Shown here: positions 1 to 64,000 of the stretch, in pieces
How the letters are laid out: every line of letters starts with the position of its first letter
How positions within the stretch are numbered: position 1 is the first letter of the stretch
Notes under the pieces: generated by a model
Told to the model about the DNA's origin: nothing
Databases searched by the model: none
Seen by the model: the letters and a program-made list of their open reading frames with translations, nothing else
Origin: Arthrobacter silvisoli
Lineage (GTDB): Bacteria > Actinomycetota > Actinomycetes > Actinomycetales > Micrococcaceae
Length of the DNA: 64,000 nt
Assembly: GCF_003369445.1 (NCBI RefSeq)
Contig: NZ_QRCU01000036.1
Coordinates: forward strand, 1 to 64,000
Reading direction: 5' to 3'
Program-made: the position numbers and the translations under genes

Positions 1-453
1 GTCCCGCAGCACCCTGCCAGCATCCAGCAGTGATGTCGGCTCGACAACCCGGGCGATCACCAGGTCCCGGAACACCTCGTCGTCGAGGCCATCGAACCCC
101 AGCGCGGTGAACACTCCGGCCAACGCATCGAACAGGATCCGCGAGTCCGTTCCGACCACGCGTCCCGGACCGTCACGACCGGCTGGCGCCACCGCGCCCG
201 CCGGCTCGAACAAGCCCGGTCCGAGAGGCGCAATCAGGCCTTTCACCGCAGGGGTGGGCTCGATACCGAGATCGAGGACGCCCTGGGCGGGATTGTCCAG
301 CAGCTCATGGGCGCGCTCCAGCAGCATGCCGAGTTCGGCCTCCGTATGCGCCGAGCCGATGTGCTCCACGATCCGCTGACGACCACGCAAATACTCCGCG
401 ATCTGCACCGCCGTCGCGCCCGACGCCGTCCGCACCCTCCTGATGAACGCCAC
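1..453 (-). CDS. IS1634-family (IS4-group DDE) transposase, N-terminal part
   Basis: The reading frame is open from a GTG at 453 to the window edge (151 codons), so the C-terminal part lies outside. It begins VAFIRRVRTASGATAVQIAE, the usual opening of IS1634/IS1549-type transposases, and continues with a segment reading RIVEHIGSAHTEAELGMLL and later VVEPTSLLDAGRVL, also typical of the family. The DDE catalytic residues are expected beyond the window. It is the first piece of an insertion sequence that abuts a truncated ISL3 transposase. No frameshift is visible in the part seen. Family assignment is by recall of conserved motifs, not by a search. Confidence 0.75.
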   Translation of the reverse strand, partial: MAFIRRVRTASGATAVQIAEYLRGRQRIVEHIGSAHTEAELGMLLERAHELLDNPAQGVLDLGIEPTPAVKGLIAPLGPGLFEPAGAVAPAGRDGPGRVVGTDSRILFDALAGVFTALGFDGLDDEVFRDLVIARVVEPTSLLDAGRVLRD

Positions 454-481
454 AACGTGACACTAAAACAAAACCCCATTA

Positions 482-1300
482 GTGCGTGAAAAAGCACCAT
501 TCTGCTGGCATCACTGCAGGTCAGCGCGTTGGCCGCCCACGAAACAGAGACCCGTGAGCCAACTCAGGGGCACGGGCCCGTCACGGCTGCTGGACATGGT
601 CGAAGGGCGCTCCAAACAGGTCTTCGCCGCCTGGCTCACCGAGCGCCCCCAGGCCTGGCGGGACGGGATCGAGGTCGTCGCGATGGACGGGTTCACCGGG
701 TTCAAGACCGCCGCTGCCGAGGAACTGCCCGACGCGGCCCCGGTCATGGATCCCTTCCACGTCGTGCGCCTGGCCGGGGACGCGCTCGACAGGTGCCGGC
801 AGCGCGTGCAGCAAGCCGTCCACGGCCACCGGGGCCGTGCCGGGGATCCCCTCTACAAGGCGCGGCGGACACTGCATACCGGAGAGGGACTGCTCACCGA
901 CAAACAAGCAGAGCGCTTGATGGTCCTCTTCACCGACGACCACCACAGCGAGGTCCAAGCAACCTGGGGCGTCTACCAACGCATGATCGCCGCTTACCGG
1001 GAGCCCGAGAAAAAGAACGGGAAAACAATGATGCAGGCCGTGATCACTGCCCTCTCACACGGCATCCCTGCCGCGCTGACCGAGCTCACCAGCCTCGGCC
1101 GGACACTGAAACGCCGCGCAGCCGACGTCCTCGCGTTCTTCGACCACCCCGGCACCTCCAACGGCCCCACCGAAGCGATCAACGGCCGCCTCGAACACCT
1201 CCGCGGAAGCGCCCTCGGATTTCGCAACCTCACCAACTACATCGCCAGATCACTCCTGGAAACCGGCGGATTCAGACCCCGACTACACCCTCAATTCTGA
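482..1300 (+). pseudogene. ISL3-family transposase, 5'-truncated
   Basis: From about residue 28 the product is a clear ISL3 transposase C-terminal half: GTGPSRLLDMVEGRSKQVF, then VVAMDGFTGFKTA, DAAPVMDPFHVVRLAGDALD, and the closing GTSNGPTEAINGRLE and GFRNLTNYIARSLLETGGF. Full-length ISL3 transposases are about 400-440 residues and start with zinc-finger and helix-turn-helix segments; here these are missing and the first ~28 codons do not look like the family. The junction near 560 is therefore a deletion or insertion scar, probably linked to the neighbouring IS1634 element. The sequence GGCTCTTC, read inward at 1306-1299, looks like the right terminal inverted repeat. Unlikely to be active. 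Confidence 0.8.
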
Positions 1301-1306
1301 AGAGCC
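1299..1306. repeat. Probable right terminal inverted repeat of the ISL3 remnant
   Basis: The sequence gaagagcc overlaps the stop codon of the ISL3 transposase; read inward it is GGCTCTTC, the usual outer end of ISL3-type elements. No matching left end exists in the window because the 5' part of the element is lost. Confidence 0.5.
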
Positions 1307-1407
1307 GCTAATCCCTACGATTCGGCAGCTGACTGTGACAGGTTTGTTTGGCCCCGGTAGGACGGTTATTTCTGGCCCCACTTCCTGACTCGCCGGTGTG
1401 GTTGTGA

Positions 1408-1491
1408 CGGTCCGAGGATCCGGCGGCCGCCCGGGAGCGGGTGCGGAACGCGGTGCGGCTGGTGTTCGAGGGGGCGGCGCGGCGGGAGTAG
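1408..1491 (+). pseudogene. Possible C-terminal remnant of an unidentified gene
   Basis: A stop-bounded frame with strongly coding-like composition reads DPAAARERVRNAVRLVFEG and ends at a TAG at 1489-1491. It has no start codon of its own and is preceded by a stop at 1405. It may be the tail of a regulator cut off when the insertion sequences arrived, but it is too short to identify. Confidence 0.25.
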
Positions 1492-1495
1492 GTTG

Positions 1496-1810
1496 CTATT
1501 TCCGCGCTTCGGCCCAGCCCAACGCCGTCAGTTTCCAGGTCCCGCGGCTGGGCCGTTCAATCAGGCCTTCTTGAAACATGAGACTGCTGGATTTCCTGGC
1601 GCGCGTAATCCACTTCTTCACGCCTCTGGAGTGCTCTTCCAAGTCAATCTCATTAAGCAGGTGACCGTACCGCTCTTCCAGCAGTCTGAGGCATTCCTCA
1701 GCAGTCAGTGTCCCGTCAGCTTGCTCCGCCAACAGGGTCAAGATTCTCGAGCGGTGGATGGGTTCTTGGGTTCTCAACATCTCCGGGCCCCTGCTATCAG
1801 CCGGCTTCAT
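1496..1810 (-). CDS. Small winged-helix-like protein paired with the Mrr-like nuclease
   Basis: This 104-residue protein overlaps the end of the upstream nuclease gene by 14 bases, so the two are translationally coupled. Its body (EPIHRSRILTLLAEQADGTL ... VKKWITRARKSSSLMFQEGL ... GTWKLTALGWAEARK) resembles the Mrr_N winged-helix module of Mrr-type restriction enzymes, in which a helix-turn-helix is followed by a closing 'G.W.LT..G' strand. In classical Mrr this module is fused N-terminally to the nuclease; here it appears as a separate downstream polypeptide. Its role as DNA-recognition partner is inference. Confidence 0.6.
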   Translation of the reverse strand: MKPADSRGPEMLRTQEPIHRSRILTLLAEQADGTLTAEECLRLLEERYGHLLNEIDLEEHSRGVKKWITRARKSSSLMFQEGLIERPSRGTWKLTALGWAEARK

Positions 1811-2849
1811 CGGCTAGTGTCCAAATCTGTTTCAGCGGTAGTTCCTGTCGGACGCGTGCAGGAAATTCTGCATAGTGATTCTGGACTTGGCTCACAAGTT
1901 CGTCCGCGTCCCAAACGCGAATGGCGAACCTCTGCGAATCCACCAGCTTTCGGGCTGCCCTGGTAAGTCCTCCCCAGGCTACGAGGAGGCCCTGGTCAGC
2001 CTTGTGGATCGATAGCGACCCGTGTAGCTGGGATACGGTCGGAGCGTCCACTGGGCTGGCTTGGCTCTTCACCTGAACGATGACACGCGGGCTATCCAGG
2101 CCCAGAAGCCCCTTCCCGGCCACGAGATCGATGCCGTCATCAGTTCCTTGTCCATGTTCGGTACACACGAATCCGTCGGCTTTGAGGATTTCGGCAACCA
2201 ATGCTTCCATCTTGTGCCCCGCAAAAGTTTCGATGAGACGGCTTGCTATCGAATCAGCTGCATAACGTGAAATATCCACAGGCACGTTCTCTTGCTCTGT
2301 TTCATCGACCGAAAAGCTGCCGCCTCTAGAAGGAACTTCCTGCATCTCCAGTCGGGCTCCCGGGTCCCTGCCAGTCGTCATGGCAGTGCGCAGCCGGAAT
2401 TCAGCATCGTTCCGTTCGATCCGGCAGACGGTTGAAAAGGCCCCGAGGGAGTAGAGCAGATCCTGATTTATCCGGGAACGGGCAATGTCAGGGGCATCCC
2501 ATCGAACGCGGCGGATGTGGCGACGTTCTGGATCCGGTTCGTTGGAGTCGTACTCATACGGGCCTTCGATTATTCCAATAGCGACCGCAGCTGAGCGCTT
2601 CAAGGGCATGACCACGAGGTCTCCGAGCTCCATGCGTCCTCGCAGAGCCCAAAGTTGGGCGGCGAAATTCCGGACGGCTCCGACCTTTTGGCCGGGGATT
2701 CCTGCCTCAACTTTTGAGAAGACTTTTTCCCTGGTGTCTGAGTCTTGAAGAGAGTCCACATCGCCATACCCGGCGCCCGTGACCGACTTACTGAGAGCCC
2801 ATTGTTCCCGCTCCCCCGTGCTTCCTGCCCGAACCAGCCATGCAGTCAT
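1797..2849 (-). CDS. Mrr-like restriction endonuclease with N-terminal EVE/PUA-like domain
   Basis: 350 residues. The C-terminal half carries the Mrr-type PD-(D/E)XK core: an upstream acidic helix around E216, then GTDDGIDLVAG (Asp241 as the catalytic acid) and VIVQVKSQ with the QxK pair at 259-261, followed by a helix and the GGLTRAARKLV segment usual in Mrr. The N-terminal ~100 residues (MTAWLVRAG, NFAAQLWALRGRMELGDLVV, AVAIGIIEGPYEY) look like an EVE/PUA-type modified-base reader. Together these suggest a type IV enzyme that cuts DNA carrying modified bases. It forms a two-gene unit with the small winged-helix protein and sits next to IS debris, as defence genes often do. Substrate specificity is inferred. 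Confidence 0.75.
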   Translation of the reverse strand: MTAWLVRAGSTGEREQWALSKSVTGAGYGDVDSLQDSDTREKVFSKVEAGIPGQKVGAVRNFAAQLWALRGRMELGDLVVMPLKRSAAVAIGIIEGPYEYDSNEPDPERRHIRRVRWDAPDIARSRINQDLLYSLGAFSTVCRIERNDAEFRLRTAMTTGRDPGARLEMQEVPSRGGSFSVDETEQENVPVDISRYAADSIASRLIETFAGHKMEALVAEILKADGFVCTEHGQGTDDGIDLVAGKGLLGLDSPRVIVQVKSQASPVDAPTVSQLHGSLSIHKADQGLLVAWGGLTRAARKLVDSQRFAIRVWDADELVSQVQNHYAEFPARVRQELPLKQIWTLADEAG

Positions 2850-3052
2850 CTACTCACGTGCCTTTCGAAGCTCATCATGCTCTAACCAACACCCGGGTAT
2901 GCCACTCACCGCCATTCTGCCAACTTCGTGGGCCTTTCGCCCGCGAAGCTGCTTCCGGGCTGCGGCCAATGGACGACGGGCAGTCACGGACAGGAGTAGT
3001 CGTAGCAGGACGTCCGGAAGGGGCCTACCCTGTGCCAGTCGCCGACGGGTAG

Positions 3053-3784
3053 CTACTTATCACATCCAATGCCGTCCCCGTCCCTGTCGAGGTGCTTCCC
3101 ATAGCCGGGTGTTCCCTCGTAGACCGGCGCCGCCCCCGCCGCGCGAGCCTCGGTGCAGTTCTTGTAGTAGACAGCCGCAGGTGGGGCTGCAGGGACAGCA
3201 GGTGTGGCTTTTGCTGCCGCTGCCTGTTCGGCTGCCAATTGCGCTGCAGCACGATCGGCTGCCGCCTTCTCAGCCGCGCGTTTTGCTGCCGCAGCTTTTT
3301 CCGCCGCGAGTTTGGCGGCAGCGACCTTGGCTACCGCTGCTTTTTCCGCTGCCGCTTTGTCCGCAGCAGCCTTCTCAGCAGCCGCCTTGTCCGCGGCGGC
3401 CTTTTCGGCCGCCTCCTTGTCCTTGTGCTTGACGCCGAGGTGTACGGTGGAACCCTTTGTCAGCTGTGCACCCTCGACGGGATCTTGCGACGTTACCTGC
3501 CAGTTCTTCTTCAGAATGATCGACTTACCGTCGACGGTGTCCGCAGCCTCGACTTTGAGCCCGAGATCTTTCAGTTCATCCATTGCTTTGTCCAGGGTCA
3601 GGTTCACCACGTCTGGAACCGTGACCGTTTCAACTCCTGCCGGCTCCCCTGCTGCGTGCTTGCCGCTGCACCCGGTCAGCACTAGGACGGTCAGCACAAC
3701 GAGAGTCAGCGCAGCTTTTAGCTTTCCCCTGTCGGCGTTAGCCCTACCTTCACGGGACGCTGTTGGAATTTGGCTCTTCATCAT
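3053..3784 (-). CDS. Secreted lipoprotein with PASTA domain, Ala-rich helix and excalibur domain
   Basis: 243 residues. A start at 3784 (MMKSQ) is chosen because AAGGGG lies just upstream; an in-frame ATG at 3841 would overlap the previous gene. A lipobox (LVLTGC) follows a hydrophobic segment, so the mature protein is membrane-anchored outside the cell. Next comes a PASTA-like domain (VTVPDVVNLTLDKAMDELKD ... GSTVHLGV), then about 85 residues of repeated AAEKAAADK-type sequence forming a long charged alanine-rich helix, and finally an excalibur calcium-binding domain (YYKNCTEARAAGAAP ... LDRDGDGIGCDK). PASTA domains bind peptidoglycan or beta-lactams, suggesting a cell-wall tether. Its excalibur domain closely matches that of the adjacent nuclease gene. 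Confidence 0.75.
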   Translation of the reverse strand: MMKSQIPTASREGRANADRGKLKAALTLVVLTVLVLTGCSGKHAAGEPAGVETVTVPDVVNLTLDKAMDELKDLGLKVEAADTVDGKSIILKKNWQVTSQDPVEGAQLTKGSTVHLGVKHKDKEAAEKAAADKAAAEKAAADKAAAEKAAVAKVAAAKLAAEKAAAAKRAAEKAAADRAAAQLAAEQAAAAKATPAVPAAPPAAVYYKNCTEARAAGAAPVYEGTPGYGKHLDRDGDGIGCDK

Positions 3785-3828
3785 TTTTCCCCTTGAAAAC
3801 TTTGAAACTGTGGAGTCATCCATTCGGC

Positions 3829-4989
3829 CTATCCTTCGCATGCGATCCCGTCCTTATCGCGGTCCAGCGCCGCCCGGTAGCCGGCCTGTCCCGCGTAGAT
3901 CGGGGCAGCTCCGGCGGCCCTGGCGGCTGCACAGTTGGCGTAATAGGCAACTGCCGGCGCTGGTGGCAAGGGGACCCTCGGAGCAGGACTCGGGGCCACA
4001 GCAGCCGGAGCGGGTACGGCCTTAACAGGCGCTGGCTTAGCTGTAGCAGGTGCAGTTACAGGCGCCTCTGGAGCTTTCTTGCTTGCTGCGGGCTGGCTGG
4101 AGCAGTTGCCCAGAATGGCGGCCATGGCGTCGTGCTCGGCCCGGGTAACCCAAAGCTTGTAGCGTGCCTTCACCGAAATCTGCCGGGCAACGTACTCGCA
4201 CCTGAAGCCCTTGTTCGGCGGCAGCCACGTGGCCGCGTCGCCGTCGCCCTTCTTGATGTTGGTCGGCCCGTCGGTTGCTTGGAGGTTCAGGGGGTCGTTG
4301 GCGAACGCTGTCCGCTGTTCCATGGTCAACTGCTGGGCGCCCTTCTGCCAGGCGTCGCTGAGCGCAACAACGTGGTCGATCTGGACGGCGCTGCTGGTCG
4401 TGATCCCCCGCTGGAAGTTAATGGTGGTGCCCGTGTACGGGTCCGCCAGCGTGCCGGACCGCACCTTGCAGAGCACGCTGTTGGTGTATTTCACACCCGT
4501 GAGGTCGCGGTTGAGGATGTCATTCCGGGTGTCGCAACCGTTACGGTCAACATCTGCCCAGGCCTGTCCGAACAGCGCGCGGTCATATCCCGTCTTGGGC
4601 GCCCGTCCCTTGACGGGAAGGGAAGCCAACACCTCGAGTGCTTTGCTTGCGAACGCAGACTGCGTCTTCGGAGCCGTTGCCGTGCCGCCCCGTGCCGATA
4701 CCTTGGGTGTTTCAGGATCCAGGGGCTTGCTGGTCTCCGCCGAGGTCGGAGCGAACGACGGCGTCGGCGTGGCTTTGGCGGTTACGCTCGCTTCTGCCGT
4801 GACCGGGGCAAAAGTGCCATTCGATGGGGCCGATGCATCCCCAAGGCCACAGCCCGCCGTACCCACGATCATGAACAGCGCGGCAAGTCCTACAACGACG
4901 AGGGTGGAAGATCGGGGTCTGCGCGGTAACCTCGGCCCTGGCTCCGGCGCACTATCCACTGACCTACTGGGGGCCGGATTCTTCGACAT
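3829..4989 (-). CDS. Secreted HNH-family (DUF1524-type) nuclease with C-terminal excalibur domain
   Basis: 386 residues from the ATG at 4989, preceded by AAGGAAAAG. A basic stretch and hydrophobic helix end in a lipobox-like IVGTAGC, so export is likely. The central domain (YDRALFGQAWADVDRNGCDT, IDHVVALSDAWQKGA, FANDPLNLQATDG, NIKKGDGDAATWLPPN) is the GmrSD/DUF1524-type HNH nuclease found in many secreted actinobacterial proteins; the D-H pair of IDHV and the downstream N and K residues form the metal site. A Pro/Ala linker leads to an excalibur domain (YYANCAAARAAGAAPIY ... LDRDKDGIACEG). It ends 44 bases before the PASTA/excalibur gene, probably in one operon. Likely an extracellular DNase; the biological target is unknown. 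Confidence 0.8.
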   Translation of the reverse strand: MSKNPAPSRSVDSAPEPGPRLPRRPRSSTLVVVGLAALFMIVGTAGCGLGDASAPSNGTFAPVTAEASVTAKATPTPSFAPTSAETSKPLDPETPKVSARGGTATAPKTQSAFASKALEVLASLPVKGRAPKTGYDRALFGQAWADVDRNGCDTRNDILNRDLTGVKYTNSVLCKVRSGTLADPYTGTTINFQRGITTSSAVQIDHVVALSDAWQKGAQQLTMEQRTAFANDPLNLQATDGPTNIKKGDGDAATWLPPNKGFRCEYVARQISVKARYKLWVTRAEHDAMAAILGNCSSQPAASKKAPEAPVTAPATAKPAPVKAVPAPAAVAPSPAPRVPLPPAPAVAYYANCAAARAAGAAPIYAGQAGYRAALDRDKDGIACEG

Positions 4990-5052
4990 TCTTTTCCTTG
5001 TTTTCAAAGTCCCCGGCAATTAGCCGGTCTCTCGTTGTTCGACAATTGCGGC

Positions 5053-5089
5053 CGCCGTCGTGCACCGGACCTGCCGGCGCACGACGGCG
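5053..5089. terminator. Inverted repeat downstream of the small membrane protein gene
   Basis: GCCGTCGTGC at 5054-5063 pairs with GCACGACGGC at 5079-5088. There is no T-run on either side, so termination is uncertain. It lies between the small membrane protein gene and the HNH nuclease gene. Confidence 0.35.
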
Positions 5090-5106
5090 ACCCTCCCCCC
5101 AGGAAC

Positions 5107-5139
5107 GGCGGCGTCTAACTCCCCGCGTTAGACGCCGCC
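5107..5139 (-). terminator. 13-bp perfect hairpin spanning the stop codon of the small membrane protein
   Basis: GGCGGCGTCTAAC (5107-5119) pairs perfectly with GTTAGACGCCGCC (5127-5139) around a 7-base loop. The TAG stop of the minus-strand gene lies inside the stem. No U-tract follows, so it may end transcription weakly or protect the 3' end of the message. Confidence 0.4.
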
Positions 5140-5426
5140 GAGATCATGATGAACAGGACCACAACGATCCCCAGTGCGGAACAGATGGTGTCCACCCAGC
5201 CAAGGACCTTGCCCAGTGTTGCCGAATGATGGAGGGCTTCGGCCTTCCGTGCGTTGGAAATCGCCAACGGGCCGAAGACAATTCCCAGGAAGAAGAATCC
5301 GATGGCCCCGAAAATGATCGACTTTTCCTTGAACTTGCTTCCCTGGAAGTGCTCCAGCGAATTGTTCTGCTGCACGTTCGGGTAATTCGGGTACTGGTAG
5401 GACTGGCTGAAGTTCGACTGGGACAT
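5115..5426 (-). CDS. Small two-helix membrane protein (DUF4190-like)
   Basis: 103 residues, starting at the ATG at 5426 with GAAAGG upstream. The first ~45 residues are polar and rich in Gln, Asn, Tyr and Pro (SQSNFSQSYQYPNYPNVQQN). Two hydrophobic helices follow (IIFGAIGFFFLGIVFG and ICSALGIVVVLFIMISA), separated by a short basic loop (NARKAEALHH). This layout is that of DUF4190-type proteins, whose function is unknown. It is divergent from sigK, sharing a 255-bp intergenic region. Confidence 0.65.
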   Translation of the reverse strand: MSQSNFSQSYQYPNYPNVQQNNSLEHFQGSKFKEKSIIFGAIGFFFLGIVFGPLAISNARKAEALHHSATLGKVLGWVDTICSALGIVVVLFIMISAASNAGS

Positions 5427-5612
5427 TCTGAGACCTTTCGACGACGGTGTCGGTGATTTTCGGGAGACTCCCGCGCCGCATTCTCGGTCCGCCGTGCATC
5501 CCCCGAAACGAAGATACGCAGCCATTCCCAGCCACGGCGCAAACTGGGCAAATCTTGGGTAAATCCTGCTGCGATGCTGTGTCCCACGATGCTCACGGCC
5601 AAGAAAGCGCAC

Positions 5613-5639
5613 CCGTCCAAAGCCCCCGCGGCACCGAAT
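5613..5639 (+). promoter_or_regulatory. SigK-type promoter of sigK (autoregulation)
   Basis: CCGTCC at 5613-5618 and CCGAAT at 5634-5639 are separated by 15 bases. The mycobacterial SigK consensus is CCATCC and CCGAAT with a spacing of about 16, so only one base of the -35 box differs. The predicted start of transcription is about 35 bases upstream of the GTG start codon of sigK. The same architecture with the same 15-base spacer occurs upstream of the DUF4383 gene. Confidence 0.6.
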
Positions 5640-5681
5640 GCTTTGTGTTCACAGACAGAAACAGGGCAGGAGGTGGGTTGC

Positions 5682-6362
5682 GTGACAACGGTGCAGCTGG
5701 GACGCCTATGCTGGAACGCAATGGACAATCCCCATGCTCCCGAAACGGCGGAGACGGCCGCCGGGCCTGCTTCAGGCGCGCCCGGCGCCGTAACGTCCGG
5801 TGCCACGGCGCCAGAGCTGAACGCCCAGCTGGGGGCCCTCCTCGGGCAGATCGCCGACGGCGACCGGGATGCCTTCGCGGACTTCTACCGGCTCACCTCA
5901 CGCCGGGTCTTCGGCATGGCGCGGCGGGTCCTGGTGGACTTGGAGCTCAGCGAGGACGCCACCCAGGAAGTCTTCCTGCAGGTCTGGCAGGGCGCCGCAA
6001 GCTTCAACGCCGCGGCCGGGAGCCCGCTGGCCTGGCTGATGACCATCGCGCACCGCAGGGCCGTGGACAAGGTCCGCTCCGCGCAGGCAGCCACGGACCG
6101 CGAAGCCAGGTACGGCGCTGACAGCCAGGAGATCGACCACGACTCCGTGTCCGACGAAGTGGGCAGCCGCCTCGACGCCGAAGCCGTGGTCCGGTGCCTG
6201 GAGACCCTGACCGAGACGCAACAGGAATCGGTGCGGCTGGCGTACTACGGAGGCCTGAGCTACCGGGAAGTCGCCGAGAAACTCAATTCCGCGCTACCGA
6301 CCATCAAATCCCGGATCCGCGATGGACTGATCCGCCTGAAGACCTGTTTGGAGGTGAGTTGA
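5682..6362 (+). CDS. sigK: ECF sigma factor, SigK family
   Basis: 226 residues from a GTG at 5682, chosen because a perfect AGGAGGT lies seven bases upstream. Sigma region 2 (GDRDAFADFYRLTSRRVFGM ... EDATQEVFLQVWQGAASFN ... AWLMTIAHRRAVDKVR) and region 4 (LTETQQESVRLAYYGGLSY, then LPTIKSRIRDGLIRLK) are complete. The next gene, one base after the stop, is its anti-sigma factor, the standard sigK-rskA arrangement of Actinobacteria. In mycobacteria SigK responds to redox conditions sensed by RskA and controls secreted and membrane proteins. A SigK-type promoter precedes the gene, so it probably activates itself. Confidence 0.9.
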   Translation: MTTVQLGRLCWNAMDNPHAPETAETAAGPASGAPGAVTSGATAPELNAQLGALLGQIADGDRDAFADFYRLTSRRVFGMARRVLVDLELSEDATQEVFLQVWQGAASFNAAAGSPLAWLMTIAHRRAVDKVRSAQAATDREARYGADSQEIDHDSVSDEVGSRLDAEAVVRCLETLTETQQESVRLAYYGGLSYREVAEKLNSALPTIKSRIRDGLIRLKTCLEVS

Positions 6363-6363
6363 G

Positions 6364-7233
6364 ATGAACCGCATGGACACGAACGACGGCGGCACGCAGC
6401 CCCGCGGTTTCGCCGCCGATATTGCCACCGACCTGAAGGCCGGCCGCGCCGTCGAACTGGCGGAGATCTACGCCCTGGACGCCGTCAGCGACGACGAACG
6501 CGCCGCCATCGACGCCTACATCTCCACCGCCCCGCAAGCAGAACGCAACGCTTTCAACGACCGCGTCCGCCAGGCCCGCGAAACCCTCGCCCTGGCCTTC
6601 ACCGCAGAGGAAGATCCGCCCGCCGGACTGCTCGAGCGCACGCTGGCGCAACTGCCGGCGCAAGCGCCAGCACAAACTCCGGCACAGCTGCCGGAAGCGG
6701 CGCCGTCGGAAGCTGCGCCGGAAGCCGGCCTCCCGGCGTCGGGCGATGAACTGGCAGCCGCGCGGCAAAAGCGTGAGGCACGACGCCGGCCTTCCGCCGT
6801 CCGGAACTGGCTGATCGCCGCCGCGGCGGCCATTGTGCTCGCCGTGGGCGGGGTGGGAATCGGCAGCTATGTGGCGTCCCAGAACGACCCCGTCAAGCAG
6901 ATCCTGCAGGCACAGGACGTGCACGAAGCGACGGCAAACGTGACCGGCGGCGGCACAGTGCTGCTGGCGATCTCGGCCTCGAAGGACGCCGTGGTGGTGC
7001 GGATGAAGGACGTGCCGCCGCCGCCCGCCGGCAAGGTCTACCAGATGTGGCTGATCCCCAAGAACGGCTCGGCGCCGGTCTCGCAGGGAACCATGGACGC
7101 CGAAGCGCTATCCAAACCGGCCGTGGTGAGCGGCATCAGCGCCGGCTCCTCCCTGGGCATCACGGTGGAACCCGTGGGCGGCTCGGCGTCGCCAACGTTC
7201 CCGACCGTCGCCGCCGCAAAACTGGATTCGTAG
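6364..7233 (+). CDS. rskA: Anti-sigma-K factor RskA
   Basis: 289 residues, ATG one base after the sigK stop with GGAGGTGAG as ribosome site. An N-terminal cytoplasmic zinc-less anti-sigma domain (VELAEIYALDAVSDDERAAI, residues ~30-80) binds SigK. An Ala/Pro/Gln-rich linker (~95-130) leads to one transmembrane helix (about 148-170) and an extracytoplasmic RskA C-terminal domain (GKVYQMWLIPKNGSAPVSQG and GSSLGITVEPVGGS are the family signatures). Regulated proteolysis of RskA releases SigK in known systems. Confidence 0.9.
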   Translation: MNRMDTNDGGTQPRGFAADIATDLKAGRAVELAEIYALDAVSDDERAAIDAYISTAPQAERNAFNDRVRQARETLALAFTAEEDPPAGLLERTLAQLPAQAPAQTPAQLPEAAPSEAAPEAGLPASGDELAAARQKREARRRPSAVRNWLIAAAAAIVLAVGGVGIGSYVASQNDPVKQILQAQDVHEATANVTGGGTVLLAISASKDAVVVRMKDVPPPPAGKVYQMWLIPKNGSAPVSQGTMDAEALSKPAVVSGISAGSSLGITVEPVGGSASPTFPTVAAAKLDS

Positions 7234-7252
7234 AATTTTTTTCCTGAAGCAC

Positions 7253-7279
7253 CCATCCGGCCTCTGATGCGCCCCGAAT
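7253..7279 (+). promoter_or_regulatory. SigK-type promoter of the DUF4383 gene
   Basis: CCATCC at 7253-7258 and CCGAAT at 7274-7279 match both SigK consensus hexamers exactly, with a 15-base spacer identical to that at the sigK promoter. The DUF4383 gene therefore looks like a member of the local SigK regulon. Confidence 0.65.
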
Positions 7280-7357
7280 AACAGGCGTAACCCCTCGGAC
7301 CAGCGGGAGCCACGAGCCGCTGATCCAAGGAACACCATCGCATTCAGGAGAATCATC

Positions 7358-7810
7358 ATGGCTACTCACCCGCTTACCCACACAGCAAGCCGCACCGTTG
7401 TCCAGAAGGCATCCCTGGCCGTGGGCGCCGTGTTCCTGCTGGTCGGTGTGCTTGGTTTTGTTCCCGGCATTACGTCCAACTTCGGTGACTTGGGCTTCGC
7501 CGGCCACCACTCCGAAGCCATGCTGCTGGGCCTGTTCCAGGTATCGGCCCTGCACAACATCGTCCACCTGCTCTTCGGCGCGGCCGGCCTGTTCCTCGAG
7601 CGGACCGCAGCAGGTTCGAAGGCATTCCTGCTCTACGGCGGCATCATCTACCTGGTGCTGTTCGTCTACGGACTGGTGGTCCCGCAGGACTCGGCCGGTA
7701 ACTTCGTGCCGCTGAACAGCTTCGACAACATCCTGCACCTGCTCCTGGGCGTGGGCATGGTGGCGCTGTCCGTGATCCTCACCCGGGGCCGCAACGGCGT
7801 CCGTTCCTAA
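7358..7810 (+). CDS. DUF4383 family four-helix membrane protein
   Basis: 150 residues with CAGGAG ahead of the ATG. Four hydrophobic segments are visible (LAVGAVFLLVGVLGFVPGI, NIVHLLFGAAGLFLE, FLLYGGIIYLVLFVYGLVV, NILHLLLGVGMVALSVIL). The repeated N(I)(L/V)H.L.G motif is the DUF4383 hallmark. Function unknown. The SigK-type promoter in front of it places it under the sigma factor encoded just upstream, so it may be an envelope protein made under redox stress. Confidence 0.8.
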   Translation: MATHPLTHTASRTVVQKASLAVGAVFLLVGVLGFVPGITSNFGDLGFAGHHSEAMLLGLFQVSALHNIVHLLFGAAGLFLERTAAGSKAFLLYGGIIYLVLFVYGLVVPQDSAGNFVPLNSFDNILHLLLGVGMVALSVILTRGRNGVRS

Positions 7811-7845
7811 CTTTCGATCTTCCCCACTGAAGCCCGGGGAGAAAA

Positions 7846-7879
7846 AGTCAGGGCTCCCGGAATTCCGGGAGCCCTGACT
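7846..7879. terminator. Bidirectional terminator between convergent genes
   Basis: A perfect 34-base palindrome with 17-base arms (AGTCAGGGCTCCCGGAA and its complement) sits between the DUF4383 gene and the convergent acetyltransferase gene. It has an A-run (gagaaaaa) on one side and a T-rich stretch (tgtgtgttt) on the other. Confidence 0.85.
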
Positions 7880-7896
7880 TGTGTGTTTCCGGGATC

Positions 7897-8295
7897 TTAC
7901 GCCCGTACCCGCTGCGCCAGCGCGTCCTCGAGGAAGCCGAGGTGGGCCGGGGTCGGCTTGGTCACGTTGGCCTCGTACCCGGGGTGCTTGATCAGGAACT
8001 TCTTGATGAACGGGCACACGGGAACAATCCGCAGGCCCGCGGCGACCGTCTGGTCCAGCGCTTCGGCGGCGAGCTTCCCGGCCAGGCCCTGCCCGCCGTA
8101 TTCCTCGTTGATGACCGTGTGGTAGAAAATCCGCTGCCCGACGGCGGGGGCTTGCGAACCGGGGTCCGCGGCACCTTCGCCGGCGGCAGCACCGCCGTCG
8201 TAATCCTTGTACACGGCCTTGCCGATCACGCGGCCGGCATCCTGCAGTTCGAAGCGTTCCCGCCCGGTGTTGTGGTGGATAAGCAAATTGTCCAT
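7897..8295 (-). CDS. GNAT N-acetyltransferase (YjdJ-like)
   Basis: 132 residues. After an N-terminal strand pair (GRERFELQDAGRVIGKAVYK) comes the acetyl-CoA binding region NEEYGGQGLAGKLAAEALDQ, matching the Q/R-x-x-G-x-A/G signature, then GLRIVPVCPFIKKFLIKHPG, the ending typical of the small YjdJ/COG2388 acetyltransferases. The substrate is unknown. An unusual Gly/Ala-rich insert of about 15 residues (GGAAAGEGAADPGSQ) lies in the middle. It converges on the DUF4383 gene. Confidence 0.8.
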   Translation of the reverse strand: MDNLLIHHNTGRERFELQDAGRVIGKAVYKDYDGGAAAGEGAADPGSQAPAVGQRIFYHTVINEEYGGQGLAGKLAAEALDQTVAAGLRIVPVCPFIKKFLIKHPGYEANVTKPTPAHLGFLEDALAQRVRA

Positions 8296-8309
8296 CCCCC
8301 GAATCTACG

Positions 8310-8993
8310 TCATGCGGAAGGTCCGGCCGGGTCCTTCCGGGCGTCGAGCCTGCCGGCGATTTTCTCCTCGAGCGCCGCGACCGCCGCTTCCGGCAGGACG
8401 ATCAGCCCATCAAGCTCCTTGCGGGCGCGCTTGTACGCGGTCTGCCGTTCCGCCGGCGTGGCCGCACTGTCTTCGGCGATCCGCAGGAGCTTCCGGGCGG
8501 TCGCCAGGCGCTGGCGCTCGGGGCCAGTGAAGTTGCCGTCCTTGATCCGCCTGGCCTCACGCTCGGCGACGTCGAACGCCAGCTCGAAGCCGTGCACGGC
8601 AGCGCGGTACTCAGCCAGGCGGGCCGCCGTCGTGATGTCCTCCGGGGCGGCCGGCCGCAGCGCGTCGGCCTCCTTCTTGGCCCGCAGGAACGCGACGGTG
8701 AGGGGTTCACGGACGTCCGTCATCAGCGGGAAATCAATGAGTTTGCCGACGTCCAGTTCGTAGTCCAGCCACGTGCGGTTCACGGAATCGTGGGCTGCCA
8801 TCAAGGCGGCCACCTCGGCCCGGCTGGCCTGCTCTGCCGCGGCGGCCTGGTTCTTCAGTTTCAGCAGTTCGACCTTGCGCCGGTGCCGCCGTTCGCTCGC
8901 CCTGGACAACTGGCGCGCCCACCCGCCGGCCATTCCGCCGAGGGGGAAAACGAGCCACCAGTAGTTTCCGAGGAAGTCGAAGAAGGGTTCCAC
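8310..8993 (-). CDS. Conserved membrane-anchored coiled-coil protein of unknown function
   Basis: 227 residues. One N-terminal hydrophobic segment (about 8-23, [17 protein letters not shown]) is followed by a basic stretch ([19 protein letters not shown]) and a long, mostly helical, charged cytoplasmic region. No catalytic motif was recognised. Homologues occur in Arthrobacter-type genomes as hypothetical proteins. It ends 14 bases before the start of the acetyltransferase gene, so the two may be co-transcribed. Confidence 0.6.
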
Positions 8994-9105
8994 TCGTTCA
9001 TCCTCCCATCGGGCCGGGGTGCCTCCAAGGGGCCCGGATTCGGCTTGGAATGGCAGGGAATGCGCCGCCGGCGTGGCTGTCCGGCCCCTCCGTTACGATC
9101 GCCCC

Positions 9106-9537
9106 ATGGACCAGAAACTGCATTTCATCACCTTCGCCACCGAGGACCTGGACCGCGCCCGCGCGTTCTACAAGGACGGCCTTGGCTGGGACCCGCTGCT
9201 GGATGTTCCCGGGGAAATCATCTTCTTCCAGATGGCGCCCGGCATGGTGCTCGGCCTGTTCGATTCGGCGAAGTTCAACCAGGACCTGGGGCGCTCCGGA
9301 ACACCCGTCGGCGTCAGCGGCGTGACCCTCTCACACAACGTGGCCAGCGCGGCCGAGGTGTCGAGCACGATCGACAGACTGGAGGCGGCCGGGGCCACGG
9401 TGCTGAAGCCGGCGCAGGCCGGGGCCTTCGGCGGGATCTTCCACGGCCATGTCCAGGACCCCAACGGCATCATCTGGGAGATCGCGTACAACCCCGGCTG
9501 GAGCATCGGCGAAGACGGCAAGGTGGCGCTCGGGTGA
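9106..9537 (+). CDS. VOC (glyoxalase/bleomycin-resistance) family protein
   Basis: 143 residues from the ATG at 9106. The fold is visible as paired modules: [20 protein letters not shown], then [20 protein letters not shown], and at the C-terminus [20 protein letters not shown], where the H and the final E occupy metal-ligand positions. Such proteins range from lyases to antibiotic-binding proteins, and the substrate cannot be told from sequence. It stands alone. Confidence 0.85.
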
Positions 9538-9788
9538 CGTCCTGACGTAACGCACATCACCGGTGTCCTTCCCGGAGCTACGATTGACCGTCTGGCTGTC
9601 CGCTGCCGGAGCCTGCCTTACCGGGCTGGTGCCGGGCGATATTGCCGCCAGGTGCGTGCCCACCCGCGCCGCCCAGCTCCCGTTCAGGATCCCTGCCCAT
9701 GCGGGCCACGGCGGCGACCATCGTGCGCCGCGTGCTCGACGCGACCGGCCGATCCTCGCCATCCCGTTCAATCCGAAAGAACTCCCCC

Positions 9789-9971
9789 ATGTCTGTAGCG
9801 TCTCCAGAGAACACTGTCCTGCGAGTTTCCAGTACCGGAAAGGAGCCCGTCGTCCTCAGTGTTGAGGGCGGCGAAACGGTGACCATCCGCATCGAAGTCG
9901 AAAGCAACTGCACGTGCCAGGCGGCCCCCCGCCCCGGATCCTACACGGACAGCGGCCCGGGTCTCGCTTAG
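9789..9971 (+). CDS. Possible small hypothetical protein (60 residues)
   Basis: A short frame begins MSVASPENTVLRVSS and contains a beta-rich segment (EPVVLSVEGGETVTIRIEVE) followed by two cysteines (NCTCQ). The Shine-Dalgarno sequence is weak. It may be a small real gene or a chance frame in the region between the VOC and GntR genes. Confidence 0.3.
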   Translation: MSVASPENTVLRVSSTGKEPVVLSVEGGETVTIRIEVESNCTCQAAPRPGSYTDSGPGLA

Positions 9972-10043
9972 CCTCGGCTCGCTGATGCACGGATAGGCGT
10001 ACGCTGCCGCTGGGGGCGGCGCACGCCTGCGTGCAAGTTTGGT

Positions 10044-10054
10044 TTGTATAACAA
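10044..10054. promoter_or_regulatory. Candidate operator upstream of the GntR gene
   Basis: TTGTATAACAA has complementary arms TTGT and ACAA around ATA and lies about 45 bases before the GntR-family start codon. HutC-type GntR regulators commonly bind GT/AC-flanked A/T centres, so autoregulation is plausible. Confidence 0.4.
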
Positions 10055-10098
10055 CCTCAGTACAGTGGCTCCAACAGACCCCACCCAAGCGAGGCCCC

Positions 10099-10929
10099 GT
10101 GAGCGACACCGCCGTCCAGTTCCTGTCCCGACCCCTCACCGCCCAGCCGGGCCAGCCCCTGCGCGTGGCCGCGTACTCCCGCATCGCCGAGGCCATCCGC
10201 ACCAAGCTGCTCTCCCCCGGTTCGCTGCTGCCCACCGAGACCGAGCTCGGCGTCATGATGGACGTCAGCCGCACGGTGATCCGCGAAGCCCTCATGCTGC
10301 TCGAGGAAGACGGCCTCACCCGGGCGCGCCGCGGCGTCGGACGCTTCGTGGCGGACACCCTCCCCCGCATCGGCATCGAAAAGATCCGCCCCTTCGACCA
10401 GCTCCTGGGCGGCTCCGAACTGGACGTCCAGGTCAAGCGCACCCTGGCCGAACTCCAACCGGCCTCCGAGTTCGTCGCGCCCGGCATCGGCGTCGAACCC
10501 AACGAGGACTGCTGGCTCTGGGAAAGCGTGCTCATCCGCAACGGCGAAGCGATCGGGCACCTGCAGGAGAACGTGCCCATCAGTGCGGGCCGGGAGCCCG
10601 GTACCGGAAAAGCAGCCGGTTCCGGTAAGACAGCCGACGACGGCGACTGGCTGGCCGCCGCGGCCGACCCCGCCGGGCGCACCAGCCTGGCCCCGAAGAC
10701 CCTTCTTGAGATCCTCGCCGAACGTCCCGGCATGAGCCTGGGTCCGGGCGAGTGCCAGATCAGCCTCAGCACGGCCGGCCCCAGCCGCGCCAAGCTGTTG
10801 GACCTGCGCCCCTCGGACCCGGTGCTGGTGCTCACCCAGTACGTGCGCCGCGCGGGCAAGCCCTTCTACCTCGCCAAGTGCCTGGTGGCGGCAAAGGCCG
10901 GACACCTCTCGGTGATGCAGTCCTCCTAG
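10099..10929 (+). CDS. GntR-family transcriptional regulator (HutC/UTRA type)
   Basis: 276 residues from a GTG at 10099 with GAGG upstream. The N-terminal winged helix is clear (YSRIAEAIRTKLLSPGSLLP, then EAL MLLEEDGLTRARRGVGRF split across the wing). A UTRA ligand domain fills the rest, with the closing PSDPVLVLTQYVRRAGKPFY. An insert rich in Gly/Lys/Thr (about 177-190) interrupts the ligand domain. The effector is unknown. The nearest substrate-related genes are the amino-acid transporter operon 3 kb downstream, which also has its own PucR-type regulator. Confidence 0.8.
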   Translation: MSDTAVQFLSRPLTAQPGQPLRVAAYSRIAEAIRTKLLSPGSLLPTETELGVMMDVSRTVIREALMLLEEDGLTRARRGVGRFVADTLPRIGIEKIRPFDQLLGGSELDVQVKRTLAELQPASEFVAPGIGVEPNEDCWLWESVLIRNGEAIGHLQENVPISAGREPGTGKAAGSGKTADDGDWLAAAADPAGRTSLAPKTLLEILAERPGMSLGPGECQISLSTAGPSRAKLLDLRPSDPVLVLTQYVRRAGKPFYLAKCLVAAKAGHLSVMQSS

Positions 10930-11311
10930 GCACGTTCGGGGCCGCGGCGACGATTCTGCTGGATCACCCCGCGCAAGCCCGAAGCCCTGCCGTGTGGTTC
11001 CCGGCCCATCGGGTTCAGCAAGCCGGTGACAAGCTGGTGATCCAGCAGAATGTGCGCGGGCCGGGCCCCACCCAATTCCTGGACTGCCGCGTCGGATTCT
11101 GCCGCGCCGGATTCTGCGCCACCATTCGGCCAGACACCGCACTCGGCCGCGGAGTCATTGGGCACACCCCACACCCGGCAGGAATGATGCCCCGGAATCC
11201 GACGGCCTCGGACGGGCTCAACCCCATTGACCCCGGCACGCCCGCGGCGGCTCTGCCGGATCACCGCGTACCATCCCGAAGCCACCCCCCGCCGTTCCGG
11301 GCTTGCCGGGT
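10930..11311. other. 382-bp gap holding degenerate copies of the PucR gene tail
   Basis: No convincing gene lies between the convergent GntR and PucR genes. The stretch contains a second, diverged copy of the last ~22 codons of the PucR gene (minus-strand reading VQELGGARPAHILLDH, compared with VQELGGAGPAHILLDH in the gene), plus short direct and inverted repeats of the same sequence. It looks like a decayed local duplication. Confidence 0.55.
10953..10968. repeat. 16-bp inverted repeat copy 1 (partners at 11036-11051 and 11323-11338)
   Basis: ATTCTGCTGGATCACC at 10953-10968 is the exact reverse complement of GGTGATCCAGCAGAAT at 11036-11051. The latter occurs again at 11323-11338, where it is the coding end of the PucR gene. 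One copy is therefore inverted and two are direct. The spacing would allow an 83-bp-apart stem in RNA. Confidence 0.8.
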
Positions 11312-13066
11312 CTATCCGGTTGGGTGATCCAGCAGAATGTGCGCAGGCCCAGCACCACCCAACTCCTGCACGGCCAGGCTCAGCCAGAGCACCAGCATGT
11401 CGTCCGGCTGGGAAGGATCGATGCCGAAGATCTCCTCCATCCGCCGCAGCCGGTACCGCAGGGTGTTCTGGTGCAAGGACAAGGCCTGCGCGGTCTTGGC
11501 CGAGTCGCAGGAGAAGGCCAGGTACGTGCGCAGGGTCTTCGCGTAATCGGTGCCCGAGCGGGCATCATGCTCCAGCATCGCTGCCGCGGCCGGTGCCATC
11601 AGCCGCGGCTTGCTCCGGAACAGTGCCGCCAGCTCCAGCAGGGTGAGCCGGCTGCGCAGCTCCTCCGCGCTGGCGTAGGCGGCACCGCCGGACGCGGCCC
11701 CTGCCGAACCGGCCCCGGCGATCCTGGAAGAAGCGGCCCCGGCAGACCCAGCCCCGCCGGAAGCCCCGCCGTCGGCCAGCATCAAAAGCACCAGGTCGGC
11801 GTCGTACTTTGAGCGGCTGATCTCGCTCACCGCGGCGACGGGCGTGCCCAGCGCGACCCGCAACTCCAGCCGCAGCGAGGCGGCGGCCCGCTCGATCAGC
11901 CGCCGCGCCAGGGTACCGATCTGCGGCAGCGCGGCCGGCTGGGCCTGGGTGAACAGGGCGTAGATGGTGGTGCCGATCATGACGCACTGGGTCCCCTGCC
12001 GGTACGCCTCGCATTGGGTGGTCACCAGGTCCAGCACCCGGGCCAGCGCGATCTCCTCCGAGCCGGGAACCACCTCCGCCTGGAAGGCGACGACGGCGAA
12101 CGGGCCCTGGCGTCCGAGCGCCAACTGTTCTGCCACAAGCTGGGAGTCGCTGTCGCTTTCCAGCAGCCGGCGCAGCAGTTCGGCGCGCTGCTGCCGGGCG
12201 AGGTCGTAGCTGCTGCGGGCGCGGAGCATGTGCAGCGCGGCGATGTCGGCCGCGCTTTCCAGGGCGCGCTTGGCCTCGGCGTCGAAGCTGCCCTCCGCGT
12301 CCACCACCCAGATGGACCCGAGCGGCTGCGTCCCGGCGCGCACGGCAATGGCCAGGCGGTCCATGGCGTCGCCCACGCCCTCGATGTGCACGGCGCCCTG
12401 GGCCCGGAACACCGCGGCGTACTGCCCGGCGTTCTCCGGGAGGTACGGCACCTGCCTGCCGAGGATGCCACTGCGGCGGTCCTCGTCGATGGGCTGGCCC
12501 GGCAGGGTGGAGTAGGCCAGGATCTGTTCCTGCAGGTTCTCGATGGTGGTGGCCCCGCCCACCATGGCGGCGATCGCGTTGGCCAAAGCGAACAGATCCC
12601 CGACACCCAGCGGCACCAGCGAGCTGTTGGCTTCCGCGAGCGTCCCCACGGCGGATTCGAGCAGCCCGTCCAGCTGCCGCCAGGACACCCCGTCCTCCAC
12701 CACCAGCAGCGCGATCCCGGCCCGGTCCGCCGCGGCGGCCAGTTCCTCAAGCCCCTCCTGCGAGGCGGCCGCCTGCGACGCCGCCTTGACCACCACCGCC
12801 GCGAATCCGGCGCCGGCCGCTTCTTCGACGACGGCGGCGGTGCGCGGCTCCGCGGGGTCCAGCCCGATGCCGAGGAGGATGCCGCCCGGAAGGGATTCGA
12901 GCTCGGCCGTGGGGTCGTAGAGGCCGGGACTCAGCAAGGCGAGTTCCGGCGTCGGGCCGTGAGTGCGGATCCGCAGGCCCGAGCCTTCCAACACTTTCAG
13001 CAGTTCCTGCAGCGGAATCTGTCGGGACTGGCCGGCGGGCCGGGACGCGGAGGGGTTCGAAGCCAT
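11312..13066 (-). CDS. PucR-family transcriptional regulator
   Basis: 584 residues from the ATG at 13066. The N-terminal ~150 residues form a PucR purine-catabolism-like sensor domain (IPLQELLKVLEGSGLRI ... SLPGGILLGIGLDPAEPRT), the middle is a GAF-like/CdaR region, and the C-terminus has the PucR helix-turn-helix (LAFSCDSAKTAQALSLHQNT then RYRLRRMEEIFGIDPSQPDD). Two short Gly/Ala/Ser repeats (GSAGAAS-type, around residue 480) form a linker. Such proteins usually regulate adjacent catabolic genes; it is divergent from the acyltransferase/ABC/enolase operon and is the likely regulator of it. The last ~20 codons are duplicated downstream. Confidence 0.85.
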   Translation of the reverse strand: MASNPSASRPAGQSRQIPLQELLKVLEGSGLRIRTHGPTPELALLSPGLYDPTAELESLPGGILLGIGLDPAEPRTAAVVEEAAGAGFAAVVVKAASQAAASQEGLEELAAAADRAGIALLVVEDGVSWRQLDGLLESAVGTLAEANSSLVPLGVGDLFALANAIAAMVGGATTIENLQEQILAYSTLPGQPIDEDRRSGILGRQVPYLPENAGQYAAVFRAQGAVHIEGVGDAMDRLAIAVRAGTQPLGSIWVVDAEGSFDAEAKRALESAADIAALHMLRARSSYDLARQQRAELLRRLLESDSDSQLVAEQLALGRQGPFAVVAFQAEVVPGSEEIALARVLDLVTTQCEAYRQGTQCVMIGTTIYALFTQAQPAALPQIGTLARRLIERAAASLRLELRVALGTPVAAVSEISRSKYDADLVLLMLADGGASGGAGSAGAASSRIAGAGSAGAASGGAAYASAEELRSRLTLLELAALFRSKPRLMAPAAAAMLEHDARSGTDYAKTLRTYLAFSCDSAKTAQALSLHQNTLRYRLRRMEEIFGIDPSQPDDMLVLWLSLAVQELGGAGPAHILLDHPTG

Positions 13067-13169
13067 GCCCAGCAAACTAGCCGTCCTTGTAGGAAACAAC
13101 AAGCTCACCGAAGCAGCTTGGTGTCGCACGCTAAAGCCAGCGGCACAGGTGCCTCGCCATAGTGGAGGA

Positions 13170-14039
13170 ATGTCACTCACCCTTGAAGCACACCCCGCAG
13201 CACGCCACGCCAGGGCAGCGGCCACCGCGGCCGCCGAACGGGCCGGCGTCACGGTCATCGAAGAAACTGACCGTGAAAAGCTCCGGGACATCGAAGGCCT
13301 GCTCGTCAGCATCTGGGGCACGTCCCCGCACGGCGCCCCCGTCCCCTTCGACATCCTGCGCGCCATCTCGCACGCCGGCTGCAACATCTCCGCCGCCTAC
13401 CTGCCAGACGGCACGCTCTGCGGGGCCGCCGTCGCGATCGTCACCCCGGGCGACACCGCCACCTACTCGTTCATCGCGGGCGTGGCCCCGGGCATTGCGG
13501 ACAAAGGCGTCGGCTTCGCCCTCAAGCAGCACCAGCGCGCCTGGTCCCTGGACCGCGGGATCGAGACCATGACCTGGACCTTCGATCCCCTCGTCAGCCG
13601 CAACGCCCGCTTCAACCTCAGCAAGCTCGGCGCCCACGTCCGCCAGTACGAGCGGAACTTCTACGGCCTGATGGAGGACGAGATCAACGCCAACGACGAA
13701 AGCGACCGCCTCGTGGCCGTCTGGCCCCTCTCCTCCGGGACGAGCATCGCCTGCAGCGAAGGCACCCCCCGCGACGTCGAACTCCCGGCTTCGGAGGGCA
13801 CAACGGTGCTGAAGCACGGGCCCGACGGTGAGCCGCAACTCCTTCGCTCGGATGACGGCAAGGCGGCCGGCACCCTCTGGTGCCGCGCACCCCGCGACAT
13901 CGTGGCCCTGCGTGCCAGTGACCCGGAACAAGCCGCCCTCTGGCGCATCACGATGCGCGAGTCCTTCGAAACCGCCTTCGCCGCCGGGTACCAGGCCGAC
14001 GGCGTCACCCGCACCGGCTGGTACCGGCTCAGCAAGTAA
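13170..14039 (+). CDS. COG3375-type GNAT acyltransferase
   Basis: 289 residues, ATG at 13170 immediately after GTGGAGGA. Residues ~25-200 are the acyltransferase (VIEETDREKLRDIEGLLVSI, ISAAYLPDGTLCGAAVAIVT, KGVGFALKQHQRAWSLDRGI, MTWTFDPLVSRNARFNLSKL), which matches the COG3375 family. In Geobacillus a GNAT of this kind succinylates D-amino acids next to an N-succinylamino acid racemase. Here the same operon has an amino-acid ABC transporter and an enolase-superfamily enzyme, so a similar N-acyl amino acid route is possible. The acyl donor and acceptor are not shown by the sequence. Confidence 0.75.
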   Translation: MSLTLEAHPAARHARAAATAAAERAGVTVIEETDREKLRDIEGLLVSIWGTSPHGAPVPFDILRAISHAGCNISAAYLPDGTLCGAAVAIVTPGDTATYSFIAGVAPGIADKGVGFALKQHQRAWSLDRGIETMTWTFDPLVSRNARFNLSKLGAHVRQYERNFYGLMEDEINANDESDRLVAVWPLSSGTSIACSEGTPRDVELPASEGTTVLKHGPDGEPQLLRSDDGKAAGTLWCRAPRDIVALRASDPEQAALWRITMRESFETAFAAGYQADGVTRTGWYRLSK

Positions 14040-14078
14040 CCGGCTCAGCCACCAGCCACCCCCACCAAGGAGCCCCCC

Positions 14079-15020
14079 ATGAACGCCTCCACCCGGAAAC
14101 ACTCCCTGCGCTACCTGCTCTGCGCCGCCGCCCTCCCGCTGGCACTCGGCCTGAGCGCCTGCGGTGGTGCCGCGACTCCCGCCGAAACGGCCAAGCCCGT
14201 TTCAGCCGCCGACGCCGATCCCGCCGCCGCTGCCGCCCTCCCGGCCCGCTACAAGAGCGCCGGCGTCGTCAAGGTGGCCTCGGACATCCCCTACCCGCCG
14301 CTGGAAATGTTCGACGAGAACCAGAACCTCACCGGCTTGGACGTGGACCTCGCCGCGGCACTCGGCGCCAAGCTCGGCGTGAAGCTCGAGCTGCAGAAGC
14401 AGGCCTTCGACAGCATCATCCCGTCCCTGCAGTCGGGCAAGAACGACATCATCATGTCCGGCATGAACGACACCCCGGAGCGCCAGAAGACCCTGGACTT
14501 CGTGGACTACCTGCACGCCGGCTTCTCCATCCTGGTCCGTGAAGGCAACCCGGAGAACATCACCACGGCGTTGGACCTGTGCGGCAAGACGGTCGCCGTC
14601 CAGAAGGCAACCGTGCAGGGCGACATCCTGCGCAGCTACGAGCAGAAATGCAAGGACAAGGGCTCGGACCCGATCAACGTCACCGAACTCCCGCTGGAGA
14701 CCGACGTGCAGACGGCGGTCCGCGCCGGAAAGGCGAGCGCCGACGTCGTCGATTCCGCCCCGGCGGCCTACGCCGCCAAGACCGCCGGCGACGGCAAGGT
14801 GTTCGACATCGTCCGCGACCCCGCCAACCCGGCCGGCTACAACCCGGTGTACACGGGCATCGGCGTGCTGAAGAAGGACGCCGGGCTCAGCAAGGCGCTC
14901 CTGCTGGCCATGGAGGCCATCGTCAAGGACGGCACGTACGAGGAGATCCTGAAGAAGTACGAGCTCTCCGACTACTCGGTGAAGACTGCCGGGATGAACC
15001 GCGGCAAGGACGTCAAGTGA
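14079..15020 (+). CDS. Amino-acid ABC transporter substrate-binding lipoprotein
   Basis: 313 residues with a lipobox (LGLSAC) after the signal helix. The SBP family 3 signature is clear: KVASDIPYPPLEMFDENQNL, TGLDVDLAAALGAKLGVKLE, FDSIIPSLQSGKNDIIMSGM, and a closing KALLLAMEAIVKDGTYEEIL. These proteins capture polar amino acids or opines outside the membrane. The stop overlaps the GTG start of the permease gene (GTGA), so expression is coupled. Confidence 0.9.
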   Translation: MNASTRKHSLRYLLCAAALPLALGLSACGGAATPAETAKPVSAADADPAAAAALPARYKSAGVVKVASDIPYPPLEMFDENQNLTGLDVDLAAALGAKLGVKLELQKQAFDSIIPSLQSGKNDIIMSGMNDTPERQKTLDFVDYLHAGFSILVREGNPENITTALDLCGKTVAVQKATVQGDILRSYEQKCKDKGSDPINVTELPLETDVQTAVRAGKASADVVDSAPAAYAAKTAGDGKVFDIVRDPANPAGYNPVYTGIGVLKKDAGLSKALLLAMEAIVKDGTYEEILKKYELSDYSVKTAGMNRGKDVK

Positions 15021-15997
15021 GCAGCGCTGTACCGGCCACGACGGCGGCCACGGCGGCGGCCCGGCAAGAGGGTGCCGTCGCCGCGGAAGCCGAGGACGAC
15101 GTCGTCGCCATCCCCCTGCGCCACCCGTGGCGCTGGGTGGTGGCCGCCGTCCTGGTGCTCGCCCTGGCGGGGCTGCTCGCCTCGCTGTGGACGAACCCGA
15201 ACATCGAGCACTCCACGATCGCCACGTACCTGTTCAACCCGAAGATCATCAACGGTGTGGGCCTGAGCCTGCTGGTCACAGTCATTGCGATGCTCGTCTC
15301 CACCGTGCTGGGTGTGCTGCTGGCCGTGATGCGGCTCTCCAAGAACCCGGTGATGAACGCCTTCGCCTGGCTGTACGTGTGGGTGTTCCGGGGGACGCCG
15401 CTGCTGATCCAGATCGTGTTCTGGGGCTACCTGGGCCTGCTGTATTCGCAAATCAGCCTCGGTGTTCCCTTCACGGATTTCACCATCTTCTCCGTGGACA
15501 CCAACACCCTGGTGCCGGCGTTCGTGGCCGGCCTGCTGGCGCTGACCCTGAACCAGGCCGCGTACTCGGCGGAAATCATCCGCAGCGGCATGCTCTCGGT
15601 GGACCCCGGACAGCATGAGGCTGCGGCGTCACTGGGGATGTCGCCGTCGTACACGCTGTTCAAGGTGGTGCTGCCACAGGCCATGCGGGTGATCATCCCG
15701 CCCATGGGCAACGAGACCATCTCCATGCTGAAGCAGACCTCGCTGCTGTCCGTGATCGCGGTGCTGGAGCTGTACACGGTGGCCACGCAGATCTCCTCGC
15801 AGAACCTGCGCCAGGTGGAGCTGCTGCTGGTGGTCAGCGCCTGGTACCTCTTCCTCACCTCGGTGCTGTCCGTGCCGCAGTACTACCTGGAACGGCACTA
15901 CGGCCGCGGCACCGCCGCGCAGGCCCCCACCCTGCTGGGCCGCATCCTGCAGAACCGCATCACCCAAAACCGCATCACCCCAAGGAGCAAGCGATGA
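15017..15997 (+). CDS. Amino-acid ABC transporter permease
   Basis: 326 residues from a GTG overlapping the previous stop. A ~35-residue cytoplasmic extension precedes a HisM-type permease: about five membrane helices (VVAAVLVLALAGLLASLW, VGLSLLVTVIAMLVSTVLGV, VPAFVAGLLALTLNQAAYSA and others) and the EAA loop EAAASLGMSPSYTLFKVVLP that contacts the ATPase. It probably works as a homodimer because only one permease gene is present. The C-terminal codons contain a short imperfect repeat (QNRIT twice). Confidence 0.9.
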   Translation: MSSAVPATTAATAAARQEGAVAAEAEDDVVAIPLRHPWRWVVAAVLVLALAGLLASLWTNPNIEHSTIATYLFNPKIINGVGLSLLVTVIAMLVSTVLGVLLAVMRLSKNPVMNAFAWLYVWVFRGTPLLIQIVFWGYLGLLYSQISLGVPFTDFTIFSVDTNTLVPAFVAGLLALTLNQAAYSAEIIRSGMLSVDPGQHEAAASLGMSPSYTLFKVVLPQAMRVIIPPMGNETISMLKQTSLLSVIAVLELYTVATQISSQNLRQVELLLVVSAWYLFLTSVLSVPQYYLERHYGRGTAAQAPTLLGRILQNRITQNRITPRSKR

Positions 15998-16758
15998 CGG
16001 AAACCCTGGTGCGGGCCAGCAACGTCCGCAAGAGCTACGGCCATGTGGAAGTCCTCAAGGGCGTTTCCCTCACCGTCAAACCGGGCGAGGTGATGTGCCT
16101 GCTGGGCCCCTCCGGCTCCGGGAAGTCCACCTTCCTGCGCTGCATCAACCACTTGGAACGGATCAACGGCGGCCGGATCGAGGTGGGCGGTGAACTGGTG
16201 GGCTACGCCCGGCGGCACGGGAAGATCTTCGAAATGAACCCGCGCGAAGTGTCCCGGCAACGCCGCGGCATCGGCATGGTGTTCCAGCGCTTCAACCTCT
16301 TCCCGCACATGACCGCCGTCGAGAACATCATGGCGGCACCGGTGGGCGTCAAGAAGATGGAGCGCGCCGCCGCGAAGGCCCGCGCCCACGAACTGCTGGA
16401 GCGGGTGGGCCTGTCCCACGTGGCCGGCCACTACCCGGCGCAGCTCTCCGGCGGGCAGCAGCAGCGCGTGGCAATCGCCCGCGCCCTGGCCATGGACCCC
16501 GAGCTGCTGCTCTTCGACGAGCCCACCTCTGCCCTGGACCCCGAACTGGTCGGCGATGTGCTGGACGTGATGCGCCGGCTCGCCGCGGACGGGATGACCA
16601 TGATCGTGGTGACCCATGAGATCGGCTTCGCCCGCAGCGTGGCGGACACCGTGGTGTTCATGGACGGCGGCGTGGTGGTCGAGGCAGGCTCCCCCGCCGA
16701 AGTGCTCGACAACCCGCAGAACCCGCGCACCGTCGCCTTCCTGAACTCCGTGATGTGA
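15994..16758 (+). CDS. Amino-acid ABC transporter ATPase (GlnQ/HisP type)
   Basis: 254 residues, starting in ATGA overlap with the permease stop and preceded by AAGGAG. Walker A (GPSGSGKST), Q-loop (GMVFQRFNLFPHMT), signature (LSGGQQQRVAIARAL), Walker B (LLLFDEPTSALDP) and H-loop (IVVTHE) are all intact. It drives import through the adjacent permease. Confidence 0.93.
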   Translation: MTETLVRASNVRKSYGHVEVLKGVSLTVKPGEVMCLLGPSGSGKSTFLRCINHLERINGGRIEVGGELVGYARRHGKIFEMNPREVSRQRRGIGMVFQRFNLFPHMTAVENIMAAPVGVKKMERAAAKARAHELLERVGLSHVAGHYPAQLSGGQQQRVAIARALAMDPELLLFDEPTSALDPELVGDVLDVMRRLAADGMTMIVVTHEIGFARSVADTVVFMDGGVVVEAGSPAEVLDNPQNPRTVAFLNSVM

Positions 16759-16798
16759 ACGCCCGCTACCTGAACGCCCGCTACCCGAAAGGCACCCA

Positions 16799-17911
16799 AT
16801 GAAGATCACCAAAGCGACCATCACCCGGATCGACGTCCCGCTCAAGGAACCGTTCGTGGTGGCTTACGACACGTACGCCACCATGCCGAGCATCGTGCTT
16901 GCCCTCGAGACCGACGACGGCTTGGTGGGCTACGGCGAAAGCGTCCCGGATGCGCACGTCACCGGCGAAACTCCGGGAGGAGCGGTCGAGGCGCTGCGCA
17001 GCGAACTGCTGCCCGCCGTCGTCGGGCTCGATCCCTTCGACATCACCGCCATCCACCAGCGGATGGACACCGCGATGAAGAACAACGGTTCGGCGAAGGC
17101 GGCCGTGGACATCGCGTGCTGGGACCTGGCAGGCAAGGCCGCCGGGCGGCCGGTGTACAGCCTGCTGGGCGGGCGGAAGCCGGAGAACCCCACCATCGCG
17201 CGGGTCATGAGCATCCTCGCCCCGGAGCTCCTCGCGGAGCAGGCCATCCAGGCCCGGGAGGAAGGCTTCCGGCACCTGAAGATGAAGCTGGGCGGCAAGG
17301 ACGGGCTCGACGTCGAACGCGTCCGGGCGGTGCGCGCCGCGATCGGGCACGACCTCGCGATCCGGGTGGACGCGAACCAGGGCTGGGGTGACCCGGCGAC
17401 GGCGATCGAGATGATCCGGGAACTGGAACCGTTCGGGATCGACTGGGTGGAGCAGCCCATCCGTGCCGACGACGTGGACGGATTCGAGCTGATCCGCGCC
17501 CAGGTGGGCGTGCGGCTCATGGCGGACGAAGCGGTGGTGACGCAGAGCGACCTGGCGCGCTTCGTGAAGGCACGCAGCGTGGACATGGTGAACCTGAAGC
17601 TGCAGAAGAGCGGCGGCATCCGGGGCTGCCACCGCCTGGCCACGCAGGCCGAGCTGGCCGGGTTCTCCGTGCAGGTGGGGTCCATGCTGGAGACCAGCAT
17701 CGCTTCCGCCGCCGGCTACCACCTGGCGTTGGCGCACCCGGCCATCGTGTCCACCGAGCTGTCCGGGCCGGTGAAGTTCTCCCGCGAACCGGGCAACCTG
17801 GAATTCCGGATTCCCGAGGTGCTGGTGACGGACAAGCCGGGGCTCGGGGTGGACGTGGACCTGGATGTGCTGGAGGACCTCGCGGTGGGGCGCTTCGAGG
17901 TGGGGGCGTAG
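16799..17911 (+). CDS. Enolase-superfamily enzyme, muconate-lactonizing subgroup (racemase/epimerase-like)
   Basis: 370 residues. The MLE-subgroup catalytic layout is complete: KMK at 161-163, metal ligands Asp191 (RVDANQGW), Glu218 (WVEQP) and Asp243 (MADEAV), and the opposite Lys267 (NLKLQK), with Glu299 in GSMLETS. This two-lysine arrangement supports racemisation, epimerisation or syn-dehydration alpha to a carboxylate. Candidates are dipeptide epimerase, N-acylamino acid racemase or hydroxyproline dehydratase; the residue after the eighth strand (STELSGP) does not match the DxD of typical L-Ala-D/L-Glu epimerases. It is the last gene of an operon with an acyltransferase and amino-acid transporter, which favours an amino-acid derivative as substrate. 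Confidence 0.8.
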   Translation: MKITKATITRIDVPLKEPFVVAYDTYATMPSIVLALETDDGLVGYGESVPDAHVTGETPGGAVEALRSELLPAVVGLDPFDITAIHQRMDTAMKNNGSAKAAVDIACWDLAGKAAGRPVYSLLGGRKPENPTIARVMSILAPELLAEQAIQAREEGFRHLKMKLGGKDGLDVERVRAVRAAIGHDLAIRVDANQGWGDPATAIEMIRELEPFGIDWVEQPIRADDVDGFELIRAQVGVRLMADEAVVTQSDLARFVKARSVDMVNLKLQKSGGIRGCHRLATQAELAGFSVQVGSMLETSIASAAGYHLALAHPAIVSTELSGPVKFSREPGNLEFRIPEVLVTDKPGLGVDVDLDVLEDLAVGRFEVGA

Positions 17912-18698
17912 GTGCGGCCGAGCGCCTACCAGGGACGATCTTCTGTGCGTTCGAGCCTATCCAGGAGCACGGTGACGTGGCCCCAGGGCAATTGCTCAAC
18001 AGGCTGTTGCGCTATTGAGGTCCCCGGCCAAGATTTGGCAAGAGTAGTCATAATATTGGAGATTCCGGGGCGAAAACCCCTTCATCTTAGGGAACTGGGA
18101 ACATAGATCGTCGGCCAAATGCCTTGTGACGTTGCTGCCTCATCCTTGGCGTCCCTGTTCTGTCATCACTCCTCAAGGACCAAGCAGTCACAATGGCAGG
18201 CGTACTTAAGTCCTCGCAAACGCCCGTAATCGGGACAATGGCCACCGCGCAACAACAATGGGACCGCAGACGAGAGAACCCGCACTGATCATGCAACCGG
18301 CCGCCCCGTGGGTAGCGCCCAAAGAGTTCATCGAGTTCCAGGGATATGACCCCAATCCCGGGCTATTCAACAAAACCTCTACGGTAATCGTGAGCCCTGC
18401 CGACAACGCACGAATAGCCGCTTCCCAGGCATTCACCCTCAAGCCTTGAACCAGCCCGCCGAAGGCCGTGACCTAAAGGGAGCCAGCACGTTGTAGTGGC
18501 CTGGCATCCCCACACCTGAGGGTTTGAAGGCCCCACCCTGCGATGGGGTCGTCAGCTGCCGTACCCCGCATCACCTATGTGGCGACGACGAACGATATGG
18601 ATGTGTCCCGGGCAGGCATACTTTTCCCAGGGAGGGTCTGCCGTGCGCGTAGAACTGCTGGGCGACGGACTGTTTACGCTCCGCTGGCATGCCGAGCC
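17912..18698. other. 787-bp stretch without a supported gene
   Basis: GC content falls and the codon pattern of the neighbours disappears. The only frames are a 63-codon one at 18258-18449 and an antisense-type one at 18577-18801, both without family resemblance. A weak hairpin (CCCCA/TGGGG arms near 18532-18552) lies downstream of the deformylase-like gene but lacks a T-run. This stretch is the left border of the biosynthetic locus. Confidence 0.5.
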
Positions 18699-19322
18699 TT
18701 ACCAGCAAGATGACTTGTCTGAGCGGGCTGTCGTGATGGTTGATTTGAGGAAAGCGTCAACGCCGCGGACGCTCCAGACAGACCTGAGCGCTATTTCATG
18801 AACGATGCCGCCTTCAACACAGTCTTCGAAGATCGTCCTGCCTTGAAGGTGCGCAATCTCGTGTTGGACAATGCGTGCTGGCCAACCAGTGAAGGTCGAT
18901 TCCTGTGCGATGCCTTGTTGGTCCAGCCAGGACACATCAATGGAGAGGTGCCGGCGGACTGCAGCCTGGTACCCGGGTGTTGAGAGACAACCTTCGAAGT
19001 GTGTAGCAGTTTCTTTGCTTCGGTGGGTGATACAGGGGTTGACCATGATCGTCAGGTCAACCCTTTTCAGGTGTTTGTTTTGGAGGTGTGCGTCGTCCCG
19101 CACCGTATGGTCTTCGATGACAGCGACATTCGACGAGACACCGATCTGCGGCGCCGCGATTCCCACGGCCCCTGTCTGCCTCATGACCGTGGTCATCGTT
19201 TCGAAGAGGTCCCGGAATCTTCCTGCCCGGAGGTCCCGCGGCGGGATTTCGTTCACCGGCAAGCGGAGTGCGCTGTCTCCACAAAAAACCAGAGCATGTT
19301 GTGTTTCACTCATTGCTGCCAT
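18699..19322 (-). CDS. Peptide-deformylase-like metallohydrolase of the peptide biosynthetic operon
   Basis: 207 residues. Motif 1 reads AVGIAAPQIG (residues ~52-61), motif 2 EGCLS at 110-114 with the metal ligand Cys112, and motif 3 HEIAH at 154-158. The two histidines and catalytic glutamate are present, but the aspartate of the usual HEXDH is alanine and the first glycine of motif 1 is alanine. The start overlaps the end of the ATP-grasp gene, making it the last gene of the P450 operon. A housekeeping deformylase would not be expected here. It may remove the formyl group from the ribosomal peptide so that its N-terminus can be ligated, or protect the host if the product inhibits deformylase. 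Both roles are inference. Confidence 0.75.
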   Translation of the reverse strand: MAAMSETQHALVFCGDSALRLPVNEIPPRDLRAGRFRDLFETMTTVMRQTGAVGIAAPQIGVSSNVAVIEDHTVRDDAHLQNKHLKRVDLTIMVNPCITHRSKETATHFEGCLSTPGYQAAVRRHLSIDVSWLDQQGIAQESTFTGWPARIVQHEIAHLQGRTIFEDCVEGGIVHEIALRSVWSVRGVDAFLKSTITTARSDKSSCW

Positions 19323-20655
19323 CAGTGGTCCACCCCCTTGTTACGCAGTCGGACTTAAGGTTAGCGAGCAAGACGAAAGCGTCGTCACGAGACCTGGCGA
19401 CGGTGTTGAGCATGACATGCATGACGTCGGGTGCGCCGCCGAGCGGCGGGGTCAATGCGACCGTTCCTTCGCCGGTCGTGCGGTTGTATCCGTGCGGAAC
19501 CTGGCTGAGCAGGGTCAGGAAATCGGCATATTTGACCTCGTCGCGCAGGAGCTCGATTTCGGTCTGCAAGACGTGCCTGTCTCCATGGATGCCGGGCAGG
19601 TTTCGCATGACTTCGTACATGTGCGTCGAGCCTGTGTAGCGGCAGTTGACTTCGGTTATGCGCATCTTCCCGGAATCGGTCACGATCCAGTCGACGCTTA
19701 CGTGCCCTCGGTAACCTAGCCCCTGGTAGATGCTTGCTAATTGATGAGAGCAGGTTTGCATTCTGCCCCGCAGCTGTGCGGGGATCTGGTCATCGGCAGG
19801 GTTGATTTCAACGGCGAGGCCCCTGTCTCGATAGACGAGTTCCCCGACGCTTGGCTCAGGTAGGGCGCCGTCACCGACCGAATACTCGGCGTAGAAAGTC
19901 CGGTGGTTTCCGACGAATTCTTCGACCACTACTGGGTACCGGTCTTCGTACGACATCCAGGACCAGTGGGAATCCCAGAAAGCGTTCGCTGCCTCAGGCG
20001 TGGTTGCCTGGTAGACCCTTACAGCTCCAGACTCCTCTGGGACCGCCGTGGATTCCGGCAAATGAACGAGGTAGTTGCCGCCTCCGCCTCCGCCGTGAGA
20101 CCGCTTTGCCATGTAGGCACCGTCCCGGCTGAGGAGTTTCTGGCTGAATTCTTTGGCTTCTTCGGCATCCCGTAACACTCTTCCGTGAGGGATTGGAAGG
20201 CCGGATGCTGCAGCTAACGCGCGAAAGTTTCCTTTGCTGTTGGCAAGCTCGTATCCGTTCTGTTGGAAGAAGGCGAACCCGGGGACCGCGCGATTCAAAC
20301 CTAGTTGATGAGCGAATTCCGAAACCCCGGGCGTCATCCAGAGCGCATCGACCGTGTCCGGTTTCCGGTTCCTGAGAGTTCGGAGAACGTCGTTGATGAG
20401 CTCGGAGTCAACGATCGCGAGCTGATCGAACATCTTCCGTTCGTACCGGCCCTCGGGCATTACGCACACGTCGACGCTGTCCGTTGGCATCTCTTTCACC
20501 GCGAGGACGTGGTCAACAAATGCCGGGTCTGGAACGTCCATCAGTACAGCAACGTCACCGGGATTGAGAAACCAGAGGCCGTGTGCCGCATAGGACCGAG
20601 AATCAATCTTGCGCATGATGCTGGGATCAGAATCATTGCAGACGTAGATCTTCAT
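19306..20655 (-). CDS. PGM1-type ATP-grasp peptide ligase
   Basis: 449 residues, starting two bases after the amidinotransferase stop. An N-terminal pre-ATP-grasp domain (KIYVCNDSDPSIMRKIDS ... VPGFAFFQQNGYELANSKG) leads into the ATP-grasp fold: GAYMAKRSHGGGGGGNYLVH is a glycine-rich ATP loop, YPVVVEEFVGNHRTFYAEYS the lid, and MRITEVNCRYTGSTHMYEV carries the metal-binding E and N residues. The last motif and the order of domains match PGM1 of pheganomycin and the ligase of ketomemicin, which join an amidino amino acid to the N-terminus of a peptide. Coupling to an amidinotransferase gene supports the same chemistry. The actual acid and peptide partners are inferred. Confidence 0.78.
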   Translation of the reverse strand: MKIYVCNDSDPSIMRKIDSRSYAAHGLWFLNPGDVAVLMDVPDPAFVDHVLAVKEMPTDSVDVCVMPEGRYERKMFDQLAIVDSELINDVLRTLRNRKPDTVDALWMTPGVSEFAHQLGLNRAVPGFAFFQQNGYELANSKGNFRALAAASGLPIPHGRVLRDAEEAKEFSQKLLSRDGAYMAKRSHGGGGGGNYLVHLPESTAVPEESGAVRVYQATTPEAANAFWDSHWSWMSYEDRYPVVVEEFVGNHRTFYAEYSVGDGALPEPSVGELVYRDRGLAVEINPADDQIPAQLRGRMQTCSHQLASIYQGLGYRGHVSVDWIVTDSGKMRITEVNCRYTGSTHMYEVMRNLPGIHGDRHVLQTEIELLRDEVKYADFLTLLSQVPHGYNRTTGEGTVALTPPLGGAPDVMHVMLNTVARSRDDAFVLLANLKSDCVTRGWTTDGSNE

Positions 20656-20657
20656 GG

Positions 20658-21803
20658 TTAGTTCGCGAAGTCCTCAAGGAAGCTGTCCCGTACGGTGTCC
20701 AAGGTGAAGCAGTGGAACCCTCCACCAAAGAGCCGGCGGTGTCGGTGCTGGACGGGGGTTACTCCGAATCCCTCGGATTCGAGGAGCCGGATGAGTCCGG
20801 TGCAGTCTTTGTTGACGAGGACGTGGTCTGGTGAAATCGACAGGACGTTCAGGTCAATATAGGGGCTAGTCAGGACCAGATCGTTGGTGTTGTATTCAGG
20901 GAAGCTTCCTGCTTCGGGTTCTGGAGGGACGATGAACTTCCACTTGTTGAATGGGGCGGGGAGTTGTTCCTGGATGTCCGGGTGCCTGGCTAGGAAGACT
21001 CCAGGCTTCAGGGCCAGAAGCATGCTGTCGATGTGGTTGTCACTCAGTCGGTACACGCGGTGAACCCTATAGGCCGGGGAGAGATGCTGGACGAGCCATT
21101 CGTAGCCCAGTTGGTGGTTTTCATTTGCAACGTTCACGATGATGTCGCGTCCAAGCCGAATGCACTGGGCGCCGTCAAGCATCATTTCGAAACCTGCGTC
21201 AAAGGGTGAAGACTGAGGGTCTGAAATCGCCTCCGTGGGCCCGCCAAGCGAGGTTTCCAGGTCGCGGGCGTACGAAAGATCGAAGGAACGGTCTGTCATG
21301 ATCGGACGGGGCATGGTCGACCACTTCGCGCCGTCTTTGAAATAGTCGGTGAAGACCGGCTGCATGAGACGGGTCTCGAGATATCTGGACCGGATGGCCG
21401 GAGGCGTTTCGATGATCTCATTGCCGACGATGATCGAGTTGTCCCTGATGTTCAACGCCGGCACAGGCGGTGCGGACCAGCCAAACCCGGCAATGGGGTC
21501 GGGATTTTCAGGCAGGTCCATTGGCCGGTGGACCTTAACACCGAATCCCGCGATGGTCTCGGCCAGGGTCTCAACGTCTTCTACGAGCTCTTCGGTGTAC
21601 TGCTTGGAGATGTTCCAGGATCGGCTGTTCTTCCGTGCATCAGCGTCGCTTTGCGCCAGCCGGGGGTAGGCCCAATCGGACTTGTACAGGTTTTCGTGGA
21701 AGAAGACATCGAATGATAGCTCCCGGTCGTGCGAGACGTAGTTCTTTGCCGTTCCGACGATGATTTCCTTAAGCGGGGCCCATTCATTGTGGCTATTTAC
21801 CAC
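20658..21803 (-). CDS. Amidinotransferase (StrB1/CyrA/glycine amidinotransferase family)
   Basis: 381 residues from a GTG at 21803, preceded by AAAGGAG; it overlaps the P450 stop by 11 bases. The family catalytic triad is visible: Asp210 in MLDGAQCIRLGRDI, His257 in SDNHIDSMLL, and the nucleophile Cys365 in FGGGFHCFTLDT. The opening NSHNEWAPLKEIIVGTA is also standard. The enzyme moves an amidino group from arginine to an amine, giving a guanidine and ornithine. Next to a PGM1-type ligase it probably makes the guanidino amino acid that the ligase uses, or amidinates the peptide N-terminus. Confidence 0.88.
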   Translation of the reverse strand: MVNSHNEWAPLKEIIVGTAKNYVSHDRELSFDVFFHENLYKSDWAYPRLAQSDADARKNSRSWNISKQYTEELVEDVETLAETIAGFGVKVHRPMDLPENPDPIAGFGWSAPPVPALNIRDNSIIVGNEIIETPPAIRSRYLETRLMQPVFTDYFKDGAKWSTMPRPIMTDRSFDLSYARDLETSLGGPTEAISDPQSSPFDAGFEMMLDGAQCIRLGRDIIVNVANENHQLGYEWLVQHLSPAYRVHRVYRLSDNHIDSMLLALKPGVFLARHPDIQEQLPAPFNKWKFIVPPEPEAGSFPEYNTNDLVLTSPYIDLNVLSISPDHVLVNKDCTGLIRLLESEGFGVTPVQHRHRRLFGGGFHCFTLDTVRDSFLEDFAN

Positions 21804-22971
21804 GTTTGTCTCCTTTGAGAGTTGAAACGGTCATTAGCGTTGCGGTGTCGAGGTAGTCAGGGGTCAGGTGTGCGTAGAGCCCCGTCCACCGGTTTTCCGA
21901 GGCCAGCAGGGCGGCAACCCAATTGAGAGCGAGCTGGGCCCCTAGGCAGACGTGGGGTCCCCACGCGAATCCGAGATGATTGCTCTCCTGCCGGTCGGGG
22001 TCAAGGTCATCCGGGCGGGAAAAGATGCGGGGGTCACGGTTCGCGGCGGACAGCATCGTCACGACGCTCTGGCCTCGTCTGATCTGCCTTCCTTGGATTG
22101 TGTGGTCTTCCAGAGCAATGCGTGCCGTAGCCTGGGCGGGGCTGAGATACCGGACAATCTCGTTTGCCGATTGGATGAGGTTCGGTGAAGCTGCGGCCCG
22201 GGCGAATGCTTCCGGCTCGGTTTCAGCCAGTTGGATCAGGGCGGCGCCGAGGGCGAACGATGTTGAAAATCCCGCGTTGTAGATCCCGCCCACGGTATTT
22301 CTCAGGTAGTTCGAGCCTTTCCGCTCAAGTTCGTCGCCCACGACAGGATCGTCAGCGAGGGTCGCCAGCATTCCTGCTTCGGGTGCATGCGAGAGCCAAG
22401 TCTCCACTTCCGCTCTCACCCAGTCGCCCGCTGTCCGGCCGGGGGGAAGGCGCTCCGGGTCGAGCCCGGCATCCATAGCCCGGCTGAGCGCAGTGGAAAT
22501 CGGGGTGTACGTTTCGGCGGGAACGGTTGGAGAACCGAGGACGTTCGCAACCATTTCGGCGACGGAAGGGGCCACACATTCTGCCATCAGATCAACCCTT
22601 GTCCCGCTGGCGGGTGCCGACATCCTGCTGATGAACGCCTCGACGGCTTCAATGGCGATGCCTTTGAGGTCCTGCTGGTGAAGGGCCTTCAGCATGCGCC
22701 GACGCAAGACCATCTGCGATGGCGGATCCTCGGTCTGGATACTTGTCGCAAGGTGCTCTTTAGAGCGGCCCAGGCGTCCGGGGTCGCGGGCGTACCGTTC
22801 GTTGTTCCTCAGGACTTCTTTGCAGTCTTCGTATCGAAACACCACCCACGACTGCATGTCGTCCTGCCACGTACAAGGATCGTTCTCCCGGAACCAAGCC
22901 TGAACGCCCAGACGGTCCCTGAAGTACTCCTCCGATAGTGGTGCAAAAACCCCTTGCGCCGCAACGTCCAT
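21793..22971 (-). CDS. Cytochrome P450, candidate peptide-crosslinking enzyme
   Basis: 392 residues, with GAGGGGG ahead of the ATG. The heme loop is FAWGPHVCLGAQ with Cys342 as ligand, and the K-helix ExxR is E271-R274. In the I-helix the oxygen-activating motif is NAGFSTS (232-238): the threonine stays, but the acidic residue before it is replaced by serine. It is the first large gene after the MLYDHIA minigene and is coupled to the amidinotransferase. P450s beside Met-x-Tyr-x-His minigenes in biarylitide clusters form a Tyr-His crosslink, and that is the proposed role here. A ferredoxin gene on the opposite strand probably supplies electrons. Confidence 0.85.
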   Translation of the reverse strand: MDVAAQGVFAPLSEEYFRDRLGVQAWFRENDPCTWQDDMQSWVVFRYEDCKEVLRNNERYARDPGRLGRSKEHLATSIQTEDPPSQMVLRRRMLKALHQQDLKGIAIEAVEAFISRMSAPASGTRVDLMAECVAPSVAEMVANVLGSPTVPAETYTPISTALSRAMDAGLDPERLPPGRTAGDWVRAEVETWLSHAPEAGMLATLADDPVVGDELERKGSNYLRNTVGGIYNAGFSTSFALGAALIQLAETEPEAFARAAASPNLIQSANEIVRYLSPAQATARIALEDHTIQGRQIRRGQSVVTMLSAANRDPRIFSRPDDLDPDRQESNHLGFAWGPHVCLGAQLALNWVAALLASENRWTGLYAHLTPDYLDTATLMTVSTLKGDKRGK

Positions 22972-23002
22972 CTATTCCCCCTCGTGATCTTTCGGAGCGC
23001 AC

Positions 23003-23042
23003 ACGTGGGGTGCCGCAATGCTTGCATCACGACACCCCACGT
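23003..23042 (-). promoter_or_regulatory. Hairpin between the minigene and the P450 gene
   Basis: ACGTGGGGTG and CACCCCACGT (23003-23012 and 23033-23042) form a perfect 10-bp stem. The loop contains a second small palindrome (ATGC TT GCAT). On the transcript it starts 11 bases after the minigene stop and ends before the P450 ribosome site. There is no U-run, so it is more likely an RNA-stabilising or attenuating element that sets the ratio of peptide to enzyme message, as in the mccA-mccB gap of microcin C operons. That role is inferred by analogy. Confidence 0.6.
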
Positions 23043-23053
23043 CGTTTTGGCGA

Positions 23054-23077
23054 TTACGCGATGTGGTCGTACAGCAT
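23054..23077 (-). CDS. Seven-codon minigene encoding MLYDHIA, candidate RiPP precursor
   Basis: ATG CTG TAC GAC CAC ATC GCG TAA reads MLYDHIA. A near-ideal Shine-Dalgarno sequence, AGGAGGGGG, begins 15 bases before the ATG, leaving nine bases after AGGAGG. This is the strongest ribosome site in the locus and has no other start codon to serve. The stop is followed by a hairpin and then the P450 gene 82 bases downstream. The Met-x-Tyr-x-His pattern equals that of biarylitide precursors such as MRYYH, whose Tyr3 and His5 are crosslinked by the adjacent P450. The extra Ile-Ala and the amidinotransferase, ligase and deformylase genes are not part of known biarylitide clusters. Confidence 0.7.
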   Translation of the reverse strand: MLYDHIA

Positions 23078-23083
23078 GCCGGT

Positions 23084-23092
23084 CCCCCTCCT
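23084..23092 (-). promoter_or_regulatory. Strong ribosome binding site of the MLYDHIA minigene
   Basis: AGGAGGGGG on the minus strand matches the 16S anti-Shine-Dalgarno over at least six bases. Its position decides the minigene start at 23077. Confidence 0.75.
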
Positions 23093-23323
23093 GCTAGCTC
23101 GGATCGTGCAAGAGAAAAAATACACATTTTAGGCGATAGTCACCACTCAAATCCGGCGTGTTTATTAAATAATTGGCATGACTTGCGGCTTTCACGATTT
23201 GGTGCTTTACTTCAATGTTTTCTTCCTAGTCACGAGGTTGAAAAAGTCAATATCTAAGCGCCAGCTGTTGGCTTCAGGATCATCCGAGAGCGACGGTAGT
23301 TCGACCGAAGGGATACTCCCGTA

Positions 23324-24580
23324 ATGGGTTTGCTTATAGATTTGCGCCCGCTTCGCGCGTCCAGGCGATTCTCTGTGTTGTGGAGCACCGGCGTGCTGAT
23401 GTCGGTAACAGGTCAGTTCCTGCAGGTCGCTCTGGCCTGGAAAATCTACGACATTACCCACTCACCGCTGATGGTTGGTCTGCTAGGTGTCGCCGTGGGG
23501 GTGCCGACCGTCATTTTCGGGCTTCTCGGCGGATCCTACGCTGATACAAGAAGACCCAAGGTCATTGGGCTAATCGGCTCGATCGGTCAATTTCTCGTTC
23601 TGCTGGCCGCGGCCGGCTGCTTCTTGGTTGTCGGGGATCCAACCGAGAGCACGGTATGGGTGATCTACCTCGTCGTGGTGCTCCAAATCACTTGCGGCAC
23701 CTTCTCCGCCCCGACGCGCCGGCCATACCTGCGGCATCTGTTAGGAAGAGAACTCCTGCCCTCAGCATCGAGCCTCTACATGCTGTCGATGCACATTGGA
23801 ATGATTCTCGGGCCCTTCCTCGGCGGTGTCCTTATCGGCACCGTAACACTGGGCGTTGTCCTGATCCTGGCCGCCGCCGCGGCTGGCGCCTATCTCCTGG
23901 CAGTGTTCTTCCTCCCCGATATCCCTGCTGGGCAAGTCGGAACCGGCGTCAAACACGCATTCATAGAAGGCCTTGTAGCCGTTGTCCGCTCGAAACCACT
24001 ACGCGGCGCCTTCCTGTTGGACCTTTGCGTGACCGTCATAGCCCTTCCCACCGCACTACTTCCGGCATTGAACGCGGAAATCCTCGGAGGAGGCCCCGCG
24101 GAATACGGTTTGCTGGTTGCAGGCATGTCCATTGGCGGACTCCTCGCCACACTTCTTTCGGGACCCATCACGTCTGCAAAACGGCCAGGCCACGTACTGG
24201 TCGTGGCGGCCGCAGCCTGGGTCGGGGCAATACTCTTGCTTGCCTGGGCTCCAAACTTCGCAACCGCCCTAACCGTCCTCGCGCTCGTCGGGGCACTCGA
24301 CACGGTCGCGATGACCAGCCAATCAATCATTCTCCAGATGGCCGTTCCGGATAACCTCCTCGGCCGCGTGTCGAGTTTTCAATCCGTAGCAGGAATGGCG
24401 GGCCCTCAACTGGGAAACATACGAGGAGGACTCCTTGGAACCTTGTTCGGCCCGAGTGCCGGAATAGCAGCAGGTGCCGCAGCCGGCCTCGTAGCCGTCG
24501 GATTCGCAGCCTGGACTCATCCAGACATCCGAAAGTTCGTAGTCTCCAAGGCCAAGGAAATCGAGGGTTCCAATGTCTAG
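23324..24580 (+). CDS. MFS transporter, probable exporter of the peptide product
   Basis: 418 residues with about 12 hydrophobic segments. The opening (LRPLRASRRFSVLWSTGVLM), the loop YADTRRPKVIGLIG corresponding to MFS motif A, and FSAPTRRPYLRHLLGRELLP are typical of the MFS_3/enterobactin-exporter-like group. It is divergent from the P450 operon across the 352-bp control region and is coupled to the ferredoxin gene. Export of the final product, and so self-protection, is the simplest role. Confidence 0.8.
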   Translation: MGLLIDLRPLRASRRFSVLWSTGVLMSVTGQFLQVALAWKIYDITHSPLMVGLLGVAVGVPTVIFGLLGGSYADTRRPKVIGLIGSIGQFLVLLAAAGCFLVVGDPTESTVWVIYLVVVLQITCGTFSAPTRRPYLRHLLGRELLPSASSLYMLSMHIGMILGPFLGGVLIGTVTLGVVLILAAAAAGAYLLAVFFLPDIPAGQVGTGVKHAFIEGLVAVVRSKPLRGAFLLDLCVTVIALPTALLPALNAEILGGGPAEYGLLVAGMSIGGLLATLLSGPITSAKRPGHVLVVAAAAWVGAILLLAWAPNFATALTVLALVGALDTVAMTSQSIILQMAVPDNLLGRVSSFQSVAGMAGPQLGNIRGGLLGTLFGPSAGIAAGAAAGLVAVGFAAWTHPDIRKFVVSKAKEIEGSNV

Positions 24581-24887
24581 CGTCACGTTCCGGCCCCGGA
24601 ACGGAGACCCTCTTACTGTCCCCGTTACCGGCCCAACGACAGTGATGAAGCTAGCCTTGGAACATCTGATTCCCGGCATCATCGGACGATGCGGAGGCTA
24701 TGCGAGCTGCGGTACGTGCCACGTATGGGTGGAAGCGGACATAGCGGGGTCCGTTACTCTCCCCGCGCCTGTTCTTGAAGCAGAAGTATTAGCCGGGGTT
24801 GATACGGAAGTCCGAGAGACAAGCCGCCTGGGATGTCAAATATCAGTTTCTCCGGAGTCCCCGACGCTTTCTTTCACCGTTCCGTGA
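24573..24887 (+). CDS. [2Fe-2S] ferredoxin, probable redox partner of the P450
   Basis: 104 residues; the ATG overlaps the MFS stop by eight bases. The cluster ligands are visible as RCGGYASCGTCHV (C-x5-C-x2-C) with the fourth cysteine in RLGCQIS near residue 87. This is the adrenodoxin/putidaredoxin type used by bacterial P450s. No ferredoxin reductase gene is present in the window, so a chromosomal reductase would be shared. Confidence 0.88.
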   Translation: MSSVTFRPRNGDPLTVPVTGPTTVMKLALEHLIPGIIGRCGGYASCGTCHVWVEADIAGSVTLPAPVLEAEVLAGVDTEVRETSRLGCQISVSPESPTLSFTVP

Positions 24888-26022
24888 TCGGCTGACTGTC
24901 CGGTCCCGGGAACCACACTCTCAGAATCGCCGCGACCCCAAAATGCAGTCAAGGAACAATTGATGACGCCCCGAATCAATGAGTCCTTCATGTTTCCCCA
25001 ATCGTCAGTTGAAAAGCCCGATCTTCCCAATCGACGAGGCATTCCCGCAAATCTGGGAGATTGGACACGCTAAGTCATGGGATCCCGTCGCATGGCGGTA
25101 TGTCAAGTCAACATTCCCAACGCCCAGATCCTGCCGGCTGATTGCAAACAAAAAGAAGCGCGCGATCCTTTGACTTGCAAACTTCATTTGTTTTTGCAAT
25201 CTCTGCCCGGATGAAGGTCGACACGCCCTGTTTCCGCATTTTAATGATGAGACGACTACTGGATGATCGAGACCCGCTGCAGCGGGCGAATTACTGGGTG
25301 CGAGCTGCCACCTGGGTTGAGCTGATGCGGGCGAATTCGAGGATGGAGAAACAGCCCGCGGCAGCCGGCGATGACCGGAACCATGGGATGGGATCAGGCC
25401 CGCAGCACCCGATCGGGCCCGCCCCCAAGTCGAAGAAGGATTCACCAACGGCGGACTCATAGGACATTGCCCGGCCCCTCAATGAGAAACCCGTCCCCGC
25501 GTTCCTTGACCCCTGATGCGACCCCAATATGAAGGACGAACATCTTCGGGTACACGCGCCCACACGCCGGCAACCGATCAGTTATTCCGTTCACGAACCC
25601 CGTACCAGGGCTGGGCAGTGGACGAGTAGGTCTCGTTGGGGAAATGAAGGCGTGGCCTCCTCTGCAACGCTTGATCGGTCGAGGCTTCGTCCCAGATCAC
25701 CGTCAGTTTCTTCTCGTCCCTGAAGTTTGAGAACCGCGATTGAGGTGCCCGGCGGCCCAGCGGGCGATCTCGAATTCCGGGTGGCGGGTGGCGTCGCCGA
25801 CGTCGAGCCACTCGCGTGCCAGTTCCACGCAACGGCGCAGGTGGCGAGCTCGTCGGAGTCAGGGCGGACGGGCTGCAGAAGGTGTCATTCCCTCAGAACA
25901 GCCGTTTGGTATACCATTTTGAGGAGAAGGTCCTTCCGTTTGCGCGCGCCCACCGGTGAGGACCGCTGACACGTATGCCAAGATCGTCCTGCCACCCCAG
26001 GACCGCGCACCTGGAGGACCGC
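24888..26022. other. 1.1-kb stretch without a convincing gene; right border of the biosynthetic locus
   Basis: Only short frames without family resemblance are present, among them 59 codons on the minus strand from the internal ATG near 25467 (MSYESAVGESFFDLGAG...). A 41-codon minus-strand frame at 25703-25828 (VELAREWLDVGDATRHPEFE and on) has coding-like composition and may be the tail of a lost gene. GC rises back to the genome level by about 25.9 kb. Confidence 0.45.
25703..25828 (-). pseudogene. Possible gene remnant
   Basis: A minus-strand frame with a GTG at 25828 reads VELAREWLDVGDATRHPEFE followed by IARWAAGHLNRGS. The composition is like a real helical protein, but the frame is closed by a stop upstream and has no ribosome site. 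It may be a fragment left by the event that brought in or trimmed the adjacent locus. Confidence 0.25.
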
Positions 26023-26640
26023 ATGGAAACCACCACCCTGACCGTCGACGAGCGCTACCTCGAAGCCGCGGCAGCGGGCGATCTGGACGCCGTGAAGGCG
26101 GCCCTCGCGGACGGCGCCGACAAGGACGCCGTCGACCACGAAGAAGCCACCGCGATCCTCCGCGCCGCACGCGGCGGCCACCTGGACGTGGTCCGCGCAC
26201 TCATCGCCGAAGGCGTGGACATCGATGCCCAGGACCAGACCTGCTTCAACCCCTTCATCCACGGCTGCATCACCAACGATCCCGAACTCGTGAAGACCAT
26301 GGTGGAGGCCGGCTGCGACCTCAAGCGCCGCACCCGCTTCGGCGGCAACGGCCTGACTCCGGCGGCCGAAAAGGGCCACGTGGAGATCGTGCGGTACCTG
26401 CTGGAAAACACCCGCATCAACGTGAACCTGACCAATACCCTCGGCTGGACCGCGCTGATCGAGGCGATCATCCTCAACGACGGCGGCCCCGTGGCCCAGG
26501 AAATCGTCAGCCTCCTGCTCAAGCACGGCGCCAAGCCCGGCATGGCCGACGAACGCGGCGTCACTCCCCTGGAACTCGCCCGCAAGCACGGGCACACGGA
26601 CATCGCGGCCATCATCGAACGGCACATCGCCGCGTCCTGA
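26023..26640 (+). CDS. Ankyrin-repeat protein
   Basis: 205 residues from the ATG at 26023 with GGAGG six bases upstream. At least four ankyrin repeats are seen: YLEAAAAGDLDAVKAALADG, ILRAARGGHLDVVRALIAEG, PAAEKGHVEIVRYLLENTRI and PLELARKHGHTDIAAIIERH. There is no signal sequence, so it is cytoplasmic. Bacterial ankyrin proteins of this size are often paired with catalases or toxins, but no such neighbour is present. Confidence 0.85.
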   Translation: METTTLTVDERYLEAAAAGDLDAVKAALADGADKDAVDHEEATAILRAARGGHLDVVRALIAEGVDIDAQDQTCFNPFIHGCITNDPELVKTMVEAGCDLKRRTRFGGNGLTPAAEKGHVEIVRYLLENTRINVNLTNTLGWTALIEAIILNDGGPVAQEIVSLLLKHGAKPGMADERGVTPLELARKHGHTDIAAIIERHIAAS

Positions 26641-26730
26641 TCTTTTTTCCTTCCGGGTGTCGATCGGCGGCGCGCCCGTTCGTCTTGAGAGTGAGCCCGA
26701 TACGGGCCACGATCGGATGAAGGAGGAATC

Positions 26731-27108
26731 ATGCGCTACACACTGCTGATGCACTACCAGGAAATGACTCCCGAGGAACTCGGCCCGGAGATGCTGGCAC
26801 AGGGCGAGGCGGCCATGAACAGCTACGCCGCCACCCTCCAGCAGGCCGGCGTGCTGCTGGGCGCCGAGGTCCTGCAGCCCTCGCACGCCACCACCACGGT
26901 CACCACGGACGACGGGAAGCTGCGGATCCAGGACGGGCCGTTCGCCGACACCAAGGAACAGCTGGGCGGCTACTTCCTGATCGACGTCCCGGACCTCGAC
27001 GCCGCCATCCAATGGGCCGGGCAGGCGCCCGCCGCCATGTGGGGCAGCGTGGAAATCCGCCCGGGCGCCACGCACACCGTGGACGGCGCCTGGGTGCCGA
27101 ATGCCTGA
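26731..27108 (+). CDS. YCII/DGPF-domain protein linked to an ECF42 sigma factor
   Basis: 125 residues with AAGGAGGAATC before the ATG. The family motif DGPFADTKEQLGGYFLIDVP is complete, with the preceding YTLLMHYQE strand and a closing GSVEIRPG. DGPF proteins sit next to ECF42-type sigma factors across Actinobacteria and other phyla; their molecular role is unsettled. The sigma gene starts nine bases downstream. Confidence 0.9.
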   Translation: MRYTLLMHYQEMTPEELGPEMLAQGEAAMNSYAATLQQAGVLLGAEVLQPSHATTTVTTDDGKLRIQDGPFADTKEQLGGYFLIDVPDLDAAIQWAGQAPAAMWGSVEIRPGATHTVDGAWVPNA

Positions 27109-27117
27109 CCCGCTTCG

Positions 27118-28425
27118 GTGACCGGGACTCCAGCCGACGACGGCGCGGCGCGGGCGGCCGCGGAACTGGCCGCCCGCGCGTCGTACGGCCGCCTGCTCGC
27201 CATCCTCGCGGGCGGCACCGGAGACGTGCTCCTCGCGGAAGACGCCTTGGCAGACGCCTTCGAACAGGCGCTGCGGCACTGGCCTGCCGACGGCGTGCCG
27301 GAGCGTCCCGAGGCCTGGCTGCTGACCGTCGCCCGGAACCGGCAGCGCGACGAATGGAAGTCCGCCCGGCACCGGCTCTCCACTCCCCTGGACTCGCTTC
27401 CGGAGCCTGCAATGAACGATGTTGGTGATTCGGCGTTCCCCGACCGGCGCCTGCCGCTCATGCTGGTCTGCGCCCACCCGGCCATCGCGGAGGACATCCG
27501 CGCGCCCCTCATGCTGCAGACCGTCCTCGGATTCGACGCCGCACAGATCGCCGCGGCGTTCGCCGTCCCGCCGGCCACCATGGCCCAGCGCCTGGTCCGG
27601 GCGAAGCGCCGCATCCGGGATGCCCGGATCCCGTTCGAGCTCCCCGGGCCCGAGGTCCTGCCGGACCGGCTGCAGCCCGTGTTGGAGGCGGTGTACGGGT
27701 GCCTGGCGATTCCGGCGGTGGCGGATTCCGGGGCGTCCGGTTCGGCAGCTCCCGGCTCCGCAGCTCCCGGCTCCGCAGGTCCCGACGACGGCGCGGCGGG
27801 TTCCCGCCCATCAGTCGCCGAAGGTTTATTCCTGGCGGAGCTCGTTGCCGGCAGTCTGGAGACGGAACCGGAGGCCTGGGCGCTGGCCGCGTTGGCCGCC
27901 TTCCTGCTCTCCCGCCCCTCCGGCAGCAGCTATGTACCCCTGGAAGAACAGGATCCGAGGAGCTGGAATGCCGCACTGATCCGGCGCGGGGAGGAGCACC
28001 TTCAGCGGGCCTCGCGCCTGGTCACCGCTTCGCGCAGTCCGGGCCGGTTCCAGCTGGAGGCGGCCATCCAGGCGGTGCACGCCACGCGATCCCGGAGCGG
28101 CCGCACGGATTGGACGGCCTTGGGCACCTTGTACGCGGCGCTGAACACTGTGGCGCCCACGCTGGGATCGCTCGTGGCGCAAGCTGCGGTGATCGGACGT
28201 TTGGATGGATCCCTGGCCGGGCTCAAGCGACTGGACGCGATTGCCGCCGAGCGTCCGGCGGGCTGCGAACGTTTCCAGCCGTATTTCGCCGCCCGGGCCG
28301 ATGCCTACGCGTCCGCCGGCGACCCGGATAGTGCCGCCGACTGCCTGCGCATTGCCATCGGGCTGAGCTCCGACGTACGGGTCCGGGAGTATCTCCAAGG
28401 CAGGCTGCGCGGCGTGGCAGGTTGA
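27118..28425 (+). CDS. ECF42-type RNA polymerase sigma factor with C-terminal extension (DUF6596)
   Basis: 435 residues from a GTG at 27118. Sigma regions 2 and 4 occupy residues ~1-190 ([60 protein letters not shown]). The remainder is the long helical extension of the ECF42 group with TPR-like repeats ([36 protein letters not shown]). No anti-sigma factor is present, as usual for this group; the extension is needed for activity in known members. A three-fold AAPGS-type linker repeat (27.75 kb) joins the two halves. Confidence 0.88.
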
Positions 28426-28568
28426 AGGTCCGGTTCCTGCACCCGAAGCAGCGCTAAGCCGCAGCCACGGCCGGGACGCAACGTTGAACAACAACTGCGT
28501 GCCGAGCAGCACCGGTGCTCCGACAGGCCTGCGGACACCACGACTCAATTGCAGCCTCCTCCCATTAA

Positions 28569-28583
28569 TGATAATCATTATTA
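28569..28583 (+). promoter_or_regulatory. Fur/Zur-type 7-1-7 box at the head of the ABC operon
   Basis: TGATAATCATTATTA matches the 7-1-7 Fur consensus TGATAATnATTATCA at 13 of the 14 specified positions. The overlapping TAATGATAATCATTA (28566-28580) is a perfect inverted repeat. The box ends three bases before the likely ATG at 28586, so a bound repressor would block transcription or initiation. Metal-dependent control, by iron or zinc, of the following transporter is likely. Confidence 0.65.
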
Positions 28584-28585
28584 TT

Positions 28586-29323
28586 ATGCCTGATCACCAT
28601 ACCGCCCGTGCGTCCGCCATCACTGGCTCCCACCCGGTACCCGGCCAAGGCCTCGTCACGCTACGGGATGCCTGCGTGTTCGCCAGGGACGGCCGAACCC
28701 TCCTCACGGTTCCGGCGCTCACCGTCCTGCGCGGGGAACGGCTGGTCATAACGGGCCCGACCGGCAGCGGTAAATCGCTCCTGTTGGCGACTCTTGCCGG
28801 AAGCTGGGCACCGGGAATCAGCTTCCGCGGCGAGCGCACGGCTTACTACTCCCGGGTGGGATTCGTGCCCCAGCGCGGCCTCGATGCCTTGCATCCGCTG
28901 ATCCCCCTCGGCCGCCAGCTGCGCCGCGTCACCGGCGCAACTGCCAAGCGGGTCACCGAAGTGCTGGAGGCAGCCGGACTGTCCGACGCCGGGCTGCAGC
29001 ACCGCAGGCCGGCTGAACTTTCCGGCGGACAGGCGCAGCGCGCCGCCGTCGCGCTCGCAGCGCTGACCGATGCGCCGCTTGTCCTGGCCGATGAACCCAC
29101 CAGCGCCCTGGACCACGAATCCCGCGACGTGATGCTTCAGCTCCTGGATACCTTGATCGGCCCGGAGCGCACCCTGGTGCTCTCCACGCACGACGACGTA
29201 GTGGCAGAAACCCTCGGCACGCGGCGCCTGCAGGTTTCGTCAGGAAAGGTCACGGAAAGTATGGCCGCGGCACCTCCCGTGCACGCTCCGGACGTCCCCG
29301 GCCCCGGGGACAAAGCGGCGTGA
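28586..29323 (+). CDS. ABC transporter ATPase (oligopeptide/nickel DppD-like)
   Basis: 245 residues using the ATG at 28586 just after the Fur-type box; an upstream ATG at 28484 would read through the box and gives a non-homologous leader. Walker A (GPTGSGKS), signature (LSGGQAQRAAVALAAL), Walker B (LVLADEPTSALDH) and H-loop (LSTHDD) are intact. It is shorter than standard DppD (~330 residues) because it lacks the oligopeptide C-terminal domain. It is coupled to the second ATPase gene. Confidence 0.85.
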   Translation: MPDHHTARASAITGSHPVPGQGLVTLRDACVFARDGRTLLTVPALTVLRGERLVITGPTGSGKSLLLATLAGSWAPGISFRGERTAYYSRVGFVPQRGLDALHPLIPLGRQLRRVTGATAKRVTEVLEAAGLSDAGLQHRRPAELSGGQAQRAAVALAALTDAPLVLADEPTSALDHESRDVMLQLLDTLIGPERTLVLSTHDDVVAETLGTRRLQVSSGKVTESMAAAPPVHAPDVPGPGDKAA

Positions 29324-30012
29324 GCACCGACGGACATAACCCGCCAGTCCTGGAAATCTCCGAGCTCACCGCAGTCCACGGCCACGGCAAACACGCCAGG
29401 CCGGTGCTCTCCCCCACAAGCTTCACCGTCATGGCAGGTGAATCCGTTGCCGTCGTCGGCCGTTCCGGAGCGGGCAAGTCAACCCTGGCGGACATCGCAC
29501 TGGGCCTGCGGAACCCGGCAGGGGGCCACGTCCTCGTGGCCGGCAAGGATTGGTGCCTGCCGACCCGGCGGCCGCCGCACGGCCTCCGCCACCTCGTGCA
29601 AGGAGTTCCGCAAGATCCGGCGGCGGCATTCGTGCCGCGCTGGACGTTGCGCCGGTCCATCGGGCAGGCGGTACACAGGCTTACCGGAGACCACGAGGTC
29701 GAGCGCCGCATCCGCCGTGCCGCGGAACTGGCCCGCCTCGACCACGCACTGCTGGACCGCAGGCCGGGCGAAGTCTCCGGCGGACAGGCCCAGCGCGCGG
29801 CGCTGGCCCGCGCGCTCGCCGTCGACCCCGTCCTCCTGGTTGCCGACGAGCCCACCAGCGCCCTCGACGCCGGAACGGCCGCCGCCGTCTCCGGCTCCCT
29901 GCTTTCGCTGGTCCAGGAAACGGGCATCGCACTCCTGCTGGTGACGCATGATCCGGCCCTCGCCGCCCGCTGCTCGCGCACTATCACGCTGACGGCGCCC
30001 GCTGCCGCCTAG
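29320..30012 (+). CDS. ABC transporter ATPase (oligopeptide/nickel DppF-like)
   Basis: 230 residues from a GTG in four-base overlap with the first ATPase gene. Walker A (GRSGAGKST), QDPAAAFVPRWTLRRSIGQA (the Q-loop region usual in Dpp/Nik ATPases), signature (VSGGQAQRAALARAL), Walker B (LLVADEPTSALD) and H-loop (LLVTHD) are present. Together with the first ATPase it forms a heterodimeric motor. Confidence 0.85.
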   Translation: MSTDGHNPPVLEISELTAVHGHGKHARPVLSPTSFTVMAGESVAVVGRSGAGKSTLADIALGLRNPAGGHVLVAGKDWCLPTRRPPHGLRHLVQGVPQDPAAAFVPRWTLRRSIGQAVHRLTGDHEVERRIRRAAELARLDHALLDRRPGEVSGGQAQRAALARALAVDPVLLVADEPTSALDAGTAAAVSGSLLSLVQETGIALLLVTHDPALAARCSRTITLTAPAAA

Positions 30013-30042
30013 ACCGGCATCCACCCCGAAAGGAACCACCCC

Positions 30043-31599
30043 ATGAGCCAAGCCATGCCGCACAACACCAAGAAGTCCCGTAAGCCCCGGGCCCGGCGCG
30101 CCCTGGCACTCGCCGTGCTGCCGGCAGCGCTTCTCCTCAGCGGCTGTTTCGCACCCTCGGAAACACGCGCCGCCAGTGCCTCCGACGACCGGATCTCCAT
30201 CGCCATGCTGCAGCCGCCACGCTCGGGCCTGAGCCCGCTGAGCGACGATGCCTTCAAACTCTCCCGCTGGGCCACCGCCGAAACCCTCGTTTCGCTGAAT
30301 GACGCCGGTGAGGCCATCCCGGCGCTCGCGACGGAATGGAAGCGCACCAACGGAACCACGTGGGAGTTCACCATCCGCTCCGGTGTCCGCTTCCACAATG
30401 GCAAGGAGCTCGGCCCGGCCACCGTGGTGAACGCCTTGGAGCACGCCATCAAGGCGGTTCCGCTGCCGCGCATCCTCGACGGCGTGGACATGCGGGTCCG
30501 GGCCAGCGGCAACAAGGTTGAGATCAGCACTGCCACGCCGGATCCGCTGCTGCCGCACCGGCTCTCCAGCCCGCAATTGGCCATCCTCGACACTGCTGCC
30601 TACACCGGCGGCACCGTCGATCCGGTGGGCACGGGCACCGGCCCCTTTGAACTGGTCAAGGTCAACGGCATCGTGGGCGCCACCCTCAACCGCTTCGACG
30701 GTTACTGGGGAACCCCCGCGAAGGCCGGCGGCATCGACGTCGCGTTCGTTCCGGACGGCACCGCACGGGCGGCGGCCCTGCGAACGGGTGGGGCGGAGGT
30801 CGTGGAGGCAATCCCGGCAGGGCAGGTGGCATCGATCGACAAGAACCTGATCGTCGAAGTACCCATGCCGCGGACCAATACCTTGTACCTGAACACCAAG
30901 CGGGGTCCCTTCGCGGACCCGGCCGTGCGTGCGGCGGCAAGGGAAGCGATCGACAGGGCGGCGATCGTGAAGTCCGTCTATGAGGGTCGGGCCGATATCG
31001 CCGAGGGACTGCTCGGACCGGCCCTGTCCTGGGCGGCTGACGCCCGCAAGGACCCGGCGTACAGCAAACTCCTCGCCTCCCGCCCCGCGCCGGCCAAAGT
31101 CAATGGCGTGAAGATCAGCCTCGGCACCTTCACCGACCGCGCCGAACTGCCTGAGGTGGCCGTTATCCTCGAGCAGCAGCTCGAGGCCGCCGGCTTCGTG
31201 GTGCAACAGGATGTGCGCGAGTACCAGTTCATCGAAGCGGACGCCCTCGCCGGCAAGTTCGACGCCTTCATCCTCTCCCGGGCCACCGTACTGGACTCCG
31301 GCGACCCCGTCGCGTACCTCGCCTCGGATTTCAGCTGCAAGGGCGGTTTCTCCATTGCCCAGCTCTGCACGCCCCAAGTGGACCGGGCCGTGGCTGCCGC
31401 CTCTGAGGCCGAGGCCGGCGAGGGCCGCCGTGAAGCGACCATCCTTGCCGAAGCCCAGGTACTTGCAACAGACGCGGCCATTCCGCTGCTGCACGAACGC
31501 GTCATCCAGGGCGAATCGGCCAGGGTGTTGGATGCCGCCCGCGATCCGCGTGAACGCATCCTGATCACGGCGGGCACCCGTCTCGATGCTGCGAAGTAG
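30043..31599 (+). CDS. SBP family 5 substrate-binding lipoprotein
   Basis: 518 residues, lipobox LLLSGC near residue 30. The family 5 signature runs AETLVSLNDAGEAIPALATE, WKRTNGTTWEFTIRSGVRFH and VDPVGTGTGPFELVKVNG. Members bind peptides, nickel or metallophores. The metal-type operator in front of the operon suggests metal-chelate uptake, perhaps of a nickel or zinc complex, rather than peptide feeding. The ligand is not evident from sequence. Confidence 0.85.
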   Translation: MSQAMPHNTKKSRKPRARRALALAVLPAALLLSGCFAPSETRAASASDDRISIAMLQPPRSGLSPLSDDAFKLSRWATAETLVSLNDAGEAIPALATEWKRTNGTTWEFTIRSGVRFHNGKELGPATVVNALEHAIKAVPLPRILDGVDMRVRASGNKVEISTATPDPLLPHRLSSPQLAILDTAAYTGGTVDPVGTGTGPFELVKVNGIVGATLNRFDGYWGTPAKAGGIDVAFVPDGTARAAALRTGGAEVVEAIPAGQVASIDKNLIVEVPMPRTNTLYLNTKRGPFADPAVRAAAREAIDRAAIVKSVYEGRADIAEGLLGPALSWAADARKDPAYSKLLASRPAPAKVNGVKISLGTFTDRAELPEVAVILEQQLEAAGFVVQQDVREYQFIEADALAGKFDAFILSRATVLDSGDPVAYLASDFSCKGGFSIAQLCTPQVDRAVAAASEAEAGEGRREATILAEAQVLATDAAIPLLHERVIQGESARVLDAARDPRERILITAGTRLDAAK

Positions 31600-33385
31600 C
31601 GGCTTGGGGCTTGCGTCGCGGGTCCTGTCCGGTTTCCTCCTGCTTTTCGTCGCCGGGGCCCTCCCCTGGCTCTCGCAGCGCGACCCCGCGGCCTCCGTGC
31701 TTCGTGCCCGCTACGCGGAACTCGAACCGACACCCGAGGCACTGGCCTCCATCCGCGCCCAGCTGGGGCTCGACGGCGGGCCGTTTGCCACCAGCCTGCG
31801 CTGGTGGGCGGGCGTGCTCCGGGGCGATCTCGGCAGGTCCTGGGTGAGCGGCGGGGAAATCGGCCCCGGCGTCTGGGCCGCCCTCGGCGTTTCCGTGACG
31901 CTCACCCTTTTCGCCGTCGTCGTCGCCGTCGCGGTGACGGCGGCGCTCGTGGCGCCGGCCGCGCGGCGCGTTTTGCGCGGGGTCCCGCAACGGGGTTCCG
32001 GCCCGGCCGGCGTCGCGCTGACCGCCTTACCCGAGTTCCTCCTGGCAAGCACGCTCCTGGTGGTGGTCGCGGTCCAGCTGCGGTGGTTGCCGCCGTACGG
32101 CTGGACCGGCTTGCACACCGCGATCCTGCCCGCGCTCGCCCTCGGCATTCCCGCCGGAGGCCTGCTGGGCCGTTTGGTCGCCGACGCCGTCGCCGGAGTT
32201 TCGGACGAACGCTGGGTGGAGGTCTGGCGGCTCGCCGGGGCCTCCCGTACCACCCTCCTCGCCGGAGTACTGCGGCGGGCCGGTGCCGCCGTCGTCGATC
32301 AATTGGGGCTCGTCTTCATCGGGCTGCTGGGCGGCGCGGTGGCGGTGGAACAGGTGTTCGCGATTCCCGGCCTGGGCCGGTACTTGCTAGGAGCGGCCAA
32401 CGCCCAGGACCTTCCCGCACTGCAGGCCGGGGTCCTGCTCATGGCGGCTGCCGCCGTGCTGCTGGGCATGCTTGCAGGCCTGGCCCGGCGGGCCCTGCTG
32501 GGCGGGCCGCTGGCCCCGGGAACCCTTCCCGGCCCTCCGGAACCGCGCGGCGACGACCGTGCCGCCCGGTGGACCGCCGGACTCGCCCTGGCGGGCCTGA
32601 CGCTGCTGCTCGCGGCAGGCTTGCCCAGGAATCCTTACGCGATCGCGCATCCAAGGTTGGCACCACCGGGCGCTGAGCTGCCCTTCGGTGCCGATGCCAC
32701 CGGGCGGGACCTGCTGGCGCGCGTGGCCCACGGGACCCTCGGCACACTCCTGCCGTCCCTGGGCATCGTCCTGCTGGCCATCCTCACGGCCCTCATACTG
32801 GCCGTGCTCGGCGAGGTGTCGCGCGGACCGGCCGAAATCGCAAACGCCACACCACCGATTCTTGCCGGTGTCATCATCGCAGCATTGCTGGGGCCCTCCG
32901 TGGGCGGCGCCGCCTTGGCTGTCCTCTGGGTCACGTGGCCCCCGCTCACGGCCCATGCCACGGCCCTGCTGGACGAAGCCCGGGCCATGCCCCACATCCG
33001 GTGGCTGCCGCTGGCCGGCGTCCCGCCCTGGGAGGTCTGGCTGCGGCACGTGCTGCCGGCCACCGTCCCGCCACTGCTGAGGCACGGGATGCTGCGCCTG
33101 CCGGGGGTTGCACTGGCCCTCGCAGCACTTGGCTTCCTGGGACTTGGGGCCCAGCCGCCCCTCCCCGAATGGGGGTTGTTGCTCTCCGAAGGAATCGACT
33201 ATGTGGAGCGGGCGCCGTGGACCACCCTGGCCCCAGCCGCGGCACTCGTGCTGACCTCGGTCCTGGCGGTCGCACTGGCGGGACTGCGGCAGGCAGCGCG
33301 GGACCGGCAGGCGGCGCGGCGCGGGACTGGCAGGAAGACAGCCCTGGCCGTACAGCGCGACGGTGCGGGCGGGGCCCTGTGGTAG
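31586..33385 (+). CDS. Fused DppB-DppC-type ABC permease
   Basis: 599 residues, start overlapping the binding-protein gene by 14 bases. The first half (~1-310) is DppB-like: QLGLDGGPFATSLRWWAGVL, then the EAA-type loop WRLAGASRTTLLAGVLRRAG and EQVFAIPGLGRYLLGA. The second half (~330-590) is DppC-like: FGADATGRDLLARVAHGTLG and AGVPPWEVWLRHVLPATVPP, ending LGFLGLGAQPPLPEWGLLL. Normally these are two genes; here one polypeptide supplies the whole membrane channel with about 12 helices. Confidence 0.85.
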   Translation: MLRSSGLGLASRVLSGFLLLFVAGALPWLSQRDPAASVLRARYAELEPTPEALASIRAQLGLDGGPFATSLRWWAGVLRGDLGRSWVSGGEIGPGVWAALGVSVTLTLFAVVVAVAVTAALVAPAARRVLRGVPQRGSGPAGVALTALPEFLLASTLLVVVAVQLRWLPPYGWTGLHTAILPALALGIPAGGLLGRLVADAVAGVSDERWVEVWRLAGASRTTLLAGVLRRAGAAVVDQLGLVFIGLLGGAVAVEQVFAIPGLGRYLLGAANAQDLPALQAGVLLMAAAAVLLGMLAGLARRALLGGPLAPGTLPGPPEPRGDDRAARWTAGLALAGLTLLLAAGLPRNPYAIAHPRLAPPGAELPFGADATGRDLLARVAHGTLGTLLPSLGIVLLAILTALILAVLGEVSRGPAEIANATPPILAGVIIAALLGPSVGGAALAVLWVTWPPLTAHATALLDEARAMPHIRWLPLAGVPPWEVWLRHVLPATVPPLLRHGMLRLPGVALALAALGFLGLGAQPPLPEWGLLLSEGIDYVERAPWTTLAPAAALVLTSVLAVALAGLRQAARDRQAARRGTGRKTALAVQRDGAGGALW

Positions 33386-33701
33386 CCTCGACCGCATGGA
33401 GATTGAGGTCGACAGAATCTAGCCGCCGGAGTTCCGGTGGCCATCGCCCTTCTTGAGCACCCGCTTCTTGAGCACCCGCCGCGTTGTCACGCCGGGTGTG
33501 GACCCGCAGCAGGGAAATCCTCAGCTCATACGGCATGCGCCGCTCTCTTTGATTCCCCGCCGCACCCTCTGGTGACGCTCCCGGGAACCGGAACCTACCG
33601 CGCCTCTGATTCGAACCATTTCACGCGAAACACGCTGCCGTGCCGCCTGCCCGTCGCCGGGCAGTTCGGGGACGCGGCGTTCCGGACGAAAGACCCCTTC
33701 C
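33386..33701. other. 316-bp leader region before the ABC-F gene
   Basis: It holds a hairpin at 33422-33441, a 15-base tandem direct repeat (cttcttgagcacccg twice, 33451-33480), and an eight-codon frame MEIEVDRI (33396-33422) without a ribosome site. Antibiotic-inducible ABC-F genes often have long attenuating leaders, but no clear terminator/antiterminator pair was identified here. Confidence 0.4.
33422..33441 (+). terminator. Hairpin after the ABC permease gene
   Basis: GCCGCCGG and CCGGTGGC form an 8-bp stem with one G-T pair around the tetraloop AGTT. There is no following T-run, so termination would be weak. Confidence 0.4.
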
Positions 33702-35345
33702 ATGAAATCAGCGATCTCCCTCCACAACCTCACGTTCCAATGGCCCGACGGAACCCCTGCCCTATCCGGCCTCAACGGTTCCTTCACTCCCGGACGGACC
33801 GGCCTGGTGGGACGCAACGGCACCGGCAAATCCACCCTGCTGAAGCTCGTCGCCGGGCTGCTTGAACCAAGCAGCGGCCGGGTGGACCGCAGCGGCGAGG
33901 TGGGCTATCTGCCGCAGAATCTCACCCTGCGCAGCGACACCACCGTCGCCGCTTTGCTGGGTATCGAGCACATCCTCGCAGCCATGAAGGCCATCGAATC
34001 CGGCGACGTCAGCCAGGAACACTTCGACACCATCGGCAACGACTGGGACATCGAATCGCGGGCGGACGAAGAGTTGCAGCAGACCGGCTTCGGCGCCGCC
34101 GACCTCCAGCGCCGCGTGGCCGAGGTCTCCGGCGGCGAGGCGATGCTCATCGCCGTGACTGGGCTGCGGATCCGGCGAACGCCCATCACGCTGCTGGACG
34201 AACCCACCAACAACCTCGACCGCTCCACGCGCCGCAGCCTCACCCGCATGGTGGAGGAATGGCCGGGCACCTTGGTGGTGGTCAGCCACGACCTCGATCT
34301 CCTGGAACACATGGACAACACGGCCGAGCTGCATGCCGGGGAGCTCGAAACCTTCGGCGGCCCGTACAGCGAATGGAAGGCCTACCGGGAACAGGAGCAG
34401 GCCGCCGCCCTGCAGTCAGCACAATCCGCCCAACAGGCCCTCAAGGTTGAGAAGCGGCAGCGCGCCGAGGCCGAAACGAAGCTGGCGCGGCGGGAACGGA
34501 CGGCACAGAAAACCCAGAAAGACGGCGGCATCCCGAAAATCCTGGCAGGAAAGCGGGCGGCCAACGCCCAGGTTTCCGCGGGGAAGCTGCGCGGCACCTT
34601 GGAGGACAAGATCGTTGCGGCGCAAGCCGCCGCCGACGCCGCCGACGCCAAGGTCCGGGACGAGCAGCACATCAAGCTCGAACTGCCCGATCCTCAGGTG
34701 CCGCGCGCCAAGCGGATCGCCGAACTCCACGACGGCGGCCGCACCTTCGTCATCCAAGGCCCCGAGCGCGTGGCTTTGGTGGGTCCGAACGGCTCCGGCA
34801 AGTCGACGCTGCTGACCCGGCTGCTGGCCGGCAGCCCGGCGGCGGGCGGGAACGCCGTCGTCGGTGGTACCCCTCCAGGGCTCCCCGGCGGGGTCCTGCT
34901 GACCGACCGCGTCGGGTACCTTCCGCAACGGCTGGACGGGCTCGACGATGGCGCAAGCGCCCTCGCGAACGTGCAGTCCGTGGCGCCCTCGACGCCGTCG
35001 GGAACCATCCGCAACCGGCTGGCACGGCTACTGCTGCGCGGACCGGCGGCGGACCGGCCGGTGGGGACGCTCTCCGGCGGCGAACGCTTCCGGGTGGGCC
35101 TGGCGAAACTCCTCCTCGCCGAACCGCCCGCGCAGTTGCTCGTGCTGGATGAGCCCACCAACAACCTGGACATCTCCAGCGTGGAACAGCTCGCCGAAGC
35201 CCTGGATGCCTACCGCGGCGCCGTGCTGATCGTCAGCCACGACTTCGCGTTCCTCGAACGGCTCGGCATCGACACCGTGCTGGAGCTCGGCGCGGACGGC
35301 CGGCTCCAGCAGCGGCGAAGCCTGGAGGATGTTGCCTTGGACTAG
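33702..35345 (+). CDS. ABC-F family ATPase (ribosome-associated)
   Basis: 547 residues with two ATPase halves and no membrane domain. Half 1: GRNGTGKST, VSGGEAMLIAV, LLDEPTNNLD. Half 2: GPNGSGKST, LSGGERFRVGLAKLLL, VLDEPTNNLD. A charged linker (~225-320, EKRQRAEAETKLARRERTAQ) corresponds to the P-site tRNA interaction motif region. ABC-F proteins free stalled or drug-bound ribosomes. It resembles the Uup/macrolide-resistance-like branch seen in Arthrobacter. Its stop shares bases with the stop of the convergent gene. Confidence 0.85.
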   Translation: MKSAISLHNLTFQWPDGTPALSGLNGSFTPGRTGLVGRNGTGKSTLLKLVAGLLEPSSGRVDRSGEVGYLPQNLTLRSDTTVAALLGIEHILAAMKAIESGDVSQEHFDTIGNDWDIESRADEELQQTGFGAADLQRRVAEVSGGEAMLIAVTGLRIRRTPITLLDEPTNNLDRSTRRSLTRMVEEWPGTLVVVSHDLDLLEHMDNTAELHAGELETFGGPYSEWKAYREQEQAAALQSAQSAQQALKVEKRQRAEAETKLARRERTAQKTQKDGGIPKILAGKRAANAQVSAGKLRGTLEDKIVAAQAAADAADAKVRDEQHIKLELPDPQVPRAKRIAELHDGGRTFVIQGPERVALVGPNGSGKSTLLTRLLAGSPAAGGNAVVGGTPPGLPGGVLLTDRVGYLPQRLDGLDDGASALANVQSVAPSTPSGTIRNRLARLLLRGPAADRPVGTLSGGERFRVGLAKLLLAEPPAQLLVLDEPTNNLDISSVEQLAEALDAYRGAVLIVSHDFAFLERLGIDTVLELGADGRLQQRRSLEDVALD

Positions 35346-36181
35346 CTCAGGACGATGTCGCGGGTGGCGTGGTTGTACGTGAAGGTGACCTTGCCGCCGT
35401 CGTGGTGCAGTTCGTGGTTGGCACCGTCACGGACGCCGAATGCACCGTAGTTCTCGTCCCACGAGCGGTTCAGCGCGATCTTGTAGGTGTAGAAACCGGC
35501 GGGCAGCTCGGCGGTGAGGGTCCAGAGCTTCTTGCGCGCGTTGTACTTCATCTGGACTTCGTCATGCTGGGGAGCCCAGTCTTCCGGCGCGCCGAGGATG
35601 GTGCTGAAGTCACCGGCGACGGCGACGGCGGAGGGCTGCTCGAGCTTCGGTTCTTTCACGGCGGGGGCCTTCTTCGCGGGGGCTTCCGCCGCCGTCGTGC
35701 TGTCCGTCCCGATGGCCTCGGTGCTCAAGGCGGCAGTGCCTGCGGCGGCGGTGCTGGCCGTGCGCTTCACGGCCGGCTTCCGGGCTGCGGTCTTCTTGGC
35801 GGCCGGCTTCTTGGGTGCCTCCGGCAGCGGGGTGCCTTCGGGAACCGGGGTGCCTTCGGCAAGGGCCGCGGCGAACTGATCCGGTTTGGCAAACGCCACG
35901 GTGGCTCGCAGCCCGTCCTCGGTGATGGTCCAGCCGGAGCGGCCCTTGACCAGCCAGCCGGCCTTGACCAGCTTGGCGGTGGCCGTGGTCAGGCCCTTGT
36001 GGCCGCGCGGGATGCCGCCGCTGAGGAGCTCGGCTTCGTGGTCGCTGAAGGGCACGCGAGAGGCCGCTTCGGCGAGGACTTCGCCGGCATTCAAAGTGGT
36101 TTCGGACCAGGTTCCCTCGGCCAGTACATCGAGGACGGTCTTGAGACGGGCGATGCTGTTGTCGGCGGCAGTCTTGGCCAT
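35342..36181 (-). CDS. Winged-helix protein with Lys/Ala linker and pullulanase X25-like domain
   Basis: 279 residues. Residues 1-95 form a winged-helix module (VPFSDHEAELLSGGIPRGHK, ATAKLVKAGWLVKGRSGWTI, TEDGLRATVAF), similar to the Mrr_N type. A ~75-residue Lys/Ala/Pro linker (KKPAAKKTAARKPAVKRT) resembles histone-H1-like tails. The last ~85 residues (VAVAGDFSTILGAPEDWAP, LWTLTAELPAGFYTYKIALN, SWDENYGAFG) are the X25 carbohydrate-binding-like domain of bacterial pullulanases. No glycosidase domain is present. A DNA-bound sensor or chromatin protein is possible; function unknown. Confidence 0.7.
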   Translation of the reverse strand: MAKTAADNSIARLKTVLDVLAEGTWSETTLNAGEVLAEAASRVPFSDHEAELLSGGIPRGHKGLTTATAKLVKAGWLVKGRSGWTITEDGLRATVAFAKPDQFAAALAEGTPVPEGTPLPEAPKKPAAKKTAARKPAVKRTASTAAAGTAALSTEAIGTDSTTAAEAPAKKAPAVKEPKLEQPSAVAVAGDFSTILGAPEDWAPQHDEVQMKYNARKKLWTLTAELPAGFYTYKIALNRSWDENYGAFGVRDGANHELHHDGGKVTFTYNHATRDIVLS

Positions 36182-36328
36182 GTGGCTCCTTCAGCGGCGG
36201 GTATTTGCTTGCAGTCTGCCAAGCTTCTGTAAATTCCGGGTACCGTAACCGGTTAACTCCGTGTGTCGTGACCCACTGTTACGCCGACGGCCGCCCAAGT
36301 GATTGTGGAGTCTCGGGTAGGGGTGGTT

Positions 36329-37354
36329 TCAGCCCGAAATTGAACCGGCAGCCGCTTCCCACGCACGCACTTCGCCCAGCAGTTCCGCCTTGCGTGCTTC
36401 GGAGGCGAACGACGAACGGATCGAGTTCGCCGCGAGTGCCGACCGCTGCGCCGTCGTCAGTCCGTGGACGGCGGTGAGCTGGACGAAGTTGTCGTCCACA
36501 TAGCCGCCGAAATACGCGGGGTCATCCGAATTCACGCTGACGTTCAGGCCCGCGGCGAGCATCGCCGGCAAGGGGTGGTCGGCCAGGGTTTCCACGGCAC
36601 GCAACCTCACGTTGGACAGCGGGCAAACCGTCAGCGGGATCTGTTCCTTCGCCAGCCGCTGCACCAGCGCAGGATCCTCCATGCAGCGGATGCCGTGGTC
36701 GATCCGCTCCACGCCCAGAAGGTCCAGCGAGTCGGTGATGTACGACGCCGGCCCTTCCTCGCCCGCGTGGGCGATCCGGTGCAGCCCGGCTTCCGCCGCG
36801 CGCTGGTAAAGACGGACGAATTTCGACGGCGGGTTGCCCACTTCCGCGGAATCCAGGCCGATGCCGGCGATCGGGGCGTTCATGGCCAGCAACTGCTCAA
36901 GCACCTCCAGCGCGTCGTCCTCGGGCAAGTCCCTCAGGAAAGCGGCAATCAGGAGGGTCGAGACACCGAACTCCCGCTCCGACGTCGCGAGCGCTGAGGC
37001 GACACCGTTGACGCAGGTCTCAAGCGGCACCCCGCGGGAAACGTGGGCCTGCGCGTCCATCATGACCTCGACATGCCGCACACCGCCCGACGCGGCCCGG
37101 GCCAGGTAGGCGCGGGTCATGTCCGCGAAGTCCTGCTCAGTGCGCAGCACAGCCATGTTGGCGTAATAGAGGTCCAGGAATGACTGCAGGTCCGTGAATT
37201 CGTAGCGCGAGCGAAGCTCATCCAGGTCCACGTACGGTAGCTCGATGCCGTTCCGCTCCGCGAGGGCGAAAATCAGCTCCGGCTGGAGCGTCCCCTCAAT
37301 GTGCAGGTGCAGTTCGGCCACCGGGAGTGCTGTGTTCGCGCCATGAGTTTCCAC
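36329..37354 (-). CDS. Adenosine/adenine deaminase family protein
   Basis: 341 residues. Metal site HLHIEG (His16, His18), catalytic HAGEE, then DHGIRCME and the closing SVNSDDPAYFGGYVDDNF are complete. The SDDPAYF.GY form is more typical of the adenine deaminase branch of the family than of classical adenosine deaminases, so adenine to hypoxanthine is a real alternative. It appears monocistronic. Confidence 0.85.
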   Translation of the reverse strand: METHGANTALPVAELHLHIEGTLQPELIFALAERNGIELPYVDLDELRSRYEFTDLQSFLDLYYANMAVLRTEQDFADMTRAYLARAASGGVRHVEVMMDAQAHVSRGVPLETCVNGVASALATSEREFGVSTLLIAAFLRDLPEDDALEVLEQLLAMNAPIAGIGLDSAEVGNPPSKFVRLYQRAAEAGLHRIAHAGEEGPASYITDSLDLLGVERIDHGIRCMEDPALVQRLAKEQIPLTVCPLSNVRLRAVETLADHPLPAMLAAGLNVSVNSDDPAYFGGYVDDNFVQLTAVHGLTTAQRSALAANSIRSSFASEARKAELLGEVRAWEAAAGSISG

Positions 37355-37553
37355 CCGACAAGACTAGCCTGCGAGGGTACCGCCGTCGCGGGCCGCGCTT
37401 GCGGGTCCTGAACCTTCCAGCCTGATCGGTCCCGCCGCTGAGTGCTCCTTTGTGGTGCGATTTTCCGCGGAATACCCGCCACAGGTGAGCACCCAAGCCG
37501 GGGTTGGCCCGCCCGACTTGGTTGCAAGCCAGCCCCACCCTCAAACTAAAGGG

Positions 37554-38441
37554 ATGCAGACCTACCTCCCGTTCCCTGATTTCAAGCAATGCGCCGCCGC
37601 CCTGGACACCAACCGGTTGGGCAAGCAGCGCGCCGAGGTCCTGCAGATCCTGCGTACCCTGGTCATTCCCGAGTTCGGCCGACTGGGCCACCCCGCCATC
37701 CGGATGTGGATGGGCCACGTCCCGGCCCTCACCCTGTACGGCCTGGCGATGGTCGACGAATGGGAGTCACGCGGCAACCCGGACAAGCTCCGGGCCGACA
37801 TCACCGAATTCGCTCCCCAGGCAGCCCACCCGGACTATGCCGCGAAAATTCCCATGCCCCACTGGCTTGGCGAGCCCGACCTCCACCTGAGCCACCGCTC
37901 CAAGCTGATCCAGAAAGACGCCAGGTTCTACGGCGAGGCCTTCCCCGGAACGCCGGCCGGACTCGAGTACATCTGGCCCGAGCCCGCCATGGACTTGATC
38001 CCGGAAGACCCCGAAGAGGACTTCCTCTGGGTGGTCCGCTCCGATCAGACCGGAAACGTCCCGGAAAAGATCCGCACGGTGGGCCTCCCCGCCGTCGGCA
38101 AGCCTGCAGCGCGAAGCGAAGCGGCCGACGTCGAGACCCCCGAAGAGGCCCCGCCCGTCCGCAAGGAACCGCAGCGCCTCGTGAAGAAGCCCACCGCGCG
38201 GCGCAAGCGCCAGGAGGAAATCTTCCGGACCCTTCCGGGCAAGACCCCGGTGCTCGTCCCGCTGGAGGACGGCCGCACCCTGGCCCTCGGCAAGGTCGTG
38301 GGCCGGCCGATCACGCTCGACGACGGACGCTTCGGCCGCAACTTCGAGCTCAGCCAGGTCCTGGACCGCTCGGACCTGTCCAACCCTGCCCTGCTCCAGG
38401 ACCCGCGGATCTTCTTCCCCGTCCCGGATCCCGCGCTCTAA
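37554..38441 (+). CDS. Pyrimidine-dimer DNA glycosylase-like protein (MSMEG_6728 family)
   Basis: 295 residues from the ATG at 37554, directly after AAAGGG. The N-terminal ~140 residues carry the family pattern MQTYLPFPDFKQCAAALDTN, RLGKQRAEVLQILRTL, HPAIRMWMGHVPALTLYGLA and LGEPDLHLSHRSKLIQKDA, where the early Thr/Lys and the R-L-x-K-Q-R stretch recall T4 endonuclease V. The C-terminal half is basic and less conserved (VKKPTARRKRQEEIFRTLPG). A role in UV-damage repair is inferred from family naming. Confidence 0.75.
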   Translation: MQTYLPFPDFKQCAAALDTNRLGKQRAEVLQILRTLVIPEFGRLGHPAIRMWMGHVPALTLYGLAMVDEWESRGNPDKLRADITEFAPQAAHPDYAAKIPMPHWLGEPDLHLSHRSKLIQKDARFYGEAFPGTPAGLEYIWPEPAMDLIPEDPEEDFLWVVRSDQTGNVPEKIRTVGLPAVGKPAARSEAADVETPEEAPPVRKEPQRLVKKPTARRKRQEEIFRTLPGKTPVLVPLEDGRTLALGKVVGRPITLDDGRFGRNFELSQVLDRSDLSNPALLQDPRIFFPVPDPAL

Positions 38442-38454
38442 TAACGAAAACCCG

Positions 38455-40269
38455 CTACCGGCCGGCCGCGTACCCTTGCGCACCGCGCGGGTTCGCGGCC
38501 GCAAGCAGCACGCCGTTCACCGGGTCGCGCACGACGGCGGACAGCCGTCCCAGCGCCCAGTCACCGGCGCGGGTGATGCGGTGTCCGCGCCGCTCGAGTC
38601 CTGCGATCACTTCTTCGCCCAGCCGGTCCTCGACCACAGCGCCGCCGGGTTCCCAGGTGCGCGGCCAGAACGATCCGGGCATGGACGTCGTGTGGAACGC
38701 GGGCGCGTCGATGGCCTGTTGCGGTGAATAACCGCCGACGATGGTGCGCAGCAGGTAGAGCAACTGCCACTGGTCCTGCTGGTCGCCGCCGGGTGAGCCG
38801 AGCCCGGCAACGGCGGCGCCGTCCCGTAGGACCAGGGTGGGAGTGAGCGTGGTGCGCGGTCGTTTGCCGGGCGTCAGGGTGGACGGCGTGCCAGGCTCCA
38901 GCCAGGTCATCTGCAGGCGGGTGCCCAGGCAGAACCCCAGCTCCGGGATGGCCGGCGAGGACTGCAGCCAGCCGCCGGACGGCGTGGCCGACACCATGTT
39001 GCCCCAGCGGTCCACGACGTCGAGGTGGCAGGTGTCGCCCCGGGTCTCGCCCTCGGGGGACACGGTAGGCTCCCCCGTCCCGGCCTCTGCAACGCCGTCG
39101 GTCCGCAGCCCGGGAAGGTAGGGCTCCCATCCCGGGACGTGGCCCGGCCGGAACTCAAGGGATGCAGTGTCGCTGATCAGCGACCGCCGGGACGCCGCAT
39201 AGCCGGGTGAGAGGAGCTCCTCCAGGGGCACATCGCCGTCGCCGTAGTAGGCTTCCCGGTCGGCGAGCGCGAGCTTCATCGCCTCCAGGATCGTGTGGGC
39301 GCCGAGCTCGGTGGAGGGGTCCAGGTGCTCGTCGTCGAAGCCGTCCAGGATGGCCAAAGCCTGCAGCAGCGCAGGCCCCTGGCCCCACGGACCGGTCTTC
39401 GAAATCGTGTGGCCCCGGAACTCCAAGGTGGCCGGGGCTTCGTAGCCTGCCCTGAACTCCGCCAAGTCAGCCAGCACAAGAACGCCGCAGTGGTCCGTGC
39501 CGGTGGAATGGCGGTGCGGCTGCTGGGCGGATTCCACCATGGCGCGCGCGACAAACCCTTCGCGCCATTCCCGGCGGGCAGCGTCGATCCTTGCCTCGCG
39601 GGTGTGGGCCACCGCGCCATCCGCCTCGCCGAGTCCGGCCCCGGCCTGGACCAGCTTTTGCAGCGTCCGGGCATATGCCGGATTGTGGATCAGTTCGCCC
39701 TCCGCGGGAATCCGGCCGCCCGGCATCCACAACGCGGCGGACGCTGGCCAGTGCTCCCTGAACAGCCCGGCCACCGAGGCGATCGTCGCTCCTACCCTGG
39801 CCAGGACCGGGTGCCCGTCGCGCGCGTAGTGGATCGCGAAATCCAGCACCTCGGCCAGCTCCCAGCTGCCGTGGTCCCGCAGCAGCAGGAGCCAGGCGTC
39901 GACGGCGCCCGGGACCGCCGCGGCGAGGGCTCCGGATCCGGGGACAAGGCTGAGCCCTTCGGCGCGGAAGTGCTCCACCGTGGCCCCTTGCGGTGCCGGT
40001 CCCTGCCCCATGAGGACCACTGCCTTCCCGGGCTCGACGGCGGTGCTGAAGACCGCGGTCAGGTCGCCGCCGGGACCGTTGAGGTGCGGTTCCACCACAT
40101 GCAGCACGAAGGCGGCGGCAGTTGCGGCATCAAAGGCGTTGCCGCCGCGTTCCAGCACGGCCTGCGCCGATGCTGTTGCCAGCCAGTGGGTGGACGCGGC
40201 CATGCCGAAAGTGCCGTGGAGGGTGGGCCGGGTGGTGAAAGCATCGGGCCTGGTGAAGCTCATTGCCAC
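38455..40269 (-). CDS. Gamma-glutamyltransferase family protein (Ntn hydrolase)
   Basis: 604 residues, no signal peptide, so probably cytoplasmic. The N-terminal part (ASTHWLATASAQAVLERGGN, AFDAATAAAFVLHVVEPHLN, GPGGD) is the GGT large-subunit signature. The expected autocleavage site reads RGDTCHLDVVDRWGNMVSAT, so the nucleophilic residue is Thr in GDT-C-H rather than the common TTH-x-S. Later AGLGSPGGDQQDQWQLLYLL matches the small subunit. Such proteins include glutathione hydrolases and acylases. Confidence 0.8.
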   Translation of the reverse strand: MAMSFTRPDAFTTRPTLHGTFGMAASTHWLATASAQAVLERGGNAFDAATAAAFVLHVVEPHLNGPGGDLTAVFSTAVEPGKAVVLMGQGPAPQGATVEHFRAEGLSLVPGSGALAAAVPGAVDAWLLLLRDHGSWELAEVLDFAIHYARDGHPVLARVGATIASVAGLFREHWPASAALWMPGGRIPAEGELIHNPAYARTLQKLVQAGAGLGEADGAVAHTREARIDAARREWREGFVARAMVESAQQPHRHSTGTDHCGVLVLADLAEFRAGYEAPATLEFRGHTISKTGPWGQGPALLQALAILDGFDDEHLDPSTELGAHTILEAMKLALADREAYYGDGDVPLEELLSPGYAASRRSLISDTASLEFRPGHVPGWEPYLPGLRTDGVAEAGTGEPTVSPEGETRGDTCHLDVVDRWGNMVSATPSGGWLQSSPAIPELGFCLGTRLQMTWLEPGTPSTLTPGKRPRTTLTPTLVLRDGAAVAGLGSPGGDQQDQWQLLYLLRTIVGGYSPQQAIDAPAFHTTSMPGSFWPRTWEPGGAVVEDRLGEEVIAGLERRGHRITRAGDWALGRLSAVVRDPVNGVLLAAANPRGAQGYAAGR

Positions 40270-40370
40270 ACTGTAGGCGCGTTCCCTCCCGCTTACTCAG
40301 CTTGGGCCACGAAAAACCCCGGGCGTGTCCGGGCGACTCGCCGCGGCCCGGGCGGTGCCCGGAAAAGCAA

Positions 40371-40404
40371 GTGGGAAGGAGCGTCGTGCGATGCTCCTTC
40401 CCAC
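40371..40404 (-). terminator. Intrinsic terminator of tex
   Basis: GTGGGAAGGAGC and GCTCCTTCCCAC form a perfect 12-bp stem with a 10-base loop. On the minus strand the stem is followed by TTGCTTTT. It lies 50 bases after the tex stop codon. Confidence 0.8.
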
Positions 40405-40453
40405 GTCGGATGCTGCTTGGCCTGCGGTGCTTGGCCTGCGTTGCGGGGCGGCG

Positions 40454-42934
40454 CTACTTGGCGAGGCCGGCCCGGCGAAGGGCTTCCGCCAACGCCGTAT
40501 CGGCCGCCGGCGCCTGCCGGCCCTGCTGGCTGCCACCCGGGTTCCGGCGTTGGCCGCCCCGGTCGTTGGAGCCGCGGCGGTCTTGGCCACCGCGCTCCTG
40601 GGAGCCGCGCTGCCCGCCCCGTTCCTGTCCTCCCCGCTCCTGGCCGGCCCCGCGCTGGCCACCAGCGCCGCCCGGACGAGCACCCCCTCCCGGACGACCG
40701 GCCCCGCCAACCCCAGCTTCGTCGTCGAGCCGCAGGGTCAGCGAAATCCGCTTCCGCTCGGGGTCGGCCTCAAGGACCTTCACCCGCACGACTTGGCCGG
40801 ACTTGACCACTTCGCGCGGGTCGGAGACGAACTTGGTGGACATCGCCGAGACGTGGACCAGCCCGTCCTGGTGCACCCCGACGTCCACAAACGCACCGAA
40901 CGCTGCCACGTTGGTGACCGTGCCCTCCAGGATCAGCCCCGGCTTCAGGTCGGAGATCTTCTCGACGCCTTCAGAGAAGCTCGCAGCCACAAACGCAGGG
41001 CGGGGGTCGCGTCCGGGTTTTTCGAGTTCGGCCATGATGTCCCGCACGGTCGGCACACCGAACGCGCCGTCCACGAATGCGTGCGGGTCAAGCGCGGACA
41101 CCGGCGAAGCCGAAGAAGAAGCGGCAGCCAGGATCTTCCGGGCTACGGAGTACGCCTCCGGGTGCACACTGGAGGCGTCCAGCGGCTCGGCTCCCCCGCT
41201 GATCCGCAGGAAGCCGGCACACTGTTCGAAGGCCTTGGCGCCCAGGCGCGGCACCTTCTTCAGCTCGGCACGTTTGGCGAAGGGGCCGTTCTCGTTCCGG
41301 TAGGCCACGATGTTCTCGCTCAGCAGCGGACCGACGCCGGCCACCCGGCTGAGCAGCGCGGGCGAGGCCGTGTTCAAATCCACCCCGACGGCATTCACGC
41401 AGTCTTCGACCACGGCGTCCAGGGAGCGGTCCAGCTTCGCGGCCGTCACGTCATGCTGGTACTGTCCGACGCCGATCGACTTCGGTTCGATCTTCACCAG
41501 TTCCGCCAACGGGTCCTGCAGCCGCCGTGCGATGGACACGGCCCCGCGCAGGGAGACGTCCATGCCGGGCAGTTCGGCGGCGGCCAGCGCAGACGCCGAG
41601 TACACGGACGCGCCGGCTTCGGAGACCACGAGCTTCTGCAGCGCCGGACCGCCGGCGGCCTTGAGGGACTTGATGAGCTCGCCAGCCAGCTTGTCCGTTT
41701 CCCGCGAGGCGGTGCCGTTGCCGATCGCGACGAGTTCGACGCCGTGCTGCGCCACCAGCCGCGAAAGGGTCGCCAGGGCCTCATCCCATTTCTTTGCCGG
41801 GGCGTGCGGGTAGACGGTGTCGGTGGCGACCACCTTGCCGGTGCCGTCGACCACGGCCACCTTCACTCCGGTGCGCAGCCCCGGGTCCAGGCCCAGCGTG
41901 GCGCGGTTGCCCGCCGGCGCGGCGAGCAGCACGTCGCGGAGGTTGGCGGCGAAGACGCGCACGGCCTCGTCCTCGGCCTGGGCGAAGAGGCGCCCACGCA
42001 GGTCGTTCGCGAGCCGGTCCAGGATCCTCGACCGCCAGGCGATCTGCGCCGTCTGCATCAGCCAGCTGTCCGCAGCCCGGCCGCGGTCGGCGACCCCGAG
42101 GCAGGCGGCCACGGCGTTCTCATAGCGGGTGCGCGCGGCGGCCAGGGCGTCGTCGTCGGCCGGTTCCGCCTCGGCGAGCTGCAGCTCCAGCACGTCTTCC
42201 TTCTCGCCGCGCAGCAGCGCGAGCACCCGGTGGCCGGGCATCTTGGCGGGCAGCTGGGAGAACTCGAAGTAGTCCTTGAAGTTCTGGCCCTGTACCTCCA
42301 TGCCCTTCTTCACCCGCGACACCATGCTGCCTTGGGTCCACAGCCGCTCGCGGAGGGTCTCGGCGAGGTCGGCATCCTGGGAGACGCGCTCCACCAGGAT
42401 GGAGCGGGCACCGGCGAGCGCGGCAGTGGCGTCGTCGACCGAGTGTTCGGCGTTGAGGTACTTGGCGGCTTCGGCCTCGGGGTTCAGCGTGGGATCGGCC
42501 AGCAGCGCGTCGGCGAGGGGCTCAAGGCCTGCCTCGCGGGCGATCTGCGCCTTGGTGCGGCGCTTGGACTTGTAGGGCAGGTAGATGTCTTCGAGCCGGG
42601 CCTTGGTGTCCGCGCCGACGACGGCGGCCTCCAGTTCCGGGGTCAGTTTGCCCTGGGCGGCAATCGCCTCAAGGACGGTGCGCTTGCGTTCCTCCAGTTC
42701 CCGCAGGTACCGCAGCCGTTCCTCCAGCTGGCGCAGCTGGGTGTCGTCCAAGGTGCCCGTGACCTCCTTGCGGTAACGGGCGATGAACGGCACGGTGGAG
42801 CCGGCGTCGAGCAGTTCGACGGCGGCCTTCACCTGCCAGGCTTTCACGCCGAGTTCCTCGGCGATCACGGCGTGGATGGCGGCCTCGGGCGATGCGGCGG
42901 TTGCGGTACCGGAAGGAATTTGAGTCACCAACAC
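40454..42934 (-). CDS. tex: Tex family transcription accessory protein
   Basis: 826 residues from a GTG at 42934 with AGGG six bases upstream; longer in-frame versions start in unrelated sequence. Domain order: Tex N-terminal helices (EAAIHAVIAEELGVKAWQVK, TVPFIARYRKEVTGTLDDTQ), YqgF-like nuclease fold (LGLDPGLRTGVKVAVVDGTG), helix-hairpin-helix segments (LLSRVAGVGPLLSENIVAYR) and an S1 RNA-binding domain (GLILEGTVTNVAAFGAFVDV). The last ~75 residues are an Arg/Gly/Gln-rich tail with ERGGQ-type repeats, longer than in most Tex proteins and likely to add RNA binding. Confidence 0.93.
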   Translation of the reverse strand: MLVTQIPSGTATAASPEAAIHAVIAEELGVKAWQVKAAVELLDAGSTVPFIARYRKEVTGTLDDTQLRQLEERLRYLRELEERKRTVLEAIAAQGKLTPELEAAVVGADTKARLEDIYLPYKSKRRTKAQIAREAGLEPLADALLADPTLNPEAEAAKYLNAEHSVDDATAALAGARSILVERVSQDADLAETLRERLWTQGSMVSRVKKGMEVQGQNFKDYFEFSQLPAKMPGHRVLALLRGEKEDVLELQLAEAEPADDDALAAARTRYENAVAACLGVADRGRAADSWLMQTAQIAWRSRILDRLANDLRGRLFAQAEDEAVRVFAANLRDVLLAAPAGNRATLGLDPGLRTGVKVAVVDGTGKVVATDTVYPHAPAKKWDEALATLSRLVAQHGVELVAIGNGTASRETDKLAGELIKSLKAAGGPALQKLVVSEAGASVYSASALAAAELPGMDVSLRGAVSIARRLQDPLAELVKIEPKSIGVGQYQHDVTAAKLDRSLDAVVEDCVNAVGVDLNTASPALLSRVAGVGPLLSENIVAYRNENGPFAKRAELKKVPRLGAKAFEQCAGFLRISGGAEPLDASSVHPEAYSVARKILAAASSSASPVSALDPHAFVDGAFGVPTVRDIMAELEKPGRDPRPAFVAASFSEGVEKISDLKPGLILEGTVTNVAAFGAFVDVGVHQDGLVHVSAMSTKFVSDPREVVKSGQVVRVKVLEADPERKRISLTLRLDDEAGVGGAGRPGGGARPGGAGGQRGAGQERGGQERGGQRGSQERGGQDRRGSNDRGGQRRNPGGSQQGRQAPAADTALAEALRRAGLAK

Positions 42935-43001
42935 AGTTTGCCCTACCGAAAGGAGCAGGCGCGTGCTGTAGTGGGAAGGCACCGCGAGGAAGGGGCGCAC
43001 C

Positions 43002-43298
43002 ATGCAGGAATTGCTCGTTATCCTCCAGGACGGGTTCGACGGCGACGACGTCACTATCACCGTCAACGGCAAGGAAGCCCACCACGAACCGGGCGCGTCC
43101 ACGAAGATGCTGCTGGGGATGGCTGCCGAAATCTCCGTGGAACTGCCGGCCAAGGGGGCCACGGTCGGCGTCGAAATACCGTCCAGGGAGATGTCCGCCC
43201 AGATCACGGTCCACGGCCGGCCGAAGAGCCTGCTGGCGTCGGTTGAAGGCGGGGAGCTCGTGTTGCGGGAAGGCACCGGGCGCGAGGCGTTCCTCTAG
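43002..43298 (+). CDS. Small conserved hypothetical protein
   Basis: 98 residues, divergent from tex. It looks like a compact beta-rich protein (ELLVILQDGFDGDDVTITVN, EISVELPAKGATVGVEIPSR, AQITVHGRPKSLLASVEGGE) without membrane segments or cysteines. No family function is known to me. Confidence 0.6.
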   Translation: MQELLVILQDGFDGDDVTITVNGKEAHHEPGASTKMLLGMAAEISVELPAKGATVGVEIPSREMSAQITVHGRPKSLLASVEGGELVLREGTGREAFL

Positions 43299-43327
43299 TT
43301 GCAGTACAGGAACGCTGGATAAGAAAA

Positions 43328-43355
43328 GGCACCGCGGCGCGTCCGCCGCGGTGCC
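43328..43355 (-). terminator. Intrinsic terminator of the CBS-domain gene
   Basis: GGCACCGCGGCG pairs perfectly with CGCCGCGGTGCC around the loop CGTC. On the minus strand TTTTCTT follows directly. It also lies 30 bases past the convergent small gene. Confidence 0.85.
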
Positions 43356-43370
43356 CGGTCCGTTGTCTGG

Positions 43371-43808
43371 TCAGCCCATGGGCGCCATCGGAGTCTTGGC
43401 GGAAATGTGCTCCACCAATTCGCCGACACGCTGCTCGGAGTAGTTCCTGGCGATGTCGCCCTGGCTGATGATGCCCACCAGCTTGTGGTCGGTAATGACC
43501 GGAAGGCGCCGAATCTGGTGCTTTTCCATCAGGTCGATCGCGGCGTCGACGCTGGCATCGGCGTCAATCCAGATGGGCTTTCCTTGGGCAAGGTCGGCGG
43601 CCTTCTTCTCACTGGCAACCCAGCCTTCGGCGACGCACTTGACCACGATGTCGCGGTCGGTGATGAATCCCTTAAGCTTCCCATCACCGCCACAGATAGG
43701 CAGGGAACCAACGTCCAAATCGCGCATCATCACGGCCGCTTCCAAGAGCGACTGGTCTTCCTTCACGCATTGGGCATCGGTGGTCATGAATTCGCGTACA
43801 ACACTCAT
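43371..43808 (-). CDS. CBS-domain protein
   Basis: 145 residues from the ATG at 43808 with AAGGAGG upstream. Two CBS motifs occupy the whole length: REFMTTDAQCVKEDQSLLEA ... LPICGGDGKLKGFITDRDIV and IWIDADASVDAAIDLMEKHQ ... LPVITDHKLVGIISQGDIAR. Such stand-alone CBS pairs bind adenine nucleotides and are often stress- or dormancy-related in Actinobacteria. The partner is unknown. Confidence 0.88.
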   Translation of the reverse strand: MSVVREFMTTDAQCVKEDQSLLEAAVMMRDLDVGSLPICGGDGKLKGFITDRDIVVKCVAEGWVASEKKAADLAQGKPIWIDADASVDAAIDLMEKHQIRRLPVITDHKLVGIISQGDIARNYSEQRVGELVEHISAKTPMAPMG

Positions 43809-44152
43809 GAGTCCTCCTTGATCGATTGGCATCGACGCTGACCCGCCCGGCACCGGCGCCGATGATGCCAGACTACGCCTCGAGGGGACCGGAAGGATCG
43901 TGGTCTAGCCCACCATTTCAATAATCCATTCGTTGGAGTATTGTTCCCCTTGGTTACTTACGGATTCGGGGCGCGGGCCAACTTCTGACTGTTCTGGGGA
44001 CGCCGACCGACTCGCACCGCCTCGCTCTGGACCGTCTTTCCGCCGGCCCCTCCATGGACCCGCCCTCCGGGCTACCCGTTGCCCGCCGCGCCGCCCGTGC
44101 CGTCCCGGCGAACGATTATGTTCCATTGCTTTGAGCGAGAAAGACCCCCGCG

Positions 44153-46471
44153 ATGAACAACCCCAACATGCCCGATGCCTCATTCACGCCCAACCCCGAC
44201 AACCCCTTTCCCGTGCCGCTGCCGCCGTCGCCCCTGCCGGGTCCGATCCCGCTTCCGGGACCCGTTCCGTTGCCCGGCCCTATCCCCTTCCCGCAGCCGG
44301 GACCGCTGCCGCTCCCGCCGGACCACGACTGGTGGCGGTGCTGGCGGAACGCGGCCATCAGCGGGCGCTACGAAGGAAGCCAGGCCGGCGCGTCGCTGAT
44401 CGGCCGGTCCCTGGACCTCCGCCTGGACATCGACCGGCGGAACAACGTCGAATCCCCCGTGCTGAACAAGGTCAGCGGGGACATCTACACCAAGCGTTTC
44501 GTGCGGATCGGCGGCCGGTTCCAATTGGTCACCACCTACCTGGAGTCCTGGATCGTAGACAATCCGGTGGTCACGTGGACCCGTTGCCGGGTACGGATCA
44601 GCGGCACCGTCCGCTACTGGCAGGGGGTACACCCGCCCACCACGGTGGACATCTCCGTGGGCTGGTTCTTCGGCGCCATCCAGCCGGCCAGCGTGGTCTT
44701 CACGGTCGGCGGCGCCGCGGAAGCCGCATACACCTGCGCGTACAAGTCCGACTGCTTCCGGGATGTGAACCTGGAAATGGACTTCTGCAGTTCGGTGGAC
44801 GTTGACCCCAAAGCCCCGTCCTACAACACTCACAGCCACAACAACCGCCCCGCGGACCTCGCCGAACGCACCCTGGACATCGGCGCCAGCTACAAGGACG
44901 CCGGCGTGGACGTCCGGATCGACTCCGTGCACACCGTGATCGACGACAGCGCCCCGGCCTTCGTGTCGTGGAATGTCGGCGAACTCCACGATGCCATGGA
45001 GACTTCCTTCAGCCGCTTCAACTCGGGCTGGCCGGCCTGGAATCTCTGGGGAATGCAGGCCGGATTGTTCGACAGCGCGGGCGTAGGGGGCATCATGTTC
45101 GACGCCGCCGCCGGTTTTGGCGGGGCGGGCCGCGGTCCCGACCGGCAGGGCTTCGCCGTGTTCCGCAACCACTCGTGGTTCACCAACCTGGTGGCAGGAA
45201 CCCCCGCGAACCAGGACCAGGCGTGGGCGCAGCGCCACTACCTCTACACCTGGGTGCACGAGGCCGGGCACGCCTTCAACTTCCTGCACTCGTGGGACAA
45301 GGCCCGCCCGGATTCGCTGTCCTGGATGAACTACGACTGGCGCTATGACCAGCGCAACGGGGCGGACCAGTTCTGGGCGAACTTCCGGTTCCGCTTCGAC
45401 GACGACGAACTCCTGCACATGCGCCACGGCGACCGCGCCTCGGTAATCATGGGCGGGGATCCGTGGGCCTCGGGCGGACACCTGGAATCCCCGGCCGGTG
45501 CCATGACGGTTTCGGGCCCGGGCAGCGATGTGGAATTCACCGTCACCGGCAAGAACCACTTCGACTTCATGGAGCCGGTGGCCTTGGAGTTCCGGCTCCG
45601 GAACACCAGCGACGCGCCGTTGGTGCTGGACCGCCGCCTCGACCCACGCTACGGGAACACCACCGTGTACGTGCAGAAGCCCAACGGTACCACCGTGCTG
45701 CACGAATCAGTGGTGTGCTACTACGGCATCCCCGAACCCGTGACCCTCGGCCCGGCGGCCGGGGCCGGTGGCAAGGAGGGCGAGGACCGCTTCAGCGAAC
45801 TGGTCCAACTGGCCTACAGCACCGGCGGTTTCGTGTTCGACGAGCCGGGCCAATACCTGGTCCGCGTGGTCTACGGCAGCGAAGGAGTGCTGCAGGCATC
45901 CAACACCTTCCCGCTGCGGATCGGTTTCCCCGTCACCAAGGAAGAGGACCGCTTCGCGCCGCAATTCTTCAACCGCGAAGTCGGGCTCACCCTCGCCTTC
46001 GAAGGGTCCATGTCGCCCTACCTGAGCAAGGGACTGGACGCCCTCACGGAGGCAGCCGAACGCTTCACGGGCGAACCCTTGGGCGTCAAGGCCGCTACCG
46101 CCGTCGCGCAGTCCGTAGGCGACGATTTCTACCGACGGGAGCACCTCACCATGGTCAAGAGCCACAGCGCCGACCCGCAACGGGCGCTGGCCCTCACCGA
46201 ACCGGGGCTGCAGCGGTACCAGGCGGCCGCGACGCCGTCGGGAAACCTCGCGTACCGGAACCTGGTCCAGTTCCGGACCGGCCTGCACCTGGCCGCCGAC
46301 AACGCCCAGGCCGCCAACGCCGAGGTCGAGACCCTGGCGAAGGACCTCAGCGAGCGCGGAGTCCATCCGAGCGTGGTCGCTGAAGTCCGGGACTTGATGG
46401 CCCCGGTGGCGGCTGGGGAAAAGCAGCAGGAGAAGCCCGCTCCCAAGACCCGCCGGTCACCGCGGAAATGA
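44153..46471 (+). CDS. Large metzincin-like putative metallopeptidase with Pro-rich N-terminus
   Basis: 772 residues without a recognisable signal peptide. Residues ~15-60 are a proline ladder (LPPSPLPGPIPLPGPVPLPG). A beta-rich region follows, then the zinc motif HEAGHAFNFLH at 369-379, i.e. HExxHxxNxxH, the metzincin spacing with Asn in place of Gly, followed by SWDK. SVIMGGDPWASGG downstream may supply the Met-turn. The remaining ~300 residues include an Ig-like stretch (FRLRNTSDAPLVLDRRLDPR, QYLVRVVYGSEGVLQASNT) and a helical tail. I know no characterised homologue. The start codon has only a modest ribosome site (GAGAAAG). Confidence 0.65.
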   Translation: MNNPNMPDASFTPNPDNPFPVPLPPSPLPGPIPLPGPVPLPGPIPFPQPGPLPLPPDHDWWRCWRNAAISGRYEGSQAGASLIGRSLDLRLDIDRRNNVESPVLNKVSGDIYTKRFVRIGGRFQLVTTYLESWIVDNPVVTWTRCRVRISGTVRYWQGVHPPTTVDISVGWFFGAIQPASVVFTVGGAAEAAYTCAYKSDCFRDVNLEMDFCSSVDVDPKAPSYNTHSHNNRPADLAERTLDIGASYKDAGVDVRIDSVHTVIDDSAPAFVSWNVGELHDAMETSFSRFNSGWPAWNLWGMQAGLFDSAGVGGIMFDAAAGFGGAGRGPDRQGFAVFRNHSWFTNLVAGTPANQDQAWAQRHYLYTWVHEAGHAFNFLHSWDKARPDSLSWMNYDWRYDQRNGADQFWANFRFRFDDDELLHMRHGDRASVIMGGDPWASGGHLESPAGAMTVSGPGSDVEFTVTGKNHFDFMEPVALEFRLRNTSDAPLVLDRRLDPRYGNTTVYVQKPNGTTVLHESVVCYYGIPEPVTLGPAAGAGGKEGEDRFSELVQLAYSTGGFVFDEPGQYLVRVVYGSEGVLQASNTFPLRIGFPVTKEEDRFAPQFFNREVGLTLAFEGSMSPYLSKGLDALTEAAERFTGEPLGVKAATAVAQSVGDDFYRREHLTMVKSHSADPQRALALTEPGLQRYQAAATPSGNLAYRNLVQFRTGLHLAADNAQAANAEVETLAKDLSERGVHPSVVAEVRDLMAPVAAGEKQQEKPAPKTRRSPRK

Positions 46472-46491
46472 GGCGCCCCCAGGCATAGCCG

Positions 46492-46539
46492 ACGACGACG
46501 GCACCCGCCTTCTTTCGGGAAGGCGGGTGCCGCCGTCGT
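46492..46539 (+). terminator. Strong hairpin after the metzincin-like gene
   Basis: GGCACCCGCCTTC (46500-46512) pairs perfectly with GAAGGCGGGTGCC (46519-46531) around TTTCGG. The stem extends outward through ACGACG/CGTCGT with one mismatch. Confidence 0.75.
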
Positions 46540-46618
46540 GCTGCGTTATGGCGCGGCGTGAATGTCAGCCCCCGCTGATAGCTTGGCTTCATCAGTTCGA
46601 CAGCCTTTTGGGGGCGCA

Positions 46619-49600
46619 ATGTTCTTTCTCGACGCGGAGACGGCCGGCCGGCCCAAGGACCTGGTGTATTCGGCCAGCGACCTTGTGGCCGCTGCTACGT
46701 GCGAGTACCAGGTCCTGCGGAAGCTCGACGAGAAACTCGGCCGCAGCGCCCCTGCGGATTTCCCGAAGGACCCCATGCTGGACCGCGCCGCGACGCTCGG
46801 CGACGTCCACGAGCACAAGGTGCTTGACGCGTTCCTCGCGGAGTTCGGCACCTGGGATCCGGCCACGGGACGGGGCGTGTACGACGTCGTTCCCGCCGGC
46901 GAGATGGACCGGGCCACCCTGCGCGCCAAGCATGAGGAATCGATCGGAGCCCTTCGGTCCGGGGCGGACATCGTGTTCCAGGCCGCGTTCTTCGACGGCA
47001 CCTTCCACGGCCGCTCCGACTTCCTGGTGAAGCGCGGCCAGGGCAGGTATGCGGTGTTCGACACCAAGCTGGCCCGGCACGCGAAAGTCACCGCGTTGCT
47101 GCAGCTGGCCGCGTACGCAGATCAGCTCCTCACAGCGGATATCGCACCCGATCCCACTGTCACCCTGGTGCTCGGAAACGGAAGCCACAGCGACCACGTC
47201 CTGGCAGACATCCTTCCTGTCTTCAGGGAACGCCGGGAGCGTTTCCTCGACATGACGGCGGACCACATCGCCGGCACCGGTCCGGTCGGCTGGGGCGATC
47301 CGCGCTACTCCGCCTGCGGCCGCTGCGACTACTGCGCCGAGCAGGTCCTCCTGCATCGCGACCTCCTGATGGTGGCCGGGATGCGCGTCAACCGGCGCAA
47401 GAAGCTGATCGAATCAGGGATCACCACCATCGACCAACTGGCCGCGGCGCCCGCTGACGGCGACGCCACCTTCCGGCGGCTGCGGGAGCAGGCCCGGCTC
47501 CAGACCGGCACCGGCACGCCGGACGGCACCGTCCACTACACGAACAAGCTGGGTGAGGCCAAGGCCGTGGGCTGTACGGTCCTGCCCGACAACACCCTGG
47601 GCCGTATCCCGGCTCCGGACCCCGGCGATATCTTCTTCGACTTCGAGGGCGACCCCCTGTGGCAGGATCCCGCCGGCGTGTGGGGGCTGGAGTATCTGTT
47701 CGGGGTGGTCGAAAATCCGGTGGAGCCTGGTGCGGCGCCCGTGTTCCGGCCGTTCTGGGCCCACTCCCGGGCCGAGGAGGGCAAGGCTTTCCGGAACTTC
47801 CTGGACTACGTCGCCGAACGCCGCGCCAAGTATCCCGGCATGCACATCTACCACTACGCGTCCTACGAGAAGACGGCGCTGCGGAACCTGTCCCTGAGCC
47901 ACGTGATGGGCGAAGCCGAGGTGGACGGGCTCTTGCGCGACGGCGTGCTCGTGGACCTGTACGACACCGTGCGCCACAGTCTGCGGATTTCCGAGAACTC
48001 CTACAGCATCAAGAAGCTCGAACCCCTCTACATGGGCGAACACCTGCGCTCCGGGGATGTCACCGACGCCGGAGCCTCCGTGATTGCGTACGCCAACTAC
48101 TGCACGGCCCGGGACACGGGGCAAACGGACGAAGCCGCGGCGATCCTGGCGAGCATCTCCGACTACAACGAATACGACTGCCTCTCCACCCTGGAACTGC
48201 GCAACTGGCTGCTCGGCCTCGCCGCGGAGCGGTCCATCGAGGTAGGCGCTGCTGCCCCGGTGTCCCCCGCCGACGCAGTCATCGAGTCCTCGCAGGTCGC
48301 CGCCGGGTACGAAGCCGCCCCTGGGGAAGCTGCGTTGCTGGAGTACCTGGGCACCCTGACGGAGGAAGAACTCCAGTCTGACGATGCCCGCGCCATTGCC
48401 CTGGTGGCTGCCGCCGTCGGCTACCACCGGCGCGAAGACAAACAGTACTGGTGGGGCCACTTCGACCGCCTCGACAAGCCCGTCTCAGAATGGGAAGACA
48501 CCCGGGATGTGTTCCTGGCCGAAAACGTTGAAGTGCTCCAGAACTGGGCGAAACCCGGGCCGCGCAAGAATCCTGTCCGCACGATCCGGTTGACCGGCAG
48601 GGCCGCCGAAGGGTCCGACTTTTCGGCGGGCAGGACGTTCTTCCGGATGTATGGGCCTCCCCTGCCGGAGTGCCTGCAGGGAAAGGACGACGCCTCGGGC
48701 CTTCAGTCCGCCTTGGGCCGCTCCGGTTGGGCGGGCACGGAGGTGGTCGACAGCGCCGAAATTGGTGGCCGGGATGCCGTGGTCATCGCCGAGCGGTTGC
48801 CCCGCGGCGCCACGGAGTTTGCGGCATTGCCCATGGCCCTGACCCCGGACAGGCCGATTCCCACCGACGGGCAGAAGGCCGCCCTGGCGCAGCTGGCCAC
48901 CAGTCTTCGGCACGCCCTTCCGTCGTGGCCCCGCGACCCCGCCTTGGATCTGCTCCGCCGCCGCCCACCCCGGCTGAGGAGCCGTGCTGCGCTGCCCCCG
49001 GTGGCGGACGGCCCGGACGGCTACATCGACGCGATTACCGAAGCCGTGGCAGATCTCGACCATTCCTGCCTTGCGGTGCAGGGGCCGCCCGGGACCGGGA
49101 AGACGCACGTCGGTTCCCATGTGGTGGCCCGGCTGGTGGCGCGCGGTTGGAAGGTGGGGGTCGTCGCCCAATCGCATGCCGTGGTGGAGAACATGCTGTG
49201 CGCTGCCGTGGAGAAAGCGGGCGTCGATCCGCAGCGGGTGGCGAAGGAAGTCAAGCACGACGATCCGCTGCCCTGGCAGCAACGCGACAAATCCGGCGTC
49301 GAACGCCTCCTCGCCGGACCCGGCGGCGCCCTGATCGGCGGCACGGCGTGGACCATGACAGGCAACGGGGTGCCAGCGGGGTCCCTGGACCTGCTCGTCA
49401 TCGACGAGGCCGGTCAGTTCTCGCTGGCCAACACCATGGCGGTCAGCCGCGCGGCACAACGGCTCCTTCTCCTGGGCGACCCGCAGCAACTCCCGCAGGT
49501 CACGCAAGGGAAGCATCCGGAGCCGGTGGACGAATCGGCCCTCGGCTGGCTCTCGCAGGGACACCACACCTTGCCGCCGGAACTGGGCTATTTCCTGGCC

Positions 49601-50239
49601 ACGTCATGGCGGATGCACCCTGAACTGTGCGCGGCCGTGTCAGAACTCTCCTACGACGGCCGGCTCCGCGCCGCTCCCCCGGCCTCGGCACGGCACCTTG
49701 AGGGTTGCCCACCCGGGATCGAGTGTGTCTATGTGCCACACCGCGGGAATTCGACGTCGTCACCCGAGGAAGCTGCGGAGGTGGTCCGGCAGGTCGGGGC
49801 CCACCTCGGCCTGGGCTGGCTCGACCCCCAGAAGGATCCCGAAGCCAGGCCACTCGAGGAGCAGGATGTCCTGGTGGTCGCCGCCTATAACGCCCAGGTG
49901 CAACTGATCCGGAGCGAACTGCGGGCGGCTGGACTGGGGAACGTGAGGGTGGGGACCGTGGACAAGTTCCAAGGCCAGGAGGCGCCGGTGGTCATCGTGT
50001 CGATGGCGGCGTCGGCGGCCGGCGAGGTTCCGCGCGGCATGGAGTTCCTGCTCTCCCGGAACCGGATCAACGTGGCGGTTTCGCGCGGGCAGTGGCGCGC
50101 CGTCGTCGTCCGCTCACCGGAGCTGAGCAACTACCTGCCCGTCCACCCGGAGGGCCTCGAGCAGCTGGGCGGGTTCATCGGACTCTGTCAGAGAGCAGGC
50201 GGCCGGAGGGCGGATGGTCAACTGCTCGGAACGACTTAA
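46619..50239 (+). CDS. TM0106-type Cas4/RecB-like nuclease fused to a superfamily 1 helicase
   Basis: 1206 residues from the ATG at 46619, four bases after GGGGGC; an ATG at 46562 is also open but lacks a ribosome site. The N-terminal third is a Cas4/AddB-like nuclease: an early Cys in ATCEYQVLRKL, GRSDFLVKRGQGRYAVFDTK with the D and DxK residues, and CGRCDYC completing a likely four-cysteine iron-sulfur site. A second region, IFFDFEGDPLWQDPAG, is an RNase H-like exonuclease strand. The C-terminal third is a DNA2/UPF1-type helicase: GPPGTGKTHVGSHVV, LLVIDEAGQFSL, LLGDPQQLPQVTQG, VGTVDKFQGQEAPVVIVSMA. A DNA repair or defence role fits; substrate unknown. Confidence 0.85.
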   Translation: MFFLDAETAGRPKDLVYSASDLVAAATCEYQVLRKLDEKLGRSAPADFPKDPMLDRAATLGDVHEHKVLDAFLAEFGTWDPATGRGVYDVVPAGEMDRATLRAKHEESIGALRSGADIVFQAAFFDGTFHGRSDFLVKRGQGRYAVFDTKLARHAKVTALLQLAAYADQLLTADIAPDPTVTLVLGNGSHSDHVLADILPVFRERRERFLDMTADHIAGTGPVGWGDPRYSACGRCDYCAEQVLLHRDLLMVAGMRVNRRKKLIESGITTIDQLAAAPADGDATFRRLREQARLQTGTGTPDGTVHYTNKLGEAKAVGCTVLPDNTLGRIPAPDPGDIFFDFEGDPLWQDPAGVWGLEYLFGVVENPVEPGAAPVFRPFWAHSRAEEGKAFRNFLDYVAERRAKYPGMHIYHYASYEKTALRNLSLSHVMGEAEVDGLLRDGVLVDLYDTVRHSLRISENSYSIKKLEPLYMGEHLRSGDVTDAGASVIAYANYCTARDTGQTDEAAAILASISDYNEYDCLSTLELRNWLLGLAAERSIEVGAAAPVSPADAVIESSQVAAGYEAAPGEAALLEYLGTLTEEELQSDDARAIALVAAAVGYHRREDKQYWWGHFDRLDKPVSEWEDTRDVFLAENVEVLQNWAKPGPRKNPVRTIRLTGRAAEGSDFSAGRTFFRMYGPPLPECLQGKDDASGLQSALGRSGWAGTEVVDSAEIGGRDAVVIAERLPRGATEFAALPMALTPDRPIPTDGQKAALAQLATSLRHALPSWPRDPALDLLRRRPPRLRSRAALPPVADGPDGYIDAITEAVADLDHSCLAVQGPPGTGKTHVGSHVVARLVARGWKVGVVAQSHAVVENMLCAAVEKAGVDPQRVAKEVKHDDPLPWQQRDKSGVERLLAGPGGALIGGTAWTMTGNGVPAGSLDLLVIDEAGQFSLANTMAVSRAAQRLLLLGDPQQLPQVTQGKHPEPVDESALGWLSQGHHTLPPELGYFLATSWRMHPELCAAVSELSYDGRLRAAPPASARHLEGCPPGIECVYVPHRGNSTSSPEEAAEVVRQVGAHLGLGWLDPQKDPEARPLEEQDVLVVAAYNAQVQLIRSELRAAGLGNVRVGTVDKFQGQEAPVVIVSMAASAAGEVPRGMEFLLSRNRINVAVSRGQWRAVVVRSPELSNYLPVHPEGLEQLGGFIGLCQRAGGRRADGQLLGTT

Positions 50240-50327
50240 CGCACGACGAGCGAACCCGCCCGCCAAGGGGTGCCGTCATTTCGGCGAGAGGCCGGCACCG
50301 CGCACTGATCGGAGGTGCGGGATCCGC

Positions 50328-51116
50328 TCAGTGCGCCATGAACCGGGCGGTCATCGGCACGACCACCCACCGGGGCATGATGCGGGCGAACACGGCGCCC
50401 ACGCGGTTGATGCCGCCCGAGACGACGGCGCCGGGGGTGCGGCGGGCGTCGAGGGCGCGCATGGCCGTCGTGACGACCTGCCCGGCGGTCTGCAGCCTGC
50501 CGACTGCGGCGGATTCGGTGCCGACGACGTCGAAGAACTCGGTGCGGGTGGCACCGGGGCAGAGCGCGGTGACGCGCAGTCCGGAATCGCGCGTCTCGAA
50601 GGCGACCGCCTCCGTGAAGCTCAGCACGAAGGCCTTCGTCGCACCGTAAACCGCCATGAGCGGCAAGGGCTGGAAAGCGGCCGTGCTCGCGACATTCACG
50701 AGCACGCCGCGGCCGGACGCCGTCATCTCGGGCAGGAAGGCCCGCGTTAGCGACACCACCGCGGCGACGTTGAGCCTCACCTGTTCGTCGAGCCGGGCTG
50801 CATCCGCGTCGACGAGTCCGCCGTGCATGCCATACCCGGCATTGTTGATGAGCGAGTCGACCGTGAGGCCCCGGTCACGAACGGCGGCAACCAGGGTGGC
50901 GGTAGCGGCCGGCGCGGTGAGGTCGAGGGCGACGGTGTGTACGTCGACGCCGTGCGTCGACCTGATCTCGTCGGCCAGTTCGGTGAGACGGTGTTCGCGG
51001 CGGGCCACGAGCACGAGAGATGCGCCCCTGGCGGCGAGCACCCGGGCGAACTCGGCACCAAGGCCAGAGCTAGCGCCGGTGATGAGGACGGTTGTGCCGG
51101 CGTGACTGCGGGACAT
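50328..51116 (-). CDS. Short-chain dehydrogenase/reductase
   Basis: 262 residues. The cofactor motif is TGASSGLGAEFARVLAARGA, followed by NNAGYG and the catalytic Ser...Tyr-x-x-x-Lys in VNVASTAAFQPLPLMAVYGA with TK next. The basic residue in LVLVARREHRL favours NADP. The C-terminus has a hydrophobic end like DltE-type SDRs. It is divergent from a TetR regulator with a shared operator, so it is probably the controlled gene. Confidence 0.85.
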   Translation of the reverse strand: MSRSHAGTTVLITGASSGLGAEFARVLAARGASLVLVARREHRLTELADEIRSTHGVDVHTVALDLTAPAATATLVAAVRDRGLTVDSLINNAGYGMHGGLVDADAARLDEQVRLNVAAVVSLTRAFLPEMTASGRGVLVNVASTAAFQPLPLMAVYGATKAFVLSFTEAVAFETRDSGLRVTALCPGATRTEFFDVVGTESAAVGRLQTAGQVVTTAMRALDARRTPGAVVSGGINRVGAVFARIMPRWVVVPMTARFMAH

Positions 51117-51133
51117 AGGGGCTCCGATCGATC

Positions 51134-51154
51134 GATGTTGGCAATGACAACATC
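51134..51154. promoter_or_regulatory. Probable TetR operator between the SDR and TetR genes
   Basis: GATGTTG and CAACATC are perfect complementary arms around GCAATGA. A second partial copy, CAATGTTGTCAATG, lies at 51169-51182. Both sit in the 92-bp gap between the divergent genes. Confidence 0.65.
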
Positions 51155-51208
51155 ATGCCCGCACTACCCAATGTTGTCAATGCCTACTTACGTCCCTAGA
51201 CTCGAGGC

Positions 51209-51805
51209 ATGCCCGCTTCGAAGTATCACCGCGAGAACCTCCGCGCGACGCTGCTCGAGCTCGCCGAGGCCACGGTGCGCAGCTCTGGTGTGGAGTCGCT
51301 CTCCTTGCGGCAGCTGGCGCGCGACGCCGGCGTAAGCCACGCCGCACCAGCACGGCATTTCCGTGACCGGCAGGCGCTGCTGGACGCCTTGGCATTCGAT
51401 GGTTTCGAGCGGCTTAACGCCATGATGTCCGACGCCGCGGGATCCGAAGGCTCATTTGAGACCCGCTTCCGTGCGCTGGCGACTGCCTACGTCGACTTCG
51501 CCGTCGAAAACGCGGCCCTCCTCGGGCTCATGTACATCGCGAAGCACGCCGAAGGGGCCAGCGACGCGCTCATCGCCGCAGGCCGGCGGAGCATGGATCT
51601 GGCAGTCTCCCTCGTCGCGGCCGCACAGGCGGCCGGGCAGGTGATACCCGGCGACTCCGGTCGCATCGCGCTCGTCGTGTTCGCCAGCGTGCACGGCGTC
51701 GCATCGCTCGCGACGGATGAACTGCTCGACGGCATGAGTGTGGAAGACGCGACCGCGGCAACAGTCGAGCTGTTATTGCGGGCGATCACCGTGACCCCGC
51801 GCTGA
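51209..51805 (+). CDS. TetR/AcrR-family regulator
   Basis: 198 residues. The DNA-binding domain is KYHRENLRATLLELAEATVR, then SLSLRQLARDAGVSHAAPAR and HFRDRQALLDALAFDGFERL. The C-terminal part (FVASVHGVASLATDELL-like, reading FASVHGVASLATDELLDGMS) is the WHG-type ligand domain. It most likely represses itself and the divergent SDR gene through the palindrome between them. Confidence 0.88.
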   Translation: MPASKYHRENLRATLLELAEATVRSSGVESLSLRQLARDAGVSHAAPARHFRDRQALLDALAFDGFERLNAMMSDAAGSEGSFETRFRALATAYVDFAVENAALLGLMYIAKHAEGASDALIAAGRRSMDLAVSLVAAAQAAGQVIPGDSGRIALVVFASVHGVASLATDELLDGMSVEDATAATVELLLRAITVTPR

Positions 51806-51843
51806 GGCCGCGGGGCTCGCATACCGGTAAGACGCCTCAACGC

Positions 51844-51884
51844 CCGACGGCGGCATACCCGTTTCTGGGGCATGCCGCCGTCGG
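51844..51884 (+). terminator. Hairpin after the TetR gene
   Basis: CCGACGGCGGCAT (51844-51856) pairs with ATGCCGCCGTCGG (51872-51884); part of the intervening sequence (CCC/GGG) can lengthen the stem. It directly precedes the 60-bp repeat array. Confidence 0.7.
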
Positions 51885-51887
51885 TGA

Positions 51888-52067
51888 CTGGGCCCACGCC
51901 GGCAGGGTTCCCTGACCGCAGCGCAGCGGAGGTTAGGGGGCCGGTGGCTGGGCCCACGCCGGCAGGGTTCCCTGACCGCAGCGCAGCGGAGGTTAGGGGG
52001 CCGGTGGCTGGGCCCACGCCGGCAGGGTTCCCTGACCGCAGCGCAGCGGAGGTTAGGGGGCCGGTGG
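51888..52067. repeat. Three perfect tandem copies of a 60-bp repeat
   Basis: The unit starts CTGGGCCCACGCCGGCAGGG and ends GGTTAGGGGGCCGGTGG; it repeats exactly three times over 180 bp. Each unit contains the near-palindrome CCGCAGCGCAGCGG. The array fills the gap between the convergent TetR and Old-Yellow-Enzyme genes and has no start codon context. Identical copies imply recent expansion. Confidence 0.97.
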
Positions 52068-52070
52068 GGA

Positions 52071-53150
52071 TTAGTTCTGCGATTCCTCGTAGTACGGGTA
52101 GTCCGTGTAGCCCTTGGCCCCTTCGCCGTAGAACGTGGTGGGATCCGCTTCGTTCAGCGGCAGGCCCTCACGCCAGCGGCGCACAAGGTCGGGGTTGGCG
52201 ATGGCGGGACGGCCCACCACGACGGCGTCCGCGTGGCCGCCGGCGACCAGTTCCACGGCTTCGTCCCGGCCGGTCACGGAGCTGAACCCGGTGTTGACCA
52301 GGAAGGTGCCCTTGAAGCGTTCGCGCAGGTCCTGCACGAGGGCGCCCTTGGGGTCGTCGTGCAGGATGCTCAGGTAGGCAAGGTTGAGCGGAGCGATCGT
52401 GTCCACCAACACCTCGTACGTGGCACGGACGTCGGCCGGGTCGGTCTCGGCGATCTCCTGGACCAGGTGCTCGGGGGAAATCCGGATTCCCACGCGGCTG
52501 GCGCCCAGGGCCTCGACCACGGCCTGTACGGTTTCGATCACGAAGCGGGCCCGGTTCTCGGGGGAACCGCCGTAGCTGTCCGTACGGACGTTCGTATTCG
52601 GTGCGAGGAACTCATGGAGAAGATAGCCGTTGGCGGAATGGAGCTCGACGCCGTCGAAGCCCGCCTCGATGGCGTTGCGGGAGGCCGTGACGAGTTCCTG
52701 GATCACCACGGGAAGCTCGTCGGTGCGCAGTTCACGCGGCACCGGGTAGGGCTGCTTGCCGTTCGGGGTGCGGACCTCGCCGCTGATCCCCACTGCGCTC
52801 GGGGCGACGACTTCGCGGCCGCCGATGATGTCCGGGTGGGAGACGCGTCCGCCATGCATGATCTGGGCGAAGATGCGTCCACCCTCGGCATGGACGGCGT
52901 CGGTGACCTTCTTCCAACCGGCGATCTGTTCGTCGGTGACGAGGCCCGGCTGCCCGGGGTAGGACTGGCCGGCAGGTGTCGGGTAGGTGCCCTCGCTGAC
53001 AATCAGGCCCAGCGAAGCCCGCTGGCGGTAGTGCTCCACGAGCAGGGGACCGGGAATGCCTTCCTGGCCTGCGCGGACACGGGTGAGGGGTGCCATCACC
53101 AGGCGGTTGGGGATTTCCAGCTCGCCGACGGTCAGGGGTGAGAACAGCAT
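52071..53150 (-). CDS. Old Yellow Enzyme family NADH:flavin oxidoreductase
   Basis: 359 residues. FMN-binding and catalytic features are complete: MAPLTRVRAGQEGIPGPLLV, GRIFAQIMHGGRVSHPDIIG, the active-site HSANGYLLHEFLAPNTNVRT (His and Asn replaced as H-x-x-N pair), DSYGGSPENRARF, and ADAVVVGRPAIANPDLVRRW. These enzymes reduce alpha,beta-unsaturated carbonyls or nitro groups. The gene ends four bases after the 60-bp repeat array. Confidence 0.9.
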   Translation of the reverse strand: MLFSPLTVGELEIPNRLVMAPLTRVRAGQEGIPGPLLVEHYRQRASLGLIVSEGTYPTPAGQSYPGQPGLVTDEQIAGWKKVTDAVHAEGGRIFAQIMHGGRVSHPDIIGGREVVAPSAVGISGEVRTPNGKQPYPVPRELRTDELPVVIQELVTASRNAIEAGFDGVELHSANGYLLHEFLAPNTNVRTDSYGGSPENRARFVIETVQAVVEALGASRVGIRISPEHLVQEIAETDPADVRATYEVLVDTIAPLNLAYLSILHDDPKGALVQDLRERFKGTFLVNTGFSSVTGRDEAVELVAGGHADAVVVGRPAIANPDLVRRWREGLPLNEADPTTFYGEGAKGYTDYPYYEESQN

Positions 53151-53277
53151 GCGCAGAACCTTTCACAGAGGGAATCGTTTCCGTCTGGCGCAACTATGGG
53201 GCGCGTGCAACTATTCCGGGTGAGGCGTAGATCACGTCTTCGGGTGTCCGGCTGCGCAGTTGTACAGTCACCGGGGC

Positions 53278-53312
53278 CTTCGTTGCGCAGGCGTGACGCC
53301 TGCGCAACGAAG
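53278..53312 (-). terminator. 16-bp perfect hairpin after the alcohol dehydrogenase gene
   Basis: CTTCGTTGCGCAGGCG and CGCCTGCGCAACGAAG form a perfect stem around TGA. It lies 47 bases beyond the dehydrogenase stop and ahead of the Old Yellow Enzyme promoter. Confidence 0.75.
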
Positions 53313-53358
53313 CCGGCTCATGGTGCCGCCGGAAAGGCTGCCGCTGTCAGATGATCAG

Positions 53359-54414
53359 CTACGGATGGACGATGATTTTCACCGCGGTGTCGTTGTGGTT
53401 GATCAGGGTGTCGAATCCCTCATCCACCAGGTCCTCCAGCGCGATCCTTCCGGTGATGAACGGCTTGAGGTCCACTTTCCCGTCCTGCACCAGCCGGATC
53501 GCGGGTGCGTGGTCCCCGCGGTACGCGATGGTCCCGCGGAGGTCGATCTCCTTCAGCACGATCTTCTGCATGTCCACCGTTGCTGGCCGCCCCCAGATGG
53601 AAACGTTCACCACCACCCCGCCCGGCCTGACGACGTCGAGCATCGCATCCAGCACGGCGTTGACGCCGGCACATTCGAACGCTGCATCCGCACCGGCGCC
53701 GTCCGTCAGCTCCAGGACGCGCTTCGTGACGTCTTCCTGCGAGGGATCGAGGACATGGTCCGCGACACCGGAGCTGCGCGCTTTCTCCTTCCGGGCGCTG
53801 GACAGCTCGGTGAGGATGGTGGTGATGCCCAGGCCCTTGAGCACGGCCGCGGTGAGCAGCCCGATCGGCCCGGCACCCCCGACGACGGCGACGTCGCCGG
53901 CCGTGAGGCCCGCACGGGAAACCGCGTGGTAGGCCACGGAGAGCGGCTCGATCAGCGCAGCCTCATCCAGGGGAAGGTCTCCTACGGGATGCACCCAGCG
54001 GGCATCCACCACGATCTTCTCGCTGAGACCGCCCCCGCCGCCGGCCAGGCCGATGAAACCCATCCGGGTGCAAAGGTTGTAGTTACCGGCCTTGCAGGGG
54101 CCGCATGCATCGCAGACGAAATAGGGTTCCACCACCACAGCGTCGCCCACGGCGAGACCCGTAATGCCTTCGCCGAGTTCCTCGACAACGCCGGAGAACT
54201 CGTGGCCCATGGTCACCGGAAGGTCCTCCCCGGCCAGCGGATGGGGATGGCCGGGGTGCGGAATGAAGATGGGCCCTTCAAGGAATTCGTGCAGGTCGGT
54301 ACCGCAGATGCCGCACCAGGCGACGGCGATCTTGACTGTGCCCGGCCGGGTGCCCGGCTCCGGAATGTCTTCCACGCGAAGGTCCTTCTGCCCGTGGAAA
54401 CGTGCCGCTTTCAT
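53359..54414 (-). CDS. Zinc-dependent medium-chain dehydrogenase (2,3-butanediol dehydrogenase-like)
   Basis: 351 residues from the ATG at 54414 with AAGGCGGA upstream. Catalytic zinc ligands appear in CGICGTDLHEF and GHEFSGVVEELGEG, and the structural zinc cysteines in CDACGPCKAGNYNLC. The coenzyme motif is VVGGAGPIGLLTAAVLKGLG. The ordering matches R,R-butanediol dehydrogenases. It follows the flavin monooxygenase gene by 13 bases, so the pair may oxidise a ketone and its alcohol. Confidence 0.88.
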   Translation of the reverse strand: MKAARFHGQKDLRVEDIPEPGTRPGTVKIAVAWCGICGTDLHEFLEGPIFIPHPGHPHPLAGEDLPVTMGHEFSGVVEELGEGITGLAVGDAVVVEPYFVCDACGPCKAGNYNLCTRMGFIGLAGGGGGLSEKIVVDARWVHPVGDLPLDEAALIEPLSVAYHAVSRAGLTAGDVAVVGGAGPIGLLTAAVLKGLGITTILTELSSARKEKARSSGVADHVLDPSQEDVTKRVLELTDGAGADAAFECAGVNAVLDAMLDVVRPGGVVVNVSIWGRPATVDMQKIVLKEIDLRGTIAYRGDHAPAIRLVQDGKVDLKPFITGRIALEDLVDEGFDTLINHNDTAVKIIVHP

Positions 54415-54427
54415 GCAGTTCCGCCTT

Positions 54428-56218
54428 TCAGCGTGTGTGGTGGGAGGGCTGGAGTTCGTACACCGGCGTCGGGAGGCCTTCCAGGCGGGCCTTGAGCTGC
54501 AGCGCCAGGTAGTTCGAATAGTGCCGGCTCTGGTGCAGGTTGCCGCCGTGGATCCAGAGGTTCTCCACGTTGGTGGGCTTCCACATATTGCGCAGTTCGC
54601 CCTCCCAAGGTCCAGGGTCCTTCGGTGTGTCCGAGCCGAAGCCCCAGCATTTGCCCACTTTGTCCGCCACTTCGGGCGAAACAAGATCGGCCAGCCAGGC
54701 GTTCATGGAGCCGTAGCCGGTGGCATAGACGATCACGTCCGCTTCGAGCTCGGTGCCATCGGCCATGACCACGGCGTTGCCGGTGATCTTGGCGACCTGC
54801 CCGGACGCCAGTTTTACCCGGCCGTCGATGATCAGCTGGGACGCACCTACGTCGATGTAGTAGCCGGAGCCGCGCCGCAGGTATTTCAGGAACAGCCCGG
54901 AGCCGTCAACGCCGAAGTCCAGTTCGAAGCCGGCCGCCTCAAGCTGCGAATAGAACTCCGCGTCCCGCTTGGCCATCTCCTGGTACACCGGCACCTGCGC
55001 CTCGGGCAGGATGCGGTACGGCAAGGACGCAAACAGCAGGTCTGCCTTCTCGGTGGTCACTCCGTTGGCGAGCGCCCGCTCCGAATAGAGGTCTCCGAGG
55101 GCCAGGTCCATGAGCGATTCGCTGCGGGCAATGTGCGTGGAGGAGCGCTGCACCATGGTGACGTCCGCGCCGTGCTCCCACAGATCGGCGCAGATGTCGT
55201 GCGCCGAGTTGTTCGAGCCGATCACCACCACCTTCTTGCCCGTCCAGTCTCCGCCACCCGGGTGCCTGGACGAGTGGTACTGCTCCCCCAGGAAGGATTC
55301 GGCGCCGTCGAACGCCGGAATGTTCGGGTACCCGGACACGCCCAGGGCGAAGACCAGCTGCTTGGGGCGCAAGGTGACGGGCTCGCCGTCGCGGACCACC
55401 TGGACCGCCCACTCCTTGGCGTCCTCGTCCCAGCGGGCGTTGGTGCATTCGGTGCTGCTCCAGTAATTCAGCTCCATGATGCGGGTGTAATGCTCCAGCC
55501 AGTCGCCGATCTTGTCCTTGGCGGCAAAGACCGGCCAGTCGTCCGGGAACTTCAGGTACGGCAGGTGGTCGTACCAGACGGGGTCGTGCAGGTGCAGGGA
55601 CTTGTACCGGTTCCGCCAGGAGTCGCCGGGCCGGGCGTTCTTCTCCACGATGATCGTGGACACGCCGAGCCTGCGGAGCCGGGCGCCCAAGCCGATGCCG
55701 CCCTGGCCGCCGCCGATGATCACGGTGTAGGGCTGCTCCCCGTAGCCGAGCCGGGCTTCTTGTTCTTCCCTGCGCTCCAGCCAGGACTTGCGGCCTTTCT
55801 CGATCCGGTGGGCCACACCCTGTTCACGGTTGGGGCCCTTCTTCTCTTCGAAGCCCTTGAGTTCCTGCATCGTGGTCAACAGCGTCCAGCACTTGCCGTT
55901 CCGGAGCCGCAGATGAGCGTGTCCCCTGGCCTGCGCAGTTTCGAAGTTGACCCAGGCTTCGGTGGCGGCGGCATCGCCTGTGGCGTCTTCGGCGAGCGTC
56001 CAGTTGCCTGGTTGCACGTCCCCGAGCGTGGCTTCAAGCATGCGCTTGATTTCAGCCTTGCCCTCGAGCGACTTGAGGTTCCAGGTGAAGGACACGAAGT
56101 CGCGCCAGTATGGTTCGTCATCGAACAGTTCCAGGACGGCCCCGGTGTCATTGCTGCGCAGCGCTTCATCGAACTGCGCCAGCCAGGCCGCGGCTATGGC
56201 GTTTGCGGTTTCAGGCAT
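54428..56218 (-). CDS. FAD-dependent monooxygenase with N-terminal NTF2-like domain
   Basis: 596 residues from the ATG at 56218, preceded by AAAGAGGAG. Residues ~1-130 are an NTF2/SnoaL-like domain (ALRSNDTGAVLELFDDEPYW). The flavin domain begins YTVIIGGGQGGIGLGARLRR; the NADPH site is KVVVIGSNNSAHDICADLWE; the ATG-containing VIVYATGYGS is standard for FMO/Baeyer-Villiger-like enzymes. The domain combination is seen in actinobacterial FMO-like proteins induced with alcohol dehydrogenases. The substrate is unknown. Confidence 0.85.
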   Translation of the reverse strand: MPETANAIAAAWLAQFDEALRSNDTGAVLELFDDEPYWRDFVSFTWNLKSLEGKAEIKRMLEATLGDVQPGNWTLAEDATGDAAATEAWVNFETAQARGHAHLRLRNGKCWTLLTTMQELKGFEEKKGPNREQGVAHRIEKGRKSWLERREEQEARLGYGEQPYTVIIGGGQGGIGLGARLRRLGVSTIIVEKNARPGDSWRNRYKSLHLHDPVWYDHLPYLKFPDDWPVFAAKDKIGDWLEHYTRIMELNYWSSTECTNARWDEDAKEWAVQVVRDGEPVTLRPKQLVFALGVSGYPNIPAFDGAESFLGEQYHSSRHPGGGDWTGKKVVVIGSNNSAHDICADLWEHGADVTMVQRSSTHIARSESLMDLALGDLYSERALANGVTTEKADLLFASLPYRILPEAQVPVYQEMAKRDAEFYSQLEAAGFELDFGVDGSGLFLKYLRRGSGYYIDVGASQLIIDGRVKLASGQVAKITGNAVVMADGTELEADVIVYATGYGSMNAWLADLVSPEVADKVGKCWGFGSDTPKDPGPWEGELRNMWKPTNVENLWIHGGNLHQSRHYSNYLALQLKARLEGLPTPVYELQPSHHTR

Positions 56219-56395
56219 CTCTCCTCTTTCCATCGCTGACCATGGGGTCCGCCCGGTCCAAGCAACGTCGCCAAGCAACGTCCGGTGGGTGACCCGCATC
56301 ACAAGTAAATGCGGGCGGGGGTTACAATCGGGTTGCACCGGGTCCGCTGCTTCTGCGGACCGCAGGATTCCATTCGACGGCGAAGGAGTTGGCGC

Positions 56396-57706
56396 ATGCG
56401 CCACGTGCTGGCAAGCGACCTCGCCCTGCGGTTTTCGGCCCCGCGCGAATACGCCAAGGCACTGCGCAACGCGCACGATGCAACGTTGTCCGGCACCCCG
56501 GATCCCGCCTTCACGCCGTCATTGCTGGAATCGTGGAAGCGCTCCCTGGCGTTGGGCATCAACCCCGAACAACACCGGCCCATCCACCGGCATGAGGTGG
56601 CTGAAGCCCGGGCCCTCGGCCGGGAGCACCGCCTGGCCACAGTGGTCCCGGCCCTCACCCAGTTGCTGGCCGACGAATCCGCGGCGGGCCGGCACCTGCT
56701 GATCGTCACTGATCACCAGGGCGAAGTCCTCTGGCGGCTTGGCAGCGCCTCCGCGCTGCGGCAGGCGGATTCGCTGGAATTCGTCGAAGGGGCCGACTGG
56801 TCCGAAGCGGGAATCGGGACCAATGCGATCAGCGAAGCCCTCATCACCGGCGACGCCGCACAATTGTTCTCTGCCGAGCATCTCGTCCGGACCCATCACG
56901 AGTGGGCATGCACGGCAGCACCCATCCGCGACCCTTTCACCGGTGAGTTGCTCGGCGTGCTGGATGTTTCCGGCCCCATCGACTCCGTGACCCCGGACAG
57001 CATGCGCATGGTGCGCTGCGGCGTCCGGCTCGCGGAGGAACTGCTCCGCTCGGCGGGCGCGGTGGCAGGTGGCCCGGCGGCCGCCGTCGGGACTGCCGGA
57101 CGCGCCGGGCGGCCGGGGTCCACGCTCTTCCTGCGGCTGCTCGGCGACAAACCGACGGCGGAGCTCGACGGCGGCAGGAAAGTTCCGGTGACCCTGCGGC
57201 GGGCGGAAATCCTGGCGCTGCTCGCCTCCAGGTCCCAGGGCTGGAGCGCGGAAGAACTCGCATACCAGCTGCATGGCGAGGACGGTGCCGCAGCGACGAT
57301 CCGGACCGAGATGCACCGCATCCGCGCCTCGCTGGGCCAACTGGTGGAGGCGAACCCTTACCGTTTTGCCGAAGCCGTGAAGGTGGTTTCCGACGCGGGG
57401 CTGGTGGCGGAGCACCTTCGTGCGGGACGCATCCACGACGCCGTTGCCGCCTACACCGGACGGCTGCTCAACCGGTCCACCACCCTCGCCGTGGAGCTCA
57501 TGCGGGACGAACTCGACCAGGCGGTGGCATCCTCGGTCCGATCCAGTGGGGACCCGGAGTTGCTTGCGCAATGGTGCTCCACGGACATGGGCCAGGGCGA
57601 TTCCGAGGCCGCCCTGGCCATGGCCCGGCTCGCGGTTCCCGGCGATCCCCGCTTCCAGCTGGCCAGGGCCAGGCTGGAGCGGCTGAACAGGGAACTCGGG
57701 TCGTAG
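56396..57706 (+). CDS. GAF-domain transcriptional regulator (AcoR-like N-terminus without AAA+ domain)
   Basis: 436 residues from the ATG at 56396 with AAGGAG. The N-terminal half is the AcoR-type sensor: PSLLESWKRSLALGINPEQH, ADWSEAGIGTNAISEALITG, HHEWACTAAPIRDPFTGELL, GVLDVSGPID. The sigma-54-activating AAA+ domain is absent. Instead the C-terminal half has a winged-helix-like module (TLRRAEILALLASRSQGWSA, IRTEMHRIRASLGQLVEANP). It is divergent from the monooxygenase/dehydrogenase operon and is its probable activator, as for acetone/alcohol-responsive regulators in relatives. Confidence 0.8.
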   Translation: MRHVLASDLALRFSAPREYAKALRNAHDATLSGTPDPAFTPSLLESWKRSLALGINPEQHRPIHRHEVAEARALGREHRLATVVPALTQLLADESAAGRHLLIVTDHQGEVLWRLGSASALRQADSLEFVEGADWSEAGIGTNAISEALITGDAAQLFSAEHLVRTHHEWACTAAPIRDPFTGELLGVLDVSGPIDSVTPDSMRMVRCGVRLAEELLRSAGAVAGGPAAAVGTAGRAGRPGSTLFLRLLGDKPTAELDGGRKVPVTLRRAEILALLASRSQGWSAEELAYQLHGEDGAAATIRTEMHRIRASLGQLVEANPYRFAEAVKVVSDAGLVAEHLRAGRIHDAVAAYTGRLLNRSTTLAVELMRDELDQAVASSVRSSGDPELLAQWCSTDMGQGDSEAALAMARLAVPGDPRFQLARARLERLNRELGS

Positions 57707-57727
57707 CCCTGTGCCTACGCGGTAACG

Positions 57728-59467
57728 CTATTGCTGCGCCGGCAGCACCAGTTCCCCGGTCTTGTCCGTGGAGAGGGCGAGCGAGGAGATGTACCGGGGT
57801 TCGCCGTCGGGTCCGTCCTGGGCCGAGCGGAGCATGTCCGGCCGTTCGAACTCGATCCCGGTCACGTGGCACAGCAGCTTGGCTTGGCTGGGGTTGCCCT
57901 CGGAATCGAACATCGCCAGGTCGATGCCGTCGTCCGTCCGGCGCAGGTAGTACTGGCCGCGGGTCAGGACGGCCAGCAGCGGCGGCAGGAGCAAGGCCAG
58001 GCCAACAGCGAAGATCGGCGAGTACGGTTGCACGGCGGATCCGAACGCGCCGAAGAACACGGCGATGGACACCCCGGCCGAGGCCAGCATGGAGACGAAG
58101 CCCACCGGGTTCACCGCGTACAGCATGCCGCGGCGGAACTCGGGTACCTTGGGCGAAATCTTCAGCAGGTACTTGTTGATGGCGATGTCCGCAGCCACCG
58201 TGACCACCCAGGCGATGGCGCAGTTGGCGTAGAAGCCCAGGATCGTGTTGAGGAACTCGAACATGTTCGCTTCCATGAGCACCAGGGCCACAGCCAGGTT
58301 GAGCACCACGAAAACCATCCGGCCCGGGTAGGTCTTGGTGATGCGCGTGAAGCTGTTGGTCCATGCGAGGGAGCCGGAGTAGGCGTTGGTGACGTTGATC
58401 TTGATCTGCGAAATGACCACCAGCACCACGGCGAGTGTCATGGCGAGCCAGGCCGGCATCATTTCCCGGTAGACGCCCAGGAACTGGTGCACGGGTTCGT
58501 TGGCGTGGGCCGACGCCGCCGGGTCCAGGGTGGCGATGAGGTAGACGGCGATGAACATGCCGACGATCTGCTTGATGGCACCGAAAATCACCCAGCCCGG
58601 TCCGGCCAGGATCACGGCCCGCCACCAGGCGCCCTTGTTCGCGGCGGTGCGGGGCGGCATGAACCGCAGGTAGTCGATCTGTTCGGCGATCTGCGCCATC
58701 AGGGACAGGCAGACGCCCGCGGCCAGCATCACGGACGCCAGGTTGGTCCCGGACTCCCCGGACGTGCCGGTGTAGGCGAAGAAGGAGTCGATGCTTTCGG
58801 GGTGCGACACCACCAGGTACCCGACCGGCACCACCATGAGCAGCAGCCAGAGCGGCGTGGTCCACACCTGCAGCTTGGCCAGCGTGTTCATCCCGTAGAT
58901 CACCAGCGGGATGATGATCAGCGTGGACGCCGCGTAGCCGATCCATTGCGGGATGCCGAGCCCCAGCTCCAGGCCCTGCGCCATGATGGAGCCCTCCAGG
59001 GCGAAGAAGATGAAGGTGAAGGTGGCGAAGATGACGTTGGTGACCACCGAGCCGTAGTAGCCGAAGCCGGAGCCACGCGTGATGAGGTCCAGGTCGATGT
59101 TGTACCGGGCCGCGTAGTAGGCCAGCGGAAACCCGGTGGCGAAGATGACCACCGCGGCCACCAGGATGCCAAGGATCGCATTGCCGGTGCCGTAGGAAAT
59201 CCCGATGTTCGCGCCGATCGAGAAGTCCGCCAGGTACGCGATGCCGCCCAGGGCGCTCGTCGCCACCACCCCCGCGCTCCACTTCCGGTAGGAACGCGGC
59301 GCGAAGCGCAGCGTGTAATCCTCCAGGCTTTCCTTCGCGGCGCTCAGTGCGTCGCTCCTGGCGGGGCTGCCTGCCGCCGCCCTTCCGGAACCGTCGACGA
59401 CGGCGCTGCCGCCCGCCGTCGTGCGTTCCAGGGTCTGTGTTGCCTGCTGTTCTTCAGTCATCCCCAC
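57728..59467 (-). CDS. NCS1-family purine/cytosine permease
   Basis: 579 residues; a GTG at 59467 follows AGGAAAG by seven bases, and an ATG two codons later is also possible. A ~45-residue hydrophilic start leads to 12 membrane segments. Family signatures include [40 protein letters not shown] and [20 protein letters not shown]. Substrates of this group are nucleobases, hydantoins, thiamine precursors or vitamins. Its position directly in front of the biotin operon is suggestive only. Confidence 0.88.
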
Positions 59468-59718
59468 ATCACTTTCCTCAGCTGTTCCTCAGTGTTCTCC
59501 GGCTCCGCCCGACGCTATCGGCGGGATTCGACGGCGGCGTCACCGTGGTGTTTCGGCGCTGTTACTTCTTCACGGGCACGGGTTTGCTCCAGCCCGCGCG
59601 GTGCCAAGAACGGCCGCCGGGCTTTGTGGACGTCCAACAAAATCGCCGTCCCGCGGGATGGCTACGGTCAGTGAGGAGGCATTCACCGAAGCATTCCAGC
59701 GACGAAGCGAGGAGCAGC

Positions 59719-60711
59719 ATGACCATTTTGGAAACAGCCCGCGAACAGGTCCTTGAGCGCGGCATCGGCCTGAACGAGGCCCAGTTGCTGGAAGTCCTGC
59801 GGCTCCCCGACGGGGACATCCCGGCAGCCCTGCAGTTGGCCCACGAGGTCCGGGTGGAGCACTGCGGCGAGGACGTGGAGGTGGAGGGCATCATCTCCAT
59901 CAAGACCGGGGGCTGCCCCGAGGACTGCCACTTCTGCAGCCAGTCGGGCCTCTTTGACAGTCCGGTACGGGGCGTCTGGCTGGACATCCCCGAACTGGTC
60001 AAGGCGGCCAAGGAAACCGCCGCGACGGGCGCCACCGAATTCTGCATCGTGGCTGCGGTGCGCGGACCGGACATCAAGCTGATGAACCAGATCAAGTTCG
60101 CGATCGACCGCATCAACGAGGAAGTGGACATCAACATCGCCTGCTCCCTGGGCATGCTGACCCAGCGTCAGGTGGAGCAGCTCGCCGAATGGGGCGTACA
60201 CCGCTACAACCACAACCTGGAGACGGCGCGCAGCTACTTCCCGCAGGTGGTCACCACCCACACGTACGAAGAGCGCCTGGAAACCTGCGCCATGGTCAAG
60301 GAGGCCGGCATGGAACTGTGCTGCGGCGCCCTGATCGGCATGGGCGAATCCCTGGAGCAGCGGGCCGAACTCGCCACCCAGCTCGCCGCCCTCGACCCGC
60401 ACGAGGTCCCGTTGAACTTCCTCAACCCGCGGCCCGGCACGCCGCTGGAAAGCCAAGGCATCATGGACGGCAAGGACGCCCTCCGCGCCATCGCCGCGTT
60501 CCGCCTGGCGATGCCGCGCACGGTGCTGCGCTACGCCGGCGGCCGCGAACTGACCCTGGGCGACCTGGGCACCCGCGAAGGCCTGCTCGGCGGTATCAAC
60601 GCCGTGATCGTCGGCAACTACCTGACCACGCTGGGCCGGCCGGCCGACGCCGACCTGCAGCTGCTGGTGGAGCTGAACATGCCCATCAAGGAACTCCAGA
60701 AGACGCTGTGA
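59719..60711 (+). CDS. bioB: Biotin synthase
   Basis: 330 residues from the ATG at 59719 after GAGGAG. The radical SAM motif is [13 protein letters not shown] (C-x3-C-x2-C), and later [28 protein letters not shown] and [13 protein letters not shown] are strictly conserved in BioB, including the Cys, Asn and Arg ligands of the sulfur-donating cluster. It converts dethiobiotin to biotin. First gene of a compact operon; the next gene overlaps its stop. Confidence 0.96.
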
Positions 60712-60977
60712 ACACGGAACTGTACTGCGGGCACTGCGGCGGGGCGCTGCTGGCGGACGTCCCCGGCGGCGGGGCTCCGGGAGGCAGGCCGGCCGCGGCC
60801 GGTGGGAGCCCGACGTCGGATGCCCACCCCGGGCGCCAGGCGCATCAAGGCTGCCGGGCGCAGTTGGCTTTGGAACCGCCGCGCTATTGCGCGCAGTGCC
60901 GCCGCCGGATGAAGGTCCAGGTGACGCCGTTGGGTTGGAGCGCCGCATGCTCCCGGCACGGGAGCGTGGCGGGATGA
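60708..60977 (+). CDS. bsaP: Biotin synthase auxiliary protein
   Basis: 89 residues from a GTG that overlaps the bioB stop (GTGA). Cysteine motifs are visible at the N-terminus (YCGHCGG) and C-terminus ([19 protein letters not shown], then C in ACSRHG), which is the pattern of actinobacterial BsaP/Rv1590-like proteins. These carry an iron-sulfur cluster and are needed for turnover of the BioB auxiliary cluster. The middle ~35 residues are Gly/Pro-rich and poorly conserved. The stop overlaps bioA. Confidence 0.85.
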
Positions 60978-62356
60978 ACCGGGCCGGACGTGGCGGCCTC
61001 ATCATGGGCGACGGCCTCATCGAGCGCGACGGCCTCATCGAACGCGACAGGGCCAGCCTGTGGCATCCGTATGCTCCGGCGTCGGGCTCCCTTCCGCTGT
61101 GGGAGGTGGAAGGCGCCGAGGGCGTGCGGTTGCGGCTGCGCGATGAGCAGGGCGGGCGCTTCGAGGTGCTCGACGCCATGTCCTCGTGGTGGTCGGTGAT
61201 CCATGGCTACCGGAATCCCCTCTTGGACGCCGCGGCCAAGCGGCAGCTGGCCGGTTTCAGCCACGTGATGTTCGGCGGGCTCACGCACGGTCCCGCCGTC
61301 GAGCTGGCAGAGCGGCTCCTCGCGATGGCGCCAGCCGCGGCCGGCCGCCCCGCTTTGGAGCGGGTGTTCCTGGCCGACTCGGGCTCGGTTTCCGTGGAGG
61401 TGGCCCTGAAGCTGGCGGTGCAGTTCCAGACGGCGGCGGGACGGCCGAAGCGGCAACGCTTCCTCAGCCTGCGCGGCGGCTACCACGGGGACACCTTCGC
61501 GGCGATGGGTGTCTGCGATCCGGTGGACGGCATGCACTCGGCGTTCCCGGGCATGCTGGCGTCGAATGTCTTCGCGCCCCGTCCGCCGGCCGCAGCAACC
61601 GCGACCGGGCAGGACATCGCGCAGTGGCAGGCCGGGGTGGCGGAACTGGCCGCGCGGCACTCGGATGAGCTGGCCGCGATCATCGCCGAGCCCGTGCTGC
61701 AAGGCGCGGGCGGCATGTTCGCCTACCCGGCGGACTGCGTGCGGATCCTGCGGGAGGTCGCCGACCAGCACGGCCTGCTGCTGATCCTGGACGAGATCGC
61801 CACCGGCTTCGGGCGCACCGGGGAACTCTTCGCGGCCGACCACGCCGGGGTGGTGCCGGACATCCTCTGCGTCGGCAAAGCCCTCACCGGCGGCTACCTC
61901 AGCCTGGCGGCCATGCTCTGCACCGGCGATGTGGCGCGGGTCGTCTCGACCGGCGCAGCCGGGGCTCTCCTGCATGGGCCGACGTTCATGGGCAATCCCC
62001 TGGCCTGCGCCGTGGCGAACGCCAGCCTGGGGATCATCGCCACCGGTGCCTGGCGGGGTGACGTGGCCCGGGTGGGTGCCGCGCTGGCCGCCGGTCTCGC
62101 CCCCGCACGGGAACTCGACGGCGTCGCGGACGTCCGCACCACCGGCGCGGTGGGCGTCATCGAACTGGAGGACGCCGTAGACGTTCCCGCCGTGACGCGG
62201 GCCGCCCTCCGCAACGGTGTGTGGGTGCGGCCGTTCCGGAACCTCGTTTACGCCATGCCGCCGTACATCAGTTCGGCCGCGGAAGCGGAAGCGATGGCCG
62301 CCGGGATGGTGGCGGCAGTCGCGGCCGTGTCGGCTGAAAGGGTGGGCGCTCCGTGA
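60974..62356 (+). CDS. bioA: Adenosylmethionine-8-amino-7-oxononanoate aminotransferase
   Basis: 460 residues from an ATG overlapping the bsaP stop (ATGA). The PLP enzyme is recognised by [57 protein letters not shown] and the cofactor lysine in [14 protein letters not shown]. It makes 7,8-diaminopelargonate. The first ~20 residues contain an in-frame 18-bp duplication (GLIERD twice at 61010-61045), absent from typical BioA. Confidence 0.95.
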
Positions 62357-63561
62357 GCGTCTCGATGACCAAGTGGCTGGAGCAGCAGGCCGCCGTCCGT
62401 GAGCGGCGCGGGCTGCGGCGCTCCCCGGAAACCCGATCGGGTGGCGGGAACGTGGTGGAGCTGTCCAGCAACGATTACCTCGGCCTGGCGTCGGATCCGC
62501 GCCTGGCCGAGGCCGCGTGCGAGGCCGTGCGCCGCTGGGGCACCGGTGCCACATCCTCGCGGCTCGTGGCCGGAACCACCGGGCTGCACCTTGAGCTCGA
62601 GGAGGAGCTGGCCCGCTTCACCGGCATGGAGGCGGGCCTGGTGTTTTCCTCCGGGTACTTGGCGAACCTGGGCGTGGTGACGGCGCTGGGCGGCCCAGGC
62701 ACGCTGATCGTGGCCGACGAGCACTGCCACGCCTCGCTGATCGACGGCTTCCGGCTCTCCCGTTCGCGGGTGGAAACCTTCGCCCACAACGACGTCGACG
62801 ACGCCGCCCGGCTGCTCGCCGAGCGCCTTTCCGGAGTCGCTCGTCCGGGGAACAGCGAGCCGCGGGCGTTGATCGTCGTCGAATCCATCTACAGCGTGTG
62901 GGGCGACGCCGCCCCCTTGGCCTCCCTGCTGGAACTGGCCGTGGACCACGACGCCATGCTGCTGATCGACGAAGCCCACAGCCTGGGCGTCTCGGGCGGA
63001 GCCGGGAATGAGGGATACGGGCACTTGGAGGGACGCGGGCACTTGGAGGGACGCGGCGCCGTGGCCGGGACGGCCCTGGCCGGGCATCCGAACGTGGTGC
63101 TGACCGCCACCCTGTCCAAGGCCCTGGGCAGCCAAGGCGGGGCCGTGCTGGGTTCGGCCCTGTTGCGGGAGCACCTGCTCAACCGCGCGCGGAGCTTCAT
63201 CTTCGATACCGCGCTGGCCCCGGCGTCCGCCGCCGCCGCCCTTGAGGCGCTACGGGTCATCGCCGCCGAGCCGTGGCGTCCGGCCGCTGTCCGCGACAAC
63301 GCCACCCGGCTGGCAATCGGATTGCGGCAGGGCCCAGCACAAGCAGGCGCTGTCCAGTCCGTCCCGCTGCCCGACGCCGGTACGGCACTGCGCGCGAGCC
63401 GCGCTGCGCGTGAAGCCGGGATCCGGGTGGGCTGCTTCCGGCCGCCGTCTGTTCCGGACGGCATCTCCCGGCTGCGCCTGACCGCCCGGGCCACGCTCAC
63501 CCCCGACGAGATCGACTACGCCTGCGCAACGCTGCGCGGCATCCTGGAGGACACCCCATGA
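62353..63561 (+). CDS. bioF: 8-amino-7-oxononanoate synthase
   Basis: 402 residues from a GTG in four-base overlap with bioA. Key regions: LSSNDYLGLASDPRLAEAAC, GTGATSSRLVAGTTGLHLEL, LIDEAHSLGVSGG, and TATLSKALGSQGGAVLGSAL carrying the PLP lysine. It condenses pimeloyl thioester with alanine. An in-frame 18-bp tandem duplication (GHLEGR twice, 63019-63054) lies in a surface loop after the DEAHSLG motif. Confidence 0.95.
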   Translation: MSVSMTKWLEQQAAVRERRGLRRSPETRSGGGNVVELSSNDYLGLASDPRLAEAACEAVRRWGTGATSSRLVAGTTGLHLELEEELARFTGMEAGLVFSSGYLANLGVVTALGGPGTLIVADEHCHASLIDGFRLSRSRVETFAHNDVDDAARLLAERLSGVARPGNSEPRALIVVESIYSVWGDAAPLASLLELAVDHDAMLLIDEAHSLGVSGGAGNEGYGHLEGRGHLEGRGAVAGTALAGHPNVVLTATLSKALGSQGGAVLGSALLREHLLNRARSFIFDTALAPASAAAALEALRVIAAEPWRPAAVRDNATRLAIGLRQGPAQAGAVQSVPLPDAGTALRASRAAREAGIRVGCFRPPSVPDGISRLRLTARATLTPDEIDYACATLRGILEDTP

Positions 63562-64000
63562 AGCAAGAGCCCCAGAGCCTGCCACCCATCATCCTGGTCA
63601 CGGGCACGGACACCGGAGTCGGAAAGACGGTCGCCACGGCCGCCCTGGCCGCGGCCTTGCACTCCTTTGGCCGCAGCGTCGCCGCCTATAAGCCGTGCCA
63701 AAGCGGCAACAAGGACGGCGACTCGGACTGTTCCGAAATCGCCAGGCTCGCCGCTCCCCTGACGTCGGAGGCCGGCGTCGTGCTCGAAGAACCACTCGCT
63801 CCGGTGCAGGCCGCCACCGTGGACGGTGTGGAATTGCCGCGCCTGGCGGCGCACGCCGAACGCATCCGGCAGCTCGCCGCCGGGCACCACCACGTGCTGG
63901 TGGAGGGCGCGGGCGGGCTGCTCGTGGAGTTGGATCCCGACGCCGGAACGCTGGCCGATCTCGGCGCCCTCCTCGGGGACGCGGCTGGCTTTGCCGTGGT
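63558..64000 (+). CDS. bioD: Dethiobiotin synthetase (runs off the window)
   Basis: The first 147 codons are present. The P-loop is VTGTDTGVGKTVATAALAAA, followed by AAYKPCQSGNKDGDSDCSEI and VLVEGAGGLLVELDPDAGTL, the standard BioD motifs. It closes the ureido ring of dethiobiotin using ATP and carbon dioxide. The ATG overlaps the bioF stop. The C-terminal ~80 residues are outside the window. Confidence 0.93.
   Translation, partial: MKQEPQSLPPIILVTGTDTGVGKTVATAALAAALHSFGRSVAAYKPCQSGNKDGDSDCSEIARLAAPLTSEAGVVLEEPLAPVQAATVDGVELPRLAAHAERIRQLAAGHHHVLVEGAGGLLVELDPDAGTLADLGALLGDAAGFAV

Follow-up and report, generated by a model that had tools for sequence, protein, structure and literature searches.

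The 64,000-nt stretch of Arthrobacter silvisoli DNA analyzed here (hereafter, the window) contains a seven-codon minigene, MLYDHIA, which likely encodes a complete precursor peptide. Comparison with related loci would place it in a branch of the biarylitides whose precursors are heptapeptides extended at the C-terminus, with the adjacent cytochrome P450 predicted to cross-link Tyr3 to His5. The P450s of this branch have likely lost a C-terminal clamp, and the peptide is likely capped at its N-terminus by an amidinotransferase and a peptide ligase. The preliminary description of this DNA had proposed an ultra-short RiPP precursor, a reading that is now supported at the level of sequence and fold.

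The MLYDHIA minigene and its operon

The minigene occupies positions 23054..23077 on the minus strand, where the reverse complement reads ATG CTG TAC GAC CAC ATC GCG TAA. It is intergenic, lies below the usual length range of standard gene finders, and ends 82 nt before the start of the P450 gene (22971), which runs in the same direction. The Shine-Dalgarno sequence AGGAGGGGG is found at 23084..23092 on the minus strand, and the end of its AGGAGG core is 9 nt before the ATG. Direct reading, this ribosome site, recurrence in relatives, and simulations thus confirm what had been described: a MLYDHIA minigene next to a P450, upstream of and co-directional with the P450 operon (all on the minus strand), with a ribosome site at a good distance. 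The earlier account had left the strand unstated and had mentioned neither the ligase, amidinotransferase, deformylase, and hairpin nor the block to C-terminal extension in an ordinary biarylitide P450.

The minigene is followed on the minus strand by genes for the P450, the predicted Tyr3-His5 cross-linker (21793..22971), an amidinotransferase of the AGAT/StrB1 type (20658..21803), a PGM1-like ATP-grasp peptide ligase (19306..20655), and a peptide deformylase (18699..19322; Pfam PF01327, E 3.4e-36; motifs GIAAPQ, EGCLS, and HEIAH). These four genes overlap or almost abut their neighbours, as expected of a single operon. The amidinotransferase had no Pfam match at E 0.001 and was assigned from its GGGFHC motif (Cys365) and PDB matches to 1bwd (E 4.4e-45, inosamine-phosphate amidinotransferase type) and to human AGAT (glycine amidinotransferase) entries. 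The ligase carries a Pfam PreAtp-grasp domain and, as in PGM1-type RiPP clusters, resembles PGM1 of pheganomycin (3wvq; E 2.9e-46 over residues 1-402). To our knowledge, pheganomycin involves no biarylitide P450. According to PMC13417212, PGM1 couples non-protein amino acids to peptides made on the ribosome. Divergent from the operon, the plus strand encodes an MFS exporter (23324..24580; Pfam MFS_1/MFS_3), whose best NCBIfam match, EntS, fell under its cut-off, and a 2Fe-2S ferredoxin (24573..24887; Pfam Fer2, 24.8 bits against a cut-off of 21), which overlaps the end of the MFS gene by 8 nt and is likely the electron donor of the P450. Neither the deformylase nor the ferredoxin had a match at E 1e-5 in any other stretch that was fetched, a point against the main reading.

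Precursor length in related loci

Biarylitide precursors are described as having five residues, the last being the cross-linked aromatic residue 5 (PMC13417212, PMC12951456). The window resembles the known systems (bytA/bytO; P450Blt, myxarylin) in having an MxYxH minigene with aromatic residues 3 and 5 and a strong Shine-Dalgarno sequence beside its own P450 gene, but differs in adding Ile6 and a seventh residue. The precursor thus does not end at the predicted cross-linked residue, in the window or in three relatives. Literature searches, with the first biarylitide papers and a 126-P450 survey outside their scope, showed no C-terminally extended biarylitide precursor among the matches listed; table S1 of PMC13417212 could list one, its program allowing longer frames.

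A scan with the amidinotransferase returned 152 relatives, the best 80 loci of which were kept; a P450 of the window type (at least 150 bits to the window P450) was called in 27 of these 80, all of which have an amidinotransferase because they were fetched by that gene. Homologous P450 loci lacking an M-x-Y-x-H minigene, which would have spoken against the preliminary description, were sought among these 27 other loci, and every one carried an MxY(D/N)H minigene. In 23 of the 27 the extrapolated P450 start follows the minigene at a distance of 76-129 nt. The others, all with strong Shine-Dalgarno sequences, lie between the P450 and amidinotransferase genes (L002 and L005), about 1.7 kb from the P450 (L006), or about 9 kb from it (L007), the last of which counts against the main reading. 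Among the 53 loci without the P450 type there were three pattern matches (L058, L070, and L076). An AGGAGG-like site was absent from all three; in L058, a GGAG stands 12 nt upstream.

Pentapeptides account for 26 of the 27 minigenes, and the exception is MEYNHIT in Leifsonia virtsii (L002). To these, L083-L088 and L111-L119 were added from plasmids and from other genomes. Leaving out repeats (L082, with the P450 of L028; L102, with the P450 of L016; L103, from the genome of L019; and L089-L094), there were 42 P450-minigene pairs, 38 with pentapeptides and 4 with heptapeptides. Besides the window, heptapeptides occur in three distant relatives (L002 MEYNHIT, L111 MSYDHIS, and L119 MTYNHIV), giving the pattern M-x-Y-(D/N)-H-I-(A/T/S/V) in four loci; Tyr3, His5, and Ile6 are kept in all four, and positions 2 and 7 vary. 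The Ile-Ala extension noted earlier is therefore real and, as Ile-x, recurrent, being found in 4/4 loci with a Gly188 P450 (RufO numbering, below) and readable DNA.

Two other short frames were seen in the fetched loci. A pentapeptide MLYSE, with a non-aromatic residue 5, lies near Arg188 P450s in two Nocardia group genomes (L113, position 7890, plus strand; L114, 8685, minus strand; near-copies of each other), consistent with a remark on Nocardia ninae in PMC12951456. In L003 (9195-9233, plus strand) and L004 (6570-6608, plus strand), twelve-codon minigenes, MWDELNDVEHDT and MWDELDDVEHDT, with AAAGGAGG, sit between an amidinotransferase 67-69% identical to that of the window and a PGM1-like ligase. 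These two loci are without the P450 and without an MxYxH minigene, and by eye a GC-rich inverted repeat lies 3' of the twelve-codon frames; each resembles a further ultra-short precursor, served by the same two capping enzymes.

The P450 and the proposed C-terminal clamp

The relationship of the P450 to BytO, P450Blt, and RufO is indicated by fold comparison, in which the first nine entries were all P450Blt or RufO. The window enzyme is 27% identical to each of these two. By sequence, P450Blt and RufO (7e-42 to 2e-41) rank below its best PDB matches, 9jvj/9jv0 (E 8e-51), an order that counts against the main reading. In the RufO structure, residue 84, Arg188, and Arg231 hold the peptide amides and the C-terminal carboxylate, and His235 and Glu239 hold His5 (PMC12186263); residue 84 is Glu84 in that paper and Gln in the PDB chain of our mapping. 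The window P450 has Gly182 at Arg188, Gly228 at Arg231, Asn at His235, and Ser at Glu239. The use of Arg188 as a diagnostic position is our own, drawn from the RufO structure paper, and is not part of the published biarylitide definition.

At site 188, the 38 pentapeptide-linked P450s have Arg (37) or Lys (1), whereas all four heptapeptide-linked P450s have Gly. At site 231, Arg is found in 33/38 pentapeptide-linked enzymes and Ala or Gly in the remaining five, against Gly or Ala in 4/4 heptapeptide-linked ones; we rejected loss of Arg231 as a heptapeptide mark because of these five, so that only site 188 separates the groups. P450BytO (myxarylin) modified a peptide with one extra N-terminal residue but not a C-terminally extended one, and a model of this enzyme predicts a clash for a C-terminal extension (PMC12951456). 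Given this block and the RufO contacts, the heptapeptide P450s appear to carry, in Gly188, the change expected for passage of a tail.

After two heptapeptides were known, we forecast that a set of 24 P450s (P0002-P0025), mostly Gly188, should have extended precursors; at site 188 the set has Gly in 22, Ala in 1, and Thr in 1 (P0017, Nocardia blacklockiae). Both loci that could be reached agreed with the forecast: MSYDHIS in L111 (P450 = P0020) and MTYNHIV in L119 (P450 = P0013). The six Arg/Lys188 loci from the same searches (L112-L117, including the near-copies L113 and L114) all had pentapeptides, a converse that had been left unstated beforehand. In a P450 tree of 49 rows (21 pentapeptide-linked, including RufO and P450Blt, 4 heptapeptide-linked, and 24 unlinked), one branch with 100/100 support divided the 4 heptapeptide-linked and 21 unlinked enzymes from the 21 pentapeptide-linked and 3 unlinked ones; the L002 P450 has a long branch and an unsure place. 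With all four heptapeptide P450s on one side of one branch, the covariation of site 188 with precursor length may reflect a single ancestral event, though it persists among enzymes that share only 33-43% identity.

These comparisons bear on the alternative that the system is an ordinary biarylitide, in which Ile-Ala is a disposable follower trimmed before the P450 acts on MLYDH, the true substrate. Nearly all of the wider family has MxY(D/N)H pentapeptides (26/27 loci), and the window amidinotransferase shares 62-69% identity with its counterparts in 30 pentapeptide loci, as would suit such an origin. We nevertheless regard trimming as improbable: Ile6 is kept in all four heptapeptides, P450s that would have to bind the free His5 carboxylate are without the Arg188 clamp, and no protease was found among the six genes scanned.

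A RufO-like activity, nitrating or hydroxylating Tyr3 to give a building block in place of a cross-linked peptide, deserves consideration because RufO is among the nearest structures by fold. RufO also has a minigene-type substrate (MRYLH), and it nitrates Tyr3 although it belongs to the same P450 family (PMC12186263), a fact that counts against the main reading. Such a role is nonetheless quite unlikely here. RufO keeps Arg188, Arg231, His235, and Glu239, unlike the window P450; neither a nitric oxide synthase nor an NRPS gene was detected among the six genes scanned; and the ligase and exporter suggest a peptide product.

The hairpin behind the minigene

An 18-bp hairpin lies between the minigene and the P450 gene (23003..23042, minus strand), with no U-run after it. 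The minigene and hairpin together folded with a z of -3.72 (0/200 shuffles as stable), and the 60 nt after the minigene stop with a z of -5.11. No terminator-like site was found behind the window minigene, and Rfam gave no RNA family in 22800-23500 up to E 1. Across 39 loci (the 42 pairs minus L083, L113, and L114; several Streptomyces loci among them are closely related and hence not independent), 37 had an uninterrupted stem of 8 bp or longer within 60 nt behind the minigene stop, with a median of 13 bp. Elsewhere, stems of this length were found in 10/39 stretches in front of the minigene, 8/39 behind the P450, 1/33 behind the amidinotransferase, 1/34 behind the ligase, and 30/194 random stretches. 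The shuffle z was below -2 in 34/39 loci, and in 32/39 with new shuffles; for L119 it was only -1.56. This recurrence suggests a shared control element. For the biarylitides, the predicted fold of one bytA-bytO spacer is mentioned in a supplement legend (PMC8708641).

The arrangement of a seven-codon precursor gene and then a hairpin before the first enzyme gene resembles that of mccA in microcin C, where termination induced by the ribosome between mccA and mccB gives an excess of a short mRNA, and the seven-codon frame goes through many rounds of translation prior to release (PMC6495379). The present hairpin differs in being without a U-run, and no MccB-type adenylating enzyme of the microcin C kind was found among the six genes scanned. 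From this likeness, the hairpin may be used as at mccA-mccB.

The same likeness could also be taken to mean that the minigene is purely regulatory, translation of seven codons before the hairpin tuning P450 expression while the peptide is not a substrate; the hairpin behind 37 of 39 minigenes would fit this. We give such a role little chance, since positions 2 and 7 vary but Tyr3 and His5 do not, and since in L002, L005, L086, and L112 the P450 gene comes first and the minigene after it, whereas a leader of that gene would have to precede it.

Gene content of heptapeptide and pentapeptide loci

The P450, amidinotransferase, ligase, and MFS genes are found together in three of the four heptapeptide loci (the window, L002, and L119; the MFS gene of L002 was called by Pfam only). 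The fourth, L111, has no amidinotransferase, ligase, or MFS gene in its 16 kb, and the missing amidinotransferase and ligase count against the main reading. Divergent from its MSYDHIS-P450 pair, L111 encodes a free-standing AMP-binding enzyme and an oxygenase of the PhyH family that contains a WHQA motif (4209-7068, minus strand). The WHQA motif presumably marks a halogenase-like protein.

Among 277 clusters in PMC13417212, 47 have Pgm1 and Asp4, so the combination of MxYDH and Pgm1 is already published; that paper discusses one cluster with an amidinotransferase, whose role there its authors left unclear. The window shares Asp4 and the PGM1-like ligase with these hybrids. An amidinotransferase is present in 30/38 pentapeptide loci of our set, 26 of these 30 having been fetched by that gene. 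In contrast to the heptapeptide loci (0/4 for each), pentapeptide loci often have an Asp/Asn beta-hydroxylase (25/38), a second ATP-grasp enzyme of the L-amino-acid-ligase type (27/38), and an aminoglycoside-phosphotransferase-like (APH-like) gene (27/38), counts that include some short loci (L083 is only 4 kb).

Distribution of the cluster

The P450 was found at E 1e-40 in 3/396 genomes sampled from the order, in 3/16 and 5/150 genomes from the genera of L019 and L004, and in 0/8 and 1/221 of two further genome samples; the amidinotransferase was found at E 1e-130 in 6/394 genomes from the class and 1/28 from the genus of L002. In the family, the P450 occurred in 1/295 sampled genomes, its own. 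Together with a G+C content of about 58-60% across 18000-25999 against 67-72% in the flanks, this rarity suggests horizontal arrival of the cluster. Plasmids yielded 28 records matching the P450, all below 60% identity, with 25 of the 28 listed at 26-36%; the five fetched plasmid loci had pentapeptide minigenes. Four of these are MxYDH clusters on Streptomyces plasmids (L084, L085, L087, and L088), one typed conjugative, and the fifth (L086), from a Bacillus arachidis plasmid and with transposase genes in the fetched region, carries an MNYNH minigene behind the P450 (9210, plus strand). Viral contigs gave two amidinotransferase relatives (37%) and no MxY(D/N)H minigene 5-8 codons long.

A Shine-Dalgarno sequence followed by ATG, MxY(D/N)H, and, after no more than three further codons, a stop is found once in the window and in none of 150 simulations by first-order Markov models of the window, with the same outcome for the loosened pattern MxYxH. 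Of 396 sampled genomes of the order, one matched the heptapeptide pattern GGAGGN{3,12}ATGNNNTAYRAYCAYATHDCNTRA, and only at this minigene; the backwards control matched none. Frames so short are common, yet a chance open frame can be rejected on these counts and on the minigenes of the relatives (27/27, and L111 and L119).

Proposed pathway and significance

On the preferred reading, in which the P450 staples a heptapeptide precursor, the hairpin and the short frame would together raise the yield of peptide over that of enzyme, as at mccA-mccB. The ferredoxin would pass electrons to the P450, which would join Tyr3 to His5 with the Ile6-Ala7 tail passing out at the position that, in pentapeptide enzymes, binds the C-terminal carboxylate. 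Removal of fMet-Leu would then fall to the deformylase and a host aminopeptidase; action of the cluster deformylase after release is plausible because a peptide of seven residues would not reach beyond the ribosome tunnel. Since both an amidinotransferase and a ligase are present, a guanidino acid is predicted on the new N-terminus, made by the former and attached by the latter, and the MFS protein would export the product.

A more far-reaching picture can be drawn, which we rate as less likely than not. Here, a P450 lineage with an opened C-terminal wall would staple Tyr-(Asp/Asn)-His within a ribosomal peptide of greater length, the Ile-x tail of which stays in the product, doing by gene what the second ATP-grasp ligase does by enzyme in pentapeptide clusters; the amidinotransferase and PGM1-like ligase would add a guanidino-acyl cap at the other end, and a hairpin switch would set peptide over enzyme.

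Judged from sequence and fold, the window minigene likely represents a heptapeptide sister branch of the biarylitides, with a precursor two residues longer than the five-residue ones described. For genome mining, Gly in place of Arg at RufO site 188 foretold a longer precursor in both checkable cases, and the small operon makes the fate of biarylitides after tailoring testable. P450BytO, the one biarylitide P450 for which a report of an extension test was found, took the N-terminal and not the C-terminal extension (PMC12951456); if the present lineage accepts a C-terminal tail, it would provide a stapling enzyme open at both ends, of use in the production of cyclic peptides.
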